NCBI GenBank assembly: GCA_946811695.1
Contig: OX328126.1
Span: 5,168,962-5,232,961, forward strand
Direction: 5' to 3'
DNA: 64,000 nucleotides
DNA from: Gonocerus acuteangulatus
Lineage: Eukaryota > Arthropoda > Insecta > Hemiptera > Coreidae
Positions 1 to 64,000 of the stretch are shown here, piece by piece. A program made the position numbers and the translations under genes. Within the stretch, counting starts at the first letter, position 1. Each line of letters opens with the position of its first letter. Under the pieces are notes generated by a model. That model ran no database searches. It was not told the DNA's origin and saw only the letters and a list, made by a program, of their open reading frames with translations.

Positions 1-555
1 CGTGTTTCCTATGGCATTCCTAGTGACAAAGCACAGGAAACCAACTTACTTCTCTCTCATTCTTATGGAAGGCTCTATAAGTCAATGAAGAACTAAAATA
101 CTCATTACATTCCTTAATGCCTTTAAAAAGCAACCAATAAGAAAAAGAGATAGCAGACAAAACAACGTTCTAAAGAACGAAACCAACATCATTACATTAT
201 TAGGAAATATTAACATGGTGTCTTCGAATCGCCAGAAAGCTCTATTACTAACAACAAAAAAATGTTTCTAATTTTACTTATCCTGTTTTATTGACAAACA
301 CATTTTCTAATATTATATGTAATTTAAAAAAAAAATAACAAGAAATAAAAAGAGACAAAAAAACCTTTCAATAACATTTTTTTTTTTTTTTTAATTTGAC
401 CGTCCTATTATAAATTGCTTTAGGATCTTTTCTGTAGAGAATGAAGTGAGCTTTCGAAAGTTTACTTTCCACTTACCACGATTTCCCAACCGTTTTCGAG
501 ATATTTTAGAAAATATACGAAAATCCCAAAACGTTTCATCCTAGAAAAATAATTT
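1..555 (+). mobile_element. R1 interspersed repeat, partial copy
   Basis: This stretch matches 1719-2270 almost base for base, including the block around 455-540 with the phrase ACGATTTCCCAACCGTTTTC that recurs in every R1 copy of the window. The left end is cut by the window edge and the right end stops near 545, where the other copies continue. No coding potential is visible. R1 is probably a non-autonomous element, but its class is not established. Confidence 0.75.
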
Positions 556-1690
556 AGTCAGTACTATTGTCCGACCGCTTGATTGTCCCTATTCTAATCT
601 GGGTTACCCTAGAAGCAGTGGGACCACCATTCATACTCCTGAGAGGTAAAATCTCTCAGTGGTTGTTCGAAATCCGAACTTTGAGAAACAGTAGACAAAT
701 TTATATGTATATTGAAATTAGCAATTGAAATAAACTTGTGTTAAATTAAATAAACAATTATTGGGTCCACAGACCACTCATGTTGGTCTAGGTATAGAAA
801 AGTCTGTTTCCAATAGTGTTAAGAGAATTATTTAAGTTTTGCCCTTGGAAAGGAGAACATGGATGGTTTTAAGCGAATTGACAAAGCAAGGGGAGTTAGC
901 GGACCTACCTACCTTCCTAACATTTCCAATTCTCCGGGGCTTACAAACTTGCTTATCTCCAATAATGGGTTTGGTCGCTGTGTGTTTGACTTAGTGAACC
1001 GGTTTAATTTCAACATACGGATTGCCGAAGGGAGTAATAATTCAACTTTAATGGAATTAAGATCCAGGGGAGATTGAGTCTAGAGTTATGTTGACGATAT
1101 TACCCCGGTGTTTGAGGAAGTTGAGGTTCCATCTATAGGTTATGCTCCAAGTATATATACAAATAACATGAGATACGGATCGTGGAGCAATTAATGTTAA
1201 AACTTTCAATGGGATCAATTTACTGGATAGAAATTGAAAGCACCAAATGTATAGCAGTCAAAAGGTGCCCATAACGATGAGGGATATCTCATGATTTGGA
1301 CTGCGCAGTCCAGATTATTCCTCACCGTAAATAGGACATACTTGAGAGAGTTGATAATAATGAAAACATCCAATAGATTAACTGTACAGTCCAATGAGAC
1401 CGAGACTGTGCAGGCCAGGCTTGATGTGTCTGGACAAGAGGATATTTGCTTCACATTCAGTGGGTCTACTATAACTAGACTGTGCCGTCCCTGTCTTGAG
1501 GTTCATTAACTTATCGTGGGCGTGCTAGATTGTGTGCAGTCTCTGCCTTGATATTTGAACTGTATGGCAATCTTAGCATTTTAGACGTGCGTGTGGATTC
1601 TTCTTCTAAAAGGTAGAATATAATCCACCAGGCGAAAAATTCCAGAAGTGCTTACAGCTGTGACTTTCAAATTTATATATATTAATTTCA
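556..1690. other. Non-repetitive spacer, no recognised gene
   Basis: A 72-codon open frame at 859-1077 begins after AGGAGAAC and has no family resemblance that I recognise; it may be a remnant of a retroelement leader. A perfect 16-bp palindrome TGGACTGCGCAGTCCA lies at 1297-1312, and looser CTGTGCAG-like octamers recur at about 1381, 1407 and 1481. Nothing else stands out. Confidence 0.4.
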
Positions 1691-2470
1691 AAAAGTCCTA
1701 CTCACAGGAACTGCGTCATCTTAGCGTTTCCTATCGTATTCCTAGTGACAAAGCACAGGAAACCAACTTAGTTCTCCCTCATTCTTATGGGAGTCTCTAC
1801 AAGTCAATGAAGAACTAAAATACTCATTACACTCATTAATGTCTTTAAAAAACAACCAATAAGAAAAAGAGATAGCAGACAAAAAAACGTTCTAAATGAC
1901 GAAACCAACATCATTACATTAGAAGGAAATATTCACATGGTGTCTTCGAATCGCCAGAAAGCTCTATTTCTAACATAAAAAAATGTTTCTAATTTTACTT
2001 ATACCTGTTTTATTGACAAAACATTTTTCTAATATAATATGTAATTAAAAAAAATAACAAGAAATAAAAACAGACAAAAAAAAAAAAACTTTCAATAACA
2101 TTTTTTTCTTCAATGTGACCGTCCTATAATAAATTGCTTTAGAATCTTTTTTGTAGAGAATGAAGTAAGCTGTCGAAAGTTTACTTTCCACTTACCACGA
2201 TTTCCTAACCGTTTTCGAGATGTTATAGAAAATATACGAAAATCCCAAAACGTTTCATCCCTGTTATTGAAATATTTTGTTTTTAGTACTTCCGTAATTC
2301 CAAACAGAACCAAAAATTAGCTATCCTAGATTAGATGAATTTCAAAAATCTGGAACAAGCTGTTTCTGAATACCCAAAGTGAAAAAGAATTTGTATCGAT
2401 GTTTCTCGTAGACAGTTACAGATTTTGCTTTGGTTTCATTCGTTTTCCTATGTTAAGAAACCTATAAAAA

Positions 2471-3550
2471 GAGTATCTGCAAGCATATGAACTGGAAAAC
2501 GAGTATCTGCAAGCATATCAACTCGAAAACGAGTATCTGCAAGCATATGAACTGGAAAACGAGTATCTGCAAGCATATGAACTGGAAAACGAGTACCTGC
2601 AAGCATATGAACTCGAAAACGAGTATCTGCAAGCATATGAACTGGAAAACGAGTATCTGCAAGCATATTAACTCGAAAACGAGTATCTGCAAGCATATGA
2701 ACTGGAAAACGAGTATCTGCAAGCATATGAACTGGAAAACGAGTACCTGCAAGCATATCAACTCGAAAACGAGTATCTGCAAGCATATTAACTCGAAAAC
2801 GAGTATCTGCAAGCATATGAACTGGAAAACGAGTATCTGCAAGCATATGAACTGGAAAACGAGTACCTGCAAGCATATCAACTCGAAAACGAGTATCTGC
2901 AAGCATATCAACTCGAAAACGAGTATCTGCAAGCATATTAACTCGAAAACGAGTATCTGCAAGCATATCAACTCGAAAACGAGTACCTGCAAGCATATCA
3001 ACTCGAAAACGAGTATCTGCAAGCATATCAACTCGAAAACGAGTATCTGCAAGCATATCAACTCGAAAACGAGTATCTGCAAGCATATCAACTCGAAAAC
3101 GAGTATCTGCAAGCATATGAACTGGAAAACGAGTATCTGCAAGCATATCAACTCGAAAACGAGTATCTGCAAGCATATCAACTCGAAAACGAGTACCTGC
3201 AAGCATATCAACTCGAAAACGAGTACCTGCAAGCATATCAACTCGAAAACGAGTATCTGCAAGCATATTAACTCGAAAACGAGTATCTGCAAGCATATGA
3301 ACTGGAAAACGAGTATCTGCAAGCATATCAACTCGAAAACGAGTACCTGCAAGCATATCAACTCGAAAACGAGTATCTGCAAGCATATCAACTCGAAAAC
3401 GAGTATCTGCAAGCATATGAACTGGAAAACGAGTATCTGCAAGCATATCAACTCGAAAACGAGTACCTGCAAGCATATCAACTCGAAAACGAGTATCTGC
3501 AAGCATATTAACTCGAAAACGAGTATCTGCAAGCATATCAACTCGAAAAC
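2471..3550. repeat. Minisatellite, 36 x 30 bp
   Basis: Exactly 36 units of 30 bp (GAGTATCTGCAAGCATATSA followed by ACTSGAAAAC). Variation is confined to a few positions: ATGA/ATCA/ATTA, CTGG/CTCG and TATC/TACC. Because 30 is divisible by three, open frames of about 360 codons run on both strands, but they are products of the periodicity. The homologous place in the R1 copy at 23754-23800 holds a single unit. Confidence 0.95.
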
Positions 3551-3662
3551 GTAAGCGTTACCACTTTTTTCGCGTGAATTTTGCTCCAAAAACCGTGTTG
3601 GGGTAGACGGATTCTCCTGGTTAACGAACTTGACCTTTCAAATTATAAGAAAGATTTTTGTG

Positions 3663-3666
<4 letters not shown>

Positions 3667-3721
<55 letters not shown>

Positions 3722-3722
3722 A
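3667..3722. repeat. (TA)n(TG)n microsatellite inside R1
   Basis: Alternating TA followed by TG. The same slot in other R1 copies (23959-24021, 42437-42471, 57467-57536) also holds a TA run, so it is an intrinsic part of the element. Confidence 0.9.
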
Positions 3723-3818
3723 CAAATTTGAACTACCGACATTTTCGTGAACCATGGGTTGTGAAACATGAAAGTTTCTTCATCCCTTTGGAGGGAGGGA
3801 GGAACCGCGCTAAAAAGA

Positions 3819-4216
3819 AATAATAATAGGATAATTAATAAAGATTATATGATATTAAACCCGCCTAGAGACAAACCATCATATTTCCCGAAGTAATTGC
3901 ATTTGTAAGAGCACGTGCCGAACCCCTGTGTTTATAGAATGTGGGCTCTATTAATTAACTCTCTGAAATAGATTCGAAACGCCCTTGAGTGGAAGACAAA
4001 TAGAGATACTGGACTTTATCAATGTTTTCCCACTAGGAATTGCCAGCGGTATGGAGTTAGTGGTGGCCTTTGTTTGTATTCATTTGGAATAGCAACACTT
4101 TTTATTTCATTCGATTTTAGGGGACCGCCAAAAAGCCACCACTAGCGGCGAGGAAAAAAAGTGTAAATTCCATTTCAACACGGAACATCGACCAAAATTC
4201 ATTTTAGAAGAACTTT
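3819..4216. other. Spacer, nothing recognised
   Basis: AT-rich single-copy-looking sequence between an R1 tail and a Harbinger-like start. No open frame, tRNA-like box or repeat seen. Confidence 0.4.
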
Positions 4217-4530
4217 GGCCGGCCATACACGCTCAGGTTTACCTGCACAGGTGTACCTGTACAGGCGAGAGCTTACACACGCTCCTGTACACCGGACGTG
4301 TAAAGGATTTCAACAGTCTAGAAATGGCGAGCCGACAAGATGACGTCATTGCTTTCGTGGGTTTGTTAGTGGCTATAAACAGCAAAAAATTCCAAAACAC
4401 ACGCTTTTGGTTTTCCTTGCTCTTAATTCGCCACAAACAGGGTTCTGTTCTGCAAATTTTATTGAATTCCTCGACAATTCGGTTCCGCTTTCGGACAGAC
4501 ATGATGACTTCAAGGGGTAACAATACCTCC
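4217..4530 (+). pseudogene. Possible PIF/Harbinger-type element 5' end with N-terminal transposase remnant
   Basis: Seen: the stretch opens with GGCCGGCCATACACGCTC and several short palindromes (CCTGCACAGG, CCTGTACAGG), followed by an ATG at 4324 and a 69-codon frame. The peptide contains ENTRFWF-like order (NTRFWFSLLLIRHKQGSV), which recalls the RFWV..LL.RR...G region near the start of HARBI1-type nucleases. The frame stops at 4533 and no catalytic DDE part follows. The minus strand also has a 94-codon frame over the same bases, containing RTEPCLWRIKSKE, which weakly recalls a MADF domain; at most one of the two is real. Inference: a decayed Harbinger fragment. It could equally be chance. 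Confidence 0.3.
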
Positions 4531-4891
4531 TAACTTTCGTTTACCGTTTTATATTTGATGGACTTAAATGCTTCCTTAACTTATCCTTAATATTAGAATA
4601 GAAGTATTACACGTACTTCACTGGATTTAACTTTTTTGTTTCAAAATAATTTTAGATTTTTGTTCTAGATTAAAAATTGCCTTCTGCAGACTACCGCCAG
4701 TGATATAAAGGGTTCACGTCGTTATTTTGAATAATCACTCGAATAATAATTTATTCGAATAATGCCCAACACTGAGTAGGTGATACTTTTACCACTCTCA
4801 CCCATAGTGTCTTGAGATTGAGCTATCTCCTCACTCAAATATTACACAGGTTATATCTCATAAAATGAATTTTCGCCCTACCTTTTTTTAG
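4531..4891. other. AT-rich spacer
   Basis: No repeat or gene recognised. A short GAATAATnnnTTATTCGAATAA inverted motif lies near 4738-4765. Confidence 0.4.
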
Positions 4892-5415
4892 CATAAATAT
4901 GCTTTAGCGGTGACTAAACTGGAAATAACCGTTACAAAAAAGTGTCCGCTGCGTTCTCGCATGCGCAGTGGCCATGTACGACAAAGAAGACTTTATGTGT
5001 CACAAAAAAGACTCCGCTGGCGTTCGAGCGTGCACAGTGGCGTGGTCATGTTCGAAAATGAAGACTGTAGGGAAAAAAAAGTGTTTGCTGGCGTTCGCGC
5101 ATGCGTAGTAGTGTTCTCGCATGCTCAGTGGGCTTTTACGAAAAAGAAGACTGTAAATGTCACAATAAAGTGTCCGCTGGCGTTTGAGCATGCGCAGATG
5201 CGTTCCCGCATGCGCAGTGGCCATGTGGAAAGAAGACTGTATGTTATAGTGTACATTACATAGGTTTATTTGGTGGACCTAGCGTTATACGAATATGTCA
5301 CAAGAAGGTGTCCGCTGGCGTTCGCCCATGCGTGGTGGCCACGTACGACAAAGAAGGCTGTATGTTATAGAGTACATTACATAGGGTTTTCGGGCGGACC
5401 TAAAGCATATTTATG
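4892..5415. mobile_element. MITE M1, long copy with internal subrepeats
   Basis: Left terminus CATAAATATGCTTTAGC at 4892-4908 and right terminus CTAAAGCATATTTATG ending at 5415 are inverted repeats. Between them a unit containing GTGTCCGCTGGCGTTCGCGC and ATGCGCAGTGGCCATGT is repeated about five times in degenerate form, so this copy is far longer than its relatives at 39555-39691 and 53983-54141. No coding capacity. A shared phrase GAATTTGAGCAGAAGGCTCT follows the right terminus in all three copies, so the true element end may lie slightly further out. Confidence 0.75.
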
Positions 5416-5967
5416 TTCAAGAATTTGAGCAGAAGGCTCTAAAAGAAATATTTTTTTTTTTTTTGTTATTCTAGAAGTTGCACAAGTTTGCCACAAGATG
5501 GTGCGTACGTATAATTTGTTCCCGTCTCCTATATTAGGACTAAGTTCACTAATTAGTTAAGAGACAATAATTAATATGATATCAGCTCTGCGTGAGGTGT
5601 GCATCACTGGCCAGACGAATTCTGCATGACCCGCACAGCACCCGTGTATTGAATGTAGCTTTTTTTCCAATGAGAGAAAATGCCATATCCCAGTGTGCGG
5701 TCTCACCCACCAAAAACCCCTCATTTCTGGTATTATTCCCTCTTGGAACAGCTGCTTTGGCCAATCTTCAAGTGGGTAATTGAATGTAATTACCAAATAG
5801 GTAAATAGATTTTAAGTTTTCACGTCACAATGCAGTCCTCTAATGATCCAAAATTGAGAGACAGCTAATGACCAGAGAAACTGGGATCCATGCCCAGCTG
5901 GATGTTAACTCATTTGTTGATACTAACACAGATCTGAGCGTTCAAGGCAGCGCGCCACCATTGCTAC
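5416..5967. other. Spacer, nothing recognised
   Basis: A T-run at 5452-5464 and a TTAA-rich patch. Small overlapping frames at 5557-5796 on both strands show no family resemblance. Confidence 0.4.
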
Positions 5968-5970
5968 TAA

Positions 5971-6269
5971 GGCCGCTCGTCCACGGGAACCGAAAAGCTG
6001 CGAAATGAATTCGTCCGAATTCGGACGAATACGCACGAAGAATCCAAACACGAGGCTCCATCATGGACCGCGTCCATTGGGCCAGTATCGTTCGTCCGAA
6101 TAGTGATGGTTGAAAATGGACTGTGAGTACGAGCCATCAAGTCTAGTGCGAATTCGGACGAACACTGAGGAAATGGACGAGAGGCATTCGCCAAATTCGG
6201 ACGAACGCCGTTCGTCCGAATTCGTTGCTTCGCAGTTCGCAGCTTTTCGGTTCCAGTGGACGAGCGGCC
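5971..6269. mobile_element. Harbinger-like MITE, 299 bp, TAA target duplication
   Basis: Termini GGCCGCTCGTCCAC (5971 on) and its inverse GTGGACGAGCGGCC (to 6269) form imperfect terminal inverted repeats of about 35 bp continuing through GGAACCGAAAAGCTGCGAA. The element is flanked by TAA at 5968-5970 and 6270-6272. A 3-bp TAA/TTA duplication with a GG start fits PIF/Harbinger. Inside, palindromic TTCGTCCGAATTCGGACGAA and shorter GAATTCGGACGAA pieces recur. Small frames inside it are by-products of the palindromes. Confidence 0.7.
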
Positions 6270-6272
6270 TAA

Positions 6273-6869
6273 CACAGATATGTGATTGTGAGCAACTGCT
6301 TCTTTCACATATTTGTCTGCCTCAGAACCGACATTAGCAGTATATAAATCAGCTACTGGTATATTAGAATTGCCTGTAAATAGTCTAGGCTCCTCCTTTT
6401 CAAACTATACCAGCTGTATTTACCGTAAGCCCTCAAACCATATTTTTCGTAATTGTAATTTGGCAAAAATAATTCAGCACTGGGTGGTTGTTGAGGCACC
6501 AACCCTGTAGCACCTAGTTAATAACAAGCCTTATAATGTTCCGCAGCAAATGGGTTAAAGATTTGGTGCCTTAATATAGAAAAACAATATAAGATTTAGT
6601 TAGGAGAATACCATTTACTACATCCTCCATTACAGACACATTAGCAACTAATGAAAGAAACATTCCTTAATAGAGAACCATATAATCTATCTCCTGCTGA
6701 TATATTAGCTTAAAACCATCTCGCCGTGAAACAATAGCTTCTGATATGACAGATGAAGGAGTCAGTGATATGTAATATCAGTGGGAGAAAACCAATGATA
6801 TATATTTCTCTAGTATTTTTTCAGGCTTTCACCGAATGTAATATTTGTTCCAAGATTAATTACTATACC
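6273..6869. other. Spacer, nothing recognised
   Basis: No repeat or gene seen. Its last 11 bases before the SINE (ATTGTCTGAGG, 6870-6880) are the left target duplication of the next feature. Confidence 0.4.
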
Positions 6870-6880
6870 ATTGTCTGAGG

Positions 6881-7209
6881 ATGGGGACGAGGTTAGCTCA
6901 GTGGTAGAGCACTCGACTAATAAACTGGAGGAGCCAGGTTCGAAACCCGAGCATGCACTAAAGATTTTTATCTTCTAGTATCTTCGTTCGAGGGTTGTAA
7001 TTGGGGTCCCAGATAGTCCCTACGCTCGCCCAGCTTTTAATTAATTATTTATTTTATTATTGGGTACCTGCAAGGGGGAAAATCAGGTGACCGGAGCATA
7101 GAACTGACCAGACTATCTCCCTAGTGCGGAATGGTCAAGAATCAGATAGCTCTAGAGTATCTGCCCCTCTGGGCCCTTGTGGCCTGTTACGGGAATGATT
7201 TTTTTTTTT
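6881..7209 (+). mobile_element. tRNA-derived SINE with 11-bp target site duplication
   Basis: A tRNA-like head carries a box A (TTAGCTCAGTGG, 6893-6904) and a box B (GGTTCGAAACC, 6937-6947), the internal RNA polymerase III promoter. A tRNA-unrelated body of about 250 bp follows, ending in a T-run. The flanks are perfect direct repeats ATTGTCTGAGG at 6870-6880 and 7210-7220, the signature of LINE-driven insertion. The anticodon arm is degraded, so it is not a functional tRNA. Related body fragments occur at 12234-12305 and within 14946-15557 and 20005-20050. Confidence 0.88.
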
Positions 7210-7267
7210 ATTGTCTGAGGAAATATTCATGCATAATACACATATCGAAAGGAACGAAATAAAATTC

Positions 7268-7582
7268 TAGAATCACTGTAACTAGTTTGGTTCGGGAAGC
7301 ATAGAATCACTGTAACTAGTTTGGTTCGGGAAGCATAGAATCACTGTAACTAGTTTGGTTCGGGAAGCATAGAATCACTGTAACTAGTTTGGTTCGGGAA
7401 GCATAGAATCACTGTAACTAGTTTGGTTCGGGAAGCATAGAATCACTGTAACTAGTTTGGTTCGGGAAGCATAGAATCACTGTAACTAGTTTGGTTCGGG
7501 AAGCATAGAATCACTGTAACTAGTTTGGTTCGGGAAGCATAGAATCACTGTAACTAGTTTGGTTCGGGAAGCATAGAATCAC
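7268..7582. repeat. Minisatellite, about 9 x 34 bp
   Basis: Nearly identical 34-bp units containing ACTGTAACTAGTTTGGTTCG. No divergence between units is visible, suggesting recent expansion. The flanks are AT-rich and show no parent element. Confidence 0.93.
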
Positions 7583-8297
7583 AATTTTTAACATTTTTCC
7601 TTCATGCTTTATGCATCTTTTTGACACAAAATAAATTTATGAACAAATTTAATTTAATTAAAATTTTGTTGATTATTGATTGTATATCTGCAAGGAGCAT
7701 TTTTCAAAGAAAAATCTGATTATTTGTATATGATTTTGGTTTTTGCGTGGTATAAAACGGTGCTGGAAATAAAATCTAAGCAAAATAAATACATTAACAC
7801 AGATGAGAAATGATAGTTTTCCAAAATTATGAAAAATATAAACAAAATGTCAATATTCCATAGACCAATCTGAGACTGAGAAAACACTGATTAAAGGTCC
7901 TATCAATTGGTGAAGTGGGGGAATTACTAGAACAACAAAAAAAGAGCCCCCTAGGTAACGAAAAAATTCAATTTTAAGAGAAACCCTATTTCTTTTTCAA
8001 GCCCGCACCTGTGCAGGAACAGCGGTAAGAGGGTTAAGCATAAGGCACCTACATGAAGAGCAGAGTAACTGAGTTCATATCTAGTCCAGGTGATTTAATT
8101 TTTCTAAAAATAAAGATTTAATAACTATTTGTACTAGGATTCGCTTAAAAAATAAATAAATAAGTAAAAAATAAAAATGTATTAACATTTTTTTCCTTCA
8201 GATGCTGTTTTTTTTTGTGCTTAGAGAGGGTTCCGCCTATGAAAACATTCATTGGAATAAATCCGTCTTAAAATTAAAATTACCTCGAATAAAATAT

Positions 8298-8300
<3 letters not shown>
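7583..8300. other. AT-rich spacer with a possible piggyBac-like end
   Basis: Mostly unrecognised. At 8005-8037 a small GCAC..GTGC hairpin is followed about 15 bp later by GAGGGTTAA, an arrangement seen at other piggyBac-like termini in the window. Confidence 0.3.

Positions 8301-8344
<44 letters not shown>
8301..8344. repeat. (AT)n microsatellite
   Basis: About 22 AT dinucleotides. Confidence 0.95.
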
Positions 8345-8348
<4 letters not shown>

Positions 8349-8446
8349 ATATACATATACATAGCTTTCTCGTTTCATTTAGAGGCTTCGGAGACGATAT
8401 AGTACAAATTTTCTCTTTAACTATTTTATTTCAAATGTTTTCCCCG

Positions 8447-8480
8447 ACATGTTTCGTGCCTTTGAGTACCTCTTCTTATT
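8447..8480 (-). ncRNA. Degenerate hammerhead-like core of a Penelope-type terminus
   Basis: On the minus strand AAGAAGA, a short stem region, then GAAACATGTCGGGG. It is closely related to the better core at 19448-19486, but the CUGANGA box has lost its first bases, so it is not expected to be active. Confidence 0.3.
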
Positions 8481-9170
8481 ATGAAGTCGTTTTGTCTTCA
8501 TGTTATCCAAATTGCGCATGGTTCAATTATAATAACTCGACATTTTGATATGGATACAATATCACATATTTTATAATCATAATGAGCACCATATATTTTT
8601 GTAAATATCAACCATTGTGGGGATCATTATTGAAATATGTCCTCGTTGTTATATATCTCCTGACAAAATAAAAATATATCGTAAATTGAATGCATAAGAT
8701 AAATTTTGAAATAAATAAATAAAGAGGAATGATGTGATAACAATCTGGAGTTGATTGATTGCTATAAAGGATCATATTTCAGAAGCAGCCATTCATAACT
8801 TATTTCAACCTTCAATCTTTCACATCTAGAAGTGATGAAATATTGACAAATATTTTAATTAATATATTTATTCTGAGAATAATATTGAAATTGATAAAGA
8901 AAATAAAATGAAAGAAAGGTCTCTTCGCGGGTCTCCAATCCCCTGCTTACGGGCCTTCTTGTTGCCCATATTTTTGTTGAATTGATAAGAGTGTATATTC
9001 TGCTGATAAGGGGAAGTGATAGACGTGTTTCCATGATGGAGAATCACTTAATGTCATTCCGTCTTATCGGTGAACGTTTCTGCTCTAATGGCCGTTCCTA
9101 ATAGCATAATTAATGTTGCTTGATAATGTATTAATGGAGTTGGTATGAATGTTTCTATTTTATTTTACAA
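8481..9170. other. AT-rich spacer
   Basis: No gene or repeat recognised. Confidence 0.4.
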
Positions 9171-9300
9171 ACTAGCCGAATACCCGTGCTTCGTCACGGC
9201 AGATAAGTAGTTATTTTTTTTTGCGTTAAATAATGTATTATCAAAATTAACGCTACTACATATTTTTGTAAAGTTTGTGATAGCACGGTTCCCGTCATTC
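9171..9300 (+). mobile_element. R4 repeat head
   Basis: Begins CTAGCCGAATACCCGTGCTT and continues through ACGCTACTACATA. The same head occurs at 62408-62590 and, inverted, at 52900-53098, where it leads directly into R1 body. This copy ends before the R1 part. Confidence 0.6.
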
Positions 9301-9340
9301 TATAAGTTATTCATCAATTGATAAGTAATCAAAGTATAAT

Positions 9341-9380
9341 GTTTCTTGACATTGGGGCGCCCGGACCAGTGTCAAGAAAC
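9341..9380. other. Strong hairpin
   Basis: GTTTCTTGACATTGG and its near-perfect inverse CCAGTGTCAAGAAAC are separated by about 10 GC-rich bases. It may be a small foldback or element terminus; function unknown. Confidence 0.6.
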
Positions 9381-9809
9381 AGATAACATAGAGATAAACT
9401 GTTATCTATAACGGTTACCAGTAACAGGAGTTAAACCAGTACAGGTTTAAATTCGTTGTCATTAATAAATGGACGTTAAAATTTAAAAATTGTTGTCATT
9501 TGGAAACACCCATTATATTTGCGAGCATTACCAAGAAGTGTTCTGACTGGGGATGCTCATGGGTGAGGAGGCTGTGAAAGGGTTCGGGATATTATTGCCT
9601 CGGATGGACCATCACCAGGTATAGCGAAAAAATCACAGTTTATGGTAACCATCCGCCGTGCGTACTTCTTGATACGGAAAGGGTTAATGATTATCCATTG
9701 TATAATTTATAAACACTTAGTAAAAAACTATTAATATTTTTCACTTAACATTTTTCCATTTCTGATAAATCCTAAAACAAAAGTCCTTAATATTTAGTAT
9801 AAAGCTAAT
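9381..9809. other. Spacer with GGGTTAA motif
   Basis: An ATGG-TAA-CCAT hairpin near 9640 is followed by GGAAAGGGTTAATG at 9676-9689. Otherwise unrecognised. Confidence 0.3.
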
Positions 9810-10283
9810 TTTTTTTTTTTTTTTTTTTTTTTTAATAATTTATGAGCACCCCGCATTGACAGCGTTTCACCCAGGTACACATATAAAATAGAAATACATA
9901 GCAATGATTCAAATACATAATTATAATCTTATATAATAATTATAAATCCTTAATAGTTAACATATTACATAATTATAAATCCAATTACATTATTGTGTGT
10001 ATCAATCTAATGATACAATTAAGTTTGTGAACAACATACAGCTAAAAGTAAAATTAACTAGTAAAAAAAAAAAAAATTTTAAGAAAAACTTATAATTATA
10101 AAGGAAACGAAGAAAATAGTTCCTATGTACAATATGACTATATATAATCGCAACAGTTTCTATTTACAATATAGGTTCTATGCATAATATGACAACATAC
10201 ATATGAACAACAGCCCCATGTACAATCAATAGGAAGGATCCTATGTAAAATAATGATGAATATATTACGTCATGAGTGATGTT

Positions 10284-10288
<5 letters not shown>

Positions 10289-10331
<43 letters not shown>
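10289..10331. repeat. Poly(A) tract
   Basis: About 43 consecutive A. It lies in plus orientation inside minus-strand LINE territory, so it probably marks a separate insertion. Confidence 0.9.
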
Positions 10332-10333
<2 letters not shown>

Positions 10334-10354
10334 CTTCATCGGCAATGTTAAAGT

Positions 10355-10595
10355 TACAGTTTGGGTCGTCTAGACAATCAAAGACAATGAATTAAGGAAA
10401 TTAAGTGGTTGCTGTAATACATACTACACCCACATGTTGACTATTTGAGGAGTTTGGTCTGGGGTTTGTTAAAAGCATAGTTTGGGTCGTCTAAACAATC
10501 AAAGACAATGAATTAAGAAAATTAAGTGGTTGCTGTAATACATACTACACCCACATGTTGACTATTTGAGGAGTTTGGTCTGGGGTTTGTTAAAT
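10355..10595. repeat. 121-bp tandem duplication
   Basis: Two near-identical copies, beginning near TTTGGGTCGTCTAGACAATC (10360) and again near 10481, probably within the LINE 3' untranslated region. Confidence 0.85.
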
Positions 10596-11384
10596 TTTGT
10601 TAAAAATATTGTTGTCTTTAAGAAAGGTAAGTATAGCGTTGATATGGTGACTGCTATCACGGAGTAGTTGGTTCATGTCTCGTGGGATTTCCAAGTCTTG
10701 TCTCAAATTACAGTCTGTCAGTATATGTTGAACTGTGAGGTCTTTGTTACAGGCACAGTGGTTTATCAGACTTTGTCATAAGGTATTCATGAGTTATACG
10801 TGTGTGGCCTATCCTTAGTCTGGCTAACACTACTTCTTCTCGCCTTGAATCCCTGTATGATGAAGCCCAGTCGCTTAAGGTCTGTTTAATTTGTGGAAGT
10901 TTGTTTTCTGTTATGCTCGACCAGTTCAGTTGCCATTTGTCTTTTATGTCGTTTTTATTTTGCCGTGAAACTTCTTTTTGGTACAATTTAAGTTGGCCAT
11001 AAGTTGGTTCCTCCGTCACAAGTTTTGCTTGTAAGTCAGCAGCCGTACTTTGTCCTAAGTCTTTGTGTCCTGGCAGCCACCATAGTGTGATGTGCTTTCC
11101 AAATGTATGTAAATTGTGAATTTGCTCTATAATTTCTATGCATGTAGGATGTGTTGTGTACTGGGTAAAAGCTAATGTACATGTTAAAGGGTAAAAGGGT
11201 ACATGTAAAAGGGTAAACGCTAATTAAATACCTTCTGGATTGATCCCGATTTTAGGTGCGAGAATGGTTCAAAAGATGGAAATGAGAAGTAACACATCCT
11301 TTCTGTTCCTTGATTTGCTGTATTTCTAAAGGAATGTATCAGTGCCAACATCTATGGTTCAATTGGGAATTTTCTCATTGGCCC

Positions 11385-11478
11385 TAAAAGGATAAAAGTC
11401 CCTGCTGCCGACAGGAATCGAATCGCCATCTCTTGCACTACAATCTAAGGCGTTAGCCACTAGGGAGAACCTAAAAAT
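11385..11478 (-). mobile_element. tRNA-derived SINE head, fragment
   Basis: On the minus strand TAGTGGCTAACGCCTTAGAT resembles box A, and GCGATTCGATTCCTG resembles box B. The same family is present in longer form at 54816-54998. No tail or target duplication was found here. Confidence 0.6.
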
Positions 11479-11479
11479 C

Positions 11480-11937
11480 TTATTTCTGAAGGCTATTTCT
11501 GCAGACATACCCAGTATACTTCCATTATCAACATATCAAACACTCATTTCTCAATCTAAAGTTAATAGATTTCATAAGTAACGAAATATTTTATAAGTAG
11601 TACAAAAGTGAATATTTCTTATTTAATAATTTTCTTTGGTTTTGTTCCTCCGCCTTTTGAGGGCAAGCAAAACCAAAAGATTTGCTTTTAAGTTTTCACG
11701 CATATTGTCAATGAAATTTCCTACAAATTGGTTTGATTCTATTTCTCAAGTCAAATTAAAAGCGTATCCGCTAGTTTATTAATGCAGAACCGTTTGCATT
11801 ACAAATTATTTTCTATTTCTGAAGTTTTTCAGAATTAGTCCGAGTGCCAAATATTTCCGTTTTACATAAAATGGCTTTCTGCAAAGTTATGTTAAAACGA
11901 AAGCAAAGATTCTAAGTGAGTATAGATATTCTATATG
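11480..11937. other. AT-rich spacer
   Basis: Nothing recognised apart from AT-rich low-complexity sequence. Confidence 0.4.
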
Positions 11938-12200
11938 TATGCCTGTTACCCGCCGTGCTATGCTACACATACTTTCTGCATCTAGAAAAGCAAAAATAAA
12001 TTAGAAACCAAATAAGTAATATTAAAATCTAATAACACAAATCTGTAATTGTTTGGGTTCACATTTTCGAACCCTTTGCCTCCAAAATGTGAGTCCTGGA
12101 CGATTTTAATCTAGCCTATCACACTCCCCAGATCACGACCTACACGTGTGCCAATTTGATCAAAATCGGGCAAACGGTTTGGATTTTTATAAGGAAAGAA
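11938..12200 (+). mobile_element. R5 interspersed repeat
   Basis: Shares TGTTACCCGCCGTGCTATGC, TTTCTGCATCTAGAAAAGC and GTGCCAATTTGATCAAAATC with 55965-56250. Ends of the type TAGCTGTTACCCG are common in arthropod interspersed repeats. No coding capacity. Confidence 0.65.
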
Positions 12201-12233
12201 CAAGTAGACTAAAAAACACCTGATTTATATAGC

Positions 12234-12305
12234 CCCATAACAGGCCACAAGGGGGTAACAGAGGGGCAGATCCTATAGAGGTATCTGATTCTTGACCATA
12301 CAAGG
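12234..12305 (-). mobile_element. Fragment of SINE body (family of 6881-7209)
   Basis: The reverse complement matches 7130-7200 (AATGGTCAAGAATCAGATAG and GGCCTGTTAC). Confidence 0.7.
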
Positions 12306-12324
12306 TAGATACAGTTTTCACGAC

Positions 12325-12525
12325 TAAGCCATGATAACCAACTAAAACTTTAAACCCCTCTAAAAATAATTAAAAATTCGAATATCAAAAAATCCTTTCT
12401 TAGTGAGTGCCTACGTTATATAGGGAGTGTCCGTGCAAAATAGATGAGTGAGTGAGTCAGTGAGTGAGTGAGTGAGTGAGTGAGTGGTATTTGACAAATA
12501 TATAGTAGATTTTTGTTTTGGTAAA
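12325..12525 (-). mobile_element. R3 repeat with (GTGA)n
   Basis: The inverse of this stretch matches 51785-52050: both have a CACT/GAGT simple repeat next to ATTTGACAAATATATAGTAG and a body containing ATTCGAATATCAAAAAATCC. The (GAGT)n run is at 12443-12486. Confidence 0.6.
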
Positions 12526-12539
12526 ATAATCACAGGCAT

Positions 12540-13353
12540 TGTTGCACACAGGGAGAGATTATGTTCACACAGGGTCGAATTGAAAAAATAAACTTGTATA
12601 TCTTGATATTCTTGATCATCTTGATTTGAGAGTTCCTCGACTCCTTCGTCATCATTTGAGAGAATACCATCGTCAGACTCTGAATCTATTTCATGAATTT
12701 GGTCATCCAATTCCCCATCAGAATGCTCCTCTTGTCACCTGAATTCGGCTATAACCTCTTCTATGGTTATGAGTAATTTGTTTTCTCTATAAGCCATGAT
12801 TTTTTAATGAAAACCTGGAGCAATAGCATCTATAATCAAGCACATAAACATAACCGTTGGGTCGTATCCGACCCGGGTTCGGGAAACTTTTATATTGAGA
12901 GATGATTCAAACAATACAGTTCTTACCTGACAGACGTAAACATGGTCCGTGGCTTTCACAGGATTGACTGACAGGGTACCTGAAGCCCTTTGATGAGGAT
13001 ATATGCGCAGTTTTCCACGATGTGGGTCGGATACGACCCTTTGACGTTCCAGTGCGGGTATGAGGAGATGTGGGTCGGATACGACCCTTTGACGTTCCAG
13101 TGCGGGTATGAGGAGATGTGGGTCGGATACGACCCTTTGACGTTCCAGTGCGGGTATGAGGAGATGTGGGTCGGATACGACCCTTTGACGTTCCAGTGCG
13201 GGTATGAGGAGATGTGGGTCGGATACGACCCTTTGACGTTCCAGTGCGGGTATGAGGAGATGTGGGTCGGATACGACCCTTTGACGTTCCAGTGCGGGTA
13301 TGAGGAGATGTGGGTCGGATACGACCCGTACGTTTATAGATGAGGGTTAAAAT
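12540..13353 (-). pseudogene. piggyBac-like element, 5' end with transposase N-terminal remnant
   Basis: The right boundary reads GATGAGGGTTAA (13342-13353); on the minus strand the element starts TTAACCCTCATCTATAAACG, fitting the TTAA target and CCC start of piggyBac-like elements. Next come seven hairpins GGGTCGGATACGACCC within a 48-bp array, then an ATG at about 12798. The reading frame from it holds TIEEVIAEF, an in-frame stop, then a strongly acidic Asp/Glu/Ser-rich stretch (EIDSESDDGILSNDDEGVEE), the usual character of piggyBac transposase N-termini. Homology fades near 12590, and an R3 repeat occupies the next bases, so the DDD catalytic core is missing. No opposite terminus was found. 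Confidence 0.55.
13021..13327. repeat. Minisatellite, 6.4 x 48 bp with a hairpin in each unit
   Basis: Units of 48 bp with no visible divergence. Each carries GGGTCG-GATA-CGACCC, and the sequence at 12861 has the same stem once more. It lies between the putative piggyBac-like end and the transposase start, so it is a subterminal array. Open frames on both strands here reflect the 48-bp period. Confidence 0.95.
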
Positions 13354-13454
13354 CAATATTTAATTATTCCTTTAATAAAAGGACGGAAATAAATTTATTT
13401 AAATTTTGACGACCATTTATAACTAACTTAGAATTTTAGAACGGAAAAGGAAAG

Positions 13455-13525
13455 TCACCGCCCCATAGTGTGAATCGAACCCACGACCTTTGGCACATTA
13501 TAGTCTTTATAGTTATACATTAGTT
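13455..13525 (-). mobile_element. tRNA-like SINE fragment
   Basis: On the minus strand CCAAAGGTCGTGGGTTCGAT corresponds to the box B region of the SINE at 40060-40200. The rest of the head is lost. Confidence 0.5.
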
Positions 13526-13713
13526 TCAGAGTAATACTTCTAGTCCTTATAATAGTAGAATAATAAGTAGTGAATGAATTATTAAATAAATACATAGTTA
13601 ATATGAGTTGAATGTTGCGGAATAACAAAATCTGGAAACGGAATCAATTAAAAAATAAACCAAACACATAAATTAAATATTAACTTTCAAGCTGCTTCGC
13701 TGGGAATTAGATG

Positions 13714-13960
13714 TGTTTTCTGCAACTCGGCTTCTTTCTCCAGCGGTCTTGCTCCTCCTTTCATCGCAATATTTCGCCGGATTCCTCTCCGGCTTCTTCT
13801 GGCAGTCACTCATCCTTGCTGGTTGGTAAGGGAATGCCTTTCCCTTACCAACCAGCAAGGATGAGTGACTGCCAGAAGAAGCCGGAGAGGAATCCGGCGA
13901 AATATTGCGATGAAAGGAGGAGCAAGACCGCTGGAGAAAGAAGCCGAGTTGCAGAAAACA
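13714..13960. repeat. Perfect palindrome, 121-bp arms, 5-bp loop
   Basis: Left arm 13714-13834 and right arm 13840-13960 are exact inverse copies by eye, with loop TGCCT. The flanks share ACATAAATTAAATA (13666-13679 and 13958-13971), so an 11-bp target duplication TAAATTAAATA is possible. The mirrored small frames on the two strands are one sequence read twice. It may be a foldback element, a recent inverted duplication or an assembly artefact. Confidence 0.95.
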
Positions 13961-14199
13961 TAAATTAAATAATCCAAGTATTGTTAGGACATCCAGTTGC
14001 AGACTGCTCCTTAGACTTACGTCTCTTTGGAGGCATAACTTAACTACTTAAATCTAACATTAAGTACACTTGTTGAAACCAAGAACAAGACTGATTTATT
14101 TTAACATAAACATAACATTTAAACATATGATCGATTTGTAGGTTATACAAATATATCATATGTTATTCCCTTAACATCTCCCCTCCAAAGTCCCCTTGT

Positions 14200-14665
14200 C
14201 TCTTGTCATGACCAGCGCCCTTCGGTTCCTGACCACATGGCCAGCTTGACTAGATAACGTCGGGGTGCATCTTCACACTTCTTCAGAACTCTTCCAAACT
14301 CCTTCCTGTCCTGGATCCAAACGTAATCACCTTTCTCCAATGTCTGTAGGTTTCTGACTCTGTGCCTCTGGTCAAATATGTTCTTCATGTTTTGCCTTCC
14401 TCATCTCTTCTCCCTCCCGGGCTCTTTGAAGATCTGGCCACCCGGGTTTGAGACGGTAGTCCAATGTCGGTAATCGGTTCCTGATTCGCCTGCCCATTAG
14501 GAGCTCTGCTGACGTCGACCCAGTATCTAAGGGGGTTGTTCTGTAGTCCAAGAGCCATGTCTCCACTGGCTACAATACGCTTGCCAATCTTCACAAGACC
14601 CTCCGCAAATCCATTAGATTGAGGGTATTTCGGGCTTGATGGGACAATCTGTCCCTTCAACCCTT
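14200..14665 (-). pseudogene. Ty3/Gypsy-type integrase C-terminal remnant
   Basis: Three minus-strand frames together cover the end of an integrase core. From 14660 comes SSPKYPQSNGFAEG, in which the Glu is the last member of the DDE triad. From 14566 comes LLDYRTTPLDTGSTSAELLM and GRRIRNRLPTLDYRL; from 14388 come RHRVRNLQTLEKGDYVWIQD and GRVLKKCEDAPRRYLV, the post-core region. At least two frameshifts separate these parts. The first two Asp residues, RT, RNase H, protease and LTRs are absent. On the family pattern this is a Gypsy rather than Copia or BEL integrase. Confidence 0.85.
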
Positions 14666-14945
14666 CCCTTTAGGTTTCATAAACAGGTATAATCAGGTCA
14701 ACATTACTAGTAAATGATAACAATGCCCTTATCAAGTTGACCTTATAACCGGATTTTTTTCTTATTGGTAGAGATAGAAATTGTTCAGTTAAGTTCCCAA
14801 CGGAAATTACTACCGATGTTGTCGTGAACCATCCTTAATTTTCAAGGTATGAATTCATTTTTGCCATACATATTCGGAACAATAAACATTCTGATAACGT
14901 TAAATAGGCATGGGGTGGCAAAATTGTGCAGTTATCTAATTATCA

Positions 14946-15557
14946 ACCATACGGCACTCTAGGGAGATAGTGTGGTTAGTAATATGCTTTAGATAGAATA
15001 TTAGACGCCCCTTACTGGGATGTTCTGCCAAATCACGATTCTTCTACAAGCAGCTAACCAATCATCTCCCTGATCACATCCAAATTCCGACAACGGATTA
15101 TTATTGATATAGATCTAACTCCCGAGCCCGTTCATCAAAACAGGAACAACAAGAAGATGATTGAATCTGGCCCAGGAGGACCAATCTAAAATAAGCCTGT
15201 TTATCTTATTGACTCAATCGGCATAAAAATAATGGCGTCCTTCTATTTGTGAAAACACCATACAGCACACTAGGGAGATAGTGTGGTCAGTACTATGCTT
15301 TAAATAGAATTTTGGACGCCCCTTGCTGAGAGGTTCTTCCCAAACCACGATTCTTCTACAAGGAGCTATCCAATCATCTCCCCGATCACATCCTAATTCC
15401 GACAACGGATTATTGATATCGATCTTACTCCCGAGTCTGTTCATCAAAACAAGAAGATGATTGAATCCGGCCCAGGAGGACCATTTCAAAATAAGCCTTT
15501 TTATCGTATTGACTCAATCGGCGTAAAAATAATGGCGTCCTTCTATTTGTGAAAACA
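14946..15557. repeat. 311-bp tandem duplication containing SINE-body sequence
   Basis: 14946-15256 is repeated at 15257-15557 with scattered differences (CTAGGGAGATAGTGTGGT, GGCCCAGGAGGACCA, AATAATGGCGTCCTTCTATT in both). The CTAGGGAGATAG part matches the inverse of the SINE body at 7100-7125. Confidence 0.85.
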
Positions 15558-15826
15558 CCTAAAAGGATCCTCGCTTTTATCAGGCTGCTTTGTGTAGCGG
15601 AATTGAGAGATATGTCTTTCATCCATTACTATAGCTAAGCCCTTTATCCATCTCTCAGTGGCAATATTTCCTTGGAGAATAAAATCCTTATCATAATCTA
15701 TCTTGTAGCTACTTGGAAGAATATAAAAATACATTCCGAGATATTGGTGGTTTATACAGAAATAAATATACAGTACATCAATTTTTATATCTAGAATTTT
15801 TAAAGAAGATAAAGATGGTATTTTAT

Positions 15827-16726
15827 TAGTCGGAGAGCCAGCAACGCACTTTTCATGAAGTGTTTTATGCATCTTGAAATTTTTCTATAATGTACATCTT
15901 GGATATATAAGAAGGTATATATGTGTTTCCGGGACATACCTTGGAACACCAGGTACTGCGCATATGGGAAAGGTACAAAAAAATATTTCCCATAGAGTTT
16001 TATTCAGAAGCCAACTATCTTTAATGTAAAATTAAGACAATTTTACAATGAATAATAAATACGGCAGACATTTTTAAGGGGTATAACACATAAATAAAAT
16101 AAAAATAATTGTTTTCATTCTAATATTAAATAAGAGTTTTATTCGCGCTACCATTAAAACCGGAGCAGCTCTACAAGATCATGTGAGCAAGAACCAATGA
16201 GAGCACAGAAAACTACCAACATTGCGCGGTCGCCTCATGCACTCTTACGGTTTCGCGCAGTGTATTGCAGTCTATCATATTCAACATTTATTTCTACGTT
16301 TCCTGATAATTAAACCCCACAAAAGTGTCTGCCCTTTTGCAATTATTTTCAAATATGTTTATTGAAGACGCTGTTTAAATCGCAGCGTAAATAAAGCACT
16401 ACATTAATTATTAAAAATAAAAACTAGGTACTTAGTTTTTATTTTTAAATTTACATTTTAACCCCCTTAAAAGTGCCTGCCTTATTTACTAATATTAAAA
16501 TTGCCTTAATTTGTAATGTTTTTCATTAATAATAGTTGGCTTCTGAATAAAACACTATTTTGGGCAATATTGTTTTGCACCTTTCCCCTGTACGCAGTAC
16601 CTGGTGTTCCAAGGTATGTCCAGGAAGCACATATTTACCTTCTTATCTACCTAAGAGGTACACTATAGCAAAATTTCAGGGTGCATAAAACACTTCATAA
16701 AAAGTGCGTTTCCGGCTCTCCGACTA
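15827..16726. mobile_element. MITE M2, copy 1 (900 bp, long TIRs)
   Basis: Terminal inverted repeats of about 190 bp begin TAGTCGGAGAGCC and end GGCTCTCCGACTA. They contain ACCTTGGAACACCAGGTACT and its inverse, and AGTTTTATTCAGAAGCCAAC and its inverse. The element is flanked by TAT at 15824-15826 and 16727-16729. The interior is AT-rich and non-coding. The second copy at 40409-41309 has the same layout. Confidence 0.88.
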
Positions 16727-16772
16727 TATATTCTACTCCCACTTCATTAAGTATTATAACTTCTTATAGTAC

Positions 16773-16845
16773 TTTTGGTGGTCCAGTGGTTAGGATCATT
16801 GTCTGCAAAACATACATGGAGTCTGCCTCAAGTCTCTTGCTTTCT
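16773..16845 (+). mobile_element. Degenerate tRNA-like sequence
   Basis: GTGGTCCAGTGGTTAGGATC closely resembles the D-arm and box A of tRNA-Glu-type sequences, but no box B is recognisable. It is probably an old SINE head. Confidence 0.35.
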
Positions 16846-17579
16846 GCCCAGTGCTGTTGATATTTTCCTGACGTGACAAAAAAACGAATAAAAATCGCAC
16901 TTGACTTAGAATTGACCAAGAAATGACCATGATTTTGCGCCGATGGGGTGAAATAGACCTCGGATTCGAATTCAGCGACCCTCAAAACTCTCGTTATTTC
17001 TTCTTGAAAAACTTCATTGGAAATTTGACCTTCAAAAGCCCTTCAACGTGACGTGCTGGAGTGAAACGGATTCCGGATTCGGATTCAGCGTGTCAATATA
17101 CATAATAATATATGTGTGGTGTCTTTGGAAAATACCACTTTTCTTATTTTGTGCGCCTGTGTTATCCTCAATTATTTAAATGATTTGTTGAAAGATACCA
17201 GCCAGTAACTGAGCACCTTTTCTAACTTATACAACAAGGAAATGTAGAATACAGTTACTTTAGAACCTCTATTTCTGTGAATTAAATAAGCAATTAACGT
17301 TCTTAAATGGTAATGCTGGTTCTTTAGATGACACATGTTGACAACATGAAGTAGTAATATCACCAGTGAACAATACTTACCGTCCGTATTTAATAGTACT
17401 ATTAATCGCTTAATTAAGATTAAACTTCTTTATTTTACCTAATGAATTAGTAATTGGCCAATGTAAAAAGTACCTACATGCATATAGTTCATCAAAGAAA
17501 AAATTACTTTTCTTCAAGAAAGTGAAGCCCAATTGAAGCAATAGAGTTAAAAAGAAGTGATTTACTGACAAAAAGTTGA
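16846..17579. other. Upstream region of LINE ORF1
   Basis: AT-rich; two similar GGATTCG..TTCAGCG phrases near 16962 and 17073. It may include the LINE 5' untranslated region. No gene seen. Confidence 0.35.
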
Positions 17580-17633
17580 GTGAGTAAGAAGTTTAAAGTA
17601 AATAGTGACAAAATATCTAAAATAATAACCGTT

Positions 17634-18813
17634 ATGGAGTCGCTTGTAGACATAACCTCTAATGTTCAAGTATTACAAGCTAGTCCTTTGTGCTCTAGTG
17701 ATTTTGCTGTAGTTTTAAATGCTGTGAAAGGCATAAAACAAGAAGAATATGTTTTAAGTTTAGCAGATGGAGTTGATGTTAAAACTATTAAATTTGCTTC
17801 CTATATATCAGGACGCAGATTCTGTGTACACTTTAATAGTTAGCTGGAAGCTAGTCAACCAACAGAAGCATATAAATATTCGTGGGCACGTTATTTTATT
17901 GAGGCGTTACTTACAGCCAGGAATAAGGATAGTTGTATCCAATGCTTTTCCTGAAATCCCTAATGAAGCGATAGAAGACGCTTTGAAGAAGCTAGGAATG
18001 GAATTAGTTTCGCCCATACAGTATTTAAGAGCAGGCCTTCATGATCCAAGGTTATCACATGTACTTAGTCATAGGAGGCAGTTGTTTATTAATCCTGAAG
18101 GGATTGATAAGCTCCCTTCTTCATTAATTATAACAGTTAATGAAAACCAGTGGAAAGTATTCCTTGATTTACATAAAATCAGCTGTTGTATATGTAAAGG
18201 TCCTCATTTAGCAGCTGCATGTCCCGAAGCACAAAAAACTGGAACGGATAATTCCCAAGACCTTCCTAATACTGATGAACATGAAGCCTTCAAGAAGACC
18301 TGTACTGCTGTCAACATATTGAATCGAGAGACTGGATGTATACATATTTCTCACACTTCAACATCCGACGAACAACTAAAATTCCCAGAAAAACGACGCC
18401 GTGATTGTCTTTCTTTGAAAAAAGTGGCAGAACCGAAGGAAAATACGAACAACGGTGAAATACAAAAACAACAAGATTTGCAGGATTTATTGAAGTCCAC
18501 AGAAAACGTGTATAAGAGAATGGAAAATCTTGAGAAGGCTTTGTTAGGGATTTCTCCTTCACATATTGATGGTGTGTATGGAGTTCAGACTCCAGGTAAA
18601 TCTAATCTCAGTATTGATGAAAGGAAGATAGGGAAAGAAGAAGATGTGGAAAAGGATGCTGAGGAATTAGCTACTTCTCTGAGAGCTGCATCGCCCAAAG
18701 ATGAGAAAAGGAAATCATCATTTTCGAGAGGTCTATCACCTAAAAAACGTGCAACCGGGAAAAAAGAACCTACTACACGCAAAGAAGAACAAAACAAATT
18801 CAAGAAGAAGTAA
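17634..18813 (+). pseudogene. Gag-like ORF1 of a non-LTR retrotransposon, one frameshift
   Basis: The first frame starts at ATG 17634 (open from 17580) and ends at 17843 with VKTIKFASYISGRRFCV. The homology then continues in the next frame, open 17767-18813, with RRYLQPGIRIVVSNAFPEIP, LGMELVSPIQYLRAG and LSHVLSHRRQLFI. This order recalls the nucleic-acid-binding region of insect LINE ORF1 proteins. A zinc-knuckle follows: CCICKGPHLAAAC, read as CX2CX3HX4C, one residue short of the usual CX2CX4HX4C. The C-terminal third is Lys/Glu/Ser-rich and ends RKEEQNKFKKK. The two frames overlap with a shift at about 17840. No endonuclease or RT follows. A domesticated gene is possible but unproven. Confidence 0.65.
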
Positions 18814-19290
18814 AAAACGTTTTACTTATATCATTTTTTGCATTGGTTTTCCATGAGTTGGTATTTTACTATATTAACAAGTGCGAAAATACCACAGCTG
18901 TTTTACTTACGTTAAATTCACTTTATATTATGTTGTTTTTATACTTTAATATTTTACTGTAATTTCAATTAACTGTTGACTACAAATATTTAAATTTATT
19001 ATGTATGATGCTTGTTTAAAGTGAGAAAATTGCCTTTGTTCGAAGCTCAAGAAGCAAATAAATAAGTAAATTACTAATTAATTATGTGACATTTATATAT
19101 ATTTTACTTTTTACAGGTAAGGATTCAGAGATTATCAGAGGCAATACAATATTTATCACTTCTGGTATGTACTCTCACTTTTTTTATTTCTATACCACTT
19201 TATGATAAGATAGTCCTTCGACTAAGAAACTGATTAATACAGTTTATCAAAGATGTAAATATATATATATATTAATTCTTCTGAATATGA
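18814..19290. other. AT-rich spacer after ORF1
   Basis: No RT-like frame. Ends in AT microsatellite just before the next foldback. Confidence 0.4.
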
Positions 19291-19296
19291 CCCGAT

Positions 19297-19570
19297 ATAT
19301 ATTTTCCACTTGTTCTTTTTTCTTTATTTGGCAGAGGGTCGATGAAGCAGAACACCACTGGTTTTTGTCAGGCGTAATACTACTACAGTATTACGCCTGA
19401 CACAAACCAGTACACATGACGAGAGGACTTCCCGATAAGGAAAGCCCCTGAAGAGGTGCGAATTAAGGCACGAAACATGTCGGGCAAAATAGATAAAATA
19501 AAATAGTTGAACAAAAATGGTGTTCTGCTTCATCGACCCTCTGCCAAATAAAGAAAAAAGAACAAGTGGG

Positions 19571-19580
<10 letters not shown>
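19297..19580. mobile_element. Penelope-type foldback with inner hairpin
   Basis: Outer arms about 19306-19362 and 19532-19569 (GCAGAGGGTCGATGAAGCAG and its inverse) enclose a 25-bp-stem hairpin at 19357-19411 (CAGGCGTAATACT, loop ACTAC) and a hammerhead-like core at 19448-19486. Penelope-like elements are known for inverted or tandem terminal repeats. Confidence 0.6.
19443..19486 (+). ncRNA. Hammerhead-ribozyme-like core
   Basis: CTGAAGA at 19448-19454 fits CUGANGA. A GTGC..GCAC stem II follows, then GAAAC at 19472-19476, AT, then GTC. Flanking GCCC (before the core) and GGGC (after GTC) can pair as stem I. Stem III would be a single C-G pair closing two bases, as described for minimal hammerheads of Penelope-like elements. 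Activity untested. Confidence 0.6.

Positions 19581-19618
<38 letters not shown>
19573..19618. repeat. (AT)n microsatellite
   Basis: About 23 AT dinucleotides. Confidence 0.95.
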
Positions 19619-19620
<2 letters not shown>

Positions 19621-19800
19621 TGGTAAAGTGCTTTGAGTTAGCGGTAGTTTTGAGAGACCTTCCGGTCGAGAGCTAAGTTTGGTCCATAGGATGGGTGATC
19701 GCTTCCCCGATGACAGCTATAGGGGCTATCAATCTTCCTATCCGAGAAGACGAGGATTCTATCTCAGGGGGCCTCCAGTAGGCCCAAGAATTACCAAGAA
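19619..19800 (+). mobile_element. Possible degenerate 5S-derived SINE
   Basis: GGATGGGTGATCGCTTCC near 19690 resembles the box C region of 5S rRNA, preceded by GAGCTAAGTTTGG in a plausible position. The head is otherwise too decayed to be sure. Confidence 0.3.
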
Positions 19801-20066
19801 AATATTAAACGTCTAAACGCCGTTATTATTTTGGCGCAATATACTGGTTCTAGTGAGTACTTGTTCGTTAGTGGCTGAGAACGGATAAAGCGCATTTTCG
19901 TCAATATGCAAGGTGTTTGTGGATTTTTAGAATGCGTATTTGCATGAAAGTAAAACAAAATGACACAAGAGCCCAGAGCAAGAGATATTGTAGAGTGACC
20001 ATACAGCGCACTAGGAAGATAGTGCGGTAAGTACTATGCTCCGACTACGTTCTCCATCTTTGTGGG

Positions 20067-21834
20067 CAGAGTTGGGCAAACGTTAGCGCGCGCTAAAAGC
20101 TGATACCTCTCCGCTAATTTAGCGAAACTGTAGAAAGCCAGCGCTAACAATTAGCGGTTAGCGGCGGCAGTGCGCTAACCGCTAATCTATGTATGAAATA
20201 TGGTAATTGCTGAAAGCTTAAGCTATAGTTACATCATTTTGTCATCTCAAAGCTCACTTCCGGTCTGCTCGGAGCAACCTCACTCCTCTTCCACTTCCGC
20301 TTCAATCTACAGGATTTCCGATCACATAAATGTCAATTTCGGTTACTTCCGGTCGACTCTTGCCTATCACTGGGTAACACCTGTTTGATCTGGCTCACTT
20401 CCGGTCACTCACAGACAATGGCACACTCTGACACTCCTTAATCAGGTTACTTCCGGTCCTATATTCATCCCTGGGTCATTTCCGGAAGTACCCCAGGGCT
20501 TTCCAGACACTCATGATAGACCGGAGGTGAACCGGCAGTGACCCGGAAGTAATTTTAAGCAACCGGAAGTGGTCCGAAGTTGTCCAGATTCATCCGGAAA
20601 CTGTCCAGGAGTAATTTTGGTGACCCGGAAGCCATTTTGGGAACCCGGAAGTGAAACCGGAAGTGGCCAAAAGTTGTCCAGATTCATCCGGAAACTGTCC
20701 AGGAGTAATTTTGGTGACCCGGAAGCCATTTTGGGAACACGGCAGTGAAACCGGAAGTGGCCAAAAGTTGTCCAGATTCATCCGGAAACTGTCAAGGAGT
20801 AATTTTGGTGGCCCGGAGGCCATTTTGGGAACCCGGAAGTGAAACCGGAAGTGGCCAAAAGTTGTCCAGATTCATCCGGAAACTGTCCAGGAGTAATTTT
20901 GGTGACCCGGAAGCCATTTTGGGAACCCGGAAGTGAAACCGGAAGTGGCCAAAAGTTGTCCAGATTCGCCCGGAAACTGTCCAGGAGTAATTTTGGGGAC
21001 CCGGAAGCCATTTTGATAATCCCTGGGGCGAATTTGAGTAGCTTTTGGCCACTTCCGGTTTCACTTCCGTGTTCCTAAAATGGCTTCCGGGTCACCAAAA
21101 TTACTCCTGGACAGTTTCCGGATGAATCTGGACAACTTTTGGCCACTTCCGGTTTCACTTCCGTGTTCCCAAAATGGCTTCCGGGTCACCAAAATTACTC
21201 CTGGACAGTTTCCGGATGAATCTGGACAACTTTTGGCCACTTCCGGGTTCCCAAAATGGCCTCCGGGCCACCAAAATTACTCCTTGACAGTTTCCGGATG
21301 AATCTGGACAACTTTTGGCCACTTCCGGTTTCACTGCCGGTTGCTTAAAATTACTTCCGGGTCACTGCCGGTTCGCCTCCGGTCTATCATGAGTGCCTGG
21401 AAGGCCCTGGGGTACTTCCGGAAACGACCCAGGGATGAATATAGGACCGGAAGTAACCTAGATTAAGGAGTGTCAGAGTGTGCCATTGTCTGTGAGTGAC
21501 CGGAAGTGAGCCAGATCGAACAGGTGTTACCCAGTGATAGGCAGGAGTCGACCGGAAGTAACCGAAATTGACATTCATGTGATCGGAAATCCTGTAGAGT
21601 GAAGCGGAAGTGGAACAGGAGAGAGGGTGCTCAGAGCAGACCGGAAGTGAGCTTTGAGATGACAAAATGTAACTATAGCTTAAGCTTTCAGCAATTACCA
21701 TATTTCATAAATAGATTAGCGGTTAGCGCACTGCCGCCGCTAACCGCTAATTATTAGCGCTGGCTTTCTACAGATTCGCTAAATTAGCGGAGAGGTATCA
21801 GCTTTTAGCGCGCGCTAACGTTTGCCCAACTCTG
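20067..21834. mobile_element. hAT-type foldback element, 1768 bp, perfect 8-bp target duplication
   Basis: The ends CAGAGTTGGGCAAACG (20067 on) and CGTTTGCCCAACTCTG (to 21834) are exact inverses. They start with CAG..TTGGGCAA, as many hAT elements do, and are flanked by TTTGTGGG at 20059-20066 and 21835-21842. The inverted similarity covers nearly the whole element: outer arms with GCGCGCTAAAAGCTGATACC, then TTTAGCG-rich sequence, then 94-bp internal units that switch orientation near 21020. It has no transposase, so it must depend on another source. About two dozen CCGGAAGT/ACTTCCGG octamers lie inside. Confidence 0.9.
20580..21345. repeat. 94-bp internal units, inverted about the centre
   Basis: About 4.6 units on the left half (20580-21008) in one orientation and about 2.8 on the right half (21046-21345) in the other. 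Each holds TTTTGGCCACTTCCGG or its inverse, and CCAGGAGTAATTTTGGTGAC. The apparent short proteins in this region are repeats of one another and not genes. Confidence 0.92.
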
Positions 21835-21842
21835 TTTGTGGG

Positions 21843-22668
21843 ATTAGAGGTTGATTAAGCCTAAGGAGCTCGAGGAATTTTAAAAGATGAAATCTAGAGA
21901 TAATGTCCGAATCTCTCTCCTCACCTAGGACTAGCAAAGTGGGGATGTTTGGCAATCTTTGCCTTTGCGAGCGTTTCACTCTCTATGGGGAGGAAATCAT
22001 TCTGCGAGGTGGACCCGTTCACCAGATATATACAAATTCTTGAGAATCATATATTTTTATTGGCACATGTAAATACACATACCTTCTACCTTTTTAAGGT
22101 GACAAGTAATAAGGTCGGGACCTTCTAACCACTAATTGTCCTGCGGGCCTAGTATTTCCACATATGTGAAGGGTGGGCTAGGTCTACTTACACCGTAACT
22201 GAGAGATAAGATCGCGGAGCTCACGTACAAGAGGAGAGGCGGGGTTAAAGGTTAATAAGGGCTGGCCTACCTGTGACAGGACAGTTTACATCAGTTCCTG
22301 TACACTATGGCCTAGCTGTATGACCCCCCAAAGGTATGTTAAGGGTTAAACCAGCAATTATCCCTCAAACCAGCTAGAGCACTCTGTACACTCTCAAGTC
22401 TAAAGAAGGCTCGCAATCATGAGATACACCTGTGGCGAGAATACTCGGGCGTCGCCTCTGAGGAACATCTTTCGCCGGCGAGTATTCTCGGGCGTCGCAT
22501 CGAATGGGTTAAGCGATAAATCGGGATTTGTAAAAAAAATCACGTTTTTTGCTTTCTTATCGAAAACAAGAAAATCGCCAAAGGACTTCTTGACATAGTT
22601 TTTCGATTCCTCATCGATACACGAAGTGTGACAGTTTAAGACTGCGACACCCAGTATAGCTAAACAAG

Positions 22669-22670
<2 letters not shown>
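21843..22670. other. Mixed repeat region
   Basis: 22095-22265 is the inverse of 39235-39365 (GGGCTAGGTCTACTTACACC, ACTAATTGTC), so it is an unnamed interspersed repeat. Several GGGTTAA motifs occur (22335-22350, 22487-22496). Confidence 0.55.
22434..22496. mobile_element. Possible piggyBac-like terminus with two hairpins
   Basis: GCGAGAATACTCGGGCGTCG and GCGAGTATTCTCGGGCGTCG lie about 45 bp apart; their CGAG-4-CTCG cores are mutually inverse. The second is followed by CATCGAATGGGTTAA. The layout resembles the hairpin-then-GGGTTAA ends elsewhere in the window. Confidence 0.4.
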
Positions 22671-22736
<66 letters not shown>

Positions 22737-22772
22737 GAGAGAGAGTTTGGTGATAATCCACCCCCCCCCCCC
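22671..22772. repeat. (GA)n microsatellite and C-run
   Basis: About 38 GA dinucleotides followed by a run of about 13 C at 22759-22772. Confidence 0.95.
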
Positions 22773-22974
22773 GGAAAGACAGCCCTCCCCTCGTCAGCTC
22801 CATCTACTGCTAGTACAGGGCTATAAGAGATAACAGCTAAAAGCTACCCCCACCTCCAACCCTTCCACTATCCTCTATTCGCCGAGGAAGCCAGATTTAT
22901 TTTAAATCCAAAATAAATAAAACTGAACGGCGCTAATGGCCTAGATATCGATGCGCTGTCAGATCAATAAAAAA

Positions 22975-23953
22975 TAAAAAGTCCGACTCGCAGGAACTGC
23001 ATCATCTTAGCGCGGTTCCTGTTCATATCCCTATTGTCATTTGAAAAGCTTAGAATAGTAAGAGATAATATTTTCCTCGGCCTTTGTTCAAAGGGTTTTA
23101 TGGCTTTACCTGGTCGGGTCCGCCAGACCCTAGAATCCTCTTCTACCGATACTTCATTTCATACGTTTCAATGAATTGGAAAATATCAAAAATTTTCACA
23201 TATTCCTGTGTTCTTTTACTGTAGTAATAATTCTACAAATAAAATCAATTAAAACATAAAATAAACAGCATAAAGGCAATTGAAAATATTCAAAAGACGT
23301 CATCGAATCTCTTTCTCTTGGCAAGCTATATTTCTAACAATGAATTGTTTTTCTTATTTTGCCTAATCTGTTTTATTGTCAAATACATTATCCAACTATA
23401 AGCAATTAAAAAATAACAAGGAATAAAAACAGACAAAAAGAACCGTTCGAATAAACGAAATCAATTACTTCAAAGTTTAAGCACTTATTTCTCCGATTGA
23501 CATCATCTAATCAAAAATTGTTTCAGAACCGTTTTTGTAGAGAATTTATAAAGCTTTCAAATAATTTTTATCCACTTATCTCGATTTCTCAACCTGGTTC
23601 CAGATATTAATGAAATTATACGAAGTTCCCAAAAACTTTTCATGTCTGTTCATCAAATATTTTATTCTAACCCTTCCTTAACTCCAAACGTAACCAAAAG
23701 TTTAACATGTTAGTTTTGAAATGGTTTCATTCATTTTACTAGCTCAAGAAGCCTATAAAACGAGTACTTACAAGCATATGAACTCAAAAACGTAAGCGTT
23801 ACGATTTTTTCGCGCGAATTTCGCCCCAAACGCCATCTTCCAGTGGGCGGATTTTGCTGGTTAACAAACTTGACCTTTCAAACTGGACGACGGATTTTTG
23901 TACCAAATTTCATCAAAATCGGGCCATTAGGGTCGCCAGAAATCTGCGAACAG

Positions 23954-24024
<71 letters not shown>

Positions 24025-24165
24025 AATTTTAACCACCGTTATTTTCGGTCTCTAGGTGTTCTGAAACGCGAAATTTTCTAGTCGGCACTTCCGGATTGTT
24101 TCATGAGATCAACCTTATAAGCGGGGTTCCTTCCTATGAAGGGAGGGAGGAACTGCGCTAAAAGA
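22975..24165 (+). mobile_element. R1 interspersed repeat, near full-length reference copy
   Basis: Head GTCCGACTCGCAGGAACTGC, with TTAGCGCGGTTCC at 23007-23019; tail GGAACTGCGCTAA at 24149-24161 (inverse of the head with one mismatch). The body has a single 30-bp unit at about 23762-23795, the GCCCCAAACGCCATCTTCC phrase, and (TA)n at 23959-24021. No open frame. This copy shows the unexpanded state for the array at 2471-3550. Confidence 0.8.
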
Positions 24166-24210
24166 GAGAAAATAACATAACTAAAGCTTTATAACACTGC
24201 TATGCAAGCA

Positions 24211-24760
24211 AATGTAGGTTTGAACCTACAACCCGGTGCAATTACTTTAATGCTGTGAATAATGTAGGTTTGAACCTACAACCCGGTGCAATTACTTTAA
24301 TGCTGTGAATAATGTAGGTTTGAACCTACAACCCGGTGCAATTACTTTAATGCTGTGAATAATGTAGGTTTGAACCTACAACCCGGTGCAATTACTTTAA
24401 TGCTGTGAATAATGTAGGTTTGAACCTACCACCCGGTGCAATTACTTTAATGCTGCGAATAATGTAGGTTTGAACCTACAACCCGGTGCAATTCCTTTAT
24501 TGCTGTGAATAATGTAGTTTTGAACCTACAACCCGGTGCAATTACTTTAATGCTGTGAATAATGTAGGTTTGAACCTACAACCCGGTGCAATTACTTTAA
24601 TGCTGTGAATAATGTAGGTTTGCACCTACAACCCGGTGCAATTACTTTAATGCTGTGAATAATGTAGTTTTGAACCTTCAACCCGGTGCAATTACTTTAA
24701 TGCTGTGAATAATGTAGGTTTGAACCTACAACCCGGTGCAATTACTTTAATGCTGTGAAT
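24211..24760. repeat. Minisatellite, 11 x 50 bp
   Basis: Exactly 11 units. Each holds an inverted pair GTAGGTT-TG-AACCTAC and CCCGGTGCAATTACTTTAAT. Rare point variants (units 5, 6, 7, 9 and 10). The GAACCTACAACCCGGTGCA part resembles an inverted SINE box B region (compare 13472-13490), so a tRNA-SINE origin is possible. Confidence 0.95.
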
Positions 24761-24765
24761 AGTCT

Positions 24766-25580
24766 TATGTGAGAAGCGAAAATTTTTTTTCAGTTTTTGA
24801 CAATTATTATATTTTATTTATGGCTTGAAATGGTTTCGTAAATTGTGCTAACTTAAAGTTAATTAGATCATAAATAAAAAGTTATATTCGGAAATTAATT
24901 TAGAACGGTCGGAGAAAACTGGAGATTGAAGACATATATCCTTTTTTCTGCGGTTCTTAGCAGTCAAATGATTTTGCTTGTTGGCATTTTATTCCAATTT
25001 TTACAAGAGGGTAATTTTCGCCTGATATTGGGACTTTATCTTTCTTTGTAATAAGACAATGGTGCTACAAGTAACAAAGTTTTTAAAGTTCTCGTTCCAA
25101 CAGGGATTTAATTTAAGTTTTCCAGCAAAATTCGCTCCATTTTTAGATATGTTGCATTCATTCGAACTAGGATGTATACATTTTTGTTACGTCAGAAGGA
25201 AATAAATTAATATTTATTTATTGATAATGCTCTGGATCTAAACCGAATAGCATTCAAAACCTTGTAATAAGCTGATGTAGGCGGTGCATTAAACTATGCC
25301 ACTCCAAAATATTAGCTCAGACAATTAGGTAAGTATTGAAGTACAAATAGACAAGAAAACAAGAATTAAATAAATTACTAGAAAATAAATTAAAAAATAA
25401 ATTTTAAGTTAATAAGTTAATTTTTAAATTAGTTGAGAGATTTATTTTTATTGTATCATTATTGCAAAAAAAAAAAGGTGAAATGGAATCTTTTGGTTAT
25501 TGTATCATTTTATATTTTGCCGTATGTTTGTGTTACTCAAATATGTCAATGCGGTGTCAATAAGATGGCTGCCTTGCGAA
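24766..25580. other. AT-rich spacer
   Basis: No gene or repeat recognised. Confidence 0.4.
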
Positions 25581-27540
25581 AGTCTGTCTGTCAGGTCATG
25601 AGGAATGTCCATGTTATGCCGTAACCGACAGTATGTCTGTCAGGTCATGAGGAATGTCCAAGTTATGCCGTAACCGACAGTATGTCTGTCAGGTCATGAG
25701 GAATGTCCAAGGTATGCCGTAACCGACAGTATGTCTGTCAGGTCATGAGGAATGTCCAAGGTATGCCGTAACCGACAGTATGTCTGTCAGGTCATGAGGA
25801 ATGTCCAAGTTATGCCATAACCGACAGTATGTCTGTCAGGTCATGAGGAATGTCCAAGGTATGCCGTAACCGACAGTCTGTCTGTCAGGTCATGAGGAAT
25901 GTCCAAGGTATGCCGTAACCGACAGTATGTCTGTCAGGTCATGAGGAATGTCCAAGTTATGCCGTAACCGACAGTCTGTCTGTCAGGTCATGAGGAATGT
26001 CCAAGGTATGCCGTAACCGACAGTATGTCTGTCAGGTCATGAGGAATGTCCAAGTTATGCCGTAACCGACAGTATGTCTGTCAGGTCATGAGGAATGTCC
26101 AAGTTATGCCGTAACCGACAGTCTGTCTGTCAGGTCATGAGGAATGTCCAAGGTATGCCGTAACCGACAGTATGTCTGTCAGGTCATGAGGAATGTCCAA
26201 GTTATGCCGTAACCGACAGTATGTCTGTCAGGTCATGAGGAATGTCCAAGGTATGTCGTAACCGACAGTATGTCTGTCAGGTCATGAGGAATGTCCAAGG
26301 TATGCCGTAACCGACAGTCTGTCTGTCAGGTCATGAGGAATGTCCATGTTATGCCGTAACCGACAGTATGTCTGTCAGGTCATGAGGAATGTCCAAGTTA
26401 TGCCGTAACCGACAGTCTGTCTGTCAGGTCATGAGGAATGTCCAAGGTATGCCGTAACCGACAGTATGTCTGTCAGGTCATGAGGAATGTCCAAGTTATG
26501 CCGTAACCGACAGTATGTCTGTCAGGTCATGAGGAATGTCCAAGTTATGCCGTAACCGACAGTCTGTCTGTCAGGTCATGAGGAATGTCCAAGGTATGCC
26601 GTAACCGACAGTATGTCTGTCAGGTCATGAGGAATGTCCAAGTTATGCCGTAACCGACAGTATGTCTGTCAGGTCATGAGGAATGTCCAAGGTATGTCGT
26701 AACCGACAGTATGTCTGTCAGGTCATGAGGAATGTCCAAGGTATGCCGTAACCGACAGTCTGTCTGTCAGGTCATGAGGAATGTCCATGTTATGCCGTAA
26801 CCGACAGTATGTCTGTCAGGTCATGAGGAATGTCCAAGTTATGCCGTAACCGACAGTATGTCTGTCAGGTCATGAGGAATGTCCAAGGTATGCCGTAACC
26901 GACAGTCTGTCTGTCAGGTCATGAGGAATGTCCATGTTATGCCGTAACCGACAGTATGTCTGTCAGGTCATGAGGAATGTCCAAGTTATGCCGTAACCGA
27001 CAGTATGTCTGTCAGGTCATGAGGAATGTCCAAGGTATGCCGTAACCGACAGTATGTCTGTCAGGTCATGAGGAATGTCCAAGTTATGCCGTAACCGACA
27101 GTATGTCTGTCAGGTCATGAGGAATGTCCAAGTTATGCCGTAACCGACAGTCTGTCTGTCAGGTCATGAGGAATGTCCAAGGTATGCCGTAACCGACAGT
27201 ATGTCTGTCAGGTCATGAGGAATGTCCAAGTTATGCCGTAACCGACAGTATGTCTGTCAGGTCATGAGGAATGTCCAAGGTATGCCGTAACCGACAGTAT
27301 GTCTGTCAGGTCATGAGGAATGTCCAAGTTATGCCGTAACCGACAGTATGTCTGTCAGGCCATGAGGAATGTCCAAGGTATGCCGTAACCGACAGTATGT
27401 CTGTCAGGTCATAAGGAATGTCCAAGGTATGCCGTAACCAACAGTATGTCTGTCAGGTCATGAGGAATGTCCAAGTTATGCCGTAACCGACAGTATGTCT
27501 GTCAGGTCATGAGGAATGTCCAAGGTATGCCGTAACCGAC
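25581..27540. repeat. Minisatellite, 40 x 49 bp, derived from LINE coding sequence
   Basis: Forty units containing TCTGTCAGGTCATGAGGAAT, with variants A/C at TATG/TCTG, and GTT/GGT. It joins without a break to LINE sequence at 27541. On the minus strand one unit encodes the DIPHDLTDILS stretch that follows the terminal Cys/His motif. Because 49 is not divisible by three, the frame rotates between units and no long frame results. Confidence 0.95.
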
Positions 27541-27965
27541 AGTCTGTTAGAATATGTTTTACTGTAAGGTCTATGTTGCAAGTCGTACACTTGGGTTTGT
27601 CAGTCTTTGTCATCAGGTACCCATGAGTTATGCATGTATGGCCGATTCTCAGCCTAGCAAGGACTACTTCTTCTCGGCGTGAGTTCCTGTACGATGATGT
27701 CCAGTCAGTAATATTGTGTTTAATAGTTCTTGGTTTATTGTCAGTCACAGTATGCCAATCAAGTCGCCATTTGTCTAGTATGTTTAGTAACGTCATGGTG
27801 AAATAGATCAAATGGTTGGTATGTATTTCTTCAGTTATAACTCTAGCATGTCTGTCAGCTGTATTATTTCCTCCGAGATCATTATGTCCAGGCAGCCATG
27901 ATAGTGTTATATGTGTTCCTGTACTTTGTAATTCGTGTATTTTATCCCCTTCAGGTCCGAATTTT
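27541..27965 (-). pseudogene. Jockey-type LINE ORF2 C-terminal remnant
   Basis: The minus strand carries THITLSWLPGHNDLGGNNTA (RNase H), then DWTSSYRNSRREEVVLARLR, THGYLMTKTDKPKCTTC and DLTVKHILTDCRLRHTLDIP, the last containing CX2C..HX4C. The frame is open from 27811 down to 27476, where it enters the 49-bp array. It is the same family as 9810-11165. The RNase H part lies in a different frame, so at least one frameshift exists near 27815. RT absent. Confidence 0.8.
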
Positions 27966-28072
27966 TATTTCTTGATACACAATTTTTATTTCCCTGCCAT
28001 AGTTGTGTATTCCTCTTATGAAGATTCCTGATTTTTTTCAGAATTTTATGGTTTACCTGACATGAGTTATGT

Positions 28073-28094
28073 AATGTCCAGTATACTGGACATT
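28073..28094. repeat. Perfect 22-bp palindrome
   Basis: AATGTCCAGTATACTGGACATT read as arms of 11 bp. The stem GTCCAG..CTGGAC is the same as in the 104-bp satellite, with centre TATA instead of CCGG. A near-perfect sibling lies at 28734-28759. Confidence 0.85.
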
Positions 28095-28271
28095 GGTTCT
28101 CAAGTAATGCAATTTGCGGATGAAAACCGAACTTCAAAATTTCGAAATATTAAAAAAATATATAATTAAAGCAGTAATTTATTAACAATTTAAAAGAAAT
28201 TTATTCAGAAAAAATAAATTTGAAAAATTATAAGTAAATATTATTGTAAAAGCTCAAATATAATAAGTTAT

Positions 28272-28385
28272 AGAATATGTTTTACAGTAAGGTCTGTGTT
28301 GCAAGTCGTACACTTGGGTTTGTCAGTCTTTGTCATCAGGTACCCATGTGTTATGCGTGTATGGCCGATTGTCAGCCTCGCAAAA
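28272..28385 (-). pseudogene. Short fragment of the same LINE
   Basis: Matches 27545-27660 (GCAAGTCGTACACTTGGGTT, GGCCGATTGTCAGCCT) with a few changes; truncated at both ends. Confidence 0.75.
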
Positions 28386-29011
28386 ATAAAAAAAATAGAT
28401 TAGAATTTTAGACATGAAATTGTTGTCAGCGCACAGTAATAATGACAATTAATGAAATTGAAATATTTACAGTCTAGTCTCAAAAAGAGATATTTGAGTA
28501 TTTAAAAAAACAAAACATAAAACTACTAAGAATATATTTTTTGAAAATCATGTGAACGGACAGATGATATTTTTGAATGGTTTGGGCGCCTTCTAGCCCA
28601 TACCATTCAGAAAATGTTATTGATTATTATGGTACTCAAAAAAACAATTCTGACAACATAAAAACAAAATATAACAGTAAATATTTTAAAAATAGATAAA
28701 AAATATTGTTACATCAAATATGAGGGTTGATTTTCCATGTACAGTATACTGGACATGGATTTTTAAAAATTCGTAGACACCTTATTACAAACTTTATTGA
28801 TAAAATTGAACTTCCAACCTTTAATAAGATCACGTACATTAAATTCGGAGGAGTTTTATTCACTAAAAAGTAACCATTTGGACTAAATATGTAATGAGAA
28901 GTCAATAACTTTTAGAATCCATGACTGCCCGTGGTGGAGCAGAGAAGATTTTACACATAACCTTTCAAAATCCAATGGAATCATTTTATATTAGATGTCA
29001 AGTGGAAGAAA
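28386..29011. other. AT-rich spacer with palindrome
   Basis: Contains a 26-bp palindrome at 28734-28759 with one mismatched pair (core CAGTATACTG). Nothing else recognised. Confidence 0.45.
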
Positions 29012-30155
29012 AATACATAGAGCTTCAAACCAAAGTGTTAGTAAACATCTTTCGACCATAGGCAGTGTGATACAAAGTTATGTCCAGCCGGCTGGACGAT
29101 GGAACTGAAGGGGTTAATACATAGAGCTTCAAACCAAAGTGGTAGTAAACATCTTTCGACCATAGGCAGTGTGATACAAAGTTATGTCCAGCCGGCTGGA
29201 CAATGGAACTGAAGGGGTTAATACATAGAGCTTCAAACCAAAGTGGTAGTAAACATCTTTCGACCATAGGCAGTGTGATACAAAGTTATGTCCAGCCGGC
29301 TGGACGATGGAACTGAAGGGGTTAATACATAGAGCTTCAAACCAAAGTGTTAGTAAACATCTTTCGACCATAGGCAGTGTGATACAAAGTTATGTCCAGC
29401 CGGCTGGACAATGGAACTGAAGGGGTTAATACATAGAGCTTCAAACCAAAGTGGTAGTAAACATCTTTCGACCATAGGCAGTGTGATACAAAGTTATGTC
29501 CAGCCGGCTGGACAATGGAACTGAAGGGGTTAATACATAGAGCTTCAAACCAAAGTGGTAGTAAACATCTTTCGACCATAGGCAGTGTGATACAAAGTTA
29601 TGTCCAGCCGGCTGGACGATGGAACTGAAGGGGTTAATACATAGAGCTTCAAACCAAAGTGTTAGTAAACATCTTTCGACCATAGGCAGTGTGATACAAA
29701 GTTATGTCCAGCCGGCTGGACAATGGAACTGAAGGGGTTAATACATAGAGCTTCAAACCAAAGTGGTAGTAAACATCTTTCGACCATAGGCAGTGTGATA
29801 CAAAGTTATGTCCAGCCGGCTGGACAATGGAACTGAAGGGGTTAATACATAGAGCTTCAAACCAAAGTGGTAGTAAACATCTTTCGACCATAGGCAGTGT
29901 GATACAAAGTTATGTCCAGCCGGCTGGACGATGGAACTGAAGGGGTTAATACATAGAGCTTCAAACCAAAGTGTTAGTAAACATCTTTCGACCATAGGCA
30001 GTGTGATACAAAGTTATGTCCAGCCGGCTGGACAATGGAACTGAAGGGGTTAATACATAGAGCTTCAAACCAAAGTGGTAGTAAACATCTATCGGCCATA
30101 GGCAGTGTGATACAAAGTTATGTCCAGCCGGCTGGACGATGGAACTGAAGGGGTT
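29012..30155. repeat. Satellite-like array, 11 x 104 bp, with three-unit higher-order pattern
   Basis: Exactly 11 units of 104 bp. Each holds the perfect palindrome GTCCAGCCGGCTGGAC followed by a GAAGGGGTTAATAC junction. Two diagnostic sites (GTTAG/GGTAG and GACGATGG/GACAATGG) repeat in a three-unit cycle from unit 4 to unit 9, so a 312-bp block was amplified secondarily. The repeated 80-codon frames on the minus strand are by-products. Confidence 0.95.
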
Positions 30156-30505
30156 ATTTTTATTTCAGTGCATATGGGGTGGGATGTATACATATTTTGG
30201 AGTCACTGTAAATGATAATATTCGCAGTCGCTGAAAATACAAAATTCGCTTGAATGAAAAATAACTAATATGAACATTTCTAGATTACCTAAATCGAATA
30301 TCAAAGTTATGTCCAGCCGGCTGGACAATGGAACTGAAGGGGTTATTTTTATTTCAGTGCATATGGGGTGGGATGTATACATATTTTGGAGACATTGTTA
30401 CGAGTCACTGTAAATGATAATATTCGCAGTCGCTGAAAATACAAAATTCGCTTGAATGAAAAATAACTAATATGAACATTTCTAGATTACCTAAATCGAA
30501 TATCA
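30113..30505. repeat. Two-copy duplication flanking the 104-bp array
   Basis: A segment starting with the satellite palindrome and running through TTATTTCAGTGCATATGGGG and TTACCTAAATCGAATATCAAA is present at 30113-30305 and again at 30305-30505, the second with an 11-bp insertion near 30392. Confidence 0.9.
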
Positions 30506-30509
30506 AAGG

Positions 30510-31110
30510 CCACGGAATTCCGTAAAGTCAGTTATTGATAAATTATTTACAGAAAACGTTTGATAATACAAAAAAAAAGTGGAAATTTCTGGTCTCTTAT
30601 ATATAAGTGTTACCTTAAATTTCCCACAATCCATTTATGTTAACGTTTTTAAATCTGCTGAATACCAGTTTCTCGGAAGACAGAATCCAGTTGAAGATAT
30701 CACCGTTTTAATGAAGATTGGAAGATTTTGAAGACATCATGATGCTTGTGAAGACTTCTTCTCGAGGAAGAGCTCGGGAAGGCAGTTGCGGCGGATTTTA
30801 GTACTAAAAACAGTCCGTCCAACTCCTTTCCGTGTTCTTTGTCGAGGTTTTCGCTGTAAACTAGGACTACTGGAAGCTATGAAGACTCAAGATGTGTTCC
30901 CGAAAGAATTCTTTCATAATCTTCATGAGGACATGATTGTAATGCAGCTTTACTAGCATATTGTTCATAATCGTCAAGCTTCTACTTGCATAAAGTGCAG
31001 AGATCAACTTGAGTAACATTCAATCTTGACAGGAAATATCAGCGATATGAAACCCCGTTGTCTTCATTCGTGGGCTCGATACAAGAAATTTTAGAAATTT
31101 TTTACTTAAA
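30510..31110. other. Spacer, nothing recognised
   Basis: No repeat or gene seen. Confidence 0.4.
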
Positions 31111-31111
31111 T

Positions 31112-31356
31112 GAATCATTTATCTCAGAAACCCGTGAAGTGAACTTTTTGAAATTTTGGGAAAACTAAAGAAAACTTCCTAATTTTTAAATTAGTAAAGG
31201 TTTTGGTTACGGAAAACATCAACGCGTTTCTTATTGTTTTGAAAAAACAAATAATGCTTTTGGTTAATTTTTAAAATTAGGAAGTTTTTTTTTTTTTTTT
31301 AGTTTTCCCCAAATTTAGAAAGTGCGATTGACGGGTTTCTGAAAAAAACGATTCAT
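31112..31356. mobile_element. Foldback MITE, about 245 bp
   Basis: Arms of about 70-90 bp: CAGAAACCCGT near 31128 and ACGGGTTTCTG near 31331, with AAAACTTCCTAATTTTTAAA and its inverse further in. The right arm holds a T-run. The 21-bp array begins immediately at its right edge. Confidence 0.7.
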
Positions 31357-32180
31357 ATATCCTATGTACATAAGGATATATCCTACGTATATAAGGACAT
31401 ATCCTATGTATGTTAGGATATATCCTATGTATATAAGGATATATCCTATGTATATAAGGATATATCCTATGTATATAAGGATATATCCTACGTATATAAG
31501 GACATATCCTACGTATATGAGGACATATCCTACGTATATAAGGACATATACTATGTATATAAGGATATATCCTATGTATATAAGGATATATCCTACGTAT
31601 ATAAGGACATATCCTACGTATATAAGGATATATCCTACGTACATAAGGATATATCCTATGTATATAAGGACATATCCTATGTATGTAAGGACATATCCTA
31701 TGTATATAAGGATATATCCTATGTATATAAGGATATATCCTACGTATATAAGGACATATCCTACGTATATAAGGATATATCCTACGTATATAAGGATATA
31801 TCCTATGTATATAAGGATATATCCTACGTATATAAGGATATATCCTATGTATATAAGGATATATCCTACGTATATAAGGATATATCCTATGTATATAAGG
31901 ATATATCCTACGTATATAAGGACATATCCTATATATATAAGAATATATCCTACGTATTAAAGGACATATCCTATGTATGTAAGGACATATCCTATGTATA
32001 TAAGGATATATCCTATGTATATAAGGATATATCCTACGTATATAAGGACATATCCTACGTATATAAGGATATATCCTACGTATATAAGGACATATCCTAT
32101 ATATATAAGGATATAGCCTACGTATATAAAAATATATCCTATGTATATAAGGATATATCCTATGTATATAAGGATATATC
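31352..32180. repeat. Minisatellite, about 39 x 21 bp
   Basis: Units of 21 bp: AAGGATATATCCTAYGTATAT plus variants (GATATATCC/GACATATCC). AGGATATATCCT is a 12-bp palindrome within each unit. 21 is divisible by three, so Tyr/Ile/Pro/Arg-repeat frames open on both strands; they are not genes. Confidence 0.95.
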
Positions 32181-32189
32181 AGGTTTAAG

Positions 32190-32633
32190 TGTAAACATCT
32201 CGACAATCAGAAATGTGCATAGTTTGTAAGCAATTCTGAGGATTTTATTTGACGCTGTAAAAACGATATTTTTGTAAAAATATACTTATACATTTTGTAT
32301 ACATGCTTTCTGCCTGTAAACCAAATACACACATCATATCGTCCGTACCAGGTCAAACTATGGAATATAAAAAACAAAACAAAAATTACGATATGAGGCT
32401 TTTTTTTTCTTTTTTTTTTCTTTTCAATTCAGTCCTATATAATAGACTACTAGAGTCCGAATAATAGAATTTGAGTATCTGTTTAAAGCTGGTTATTAAG
32501 GTAAATATTCGATGGGTTTGATACCCCAATACTACCAACCACTAGCGTTAGTGATTTCGGTGCCAATGATTATTGTATAATGAAAGGTGTTTCTCCAAAA
32601 AAGTTCATGAGTCTTAAAATCGTTTCAGATCAT
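32190..32633. other. Spacer with T-rich run
   Basis: T-rich run at 32399-32425; no gene seen. Confidence 0.4.
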
Positions 32634-32647
32634 CATATTTTTCCTAT

Positions 32648-32823
32648 TGAGAAGATATGGTCGACCGTTCGGAAGTAGGAAGCGTTGATCGTCGGGGTTT
32701 CGGTCAGTGTTCTTATTCAATAAAACACATTTTATTTGCTAAAATGTATATTTATTGCCACATTTATGCATACACTTATTTATGTATATATATATATCCT
32801 ATAAATATATATATATATGTATA

Positions 32824-32882
<59 letters not shown>

Positions 32883-33049
32883 ATCCTCTACTGTCCAGCC
32901 CTGCCCCATCCTTCCACTCTTCAGAAATGTTCTCTTCTTGAAACGGGACAGTTCTCAATCTTCTCAATAGGTATGTTACTATGACACTTGTACTGTATTC
33001 GCTTGGATACCATACACATGTATATTTATTTATATTGCTATTATTATAC

Positions 33050-33116
<67 letters not shown>

Positions 33117-33323
33117 TTTCAAGCATATAGGTACTCATATTTATGTTAATGTTTCTAGCCTTTTTTTTGTCCTTACCATTGTTATACCATATATGTTTTT
33201 ACAGCCCTGAAGATGGCTTGTATAGCAAGCCGAAACGTTGGCGGCAATAAATATACATTTTAGCAAATAAAATGTGTTTTATTGAATAAGAACACTGACC
33301 GAAACCCCGACGATCAACGCTTC
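32648..33323. mobile_element. Non-autonomous Penelope-like insertion, 14-bp target duplication
   Basis: Flanked by CATATTTTTCCTAT at 32634-32647 and 33324-33337. Inverted terminal segments of about 75 bp (GAAGCGTTGATCGTCGGGGT and its inverse, with AATAAAACACATTTTATTTG inside) surround two TA microsatellites (32784-32881 and 33049-33103). A hammerhead-like core lies at 33201-33243. No reverse transcriptase or GIY-YIG frame. Confidence 0.75.
33201..33243 (+). ncRNA. Hammerhead-ribozyme-like core
   Basis: CTGAAGA at 33207-33213, a perfect 6-bp stem II (GGCTTG..CAAGCC), GAAAC at 33232-33236, then GTT. Flanking GCC and GGC can pair as a short stem I. The cleavage triplet would be GTT. Confidence 0.6.
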
Positions 33324-33337
33324 CATATTTTTCCTAT

Positions 33338-34380
33338 GTTTGCAACGCCCCCGCAGCCAAACCCACCGCTACTTAGCCAGCTGACAAGTGGCACTGTTCT
33401 AGTTAAGACGAGTACAATCAATAGTGAAAAAATGAAGAATCTTAAAAATCGTTGCATTAAATGTACCACAAGTGTTAGTGATTGCGGTGTCACAACTAAA
33501 GGATTAAAATCGTCAACCTGCCAGAAGCGGTATTCCAAGCCGCATATGCTACTTACAAATCCGCTAATCTAGCTATCCAAGAGGACACGCGAAATTATGT
33601 TCATATTATTAATTTATTGTTTGGTTTCACAAACTGGTTTATATTATGAGCGATACTCATTATTCTATGAGTAATTATATTTCGCAGGATACCATCCTGG
33701 CATCTTCGATATCCTTAGTGCACCCAGGAAAATATTAAACCCAAACAAGATGGAAAACAGCTGGTCAATGAGACCTGATTTAACACCCAACACTAACTAA
33801 ATGAGCCAACAATTATCTAACAGAAGATACATTTCTCTTAAACGACAAAATAATACGGTTAGGAAATAAATGTAAGGTGGTGTAAGGCAATGAACTGTAC
33901 ATCTTTCGTAACCAACAAAGGTGTTTTAGAAATATAAAACTGTTATAAGGTCAAATACATAAAAACTTAATCCTCAAATAAAGATAAACAAAAAAAAAAA
34001 ACATAAACGGCTTAAAATTTATTTATTTATGGAGCTCCACAAAAGCAAGATCATTTGCTTGCAAGCTTTGTAAAAGTATATTCACTAAATGTAAACAAAT
34101 AGGTGTAAACAAAGTATTAAACTATAAAAATTAAACACAAGGGTACAAAGTATAAAAAATAAGAAAAAAACAATAACTGGCGTAGCATAATAACAAATAT
34201 TAGAGTATCTGATAGTTTATTTATAAACCATATCTATTCATATAATAAAATTCTAACGGATCGCTGTCTGTACATGGAAGATATATGGGAAAAATACAAT
34301 TGCGGGCCTTTATCAACGCAATAGTACCCAAAACAAGGGTTTTTAGAATTTTTGTCTGTATGTCTGCTGTCTGTCAGACA
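33338..34380. other. Spacer with A-rich patches
   Basis: A 96-codon frame at 33282-33572 overlaps the Penelope-like end and has no recognised family. 34010-34200 is A/T-rich and could be a LINE 3' end. Nothing firmer. Confidence 0.35.
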
Positions 34381-34910
34381 CTCTATACACACTAGGGTTT
34401 AACAATCCCTAAGGCGTCAGCTTAGTGGCTCTGTCAGGTGTTAGCAATCCTAGCAGCCTGTATGCTTCATCCCCGATGTCTATACCTCTATACACACCAC
34501 GGTTTAACAATCCCTAAGGCGTCAGCTTAGTGGCTCTGTCAGGTGTTAGCAATCCTAGCAGCCTGTATGCTTCATCCCCGATGGCTATACCTCTATACAC
34601 ACCACGGTTTAACAATCCCTAAGGCGTCAGCTTAGTGGCTCTGTCAGGTGTTAGCAATCCTAGCAGCCTGTATGCTTCATCCCCGATGTCTATACCTCTA
34701 TACACACCACGGTTTAACAATCCCTAAGGCGTCAGCTTAGTGGCTCTGTCAGGTGTTAGCAATCCTAGCAGCCTGTATGCTTCATCCCCGATGGCTAAAC
34801 CTCTATACACACTAGGGTTTAACAATCCCTACGGCGTCAGCTTAGTGGCTCTGTCAGGTGTTAGCAATCCTAGCAGCCTGTATGCTTCATCCCCGATGTC
34901 TATACCTCTA
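34381..34910. repeat. Tandem array, 5 x 105 bp, alternating variants
   Basis: Units carry GGTTTAACAATCCCTAAGGC and TAGCAATCCTAGCAGCCTG. The site GATGTCT/GATGGCT alternates strictly from unit to unit, suggesting amplification in 210-bp dimers. Confidence 0.93.
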
Positions 34911-35684
34911 ATATCGTCTATAGAGAAGCATTACTGTAAAGTAGATTTTTTTAAAATACCCATAAGTAAATGTAAAGAATCTAGTTGAAAACTTATTAAA
35001 TGTCTTACAATTTCGGCTCTAATGCGAATTTTTACAAAGCGGTCTCATTCATAGAAATCGGTGTTTCCATGGAGTAATTTTCGCTTTGGACACTAACAGT
35101 TTCCTGTTGTGGCGCCTTTGAGATTTCATATTACATTTGTAAACGAGTTAACATTTTTCCATAAATATTCATTGTTACTGTTGTAATAATTCCAAATGAC
35201 ACGAGGCGAGTCGGACTTTTTAACTCACGAGCTTTCTTGAGAATTGTGAGAGAATATAGCCCTTGCTGCGGTGTCAAACGCCCGATTTTTTTTTCGGCAC
35301 CAAATAAACTAATGATAATTTAGTTTCATTACGGATATCTTCATAGCCTAAATACACCAAGTTACAACTTGGCAAAAAAGAAAATTCGTTTAAAAGCTGC
35401 ATATACACATGAGGCTTTCTGGGTAATAACAATTTTTCACGAATACACTAAGCGGTATAAAATATTGTTTTACTTTCCACTAAAAACTGTGAGGTTTCTA
35501 CTCGCTGAGAAAGCAGTGTTTTGAGATCAGATCTATTAATCCAGTAGAAAGCAATATTTGAGGAGTATTCTACAACTAATTAGGTATGAAAAAATGTTAG
35601 TTGAAACGCCACTAAACACCTTCCGTTTTGCGTTTTTTCCCCTACCGGCACCACTATGCGGCACTCCAATAAATAAATCAATTT
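34911..35684. other. Spacer
   Basis: No gene. A fragment CGAGTCGGACTTTTTAACTC near 35207 resembles the R1 head. Confidence 0.35.
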
Positions 35685-36136
35685 ATATGAGCTTCCCATA
35701 AAACCCTAATTGAACCCTTTTCTACACCTCGGAGCCTTGAATATGAGCTTCCCATAAAACCCTAATTGAACCCTTTTCTACACCTCGGAGCCTTCAATAT
35801 GAGCTTCCCATAAAACCCTAATTGAACCCTTTTCTACACCTCGGAGCCTTGAATATGAGCTTCCCATAAAACCCTAATTGAACCCTTTTCTACACCTCGG
35901 AGCCTTGAATATGAGCTTCCCATAAAACCCTAATTGAACCCTTTTCTACACCTCGGAGCCTTGAATATGAGCTTCCCATAAAACCCTAATTGAACCCCTT
36001 TTCTACACCACGGAGCCTTGAATATGAGCTTCCCATAAAACCCTAATTGAACCCCTTCTCTACACCTCGGAGCCTTGAATATGAGCTTCCCATAAAACCC
36101 TAATTGAACCCTTTTCTACACCTCGGAGCCTTGAAT
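35685..36136. repeat. Minisatellite, 8 x 56 bp
   Basis: Units with ATGAGCTTCCCATAAAACCC and CTACACCTCGGAGCCTTGA; only three or four point differences in all. Confidence 0.94.
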
Positions 36137-36699
36137 AAAAACTAAACAAATACTAACAGGTTTAGAGATAAAGCGAGAAAATCCCTGAGTGATATTAAAT
36201 TCGAGCGAAACCTGTTGCTTCCTTTAGCACGATATAAAGTTGCGAAACGCCACAAGAATTTCCAGGGATTATTATTTTTCCAGACAGCAACTTCCTGAGT
36301 AATTGCTAAAATAGTAATATCCTCCTTTTTCTTTTTCCATTCCAAGTCCTCTATAATTATCATCTCACACGCCAACTCGAGAATATAAATCTTGTGAAGG
36401 GTTCTTACTTTTTCTCAGCTATGAATCAAATCTGAATAACTTTGCATGATGCATAATAACACTTGCAGAATTTCATTAGATTTCTAAGGTGCTTCGTACA
36501 ATGATTAAAATTTTTTAATAAACAATTACTAGATGCCTCATTCTATTTATTACCTTTTAAAAAATATATTATTAGATTAAATATTATCAAGTTATCCCAT
36601 TTGTAATTTCAGTTTTCAATATTCTGTCTATTTATGGTTCCTCTTTTTTGTTTTGGAATGATCAAAAACGCCAAACTCGAAGGGAATTATTAAACTTTA
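36137..36699. other. AT-rich spacer
   Basis: Nothing recognised. Confidence 0.4.
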
Positions 36700-37030
36700 T
36701 AAAGGTTTAAGCACTTATTTCTTCGATTTTTTCGCGGTCTGGGTTGAGCACTGACCCAATCGATAATTGCTTCAGAACCTAGTTGAGAGTTTAGTAAGCA
36801 TTCGAATGGTCACCATCCACTTACTACGATTTTATAAACGTTTTCGAGATATTTAGGGAAAATTATACAGATCCGAATACTTTTCATGTCCACGTATAAA
36901 CTTTTTTTTTTTTTTTTTTCGAATACCTACTTGACGCCAAATGTTTACAAAATTTAAACATGTTAGTTTAGGTCAATTTCAAATATGTAGAAGACATTTC
37001 AATCGAATCCCATGATTCTAAGTACCCACA

Positions 37031-37071
<41 letters not shown>

Positions 37072-37210
37072 AGAGTAACAAAAACATTTGTTCTACTTTT
37101 CTCAAAAACCATTACAGACACCGCTGTAAAAATGGTTTCATTCGTACTTCTATGTTCAGAAACCAATAAAACGAGTACCTGCAGTTCGAGTAATGTTTTC
37201 TTTTTTTTTC
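36700..37210 (+). mobile_element. R1 interspersed repeat, diverged partial copy
   Basis: Shares TTTAAGCACTTATTTCTTCG, CGTTTTCGAGATATTTAGGG and ATAAAACGAGTACCTGCAG with the R1 body. A poly(A) tract of about 37 bp interrupts it at 37031-37067. It stops before the TA part. Confidence 0.65.
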
Positions 37211-37508
37211 CTTGAAGTTTAAAGGCTAGTCAACCACTATTGGGTCATTTGTGCCTCCTGGTCGGTCTGTTGGTAGTATCGAAAGCGGAAACCGAGCCCG
37301 ACGGCCAGCTGGAGGCGGACCCAGCCAAGGTCGAGTAGAGTCCCCCGTGCCAGTTCTACCTTAGTGGCCCGCATCTGGTGACTGGCTGCTAGGTCTATGA
37401 TAGAAGGTGTGCTTGCTGGTGCCAGGGCAACCAAACCTTCACAGACCGCATGGGGGGGGCACGTGAGTAATGTTTTCAACATTATAAGTCCCAAAAATAT
37501 CCGCGGTT

Positions 37509-37511
<3 letters not shown>

Positions 37512-37591
<80 letters not shown>
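37512..37591. repeat. (TA)n(TG)n microsatellite
   Basis: Compound dinucleotide run followed by TCTTTCGCGCCCCAAAAATG, which resembles R1 sequence. Confidence 0.9.
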
Positions 37592-37599
37592 CTTTCGCG

Positions 37600-38540
37600 C
37601 CCCAAAAATGATCTGATTTTGGTCAAAAAATGATTCATTATACGCTGCCTGATTTAGAAGGTCCAGTTTGTATAAGCAGCTGAATTAGCATACCAAAGCA
37701 CTGTAGTCAGAAATTCGCACACAAAAATTCTAGTGATTACAGTATTCGCTTCTAGGTACGCTTTTTTATTTCTTGAATGAAGTCTAGATTAGATTTAAAA
37801 CATTCTTAAGTAGTAAGTATTAATGAAATAGTTTTACTTTGGGGATTATAATAAATTCAAATTCGGCGAGAGTGTCGTCAATCACCCGGAAGTGAGCTAA
37901 AGTCGCATTGAGAAAGCAAGAAACGTGTCGAGGAACAGGAAATGGTTATATTGGCCAGTACCGCTGTGAGTTATTGACTCGGCTCCAAGTTTGTTCGAGA
38001 TAAAGTAGAAACCCAAGTACTGGAGGGGGGGGGGGCGAGTATAGGGGAGGGGGTGTGGGAGGAAACTTTGGACAAATGCGAGTTGAGCAGAGCAACAAAT
38101 GGCGCAGTTTTACCGAACCCTACCTTCCTTCATTTTCCTTAAAATCCATTTCAATACTCGCATAAATTTCATTTTTCTGAGAAATATCTTCAGAAATTTT
38201 ATTATTGGAATCCATGATCGAGTATTTGTAATGACCTGAATCGGGGCGTTCATTTTGTAAAAATATTACTTCCAATTGAAAAATTTTACTTTTCATGAGG
38301 ACGTTATTATCGAACCCTTAAAAATCAATCAATTGATTGAATAATATTAATTTCTTTCAAAAGAAAAATGCTTTATTTTAAAACAAAAAGTCTAGTTGCC
38401 CAACTAAATTAGTTCGCTTGCTATACAACGACTTATAAATCAACCAGAAAATGCAGACATTATAGGAATTGCCTATACAATTTGGTATTTCCTTTACATA
38501 TCCTTCAACATTTTGTAAAATTCTACAGAGCTTAGCCCTT
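37600..38540. other. Spacer with G-rich runs
   Basis: 38022-38065 holds several long G-runs that could form a quadruplex. No gene recognised. Confidence 0.4.
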
Positions 38541-38544
38541 CAAA

Positions 38545-39094
38545 CGCTCTGAGCACATATGCGGGAGTGAAAAGCGTGTCTCGAGCGCTTTAGGGGCATA
38601 TATGCGGACGTCAAAAGCAGTGCCTCAAGCGCTCTAGATGCATATATGCGGCCGTGAAAAACTGTGCCCCTAGTACTCTAGACGCATATATGCGGCCGTG
38701 AAAACCTGTGCCCCTAGTGCTCTAGACGCATATATGCGGCCGTGAAAAGCTGTGCCCCTTGTGCTCTAGGCGCATATATGCGGCCGTGAAAAGCTGTGCA
38801 CCTAGTGCTCTAGACGCATATATGCGGCCGTGATAAGCTGTGCCCCTAGTGCTCTAGACGAATATGTGCGGCCGTGAAAAGCTGTGCACCTAGTGCTCTA
38901 GACGCATATATGCGGCCGTGATAAGCTGTGCCCCTAGTGCTCTAGACGCATATGTGCGGCCTTGAAAAGCTGTGCCCCTAGTGGTCTAGACGCATATATG
39001 TGGCCGTGAAAAGCAGTGCCCCCACCGATCTAGACGCACATACGCGGCCGTGAAAAGCAGTGCCCCCACCGATCTAGACGCATATATGCGCTTT
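38545..39094. repeat. Minisatellite, about 12 x 44 bp
   Basis: Units carry the 12-bp palindrome CGCATATATGCG and GAAAAGCTGTGCCCCTAGTG. Units at both edges are more diverged than central ones, as expected from internal homogenisation. Confidence 0.93.
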
Positions 39095-39234
39095 GGGTTT
39101 TGAACTTGCCAGGTACGTCTAGAATTATAGTTTCTCGCATTCCTTCCCTCCATAAATGTTCAATGATCGAAATGGCTTACAAAGATATGACAAATTTATT
39201 TTTACAACAACTGTAAGACAGGAAATCTGGTACA

Positions 39235-39365
39235 GAAGGAACGAGAAGGGCCGGCAAGACCAGGAGCGCTGCGATCTTATCCCACAGTTACGGTGTAAGT
39301 AGACCTAGCCCATCCTTCACAGCTGTGGAGATACTAGACCCGCCCGACAATTAGGGGTTATAAGG
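39235..39365 (-). mobile_element. Unnamed interspersed repeat, inverse of 22095-22265
   Basis: Shares GGTGTAAGTAGACCTAGCCC and CCCGACAATTAG with the inverse of the other copy. Confidence 0.65.
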
Positions 39366-39554
39366 TTAAAAAAAAACAAAAAAAACCAACACTAAAATGT
39401 GATAGCTTTAGCGAATGAATGAGGACACTCAAGTTTTTGTCTTGTCTTTGTTTCTTTGATAGTTTTGATTTTATCGCATTTTATTTACACGTGTATATTT
39501 AATTTACACTTTTTCTAACGTGACATTAATTTCCTCGGTTTTCCTGCATTTTAG

Positions 39555-39691
39555 CATAAATCATGCTTTAGCGATGACTAAACTGAAAAAAACCCGTTTC
39601 CCCTGGCGTGGTAGCCATGTACGAAAAATAAGACTATATATTATACAGTACATTACATAGGTTTGTCGGGTGGAGCTAAAGCATATTTATG
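39555..39691. mobile_element. MITE M1, short copy
   Basis: CATAAATCATGCTTTAGC at the left and GCTAAAGCATATTTATG at the right. 137 bp; lacks most of the GTGTCCGCTGGCG subrepeats. Confidence 0.75.
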
Positions 39692-39794
39692 TTCCTGAAT
39701 TTGAGCAGAAGGCTCTAAACGGAATTAATTTGATCTTGTTGTTTATTCGTTAATATTCATTTTCTTTCTCTTTCCTTGGCAGAATATCAATGAA

Positions 39795-39900
39795 TAAAAG
39801 TCCAAATTAACATTCCAGTGAATTTATTAAAAAAAAAGCATGTTTCGCATCCTCCGATGTCTTTTCAGGAGCATAAATTCTATGTACAACCTGAGTTTCA
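39795..39900 (-). mobile_element. Penelope-type terminal fragment with decayed hammerhead-like core
   Basis: The minus strand has CTGAAAAG, a CATC..GATG stem, then GAAACATGC (39842-39868). The box has lost the G of CUGANGA, so it should be inactive. Confidence 0.4.
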
Positions 39901-40059
39901 TTAGCCTTTACATAGTACATAGCCACCTGGACGATACATAAGAAGCTATTTTTAATAAACTGACTACTATATTATTTAGAATTTTATTCAAATACCCTCC
40001 TACCTACAAGACAAAATTGTAGATGATTTTTATTATTATTAATTTTAATATTGGAGGCC

Positions 40060-40200
40060 CGGAGGCCCTAAGTATTAAGGCGTGAGCACTTAACACTTCC
40101 TGCCAAAGGTCGTGGGTTCGATTCCCACTATTAGCCCTATCCTGGCTAGAAAAGGGTGATAACCTATAGAATACCTGCCCTAAAATTCTTAGTTAATAAT
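40060..40200 (+). mobile_element. tRNA-like SINE
   Basis: A box-B-like GTGGGTTCGATTCCCAC at about 40111-40127 ends the head. The body TATCCTGGCTAGAAAAGGGT and GATAACCTATAGAA continues to CCCTAAAATTCTTAGTTAAT. This body is the parent-like sequence for the 38-bp array at 49905-50540 and is shared with the 5S SINE at 49353-49547. Confidence 0.7.
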
Positions 40201-40408
40201 AATGGTCGTTAAAGTTAAAATAAATAAATAGTTTTAATATGAATTTATTTAAATATAAGTCTCTATGTTTAAAAGCTAAAGTTCCCATAAGGCCTTTTAA
40301 ATATAAAAATCTCATTCGTTTTGTTTCAAAATTTATTAATTTATTTGGCCCAGTATGTTTTTATTAACAATTAGTGAATAACAATGTTTTAAATTTTCAA
40401 ATACAACA

Positions 40409-41309
40409 TAGTCCGAGAGCCAGCAACGCACTTTTCATGAAGTGTTTTATGCATCCTGAAATTTAGCTATAATATACCTTTTAGGTAGATAAGAAGGTAT
40501 ATATGTGTTTCCTGGACATACCTTGGAACACCAGGTACTGCGCATAGGGGAAAGGTGCAAAACAATATTGCAAATAGAGTTTTATTTAGAAGGCAACTAT
40601 CTTTAATGTAAAATTAAGACAATTTTACAATGAATAATAAATATGGCAGACACTTTTGAGGCGTATAACACGTAAAAAAAAAATTAATTGTTTTTATTCT
40701 AATATAAAATGAAAGTTTTGTTTTCGCTGCCATTAAAACCGGAACAGCTGTACAAGATCATGTGCGCAAGAACCAATGAGAGCACAGAAAACAACCAACA
40801 CTGCGCAGTCGTGTCATACACTTTTACTGTTACGCGCAGTGTATTCCAGTCTATCATAAGCAACATTTATTTTCATGTTTCCTGATAATTAAACCCCACA
40901 AAAGTGTCTGCCCTTTTGCAATTATTTTCAAATATGTTTATTGAAGACGCTGTTTAATTCGCAGCGTGAATAAAGCATTTCATTAATTATTAAAAATAAA
41001 AACTAGGTACTTAGTTTTTTTTTTATTATTATCATTTTAACCCCCTTAAAAGTGCCTGCCTTATTTATTATTAATTTGAAAATTGCCTAAATTTGCCATT
41101 TATTTCATTAATAATAGTTGGCTTCTGAATAAAACTCTACTTTTAGGCAATATTGTTTTACACCTTTCCCCTATGCGCAGTACCTGGTGTTCCAAGGTAT
41201 GTCCAGTAAACACATATATACCTTCTTATCTACCCAAGAGGTATATTATAGCAAAATTTCTGGGTGCATAAAACACTTCATGAAAAGTGCGTTGCTGGCT
41301 CTCGGACTA
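40409..41309. mobile_element. MITE M2, copy 2 (901 bp)
   Basis: Termini TAGTCCGAGAGCCAGCAACG and CGTTGCTGGCTCTCGGACTA are exact inverses; TIRs of about 190 bp as in copy 1. Flanked by ACA on both sides (40406-40408 and 41310-41312). Non-coding. Confidence 0.88.
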
Positions 41310-42060
41310 ACATGTTATACATCTGAATTGAATTACACATGTCAGAACCAACAATCTTCAATATTATTTATTTTCTAGCGCTATATTTGACTAGATTTCT
41401 CAATTTCTGAAGTGTTACAACTTAGTTTGGGGTAATTCCCAACATAAAGACGGGTACTTAATAAAAATAATTGAACAAATGGAGGTACAAAGCTATTCCG
41501 AAGTAATGATAGCCTTTGAAGAACACAGCTGATGAAATGGATATAAGTGACCTAGCTAGTATTGTGATAATAACCACTATACCTGTGTGGTCACGCGAAC
41601 CATCCAAGCTTCGTTTCTACACGGTACTGAGAGATCAAACCATCCAAGCTTCGTTTCTACACGGTACTGATAGATCAAACCATCCAAGCTTCGTTTCTAC
41701 ACGGTACTAATAGATCAAACGGAAATAATCTCGCCGACAACTTCACATAGATGTATTCGCGCTAAATTATCACACAAAAATTAATATCTGTCTCACAGGA
41801 TGTGTAATCTTAGCACATTCCCTCTGAAAGGCATACAAATAAGTGTTTTTTTTGTTTTGACCCATTCAGGGAAGTAATCCCACTTATTCGTTAACCCAAT
41901 TGCTGCACTGATTACGGCAAAATTTGGCAAAAAAGTACACTGTTAAAATCAAAAGGACAATCATTCGAGCCAGAATAATGGGGCCCCGTGAAAACACCTT
42001 TTTGTCAAAATCTATGGGTAAAAAGTATATCATGGTTTTGTGTGACAAGGCATTTATGTA
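41310..42060. other. Spacer with short array
   Basis: Three 40-bp units (CCATCCAAGCTTCGTTTCTA) at 41597-41720. Nothing else recognised. Confidence 0.5.
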
Positions 42061-42099
42061 CATTTAAAAAAAAAAAAAAAAAATCAGTTTCATGTGGGT

Positions 42100-42270
42100 T
42101 CATTCGATATCCTCTATTATTCAATAAGCTTTTATTTGTCCTATACTTTCCACGTTTTCTTGACGCCTCTTCAGGAGCACTAGGTTTTGACGATAGCCAT
42201 CATCGCTACAAGATGGAAGTTAATACAAATATTTCTTATTTTAGAGCGCATTTATTTCTAGTCCATTGAC
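42100..42270 (-). mobile_element. Penelope-type terminal fragment, degenerate core
   Basis: The minus strand has CTGAAGA (42168-42174), then a shortened stem region and GAAAACGTGG. Stem II is lost. Confidence 0.3.
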
Positions 42271-42334
42271 ACATGGATATTTACAGGGTTATTAAACCCC
42301 AGAATTTGTTTATGTCAGTGTTTCATATTATTGC

Positions 42335-42433
42335 TTTTAATAAGGTTGATCTCATGAAACAATCCGGAAGTGCCGACTAGAAAATTTCGCGTTTCAGAAC
42401 CCCTAGAGACGGAAAATAACGGTGGTTCAAATT

Positions 42434-42474
<41 letters not shown>

Positions 42475-43768
42475 CTGTTCGCGGATTTCTGGCGTCCCTA
42501 AAGGTCCGATTCTGATGAAATTTGGTACAAAAATCCGTCGTCCAATTTGAAAGGTCAAGTTCGTTAACCAGCAAAATCCTCCCACTGGAAGATGGCGTTT
42601 GGGGCGAAATTCGCTCGCAAAAAAATCGTAACGCTTACGTTTTTGAGTTCATATTCTTGTAAGTACTCGTTTTATAGGCTTCTTGGGCTAGTAAAACGTA
42701 CGAAATGATTTTCAAGGCGATAGCTTTAACCGTTTTCGAGAAAATTGGAAAAATAGTTTTTGAAAGCCGTTTTGTGTTTGGGTACTTAGAATCATGGGAT
42801 TCAGTTGAAACATTTTTTGCATGTTTGAATTTCTTCAAAACTAACATGTTAAACTTTTGGTTACGTTTGGAGTTAAGGAAGGGTTAGAATAAAATATTTT
42901 ATGAACAGACATGAAAAGTTTTGGGAACTTCGTATAATTTCATTAATATCTCGAACATGGTTGGAAAATCGTGATAAGTGAATAAAAATTATTTGAAAGC
43001 TTTATAAATTCTTTACAAAAAAGATTCTAAAACAATTTTTGATTAGGTGATGTCAATCGGAGAAATAAGTGCTTAAACTTTGAAGTAATTGATTTCGTTT
43101 ATTCGAACTTTTTTTTTGTCTGTTTTTATTGCTCGTAAAAGGTTGAAAATCTTGGTAAACGGAAGAATACCATTAGAAAGCTTACTAAATGCTCTACAAA
43201 AAAGGTTCCGATGGAAGTTTTGATTAGGCGATGTAAATCGGAGAAATAAGTCCTTAAAACTTTAAAGTAATTGATTTTGCTTATTCGAACTGTTCTTTTT
43301 GTCTGTTTTTATTCCTTTTTATTTTTTAATTGCTTATAGTTGGATAATGTATTTGATAATAAAACAGATTAGGTAAAATAAGAAAAACAATTCATTGGTA
43401 GAAATATAGCTTGCCAAGAGAAAGAGATTCGATGACGTCTTTTGAATATTTTCAATTGCCTTCAAGCTGATGTTTTTTTTTATTTTATTTTTTAATTGAT
43501 TTTATTTGTAGAATTATTACTATAGTAAAAGAACACAGGAATATGTGAAAAAATTTGATATTTTCCAATTCATTGAAACGTATATAATGAAGTATCGGTA
43601 GAAGAGGATTCTAGGGTCTGGCGGACCCGACCCCAATTATCCATAAAACCCTTTGAACAAAGGCCGAGGAAAATATTATCTGTTTCTATTCTAAGCTTTT
43701 CAAATGAAAATAGGGATATGAACAGGAACCGCGCTAAGATGATGCAGTTCCTGCGAGTCGGACTATTT
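42335..43768 (-). mobile_element. R1 interspersed repeat, near full-length copy
   Basis: Inverse of the 22975-24165 layout: tail (AAGGTTGATCTCATGAAACA), (AT)n at 42437-42471, GGCGTTTGGGGCGAAATTCG, body, and head at CGCGCTAAGATGATGCAGTT, CGAGTCGGAC (43767). The part around 43130-43270 is duplicated relative to the other copies. Confidence 0.8.
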
Positions 43769-44867
43769 TGAACATATGTTAGATCCTTATTCGCTTGCAA
43801 CGAGCGGTTATTTTGTCTATTTATTTTTTCTTCCTAATTTTTATCTTTACGTTGTATATTATGTTTATTTTTTCATGATCGTTTACAGCACTTTATATAA
43901 ACCGCCGATTTTCAGGAGTTGGCCACTTTTGTCTATAGTTTGCTTACAATGTTTTCGGGCCTGTGGAACATTCCGAGGTGTATTTAGTTGTTTGAAATTG
44001 GTTTTATATTCCGGGGATTTCTCCATTATATGTCATATGATTATAACTTGAGAGCATGATTCATATACAGAAGGAGGTTCTCTTTTAATAAGATACCTGC
44101 TATCTGTCATATAGAGTATGGCATATTCCAAGTCGAGTTATTACCAATTTCTCTCTTAGATTTCTGTTTCTAAACCCCTCCGTAACTTTGTTGTGATTAA
44201 AAGCTTGCTTGATATTTACAGATTATCACCTTTATAATGCTCCTTCATAGAACACAGGATTGTTTCATCAAACACAACCGTTCGTTGCTTCACTAGTGGG
44301 ACTCGCAACCGCATCTTACAGATTGTCATCCTATACTTTAGCCAATGGACAACTAGTCCCCATAACATCAGTATTCCATCCCAAATTAATTAAATGTAAT
44401 CACGCCAATAATTAACTCCCTACACCATACAAATGTACTCAACAGTAAATACTAACTTTACATTAATTATTTCAATTGTTGGCAGATATATTCCTGGAAA
44501 ATGTTAATTAAAGCATTATGGATTAAATGACTGCATTATCCAATGTATAACCAGCCTGTAAGGACATTCCATTAACTTGATACATATTAATGTTGACATT
44601 TTCCCATGAATAATTACTCCATCATCAATATTCAAATATCTCATTATGGAAGATTTTAATTAGTTCTCATGGAACCTACTTGACATTCTCGCTGAATCCT
44701 GAAAATTAATGAATTATTGGTAAACTCAATATAATTCCGAATGTATAAACAAGCGGGAACAGAAATGAAATATAGAGTTTAGATAGATAGATAGATATAA
44801 TCAGGGCCCCTAGGGAGGGGGGGGGGAAAGCAACTCGACCTCAAAGATCTATTGTGCCCCTGACACT
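43769..44867. other. Single-copy-looking spacer
   Basis: A 91-codon hydrophobic frame at 43776-44051 has no recognised family. (GATA)n at 44780-44798 and a G-run at 44816-44826. No repeat detected otherwise. Confidence 0.4.
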
Positions 44868-47800
44868 CTGCTGGGTCACTTATAGCAGCCCTGCGTCTCT
44901 GACAAACCCTCTGATCCTCTGAGGTGTGAGCTCAGAATCTCTTCCTTATAGCAGCCCTGCGTCTCTGACAAACCCTCTGATCCTCTGAGGTGTGAGCTCA
45001 GAATCTCTTCCTTATAGCAGCCCTGCGTCCCTGACAAACCCTCTGATCCTCTGAGGTGTGAGCTCAGAATCTCTTCCTTATAGCAGCCCTGCGTCTCTGA
45101 CAAACCCTCTGATCCTCTGAGGTGTGAGCTCAGAATCTCTTCCTTATAGCAGCCCTGCGTCTCTGACAAACCCTCTGATCCTCTGAGGAGTGAGCTCAGA
45201 ATCTCTTCCTTATAGCAGCCCTGCGTCCCTGACAAACCCTCTGATCCTCTGAGGTGTGAGCTCAGAATCTCTTCCTGGGTCACTTATAGCAGCCCTGCGT
45301 CTCTGACAAACCCTCTGATCCTCTGAGGAGTGAGCTCAGAATCTCTTCCTGGGTCACTTATAGCAGCCCTGCGTCTCTGACAAACCCTCTGATCCTCTGA
45401 GGTGTGAGCTCAGAATTTCTTCCAGGGTCAGTTATAGCAGCCCTGCGTCCCTGACAAACCCTCTGATCCTCTGAGGAGTGAGCTCAGACTCTCTTCCTTA
45501 TAGCAGCCCTGCGTCTCTGACAAACCCTCTGATCTTCTGAGGTGTGAGCTCAGAATTTCTTCCTTATAGCAGCCCTGCGTCCCTGACAAACCCTCTGATC
45601 TTCTGAGGTGTGAGCTCAGAATCTCTTCCTTATAGCAGCCCTGCGTCTCTGACAAACCCTCTGATCTTCTGAGGTGTGAGCTCAGAATTTCTTCCTTATA
45701 GCAGCCCTGCGTCTCTGACAAACCCTCTGATCTTCTGAGGTGTGAGCTCAGAATTTCTTCCTTATAGCAGCCCTGCGTCCCTGACAAACCCTCTGATCTT
45801 CTGAGGTGAGAGCTCAGAATCTCTTCCTTATAGCAGCCCTGCGTCCCTGACAAACCCTCTGATCTTCTGAGGTGTGAACTCAGAATTTCTTCCTTATAGC
45901 AGCCCTGCGTCCCTGACAAACCCTCTGATCTTCTGAGGTGTGAGCTCAGAATTTCTTCCTTATAGCAGCCCTGCGTCCCTGACAAACCCTCTGATCTTCT
46001 GAGGTGTGAGCTCAGAATCTCTTCCTTATAGCAGCCCTGCGTCTCTGACAAACCCTCTGATCTTCTGAGGTGTGAACTCAGAATTTCTTCCTTATAGCAG
46101 CCCTGCGTCCCTGACAAACCCTCTGATCTTCTGAGGTGTGAGCTCAGAATTTCTTCCTTATAGCAGCCCTGCGTCTCTGACAAACCCTCTGATCTTCTGA
46201 GGTGTGAACTCAGACTCTCTTCCTTATAGCAGCCCTGCGTCTCTGACAAACCCTCTGATCTTCTGAGGTGTGAACTCAGACTCTCTTCCTTATAGCAGCC
46301 CTGCGTCCCTGACAAACCCTCTGATCTTCTGAGGTGTGAGCTCAGAATCTCTTCCTTATAGCAGCCCTGCGTCCCTGACAAACCCTCTGACCTTCTGAGG
46401 TGTGAGCTCAGAATCTCTTCCTTATAGCAGCCCTGCGTCTCTGACAAACCCTCTGATCTTCTGAGGTGTGAGCTCAGAATTTCTTCCTTATAGCAGCCCT
46501 GCGTCCCTGACAAACCCTCTGATCTTCTGAGGTGTGAACTCAGACTCTCTTCCTTATAGCAGCCCTGCGTCCCTGACAAACCCTCTGATCTTCTGAGGTG
46601 TGAGCTCAGAATCTCTTCCTTATAGCAGCCCTGCGTCTCTGACAAACCCTCTGATCTTCTGAGGTGTGAGCTCAGAATTTCTTCCTTATAGCAGCCCTGC
46701 GTCCCTGACAAACCCTCTGATCTTCTGAGGTGTGAGCTCAGAATCTCTTCCTTATAGCAGCCCTGCGTCTCTGACAAACCCTCTGATCTTCTGAGGTGTG
46801 AGCTCAGAATCTCTTCCTTATAGCAGCCCTGCGTCCCTGACAAACCCTCTGATCTTCTGAGGTGTGAGCTCAGAATTTCTTCCTTATAGCAGCCCTGCGT
46901 CCCTGACAAACCCTCTGATCTTCTGAGGTGTGAGCTCAGAATCTCTTCCTTATAGCAGCCCTGCGTCCCTGACAAACCCTCTGATCTTCTGAGGTGTGAG
47001 CTCAGAATTTCTTCCTTATAGCAGCCCTGCGTCTCTGACAAACCCTCTGATCCTCTGAGGAGTGAGCTCAGACTCTCTTCCTTATAGCAGCCCTGCGTCC
47101 CTGACAAACCCTCTGATCTTCTGAGGTGTGAACTCAGAATTTCTTCCTTATAGCAGCCCTGCGTCTCTGACAAACCCTCTGATCTTCTGAGGTGTGAGCT
47201 CAGAATCTCTTCCTTATAGCAGCCCTGCGTCTCTGACAAACCCTCTGATCTTCTGAGGTGTGAACTCAGAATCTCTTCCTTATAGCAGCCCTGCGTCCCT
47301 GACAAACCCTCTGATCTTCTGAGGTGCGAACTCAGAATTTCTTCCTTATAGCAGCCCTGCGTCCCTGACAAACCCTCTGATCTTCTGAGGTGTGAGCTCA
47401 GAATTTCTTCCTTATAGCAGCCCTGCGTCCCTGACAAACCCTCTGATCTTCTGAGGTGTGAACTCAGAATCTCTTCCTTATAGCAGCCCTGCGTCCCTGA
47501 CAAACCCTCTGATCTTCTGAGGTGTGAACTCAGAATTTCTTCCTTATAGCAGCCCTGCGTCTCTGACAAACCCTCTGATCTTCTGAGGTGTGAACTCAGA
47601 ATCTCTTCCTTATAGCAGCCCTGCGTCCCTGACAAACCCTCTGATCTTCTGAGGTGTGAGCTCAGAATTTCTTCCTTATAGCAGCCCTGCGTCCCTGACA
47701 AACCCTCTGATCTTCTGAGGTGTGAACTCAGAATTTCTTCCTTATAGCAGCCCTGCGTCCCTGACAAACCCTCTGATCTTCTGAGGTGTGAGCTCAGAAT

Positions 47801-47948
47801 CTCTTCCTTATAGCAGCCCTGCGTCTCTGACAAACCCTCTGATCTTCTGAGGTGTGAACTCAGAATTTCTTCCTTATAGCAGCCCTGCGTCCCTGACAAA
47901 CCCTCTGATCTTCTGAGGTGTGAGCTCAGAATTTCTTCCAGGGTCAGT
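44868..47948. repeat. Large minisatellite, about 46 x 66 bp
   Basis: Units of 66 bp (TTATAGCAGCCCTGCGTCYC, CTGATCYTCTGAGGTGTGAG). Four junctions near the low-coordinate side carry 8 extra bases (TGGGTCAC), giving 74-bp units and breaking the frame. The rest stays in frame on the minus strand, producing an 823-codon frame of 22-residue repeats. Most variable sites change the amino acid (G/E, G/R, I/S, H/L), so there is no sign of protein-level selection. Confidence 0.96.
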
Positions 47949-48302
47949 TATTTTTGCAGATCCTAGGTACATAAAGCGCCTGCGTGAGAGTACCGTGCAA
48001 TCACAGATTATGTGTGCGGGTGTGTCCTCCTCTATCCCACATAACATAGAGTTTAAAAGTATGCGATCTCAAAAAGAAATATCATTTTTTGTGATTAATT
48101 GAAGTATTTATGTAGGGTTTCAAATAAAAATATCATTTTTAGTGATTCAAAAAAGTTTAATGAGAATTCTAAAAATAATTATCATTTTTGGAGATTCAAT
48201 GGAGGTTTAGAAGTGGAAATATAATGTAAGGTAGGGATTTTTGGGGTTCGGTCACTGTTTCTTAATAAAACTACATTTTACAGTGAAAATGGTTTTATTG
48301 TT

Positions 48303-48344
48303 GCCGACGTTTCGGCTTGAAATTCAAGCCTTCATCAGGGCTTA
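48303..48344 (-). ncRNA. Hammerhead-ribozyme-like core (left arm)
   Basis: On the minus strand CTGATGA (48332-48338), a 7-bp stem II (GGCTTGAA..TTCAAGCC), GAAAC (48309-48313), then GTC. GCC before and GGC after pair as stem I. All core bases match the consensus. Confidence 0.68.
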
Positions 48345-48369
48345 CAATAAAACCATTTTCACCATTTGT

Positions 48370-48411
48370 AAGCCCTGATGAAGGCTTGAATTTCTAGCCG
48401 AAACGTCGGCA
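48370..48411 (+). ncRNA. Hammerhead-ribozyme-like core (right arm)
   Basis: CTGATGA (48375-48381), stem II GGCTTGAA..TTCTAGCC with one mismatch, GAAAC (48400-48404), GTC, and GCC/GGC stem I. Twin of the left-arm core. Confidence 0.68.
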
Positions 48412-48776
48412 ACAATAAAACCATTTTCACTGTAAAATGTAGTTTTATTAAAAAGTAATTACCGAACCCCGACAACCCCTACCTTGCATCATCAACGGTC
48501 AACGATCTCCTCTCGGTGTAAATAGAATGTTTTCCGGTTTTGAGTATACTTGCATCAACTAAGCTAGGATTAATCTAAAATCATTTCAGTTATTGATAAC
48601 CAGTATCTGTGGTTTCTTACAAGATTGGAAACCGCTTTCTACTAGGCACGAAGATGAAATAATAATTAAAGACTACGTAAGTTGATGGTGAAGGTGGGGA
48701 AGGATAAATGGATTGTTGAAGAAAGTGGCAGGAGTTTCTGTCCAAAATTTTTTTAAAATATTAAGATTTATTTGCG

Positions 48777-48813
48777 ACGTTTCGAGCCTGTTTAGGTTCA
48801 TCATCAGACAAGT
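48777..48813 (-). ncRNA. Hammerhead-ribozyme-like core, third local copy
   Basis: On the minus strand CTGATGA (48801-48807), stem II GAACCT..AGGCTC with one mismatch, GAAAC (48779-48783), GTC. TTGT before and GCAA after give a four-pair stem I including one wobble. Different stem sequence from the pair at 48303-48411, so it is a separate family. Confidence 0.58.
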
Positions 48814-48900
48814 ACAATGCAAAAAAAATCAAGAAATAAGGAGAATACTACTCCTATGTCACTGTACTAATATAAATACAATAGATAATAATACATTAAA

Positions 48901-49296
48901 GTGTATTGGGACGAAGCGATATTGACGGACCGTACTGTCCATCACAATAAACCGGATATTCTTGTCATTGACAAAGGGAATAAGAGAGCTGATATTATTG
49001 ATATCAATGTCCCGAATGATGAGAATATTCGGAAATCTTATGCTGAGAAGCTTCGAAAATACCAGGACTTATCCATAGAGTTGAAAGATCTGTATAAACT
49101 AGATTCCGCAAGGATAACAGCTATTATTGTATCGGCTAATGGACTCATCCCAAAAACCACAGTCACAGCTACAGAGTACTTGAAAATATCGGAAGAACTG
49201 ATTAAAGACGCCCAACAAGCGGTACTGCTCGATACTGCGAGAATAGTTCGAAAATTCTTGAAGGAACGCCAGGAATTTTCTTTGTTTTATGTATAA
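48901..49296 (+). pseudogene. Endonuclease-like C-terminal domain of a non-LTR retrotransposon
   Basis: A 131-codon intact frame. It contains TDRTVHHNKPDILVIDKGNK and ADIIDINVPNDENI, a PD...D spacing like the restriction-like (PD-(D/E)XK) endonuclease domain at the C-terminus of R2/R4/NeSL-type elements. EKLRKYQDLSIELKDLYKLD, IVSANGLIPKT and LDTARIVRKFL follow, in the order typical of this family. The usual Lys of the motif is not evident (Asn after Ile), so catalysis is doubtful. There is no RT upstream; instead a hammerhead-like core lies 90 bp before it. It begins within the domain, so it is a 5'-truncated insertion. Confidence 0.6.
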
Positions 49297-49352
49297 GATA
49301 CATAAAAACAAAGAAAAGAAAATAATAATAATAAAAACAACAATTCTTTCGG

Positions 49353-49547
49353 CCAACGGCCATAGCCACGTTGAATACACCGGTTCCCGTAGATCACCGA
49401 AGTTAAGCAACATCGGGCGTGGTCAGTACCTGAATGGGTGACCGACCACGTGCTGTTGGCATTAGAAAAGGGTGGCAACCTGTAGATAGCCCGGCGGCCT
49501 AATAGCCAAATAGTTGATGCGCCGTAAAAAAAAAGAAAAAAAAAACA
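49353..49547 (+). mobile_element. 5S-rRNA-derived SINE (SINE3 type), 14-bp target duplication
   Basis: The head resembles 5S rRNA along its full length (CACGTTGAATACACCGGTTC, GATCACCGAAGTTAAGCAAC, GGTCAGTACCTGAATGGGTG, ending GTGCTGTTGGC). It includes the internal RNA polymerase III control regions. A short body (AAAAGGGTGGCAACCTGTAG) and tail (GTTGATGCGCCGTAAAAA) follow, with an A-rich end. Flanks AACAATTCTTTCGG at 49339-49352 and 49548-49561 are perfect duplications. The 3' end of the 5S part differs from a working gene, so it is not a functional rRNA gene. Confidence 0.9.
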
Positions 49548-49561
49548 AACAATTCTTTCGG

Positions 49562-49904
49562 TTGCCCATAGCTCCTGAAAGAATTTACCCCAGGAAACCG
49601 AGGAAAACACACCCCATAATAATACAAAATACTACCTACCTTGGTAATATCATGTTAAGGTCAATAAGTTTGAAGTTTGAGAGTAAAACGTTAAATCCGG
49701 AAAAAGAATTTCTGAATAGGTTTTGAAAGGGTTGTAGAATATCTGAAACGGGTTCCTCAGCACTATATCTCTAAAACCCTTTCAAAATATGACTTAATGT
49801 TCTAAAGAATTTTTGGAAGAAACTGCTGGTAGTTACTTCACGAATAGTTAAAAACATTCATAATATGGAATAAGTAGCAGGTATATTATCTTTTTAAAGC
49901 TAAA
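49562..49904. other. Spacer
   Basis: Nothing recognised. Confidence 0.4.
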
Positions 49905-50540
49905 AAAGCTAACCTATAGATAGCCCGTCCTGGCTAGAAAGGGGTGGTAACCTATAGATAGCCCGTCCTGGCTAGAAAGGGGTGGTAAACTATAGATAGC
50001 CCGTCCTGGCTAGAAAGGGGTGGTAACCTATAGATAGCCCGTCCTGGCTAGAAAGGGGTGGTAACCTATAGATAGCCCCTCCTGGCTAGAAAGGGGTGGT
50101 AACCTATAGATAGCCCGTCCTGGCTAGAAAGGGGTGGTAACCTATAGATAGCCCGTCCTGGCTAGAAAGGGTTGGTAACCTATAGATATCCCGTCCTTGC
50201 TAGAAAAGGGTGGTAACCTATAGATAGCCCGTCCTGGCTAGAAAAGGGTGGTAACCTATAGATAACCCGTCCTGGCTAGAAAGGGGTGGTAACCTATAGA
50301 TAACCCGTCCTGGCTAGAAAGGGGTGGTAACCTATAGATAGCCCGTCCTGGCTAGAAAGGGGTGGTGACCTATAGATAGCCCGTCCTGGCTAGAAAGGGG
50401 TGGTAACCTATAGATAGCCCGTCCTGGCTAGAAAAGGGTGGTAACCTATAGATAGCCCGTCCTGGCTAGAAAGGGGTGGTAATCTATAGATAGCCCGTCC
50501 TGGCTAGAAAGGGGTGGTAACCTATAGATAGCCCGTCCTA
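49905..50540. repeat. Minisatellite, about 17 x 38 bp, derived from SINE body
   Basis: Units TAGCCCGTCCTGGCTAGAAA plus GGGGTGGTAACCTATAGA. The last unit runs into CCTAAAATTCTCAGTTAATA, exactly as the SINE at 40060-40200 continues, so the array is an expansion inside a SINE. Confidence 0.95.
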
Positions 50541-50674
50541 AAATTCTCAGTTAATAATCATTTATTTATTTATTTGAAATCTGTACAGGTTAACAGTGCA
50601 ATGATCAAGTATGTTGATACATTGTTGGCACTTCCAGAGGTGACTCAATAAATATTTTAATGATCATGAAAATA

Positions 50675-51125
50675 TCAGGCGAGTAAATTGTCTCTTAAGC
50701 CGCCTGGGAGGATTGTCTGGATGGGATTGGGAAGATAAGTATTGACCTTCAGGATTAGGATGGTAAGACAATTTCGAGTGGAACATTTGGAAACGGGTTT
50801 TAGCAAGGTCAAGGACAAATGGGATGTTGAGGTCATTGTGAAGGGTTTTGTTGGATACATAGAAAGGGGCATTTACAATTTTACGGAGGACTTTTGACAG
50901 GAATGCCAGTGTTCTGTTGATGTTGGATGGTTTTGCAGATCCCCAGAGTTCAAGTCCGTATGTCCATATTGGTCGAATGATTGTTTTGTATATCGTTAGT
51001 TTGTTCTGTATCGATAATTTAGATGAGGGTCCAAGGAGTCGTCTAAGTAGTCCGTATCTTCTGTTCAGCTCTAGCCTTTTCAGTCTCGTGTGAGGGTTCC
51101 ATGTCAGTCGGCTGTCGAGGTAGTT
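50675..51125 (-). pseudogene. Jockey-type LINE reverse transcriptase C-terminal remnant
   Basis: The minus strand from about 51120 encodes LDSRLTWNPHTRLKRLELNR, then KLTIYKTIIRPIWTYGLELW and LSKVLRKIVNAPFYVSN, then LHNDLNIPFVLDLAKTRF. These match the thumb/connection region after the RT catalytic site in Jockey-like ORF2 proteins. The YADD motif and upstream parts are missing, and the sequence stops at the SINE-derived array side. Its left flank (AGTTAATAATCA at 50550) and right flank (AGTTAATAATAATGG at 51122) are alike, so the LINE piece may have inserted into SINE sequence. Confidence 0.8.
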
Positions 51126-51397
51126 AATAATAATGGACGTGATAATTTAAATTAATTAATTATGAACTGCATAAATTAGTTAAAATATTCTAGACCCCGT
51201 TTACGTATTATTGACCCCCACAGGGGTGGGTGCCCCCCTCCTTCAAGTCGAATTGAAATATTGCTATCTAGAACCTCCTGTCAGGGCAACACTGTATATT
51301 ACTTTTGCCTGCCGTCTGTCATCCACAGACACCACTTCCAAACCCATCCATTCTTCCAATAAACTCAACTCGAGAGTTTGTGGTTATAATTTGAAAA

Positions 51398-51470
51398 TTT
51401 ATATTTATATTATATACAAAATGTATTTATATTATATACAAAATGTATTTATATTATATACAAAATGTAT
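51398..51470. repeat. 22-bp x 3 tandem repeat
   Basis: Three copies of ATGTATTTATATTATATACA plus two bases. Confidence 0.85.
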
Positions 51471-51495
51471 TATTTAAACTTGTTTAACACCCATA

Positions 51496-51615
51496 ATTAA
51501 TTATTTTTTTAAACACATAAAATTGTGACATAATGTGAAGAAAATCTTTCTAGTATACTAGAAAGATTTTCTTCTCATTATGTCACAATTTTATGTGTTT
51601 AAAAAAATAATTAAT
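51496..51615. repeat. 120-bp palindrome, one mismatch
   Basis: Two 60-bp arms meet at CTAGTATACTAG with no loop. Only one mismatch (T/A near 51537). The arms include AAACACATAAAATTGTGACA. Confidence 0.92.
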
Positions 51616-51616
51616 G

Positions 51617-51668
51617 TATAAAACAAATTCATTTTTCTAGTATACTAGAAAAATGAATTTGTTTTATA
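51617..51668. repeat. 52-bp perfect palindrome
   Basis: Lies 1 bp after the previous palindrome and shares its centre TTTCTAGTATACTAGAAA, with unrelated outer arms (AAAACAAATTCAT). Confidence 0.92.
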
Positions 51669-51784
51669 TCAGAGTGTCTTCTGCTTTTTGAAAGCCAATT
51701 TCATGACTTGAAATACAAATTTCAAGCCCATTAAAAAGAAAATAATTTCATTTAAAAAAAAAAGTCGTAATGTTTAGCTGTAAA

Positions 51785-52050
51785 TCTACTATATATTCGT
51801 CAAATACCACTCTCTGACTCAATCACTGACCTATCATCCCCCAGCCCAAACCACTCTCTGACTCAATCACTGACCTATCATGCCCCAGCCCAAACCACTC
51901 TCTGACTTAATCACTGACCTATCATGCCCCAGCCCAAACCACTCGACAGAAAATTTTGAAATTTTGCATGGGCACTCACAAAGAAAGGATTTTTTGATAT
52001 TCGAATTTTTAAGTATTTTTAGAGGGGATAAAAGTTTTAGTTGGTTAGAG
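51785..52050 (+). mobile_element. R3 repeat
   Basis: Starts CTACTATATATTCGTCAAAT. Two and a half copies of a 57-bp CCACTCTCTGACTCAATCAC unit follow, then GAAATTTTGCATGGGCACTC. It is the inverse family member of 12325-12525. Confidence 0.65.
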
Positions 52051-52205
52051 CAGGCAAGCCTAGGCAGCATGCGTTGCTAGGACGATAACAGAACAGCTGT
52101 TACCGTACATTATCTATTTCATAGTATTATTTTTAATTGAGGTTAATTTCCACTATGATGGCAGTCCTTGAATTACTAGAAATAAAATAAGATTTTGCCC
52201 CTCAT

Positions 52206-53098
52206 AGAGTTTATGCCCTGGTGATGGCCCATCCGAGGTAATAATATCCCGAACCACTTGAGACAAAAATTTGAAATTTTGCACGGACAATACGTTTAGA
52301 GTGTAAACACTCGCTAAGAAAGGTTTTTTCGATATTAAAATGTTTAAGTACTTTTAGGGGGGTTTGAATTATTAAGAAGTTCCTCATCGGCTCAAAAATG
52401 GTTCGATTTTGATAAAATTTGGTACGAAAATCTTTCTTCTCATTTAAAAGGTCAAGTTCATTAACCAGTTGAATCCGTTTACTGGAACATGGTTTTTGGA
52501 GCGAAATTTGTGCGAAAGATTCCTTAACGTAGGAAAACGAATGAAACCATTTTTTAAGCGAGTTCTGTAGCCATTTACCAGAAAAATTGATAGAAATACT
52601 TTTCAAAACTAATTTTCTGTTTGGGTATTCAGAAACGAAGTATATGGAAAAAAATTGTATGACTGGTGATACAAAGTTTTCGGATCTCAGTATATTTTCT
52701 AAAATATCTCGAAAACGGTTGGGAACTCGTAGTAAGTGGAAGGTGGCTATTCTCTATCGAAAGGTTACTAAATTCTCTACAATAAGATTCAGTTGTAATG
52801 TTCGGTGGGGCGATGTCAATCGAAGAGATAAGTGCTTTAAACTTCAAATTTGTTAGTTTTATGCTTTTCAACTTGTATTTGTCTCTGTTTACCTAACTTT
52901 TTTAGCGGTTGTATTTTTTTTTTACTCTCCAAGGGAAACAAGCACGGTTACCTCCACATGGTGTTTCCTGGATTAACTTTAAAGTCCGTGCAATAATAAG
53001 CTATAAAAATTATGTAGTAGTGTTAATTTTGATCATACCTTATTTAACTCAATGTAAAAAACACTTATCGGCCGTGGTGAAGCACGGGTAGTCAGCTA
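52206..53098 (-). mobile_element. Chimeric repeat: R4 head, R1 body, R3-like tail
   Basis: Read on the minus strand: R4 head (CTAGCTGACTACCCGTGCTT, 53098), R1 body (TCGCCCCACCGAACATTACA at about 52800, CGTTTTCGAGATATTTTAG), R1 GTCAAGTTCATTAACC region, then a tail matching R3. The TA microsatellite slot is lost. No coding capacity. Confidence 0.65.
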
Positions 53099-53189
53099 GT
53101 ATATATGTATGTACGTATGTGGACTACCGTGATATGTATTCTCAGAATTTTACATAGATAAATTTAAAACAATAACCTGTATAAACTAT

Positions 53190-53620
53190 AAATCAGGAGG
53201 CCCACCGGGAGGGGGGTTTACCCCGGACCCAAAACACTAATTTGATCATATCAGCCGTAGTTTTTGTTATATTTCAACGAAACTCGGTATTCGTTATTTT
53301 GATCTAAAGAGAGAAATACGTTGTAAAAATAAACTAAATCGGTTCATTAGGAGGGGGGGTTTACTCCGGACCCACATTACCAATTTGCCACTGCGGTGGT
53401 GGCAATCAACAGAGAAAAATGGGTTGTAAAAATAAACTAAACCGGGTTATTTGGAGGGGGGGGGGGGTTTACTCCGGACCTAAAGTACTAATATACTCAT
53501 ACCGGTCGTAATTTCTGCTGTATTGCAACGCAACGCGGTATGCATCGTGGGCATCTCATGAGAAAGAAGTGTTGTAAAAATGAAGTAAATCGGTCTATTG
53601 GAAAGGAGGGTTTACTTTAA
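53190..53620. repeat. Degenerate tandem repeat with G-runs
   Basis: GGGTTTACTCCGGACC following a G-run appears at about 53213, 53356 and 53466, and a weaker form at 53608; TGTAAAAATAAACTAAATCG precedes it. Units are 105-150 bp and strongly diverged. Confidence 0.8.
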
Positions 53621-53982
53621 ACTCTGTTTCATTACAATTAGCCAGCCAGACGTAGGTTCCCAAAGGTGCCGCGAGCAGCGCTATCTCCCACTATGGGGAC
53701 TGTATCCTGTTCCTGCGTCAGATCAAAAGACGAAAAATGAAGTTTTTGTGTATTTATTAAGTAGTACAGTATGATGTATTAACATAACTCTGGAAGCAAA
53801 TTATTTACAAAATTAAAAATTGAACAGTTCTCATAAGAAATGTAAATGAGCAGAACTATTCACGTTTTTATTTTATTTATATAGGTTATTTACCGCAAAT
53901 TATTCAGTAATGTAGTCTACTCTACAAAAATTCCGAGGAAAGTGCTTAGTCATGCAGCTCCTGCGTGACGGACTTTTTTTTC
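53621..53982. other. Spacer ending in R1-head-like piece
   Basis: 53940-53975 (CATGCAGCTCCTGCGTGACGG) resembles the inverse of the R1 head. Otherwise nothing seen. Confidence 0.4.
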
Positions 53983-54141
53983 CATAAATATGCTTTAGCG
54001 ATAGCTAAACTAAAAAAAAAACGTTATAAAAAAGTGTCCGCTGGAGTTCGCGCAAGCGCGTTAGCTATGTACGAAAAGTAATACTGTATGTTATACAGTA
54101 CATTACATAGGATTGTCGGGTAGAGCTAAAGCATATTTATG
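53983..54141. mobile_element. MITE M1, short copy
   Basis: Perfect 17-bp inverted ends CATAAATATGCTTTAGC and GCTAAAGCATATTTATG; 159 bp; one GTGTCCGCTGGAG subrepeat. Confidence 0.8.
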
Positions 54142-54437
54142 TTCCTGAATTTGAGCAGAAGGCTCTAAACGATTCCCCCCCCCCTTTTATTGTATTGTCC
54201 TAATCTATGATATTAGGACTTGTAAAATTCATTGACATATTATTTAACGATTTATAAAATTTACTGTTGTATAATATCACCATTTCCAAAATGTATTAGT
54301 ATATTACATCATCTGTATAATGTATTAGATAAACAGTTTGCATATGAATATATGATATATTGTAATAGAGAAAATCTACCAAAGTTACAAAACTCTCAAG
54401 AAATAAATTTATGTGCTTTTTCTTTGCTTCAATCGAA
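54142..54437. other. AT-rich spacer
   Basis: Nothing recognised. Confidence 0.4.
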
Positions 54438-54665
54438 CTGAAGAACATACCAGTAACTGAAGAACATACCAGTAACTGAAGAACATACCAGTAACTGAAG
54501 AACATACCAGTAACTGAAGAACATACCAGTAACTGAAGAACATACCAGTAACTGAAGAACATACCAGTAACTGAATAACATACCAGTAACTGAAGAACAT
54601 ACCAGTAACTGAAGAACATACCAGTAACTGAAGAACATACCAGTAACTGAAGAACATACCAGGAA
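54438..54665. repeat. Minisatellite, 12 x 19 bp
   Basis: Units CTGAAGAACATACCAGTAA; one unit has CTGAATAAC. It abuts R1 body at 54666. Frames on the minus strand with SVTGMFFSYWYVLQLLVC repeats are by-products. Confidence 0.94.
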
Positions 54666-54815
54666 CCGTTTCCGAGAAAATTGGAAAAATAATTGTTAAA
54701 TAAAGTTTTTGGTTTGGGTACTTAGAATCATGGGATTCAGTTAAAACATTTTCTGCATGTACAAGTTTTATCAATACTAATATGTTGAAATTTTGGTTAC
54801 GATTGGAGTTAAGGA
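54666..54815 (-). mobile_element. R1 interspersed repeat, partial copy
   Basis: CCGTTTCCGAGAAAATTGGA and GGTTACGATTGGAGTTAAGG match other minus-strand R1 copies. It ends where the next SINE begins. Confidence 0.7.
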
Positions 54816-54998
54816 TTTTTTTTTTTTTTTTTACGGCGCATCAAAATCCTGGCCATTAGCGCCTACATGCAAGGTGCAGCGAGAAATTTTCCCAACGAGC
54901 CGTGGGATGAGAAAATTTCTGCCGCCGGTGGAAATCGAACCCACCATCTCCCGCATATGAATCCAAGGCGTTAGCCACTATGCAACGAGATGACCCCA
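54816..54998 (-). mobile_element. tRNA-derived SINE with 5S-SINE-like tail
   Basis: On the minus strand: box-A-like TAGTGGCTAACGCC, box-B-like GGGTTCGATTTCCACC, a body with CATCCCACGGCTCGTTGGG, and a tail TTTTGATGCGCCGTAAAAA followed by poly(A). The tail equals that of the 5S SINE at 49353-49547. It sits inside R1 sequence. Confidence 0.75.
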
Positions 54999-55964
54999 AG
55001 TACCCTCTGTACAAGTACAGAGCTGTACGGTCTGTCCAAGAATAACGGTCTTCATCTTATGTAAATGTAAATATTTTTGTTATTGGTCTCTATAAAATTT
55101 CCTCCATATTTGAGGAGAAAAAGGTTCCCTCCTAATACAATATATCTTTTAACCGATAGTAAATTCCTCCAACGTTTACTCCGCAGACTCTTTCATCAAT
55201 CCGACTAGACCGTTTAAAGTTCCTACAACAATTTGTCGACTGGTGAATGCGGTCATTGGTTTGAGAATGGACAATTCCATAAACCGTACAGCTCCCGTTA
55301 CTACTAGGAACAGTTTGGAACTAAAGCTTGTTCCCTGGAGAACTTGCTCCTTCCTAATTTAACTTAGTGGAACAGCCTGGAATTCATCGGGACAGATGCT
55401 GGGGGTACTTTTAGACCGCCATTTCTCCATCCTTGAGCACTCCTGAAATTATAATGTGCTCTAAGTGGGTTTTCATGGCTTTATGAATATTCAGCTATCC
55501 TTCATATATTTCTGTAAAAGACTTAGTAATTTGAAAAATACGGTATTTTTAAATATTGCACATCAATCAAACCCACCTTATATTCAGAATGAGTAATATT
55601 AACCAGGTTTCTTATTGGTCAGAGCTGTATAACCTCGCCGTTCTTCATAGATAACAAGCAGTGACCAATGTCACGATTTACGGACTAAAGGAAGTCCTTA
55701 CTTCCACACAACAATTTTAAGACTCTAAACACGCTGAACAAAATAAAAAATAAATATATTTAAAAAAATAAACTTAATTAACCTCTCATTTTTAATTTTT
55801 TTTATTTACTTATTTTTTTAGTTTCTTATTTTATTTATTTTAGTATTTTTTTTAATATATTTGCTTTATATTTATGCATGCATTTGTATGAATATGTAAA
55901 TTCGTATATAAGTACATACAGGCATATACATATATATGTATGTGTTCGTTAAGATTATGTATGT
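54999..55964. other. Single-copy-looking spacer
   Basis: No open frame of note and no repeat recognised; 55740-55930 is AT-rich. Confidence 0.4.
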
Positions 55965-56400
55965 ACTAGCTGTTACCCGGCGTGCCATGCTACACCTAAT
56001 TTCTGCATCTAGAAAAGCCAAAATAAATTAGAAACCAAATAAGTAATATTAAAATCTAATAACACAAATCTCTAGCTGTTCGGGTTATCAGTTTTGAACC
56101 CGTGACCTCTGAACTGTGAGTCCTAGACGATTTTAACCTAGCCTATCACCCCCCCCCCCCCCCGTATCAAGACATCCATGTGTGCCAAGTTTGGTCAAAA
56201 TCGGCTAAACAGTGTGGATTTGTATAAGTAACAAACATACAGACAGACAGACAGGTGGTAGACTTCTTTGACCTAGCCTATGACGCTCCCCGGATCAAGA
56301 TCTACGTGTGTGCCAAGTTTGATGAACATCGGTCAAACGGTATGGATTTGTATAAGGAGCAAACAGACAAACAGATAAGCAGACAGACACGTGATTTTTA
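55965..56400 (+). mobile_element. R5 interspersed repeat, longer copy
   Basis: CTAGCTGTTACCCGGCGTGC start, and GTGCCAAGTTTGGTCAAAAT and AACAGTGTGGATTTGTATAA. A second, similar tail unit (CTACGTGTGTGCCAAGTTTG, GACAGAC) follows at 56260-56400. A C-run lies at 56149-56163. Confidence 0.65.
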
Positions 56401-57324
56401 TATAAACAAATTTCCTTTACTTACTGTAATACTAGGTAAGGTTATAATTTTCTTTAGTTAGGTAGTTTAATTTAATTAATGATTCGAATTTGTTGAATTA
56501 TTTGTGTTGTTTGGTTTTTCTTGGACCGACATAGAATCACATGAGAGCAGTTTTTGTAGGGAATATAGTAAGTAAATATCTTAGTTTGGTTGATTTTCAA
56601 ATATCTGGAACACTTTTTAACTGAATATATGGCTTCTGAACATAATAACCGGAAAATATTATGAGAATATATTTAAAACTTAGAAAACGAGTTTTTTTTT
56701 TTGTAGGGAGAGATTACATTTAAATAATAATCCCAATTTGTTTATACATTTCATTTACTTGAAGAAGATTCGTCGAAGACACCGAAATTGGTGTTTATAT
56801 ATTCGGGGAGTGAAATAGAATAAGTGGTTTGTTCGTCTAAAAGAGACTAGAGTATTCCAAGCATGACGTCCAACGCCATGTTCTCGGCGGTCCAATACAT
56901 CACTAGACGTGCAAAGGTTTAGAAACAGACACAGTGACAAATGTAGCAAGATGTAGTGAATGGATTGCTTTGTGGCTGGGAAGATGTAACTCTTTCGCTC
57001 TTCTTAATATAACTTCACACGTAGTCACTGTATGGTATTTTTTTTTTTTTACAACTGTCTGCGGGACGAACGTTTGTTGCGAATGTAATATGTTGAAACA
57101 TGGCTACATAGAAAACTATCCGTATGAATAAATTCCTTTTAAGTAGTATAAATATATGTGGGGAGAGTAGGGAGCGACTTTACAAACACCGTTTTTACAT
57201 GCGGCAAGGGGATTGGAAATACGGAGTCGTGGGGTATGTTAACCCCGCACAACTTTAATTTCTTGCTGGCTGAATGAAATTCACTGAAATTCATCACGAC
57301 TTTAACCCTTCCACCGGAACATCT
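56401..57324. other. Spacer
   Basis: A phrase CTTGAAGAAGATTCGTCGAAG near 56758 faintly recalls the Penelope-type terminal motif but lacks a GAAAC partner at the right distance. No gene seen. Confidence 0.35.
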
Positions 57325-57464
57325 TTTTAAGCGCGGTTCCTCCCTCCCTTCATAGGGAGGAACCCCGCTTTTAAGGTTGATCTCATGAAACAATTCGGAA
57401 GTGCCGACTAGAAAAATTCGCGTTTCAGAACCCCTAGAGACCGAAAGTATAGGTGGTTCAAATT

Positions 57465-57539
<75 letters not shown>

Positions 57540-58330
57540 CTGTTCGCTCATTTCTGGCCTCCCTAATGGTCCGATTTTAATGAAATTTGGTACAAAAATC
57601 TTTCGTCCAATTTGAAAGGTCAAGTTCGTTAACCAGCAAAATCCGCCCACTAGAAGATGGTGTTTGGGGCGAAATTCGCGCAAAAAAAATCGTAACGCTT
57701 ACGTTTTTGAGTTCATAAGCTTGTAAGCACTCGTTTTATATGCTTCTTTGGCTAGGAAAACGAATGAAACCATTTTCAAGGCGATAGCTTTAACCGATTT
57801 CGAGAAAATTGGAAAAATAGTTTTTGAATACCGTTTTTGGTTTGGTACTTAGAATCATGGGATTCAGTTGAAACATTTTCTGCATGTTCGACTTTCATAA
57901 AAACTAATATGTTAAACTTTTGGTTACGTTTGGAGTTAAGGAAGGGTTAGAATAAAAAATTTATGAACAGATATGAAAAGTTTTTGGGACTTAGTATACA
58001 TTCATTAATATCTCGAACACGGTTGGGAAATCGTGGTAAGTGGATAGAAACTATTTGAAAGCTTACTCAATTCTCTAAAAAAAAGATTCTAAGCCTATTT
58101 TTGATTAGGTTATGTTAATCGGAGAAATAAGTGCTTAAAACTTCAAATACGTCTGTTTTGTTCTTATGAACGGGGTATTTGTCGTTCTTTTTGTAATTTT
58201 TCTCTCTTTCCCTTTGTTTTTTATTGCTTTTTATTTTTGTAATTCTTATATTAGGTAAATGTATTTGTGTTTTAAACAGAATAGTTAAAATGAGAACCAA
58301 TTTTCTGTTGTTAGAAATAGATGAGTTAGA
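57325..58330 (-). mobile_element. R1 interspersed repeat
   Basis: Tail hairpin GGTTCCTCCCTCCCTTC and GAAGGTTGATCTCATGAAAC, (TA)n at 57467-57536, GGTGTTTGGGGCGAAATTCG, one 30-bp unit, and body to about 58180; the head is replaced by other sequence. Confidence 0.78.
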
Positions 58331-58562
58331 AAAATATGAGTACCTTTGCATAAATTCCTAGCAACCTGAAAATTTCCATGAAAGATAGGGACAACATTAT
58401 AAGGGAATTGGGAAGAGTGCGAAGAATTTGTTTCGAGGTCAAAGTTCGCTAAAAAAGGTTTTTAGGAATTTTCAGCGAAACGTTTTGTTTTATGGTAAAA
58501 ATAGTTGAGACAAAAATTGTAGATCGTGCAATTATGTACAAAACTTCATTACACTTCACTTT
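58331..58562. other. Spacer before the 46-bp array
   Basis: No feature recognised. Confidence 0.4.
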
Positions 58563-59988
58563 TTCTTCTATTAGGAGGAACCTCCGTCTCTGAGACGGGT
58601 ACCTTGATTTCTTCTATTAGGAGGAACCTCCGTCTCTGAGACGGGTATCTTGATTTCTTCTATTAGGAGGAACCTCCGTCTCTGAGACGGGTACCTTGAT
58701 TTCTTCTATTAGGAGGAACCTCCGTCTCTGAGACGGGTACCTTGATTTCTTCTATTAGGAGGAACATCCGTCTCTGAGACGGGTACCTTGATTTCTTCTA
58801 TTAGGAGGAACCTCCGTCTCTGAGACGGGTACCTTGATTTCTTCTATTAGGAGGAACCTCCGTCTCTGAGACGGGTACCTTGATTTCTTCTATTAGGAGG
58901 AACCTCCGTCTCTGAGACGGGTACCTTGATTTCTTCTATTAGGAGGAACATCCGTCTCTGAGACGGGTACCTTGATTTCTTCTATTAGGAGGAACCTCCG
59001 TCTCTGAGACGGGTACCTTGATTTCTTCTATTAGGAGGAACCTCCGTCTCTGAGACGGGTACCTTGATTTCTTCTATTAGGAGGAACATCCGTCTCTGAG
59101 ACGGGTACCTTGATTTCTTCTATTAGGAGGAACATCCGTCTCTGAGACGGGTACCTTGATTTCTTCTATTAGGAGGGACCTCCGTCTCTGAGACGGGTAC
59201 CTTGATTTCTTCTATTAGGAGGAACCTCCGTCTCTGAGACGGGTATCTTGATTTCTTCTATTAGGAGGAACATCCGTCTCTGAGACGGGTACCTTGATTT
59301 CTTCTATTAGGAGGAACCTCCGTCTCTGAGACGGGTACCTTGATTTCTTCTATTAGGAGGAACATCCGTCTCTGAGACGGGTACCTTGATTTCTTCTATT
59401 AGGAGGGACCTCCGTCTCTGAGACGGGTACCTTGATTTCTTCTATTAGGAGGAACATCCGTCTCTGAGACGGGTACCTTGATTTCTTCTATTAGGAGGGA
59501 CCTCCGTCTCTGAGACGGGTACCTTGATTTCTTCTATTAGGAGGAACCTCCGTCTCTGAGACGGGTACCTTGATTTCTTCTATTAGGAGGGACCTCCGTC
59601 TCTGAGACGGGTACCTTGATTTCTTCTATTAGGAGGAACATCCGTCTCTGAGACGGGTACCTTGATTTCTTCTATTAGGAGGAACCTCCGTCTCTGAGAC
59701 GGGTACCTTGATTTCTTCTATTAGGAGGGACCTCCGTCTCTGAGACGGGTACCTTGATTTCTTCTATTAGGAGGAACCTCCGTCTCTGAGACGGGTACCT
59801 TGATTTCTTCTATTAGGAGGGACCTCCGTCTCTGAGACGGGTACCTTGATTTCTTCTATTAGGAGGAACCTCCGTCTCTGAGACGGGTACCTTGATTTCT
59901 TCTATTAGGAGGGACCTCCGTCTCTGAGACGGGTACCTTGATTTCTTCTATTAGGAGGAACATCCGTCTCTGAGACGGGTACCTTGAT
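58563..59988. repeat. Minisatellite, 31 x 46 bp
   Basis: Exactly 31 units. Each has the inverted pair CCGTCTC-T-GAGACGG and TTGATTTCTTCTATTAGGAG. Three variants (GGAACC, GGAACA, GGGACC) are interspersed. Related single motifs lie at 61195-61210 and 61425. Confidence 0.96.
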
Positions 59989-60254
59989 TTCCACATTGTC
60001 AACACCCTAATAATTATTATTAAGTCACATACCATTTATCTAATAATTGGTACGTAGTTTCGTTTGTTAAAGGAAAAATAAATGCTACAAAAGAAAAATA
60101 TTTATTTCTGAATAACATTAAAATTATGAAATGTGTGTATAGGAAACCCAAATTCTTTCTGCCTATGCAGTCTTTTTATCTTTATTTTTTTTCCTTTCCT
60201 TTACTTTTATTACTTTAATTTCAGTCAAATTTACTGTAAAAAATTACAACGAGA

Positions 60255-61035
60255 AAAAAGTTACAAAATGAAAAATACAAAAATAATAGAGTAGTAAATA
60301 TTTTTTAAAATGTAGAATAATTAAAAGTTACGAAAATGTAAACTCGTAAAGAATTACCATGAGAACAAATAGAAAAAGTCAAAACTCGTAGAATTAGACT
60401 ATAAAAAAAGTACAAAAGTAATACACTAATAAAAAGTTACAAAAATGTAGAATAATTAAAAGTTACGAAAATGTAAACTCGTAAAGAATTACCATGAGAA
60501 CAAATAGAAAAAGTCAAAACTCGTAGAATTAGATTATAAAAAAAGTACAAAAGTAATAGACTAATAAAAAGTTACAAAAATGTAGAATAATTAAAAGTTA
60601 CGAAAATGTAAACTCTTAAAGAATTACCATGAGAACAAATCGAAAAAGTCAAAACTCGAAGAATTAGACTATAAAAAAAGTACAAAAGTAATAGACTAAT
60701 AAAAAGTTACAAAAATGTAGAATAATTAAAAGTTACGAAAATGTAAACTCGTAAAGAATTACCATGAGAACAAATCGAAAAAGTCAAAACTCGAAGAATT
60801 AGACTAGAAAAAAAGTACAAAAGTAATAGACTTGTAAAAAGTTTTAAAAAAAATGTAGACTAATAAAAAGTTACAAAAATGTAAACTCGTAAAGAATTAC
60901 CATGAGAACAAATCGAAAAAGTCAAAACTCGAAGAATTAGACTATAACAAAAGTACAAAAGTAATAGACTAATAAAAAGTTACAAAAATGTAGAATAATT
61001 AAAAGTTACGAAAATGTAAACTAGTAAAAAATTAT
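60255..61035. repeat. Tandem array, about 5.5 x 135 bp, A-rich
   Basis: ACCATGAGAACAAAT recurs at about 60357, 60491, 60627, 60761 and 60899, i.e. every 135 bp and 138 bp for the last. Very A-rich. Confidence 0.9.
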
Positions 61036-61149
61036 AATTAGTAAAAAAAAAATGTGTTTTAGGACGCTACTGAATCCTAATATTTTATTTTAGTACGCAT
61101 TGCTTGAAGTTCTGCGTAAGTGTGCGTCACAATGAGCACATTAATCGGA

Positions 61150-61625
61150 ACACGCGTCTAGCAGAGGGCTACTCGGAACGTACGCTAGTAGGAACATCCG
61201 TCTATGAGACGGAGTGTCATTGAGAAAATGCACTCTTACCGACTCGAGAGACGGATGTTGGCTAAACTACCACGCTGTTCGTGGAGGGAAAGGAGTAAAC
61301 TTAGCAAACATAAAGCCACGCCAACCTTAACACCATACAACCATACATATGGTTACTTCTTTAAAGTATACCCGTCTAGCAGACGGCTACTCGGAACGTA
61401 CGCTAGTAGGAACATTCGTCTTAGAGACGGAGTGTCATTGTGAAAAAGCGCTCTTACCGACTCGAGAGACGGATGTTGGCTAAACTGCCGCCATGTCCGT
61501 CCAGGGAAAGGTGTATAATGAGCAAACTTAAAGCCACGCCAGCCTTAACACCATACAACCATACATATGGTTACTTCTTTAAACTATACCCGCCTGGGAG
61601 ACGGATGTTCCGTTAGAAGGGTAAA
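61150..61625. repeat. Two-copy 220-bp tandem repeat with GAGACGG motifs
   Basis: GAACGTACGCTAGTAGGAAC and ACTCGAGAGACGGATGTTGG occur in both halves. GTCT..GAGACGG cores match the unit of the 46-bp array, so this is a possible relative of its founder. A 79-codon frame at 61204-61443 is not recognised. Confidence 0.85.
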
Positions 61626-62331
61626 AAGCCAAAATGCACAGCCAACTGAGAGTAAGTGGATAAAATATTAATTTTACTATTACATAAAATGAATACAATA
61701 ATAAATACATCTAAAACCAATAAACAGCCAAGGAAAACAAACAGAAAAACGTAATAAAGAACCTAATTACTTCCCTAATGCTGCGCCGATATGTCTAATG
61801 GAGATCGCCTAATCCAAAATTAGACAGGAATCATTACAGTAAAAAATTTAGTAGGCTTCCGACTGAGCGCCTTTCATTAAATACGATTTTCCCATTTTTT
61901 TTTTTTTTTTTTTTTTTTTTTGAGATCATAAAGAATATAAACGAAAACATTAGAATTGTTTTTGTAGTCAGTATTTTTTTTTTTTTTTTTAAATAAAAAC
62001 TTCTTGACTTCAAACGTAACCAAACTAGTATTAGTCTATCTTGATTCAGATAAACATCGAACATCCTGCGAATTTTCGTACACAAACCGTCATTAGTAAG
62101 TCCGTTTTATTCACATTTTTAAAACGTTATTAGGTATGGCCTCCAAACCCGTTTCATTTGCATACCCACGCCAACGGAATAGCTCAATGTTAGGATTTAT
62201 TATTATGCGACTTTTTCCGATGATCCAGTGTTCCAGGAGACAGAGTCTGGTGACTATCGAACTTGACGTTTTCTGTAGAAAATGGTGAATGGTAGGAACT
62301 CAAGTTAAGGGTGGGGGGTTGTATTCTATCT
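61626..62331. other. AT-rich spacer
   Basis: T-runs at 61897-61921 and 61975-61990. ACGTAACCAAACTAG near 62020 is R1-like. No gene. Confidence 0.4.
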
Positions 62332-62385
62332 TTAACACTAGATTTACCAGACCAGTCATTTTGACTGGTCGTGCAATTTCAATTA
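62332..62385. mobile_element. Possible piggyBac-like terminus
   Basis: TTAACACTAGATTTACCA followed by the hairpin GACCAGTCA-TTT-TGACTGGTC. The order TTAA, about 14 bp, hairpin mirrors the other candidates. No second end found. Confidence 0.35.
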
Positions 62386-62404
62386 AAAATTCCTACTGTA
62401 TATA

Positions 62405-62800
62405 ATAATAGCTGAATACCCGTGCTTCACCACGGCCGATAAGTATTTTTTATATTGTGTTAAATAAGATATGATACAAATTAACGCTACTACATAATTT
62501 CGTACAGCTTATTATTGCACGGACTTCAAACTTACCAAGGAAACACCATGTGGAGGTAACCGTGCTTGTTTCCGTTGGAGAGTAAAAAAAAAAAAACAGA
62601 GACAAAAACTTGTTGAAAATCATAAAACTAACAAATTCGAAGTTTTAAGCACTTATCTCTTCGATTGACATCGCCTCACCGAACATTACAACAGAATCTT
62701 ATTGTAGAGAATTTAGTAACCTTTGAATAGCCGCCTCCCACATACTACGATTTCCCAACCGTTTTCGAGATATTTTAGAAAATATACTGAAATACTGTAA
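62405..62800 (+). mobile_element. R4 head joined to R1 body
   Basis: TAGCTGAATACCCGTGCTTC head, AACACCATGTGGAGGTAACC, then R1 body (TTAAGCACTTATCTCTTCG, CCGTTTTCGAGATATTTTAG). Same junction as in 52206-53098, opposite orientation. Confidence 0.7.
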
Positions 62801-63380
62801 TTACATAGCGTACATTCTCTGACAAACAAGGCATTTCTCTTATGTACGCTAATATTTTCCAAAAACTCACCCGACCTCCCACCTAGATTTTTACCATGCC
62901 CCTTGGGTATCCTTCCATTAACACCTTTCTCCTTTCCTGTCATAAAATGTCATAGACATGCCTTTTGATCCTTACCGACCACCTTCTCCCACCACCTGCT
63001 GTTTTCAGTTACATATACCCCAGTAGATTCCTTTCTCCTTAGACACTTTACAATGGTTACTTAATTGCCAACCTTGGTCTTCCTCTGCCGCTCGGCATTT
63101 CCATTGGTATGTAGTATCTTATTTCTTTGTAAAATTTATTAATGTTACTATTAGCTACTATATTTGTCATTGGTATGTAGTTTCTTATTTCTTTGTAAAA
63201 TCAATTAATGTTACTAATTACTATTAAAATCAATTATAGTACCTATTTACGTTTTCATTCTACTCATTCTAAGAATTTAAGACGATATGTTCTTTTATAA
63301 GTTAATTGTATTTATAGTTCTGTTACCTATCACAATTATTAACTTTTTTTTGTTTCTGTATTAATTTCTTTTTTTGTCAT
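62801..63380. other. Spacer with a short direct repeat
   Basis: CATTGGTATGTAGTWTCTTA occurs twice (63102 and 63168). Nothing else recognised. Confidence 0.45.
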
Positions 63381-63423
63381 TTTAGCTGACGAAGGCTACC
63401 AATGAGTAGCCGAAACGTCCGAA
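63381..63423 (+). ncRNA. Hammerhead-ribozyme-like core
   Basis: CTGACGA (63386-63392), perfect 6-bp stem II (GGCTAC..GTAGCC), GAAAC (63412-63416), GTC. Stem I is weak (G-C next to the core, then mismatches with three possible U-A pairs). Followed by AT-rich Penelope-type sequence. Confidence 0.52.
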
Positions 63424-63519
63424 ATATAGATTTTTTAAGACAAAACCATATTGAGGTTTATTTAGCCGAATCCCAACCATTCCATCTTTACTTATCACCT
63501 CGACGGCTAACTATCTAAT

Positions 63520-63523
<4 letters not shown>

Positions 63524-63562
<39 letters not shown>
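63524..63562. repeat. (TA)n microsatellite
   Basis: About 19 TA dinucleotides, followed by sequence with R1-tail-like ACCTTCCTATGGAGAGAAGG at 63656. Confidence 0.9.
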
Positions 63563-63570
<8 letters not shown>

Positions 63571-63589
63571 AATATATAAAAAAAAATTT

Positions 63590-64000
63590 CATGAACCGGA
63601 ATTTTTATGACCTCGCATCTAATCGAGGTCATAAATTTGACGTCATAAGCGTGTTACCTTCCTATGGAGAGAAGGAGGATACGCACTGAAACAAGAAAAA
63701 TTATAATTTATGGGTTTAGCTGTTTTTTTCGACAGTTCTTGGCATTAATATTTTAAAGTGACTGATCCCTAAGGGAAGACGTTCCCGTAGGCTAAGTCCT
63801 TCTTGATTCGAATCAGATACTAGTTTGAGTAGAAATTATGCAGCTCCTAGGATTCCTAATTGCATTTTCATCAGTCTACCTACCAACCCCTCTCCCTCTG
63901 GAGCAAATGTACATTTGAAATCACAATTTATATTAAATGTACAGAATTTCATGTATGGTATATAACATCCTGCGAAGTTTTGTCTTAAGCATGCCTTATT
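63590..64000. other. R1-tail-like piece and spacer
   Basis: 63590-63695 loosely follows the R1 tail (ATGAACCGGAATTTTTATGA, GAAGGAGGATACGCACTGAA). The rest is unrecognised. Confidence 0.35.

Follow-up and report, generated by a model that had tools for sequence, protein, structure and literature searches.

A hAT-type foldback family with a subfamily carrying arrays of putative ETS sites

We found that the window (the whole 64-kb stretch analysed here) harbours a non-autonomous hAT-type foldback element belonging to a real and large family. In one subfamily, the arms contain many copies of CCGGAAGT/ACTTCCGG, an ETS-like motif. This ETS-like array is a genuine feature, specific to that subfamily and probably under some constraint. 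We see about an even chance that the arms of this non-autonomous subfamily recruit a host ETS protein for the benefit of the element, with tandem amplification adding sites.

The element spans 1,768 bp (20067-21834), with a perfect 8-bp target site duplication (TSD), TTTGTGGG, at 20059-20066 and 21835-21842, and its outermost 30 bases, CAGAGTTGGGCAAACGTTAGCGCGCGCTAA, are identical at both ends. The left end module (20067-20231, plus strand, right limit approximate) comprises the terminal inverted repeat CAGAGTTGGGCAAACG and nine CGCTAA/TTAGCG (20083-20185), and some motif-free short copies match it closely; the right one (21670-21834, minus strand, inner limit approximate) has the same organization, with the terminal inverted repeat and nine CGCTAA. 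Within 190 bp of each end, CGCTAA is the most repeated hexamer (nine occurrences per end; mean of 0.5-0.6 and maximum of 4 in shuffles). These 190-bp ends hold no complete CCGGAAGT, and the interior has repeated CCGGAAGT and no CGCTAA. In the left outer arm (20256-20489), ETS-like sites are found at 20256, 20293 (one mismatch), 20345, 20397 and 20449, followed by an overlapping pair at 20478 (one mismatch) and 20482. The left tandem array (20561-21015, plus strand) comprises 4.8 units of 94 bp carrying CCGGAAGT, and the right array (21042-21365, minus strand) 3.6 units carrying ACTTCCGG, with one 82-bp step. The right outer arm (21414-21648) has sites at 21414, 21447, 21500, 21552, 21604 (one mismatch) and 21641. 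The arms are 96-98% complementary in three outer blocks, and the foldback architecture, with long inverted arms and internal tandem repeats, is common to this and other copies.

The initial annotation had reported a perfect 8-bp duplication, CAG-type ends and, by eye, about 24 copies of the motif. All three descriptions were accurate, and the element contains exactly 24 CCGGAAGT/ACTTCCGG, 14 in the left half and 10 in the right half, plus 15 ETS-like sites with one mismatch. In 500 dinucleotide shuffles of the element, the motif occurred 0.08 times on average and at most twice; the whole window has 27 occurrences for 1.03 expected. The base preceding the 24 exact motifs is A in part of them and C or T in the others. 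Their description as ETS-like was also borne out, as they match ACCGGAAGT(G/A), given as the class I ETS consensus in the available text of PMC4447949. No uninterrupted copy of the empty site (the joined window flanks) was found among the matches listed, and a Pfam search of 10 open reading frames of the window returned no family at an E value of 0.001. RNA folding of the left array gave a z score of -3.25, which we do not count as evidence. Elsewhere, the window harbours a 5S rRNA match (49352-49461; Rfam RF00001, 64.8 bits) and, between 2466 and 61604, very many long, near-perfect minisatellites, such as those at 25577-27547, 44879-47939 and 58562-59991.

The initial annotation had proposed a search for other copies, and the host genome (1.106 Gb, 135 contigs) proved rich in them. 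We counted 2,840 exact occurrences of the 22-bp end (1,430 forward and 1,410 reverse), with no occurrence of the reversed control and none of the end itself in viral and prokaryote sequence collections. We analysed two samples. The top-hit sample was drawn from the strongest matches to the first 202 bases of the element (35 regions) and therefore leans to close copies. In this sample, 33 of the 35 regions have paired ends, with lengths of 885-2,071 bp except for one copy of 4,223 bp that contains a nested insertion; CCGGAAGT is present in all 33, with 8-29 sites each, and 30 have a perfect TSD. The positional sample starts from 100 exact ends on contig C1 up to 41.9 Mb, which define 59 loci: 41 pairs, plus 18 single ends for which no exact partner was listed (for the last of these, the partner may lie beyond the listed ends). 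Three pairs, L039, L041 and L042, are common to both samples. In 12 copies (L019, L021, L022, L023, L025, L026, L028, L032, L035, L038, L039 and L041), one of the arms diverges from the common outer-arm sequence beyond about position 148; in the three of these that were examined (L019, L025 and L028), the end module joins the 94-bp array directly.

Among the 59 positional loci, 16 have an ETS-like array, 36 lack one and are short or truncated, and the other seven have different interiors. The 41 pairs comprise 28 short copies (261-504 bp), 12 copies with the array and one foldback with another array. As for the 18 unpaired loci, several of which were classified without the second end being reached, four have the array (9-22 sites), five (L083, L089, L094, L097 and L099) form a diverged group (0-2 sites; about 80% identity over the first 209 bases, with different interiors beyond), one has a 24-bp array and eight are short or truncated without sites (the single site of L084 falls outside the element). 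Perfect TSDs flank all 41 pairs, namely 37 of 37 paired copies, the foldback covered by L045/L046, and the three pairs shared with the top-hit sample. All 28 short copies thus have perfect TSDs; none contains CCGGAAGT, and each has 10-18 CGCTAA. It had been suggested that each insertion could deliver a cluster of ETS sites. This stands for an array-bearing subfamily, to which 16 of the 59 positional loci belong, but not for the 28 short pairs. Other copies lacking the motif, which the initial annotation regarded as fatal to its idea, do therefore exist in the positional sample, whereas all 33 paired top-hit copies have it. L057 and L059 (C1, 9.67 Mb and 12.28 Mb) are identical 1,593-bp copies with reverse-complementary TSDs and thus apparently represent one insertion later duplicated in inverted orientation; both are included in the 16 loci. 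Scaling 16/59 to the 2,840 ends gives roughly 450 arrays genome-wide, an extrapolation from part of one contig. The presence of perfect TSDs around near-identical copies suggests that the family has been active recently.

The assignment to hAT elements rests on the ends and TSDs, because no cognate transposase was found in the copies examined. hAT transposons have short terminal inverted repeats of the CAG type and a target consensus of nTnnnnAn. The family has 8-bp TSDs with this bias (T2 or A7 fills 89 of 154 half-sites in 77 TSDs, p = 6e-12), CAGAGTTGGGCAAACG ends and repeated subterminal CGCTAA; the TSD of the window copy itself has T2 but G7. The label 'hAT-type' is thus supported by these features, but not by a transposase. 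The 8-bp TSDs differ from those of Galileo, which are 7 bp long; however, as P element TSDs have 8 bp, TSD length alone cannot exclude the P superfamily. The end module is well conserved. In 109 arms from all subgroups, the CGCTAA columns vary at 0.035, compared with 0.1125 for the other columns between positions 23 and 120, and none of 97 slides gave a value as low. Columns 1-22 were excluded from these figures, since the sample was chosen by exact 22-bp ends and they are invariant, and the computation was done both with and without L059.

The autonomous partner called for in the initial annotation was sought, and three candidates were rejected. In the 4,223-bp copy (L013), a 580-residue hAT-like open frame belongs to a different, nested hAT element of 2,810 bp (L013:1525-4334), with CAGGGGTCGGCAACC ends and its own TSD, CTGTAGAG; Pfam matches of this frame to the hAT dimerisation region and to a zinc finger fall below the curated cut-offs. 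In L044 (3,815 bp), the open reading frames lie in an unrelated nested insertion of ~2.45 kb (about 1379-3831), with ends CACCGGTATGCA and CACAGGTCTGCA, an apparent TTA duplication by eye and broken frames. The third candidate, L045/L046, is a foldback of 10,453 bp that holds an array of 24-bp units and, by eye, a nested LINE-like stretch.

The initial annotation had also proposed that the motif might only be the transposase-binding subrepeat of the element. This is disfavoured by CGCTAA: this different repeat is the one found at the ends, it is conserved across subgroups, and copies that moved without the motif have retained it. As motif-free copies have moved and CGCTAA is conserved at the ends, CCGGAAGT is probably not the principal site of transposase binding. 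It is not needed for transposition; a helper role is possible.

The strong evidence that the motif is not simply a by-product of unit copying comes from its spacing in the outer arms. In the outer-arm consensus, steps of exactly 52 bp separate four successive sites, at 227 (one mismatch), 279, 331 and 383, and a further site is found at 190. The left arm of the window copy has 52-bp steps from 20293 onward, and one step in its right arm is 53 bp. The five consensus sites agree at 95% over the 8-mer, at 45% in the adjoining four bases on each side and at 17-32% beyond. The 52-bp series leaves three spacers of 40 bases, which in the arm consensus are unrelated (local alignment P of 0.27-0.76; 9-15 of 40 positions identical in register); for the shorter fourth spacer, two of three comparisons reach P of 0.03-0.04. 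Had a 52-bp unit simply been duplicated, the spacers should resemble one another, unless the motif alone was preserved; unit duplication therefore does not explain the outer-arm sites. We found no support for reading the 94-bp unit itself as the decayed remnant of an array of 10-11-mers (P = 0.13).

The retention of the motif relative to the other bases of the unit, which the initial annotation had put forward as a test, gave a mixed picture: the motif varies less than its surroundings in the unique outer arm, but not significantly so in the 94-bp array. Over element positions 149-462, the motif columns have 0.40 times the variation of the other columns (72 arms from 46 elements; P = 0.012 against random windows); all our retention P values are optimistic, since the arms of one element or of one subfamily are not independent. 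Taken separately, the positional sample gives P = 0.035 (21 arms, 15 elements) and the top-hit sample P = 0.066 (51 arms, 31 elements). In a first set of arms, 25 of 313 slides were as low as the motif columns, with a two-sided Fisher p of 0.39 on variable sites. In a larger set, one of 313 slides was, with a one-sided Fisher p of 0.044, which becomes 0.31 if at least two variant arms per site are required. After correction for base and CpG context, 22 events were observed in the motif for 30.8 expected (P = 0.06). These tests use the arms that align throughout: 55 of 68 in the first set, 69 of 86 in the larger one and 72 of 90 for the ratio of 0.40. L059, being identical to L057, was left out of the 72-arm, context-corrected and 94-bp array tests but kept in the 69-arm set. 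An initial estimate (0.064 vs 0.12, 0 of 304 slides) mixed arm types and is superseded. Within the 94-bp array, we found no special retention of the motif among 176 distinct units (0.029 vs 0.046; 27 of 93 slides as low). When the two samples are pooled, shared changes avoid the motif (1 of 57, compared with 26 of 226 private changes; p = 0.022), which points to constraint in propagating copies. A joint analysis of all elements does not show this (5 of 75 vs 18 of 163; p = 0.35). Altogether, the evidence for retention is moderate in the unique outer arm, and there is none in the 94-bp array.

How might such an array serve the element? In the reading that we favour, the end module would serve as the binding site for a transposase supplied by an autonomous relative not seen here. 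The ACCGGAAGT(G/A) sites present in the inner arms of one subfamily would be bound by a class I-type ETS protein of the host. Such binding might promote the spread of the element, for example through more open chromatin or through transcription in the cells where transposition happens, and ordinary tandem amplification of the 94-bp units would then have increased the number of sites. The host genome encodes ETS domains, and since ETS proteins belong to animals, we take the host to be an animal: we found 15 PF00178 matches over the cut-off, five of them with internal stops, and none in 14 control genomes, the kinds of which are not stated. ETS binding of the array is our best guess, and we infer a host ETS protein rather than another factor. 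The fuller scenario, in which a hAT foldback lineage evolved an array of host ETS sites with 52-bp spacing for its own spread, seeding hundreds of clusters (~450 by the above extrapolation) over the 1.1-Gb genome, is tentative, and we regard it as possible rather than probable. Several observations go against a role for ETS proteins. The motif is dispensable for mobility, as the 28 short pairs with perfect TSDs testify; an ETS-like array is absent both from copies that combine these ends with a 24-bp array and from L089-type copies; and the retention signal is modest. Moreover, mammalian Etv1 does not bind a CpG-methylated site, according to the available text of PMC4447949, so that, by analogy, silenced copies might bind nothing.

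Alternatively, the foldbacks may have grown neutrally, slippage and unequal exchange amplifying any short repeat, and the likeness of CCGGAAGT to an ETS site may be due to chance. We consider this unlikely, but several lines of evidence speak for it. The same ends are associated with other interiors, as in the 10,453-bp foldback (L045:101-5375 and L046:1-5178, G000:C1:34380026-34390478), which has the TSD GTTGCTGG on both sides. Its arms consist of a 24-bp minisatellite, AAGGATATAGAAGGTGGTATTAGG, without CCGGAAGT; the array of L086 has the same 24-bp unit. L099, of the diverged group, has a 116-bp repeat. The occurrence of other arrays behind the same ends implies that array growth in these elements needs no ETS function. 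The range of 8-29 sites per copy and the lack of special retention within the 94-bp unit also fit neutral growth. What still needs explaining is not array growth but the outer-arm motif pattern: neutral growth accounts neither for sites at 52 bp with unrelated spacers, which unit duplication does not produce, nor for the variation ratio of 0.40 in the unique region.

Rather improbable, in our view, is the possibility that CCGGAAGT is an accessory transposase site, bound by a second DNA-binding domain of the autonomous transposase, by analogy with the THAP domain of Galileo. The first ACTTCCGG (at 197) is kept in four of the five diverged loci (L089, L094, L097 and L099, but not L083) at about 80% identity, which speaks for such a role. 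Nevertheless, the 28 short paired copies without the motif all have perfect TSDs, and it is CGCTAA that occupies the ends and is conserved across subgroups. We consider it very improbable that the elements are mainly a hairpin RNA source, with transcripts of the long inverted repeats giving double-stranded RNA for small-RNA silencing and the motif being incidental: the near-complementary arms and the foldback with the 24-bp array, which has the same plan without the motif, would agree with this, but motif retention and the 52-bp spacing would be left unexplained.

To return to recruitment of a host ETS protein, if the arms do bind such proteins, then one mobile family would have supplied a single genome with hundreds of ETS-site clusters, all dense and similar to one another, and the motif-free sister copies with the same ends are built-in controls. 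Two questions would then be open to direct test: whether the arms of a foldback are of use to the element itself, and whether host-factor sites can be selected by a transposon to promote its own mobility rather than to serve its host.

No hAT foldback lineage with an ETS-like array was found in the literature searched, the coverage of which was partial, nor was any mention of the end sequence. Nevertheless, several known systems share features with this family. Tetris of Drosophila virilis is an apparently non-autonomous foldback that shares its terminal inverted repeat (TIR) ends with a MITE, DAIBAM; both are probably mobilised by one autonomous element, and the TIRs contain internal tandem repeats (PMC4079207). 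These repeats are of about 220 bp and have formed satellites, unlike those described here; the abstract names no transcription-factor motif, and the available text mentions neither hAT nor TSD, target site duplication or 8 bp. Galileo, of the P superfamily, has long, internally repetitive TIRs with repeated protein-binding sites, which in our family are predicted. Its example shows that the repeated sites of long TIRs may be bound by a transposase, in that case one of the P type with a THAP domain, as described in the available part of PMC3688188. In the window family, the end repeat (CGCTAA) and the inner motif (CCGGAAGT) are two different sequences. Herves is a hAT element of Anopheles gambiae: like other hAT transposases, that of Herves binds short repeats near the element ends (PMC3143072, available text), a role that would fit CGCTAA, although Herves has a different motif and encodes its own transposase. 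As for the spread of transcription-factor sites, Brassicaceae MITEs, some of them hAT elements, have multiplied E2F sites (Henaff 2014, as described in the available part of the review PMC12595863). As in the family described here, mobile DNA has amplified a transcription-factor site genome-wide, a putative ETS site in our case; the Brassicaceae example concerns plants and E2F, whereas here an ETS-like site is carried by long foldback arms in an animal-like genome.
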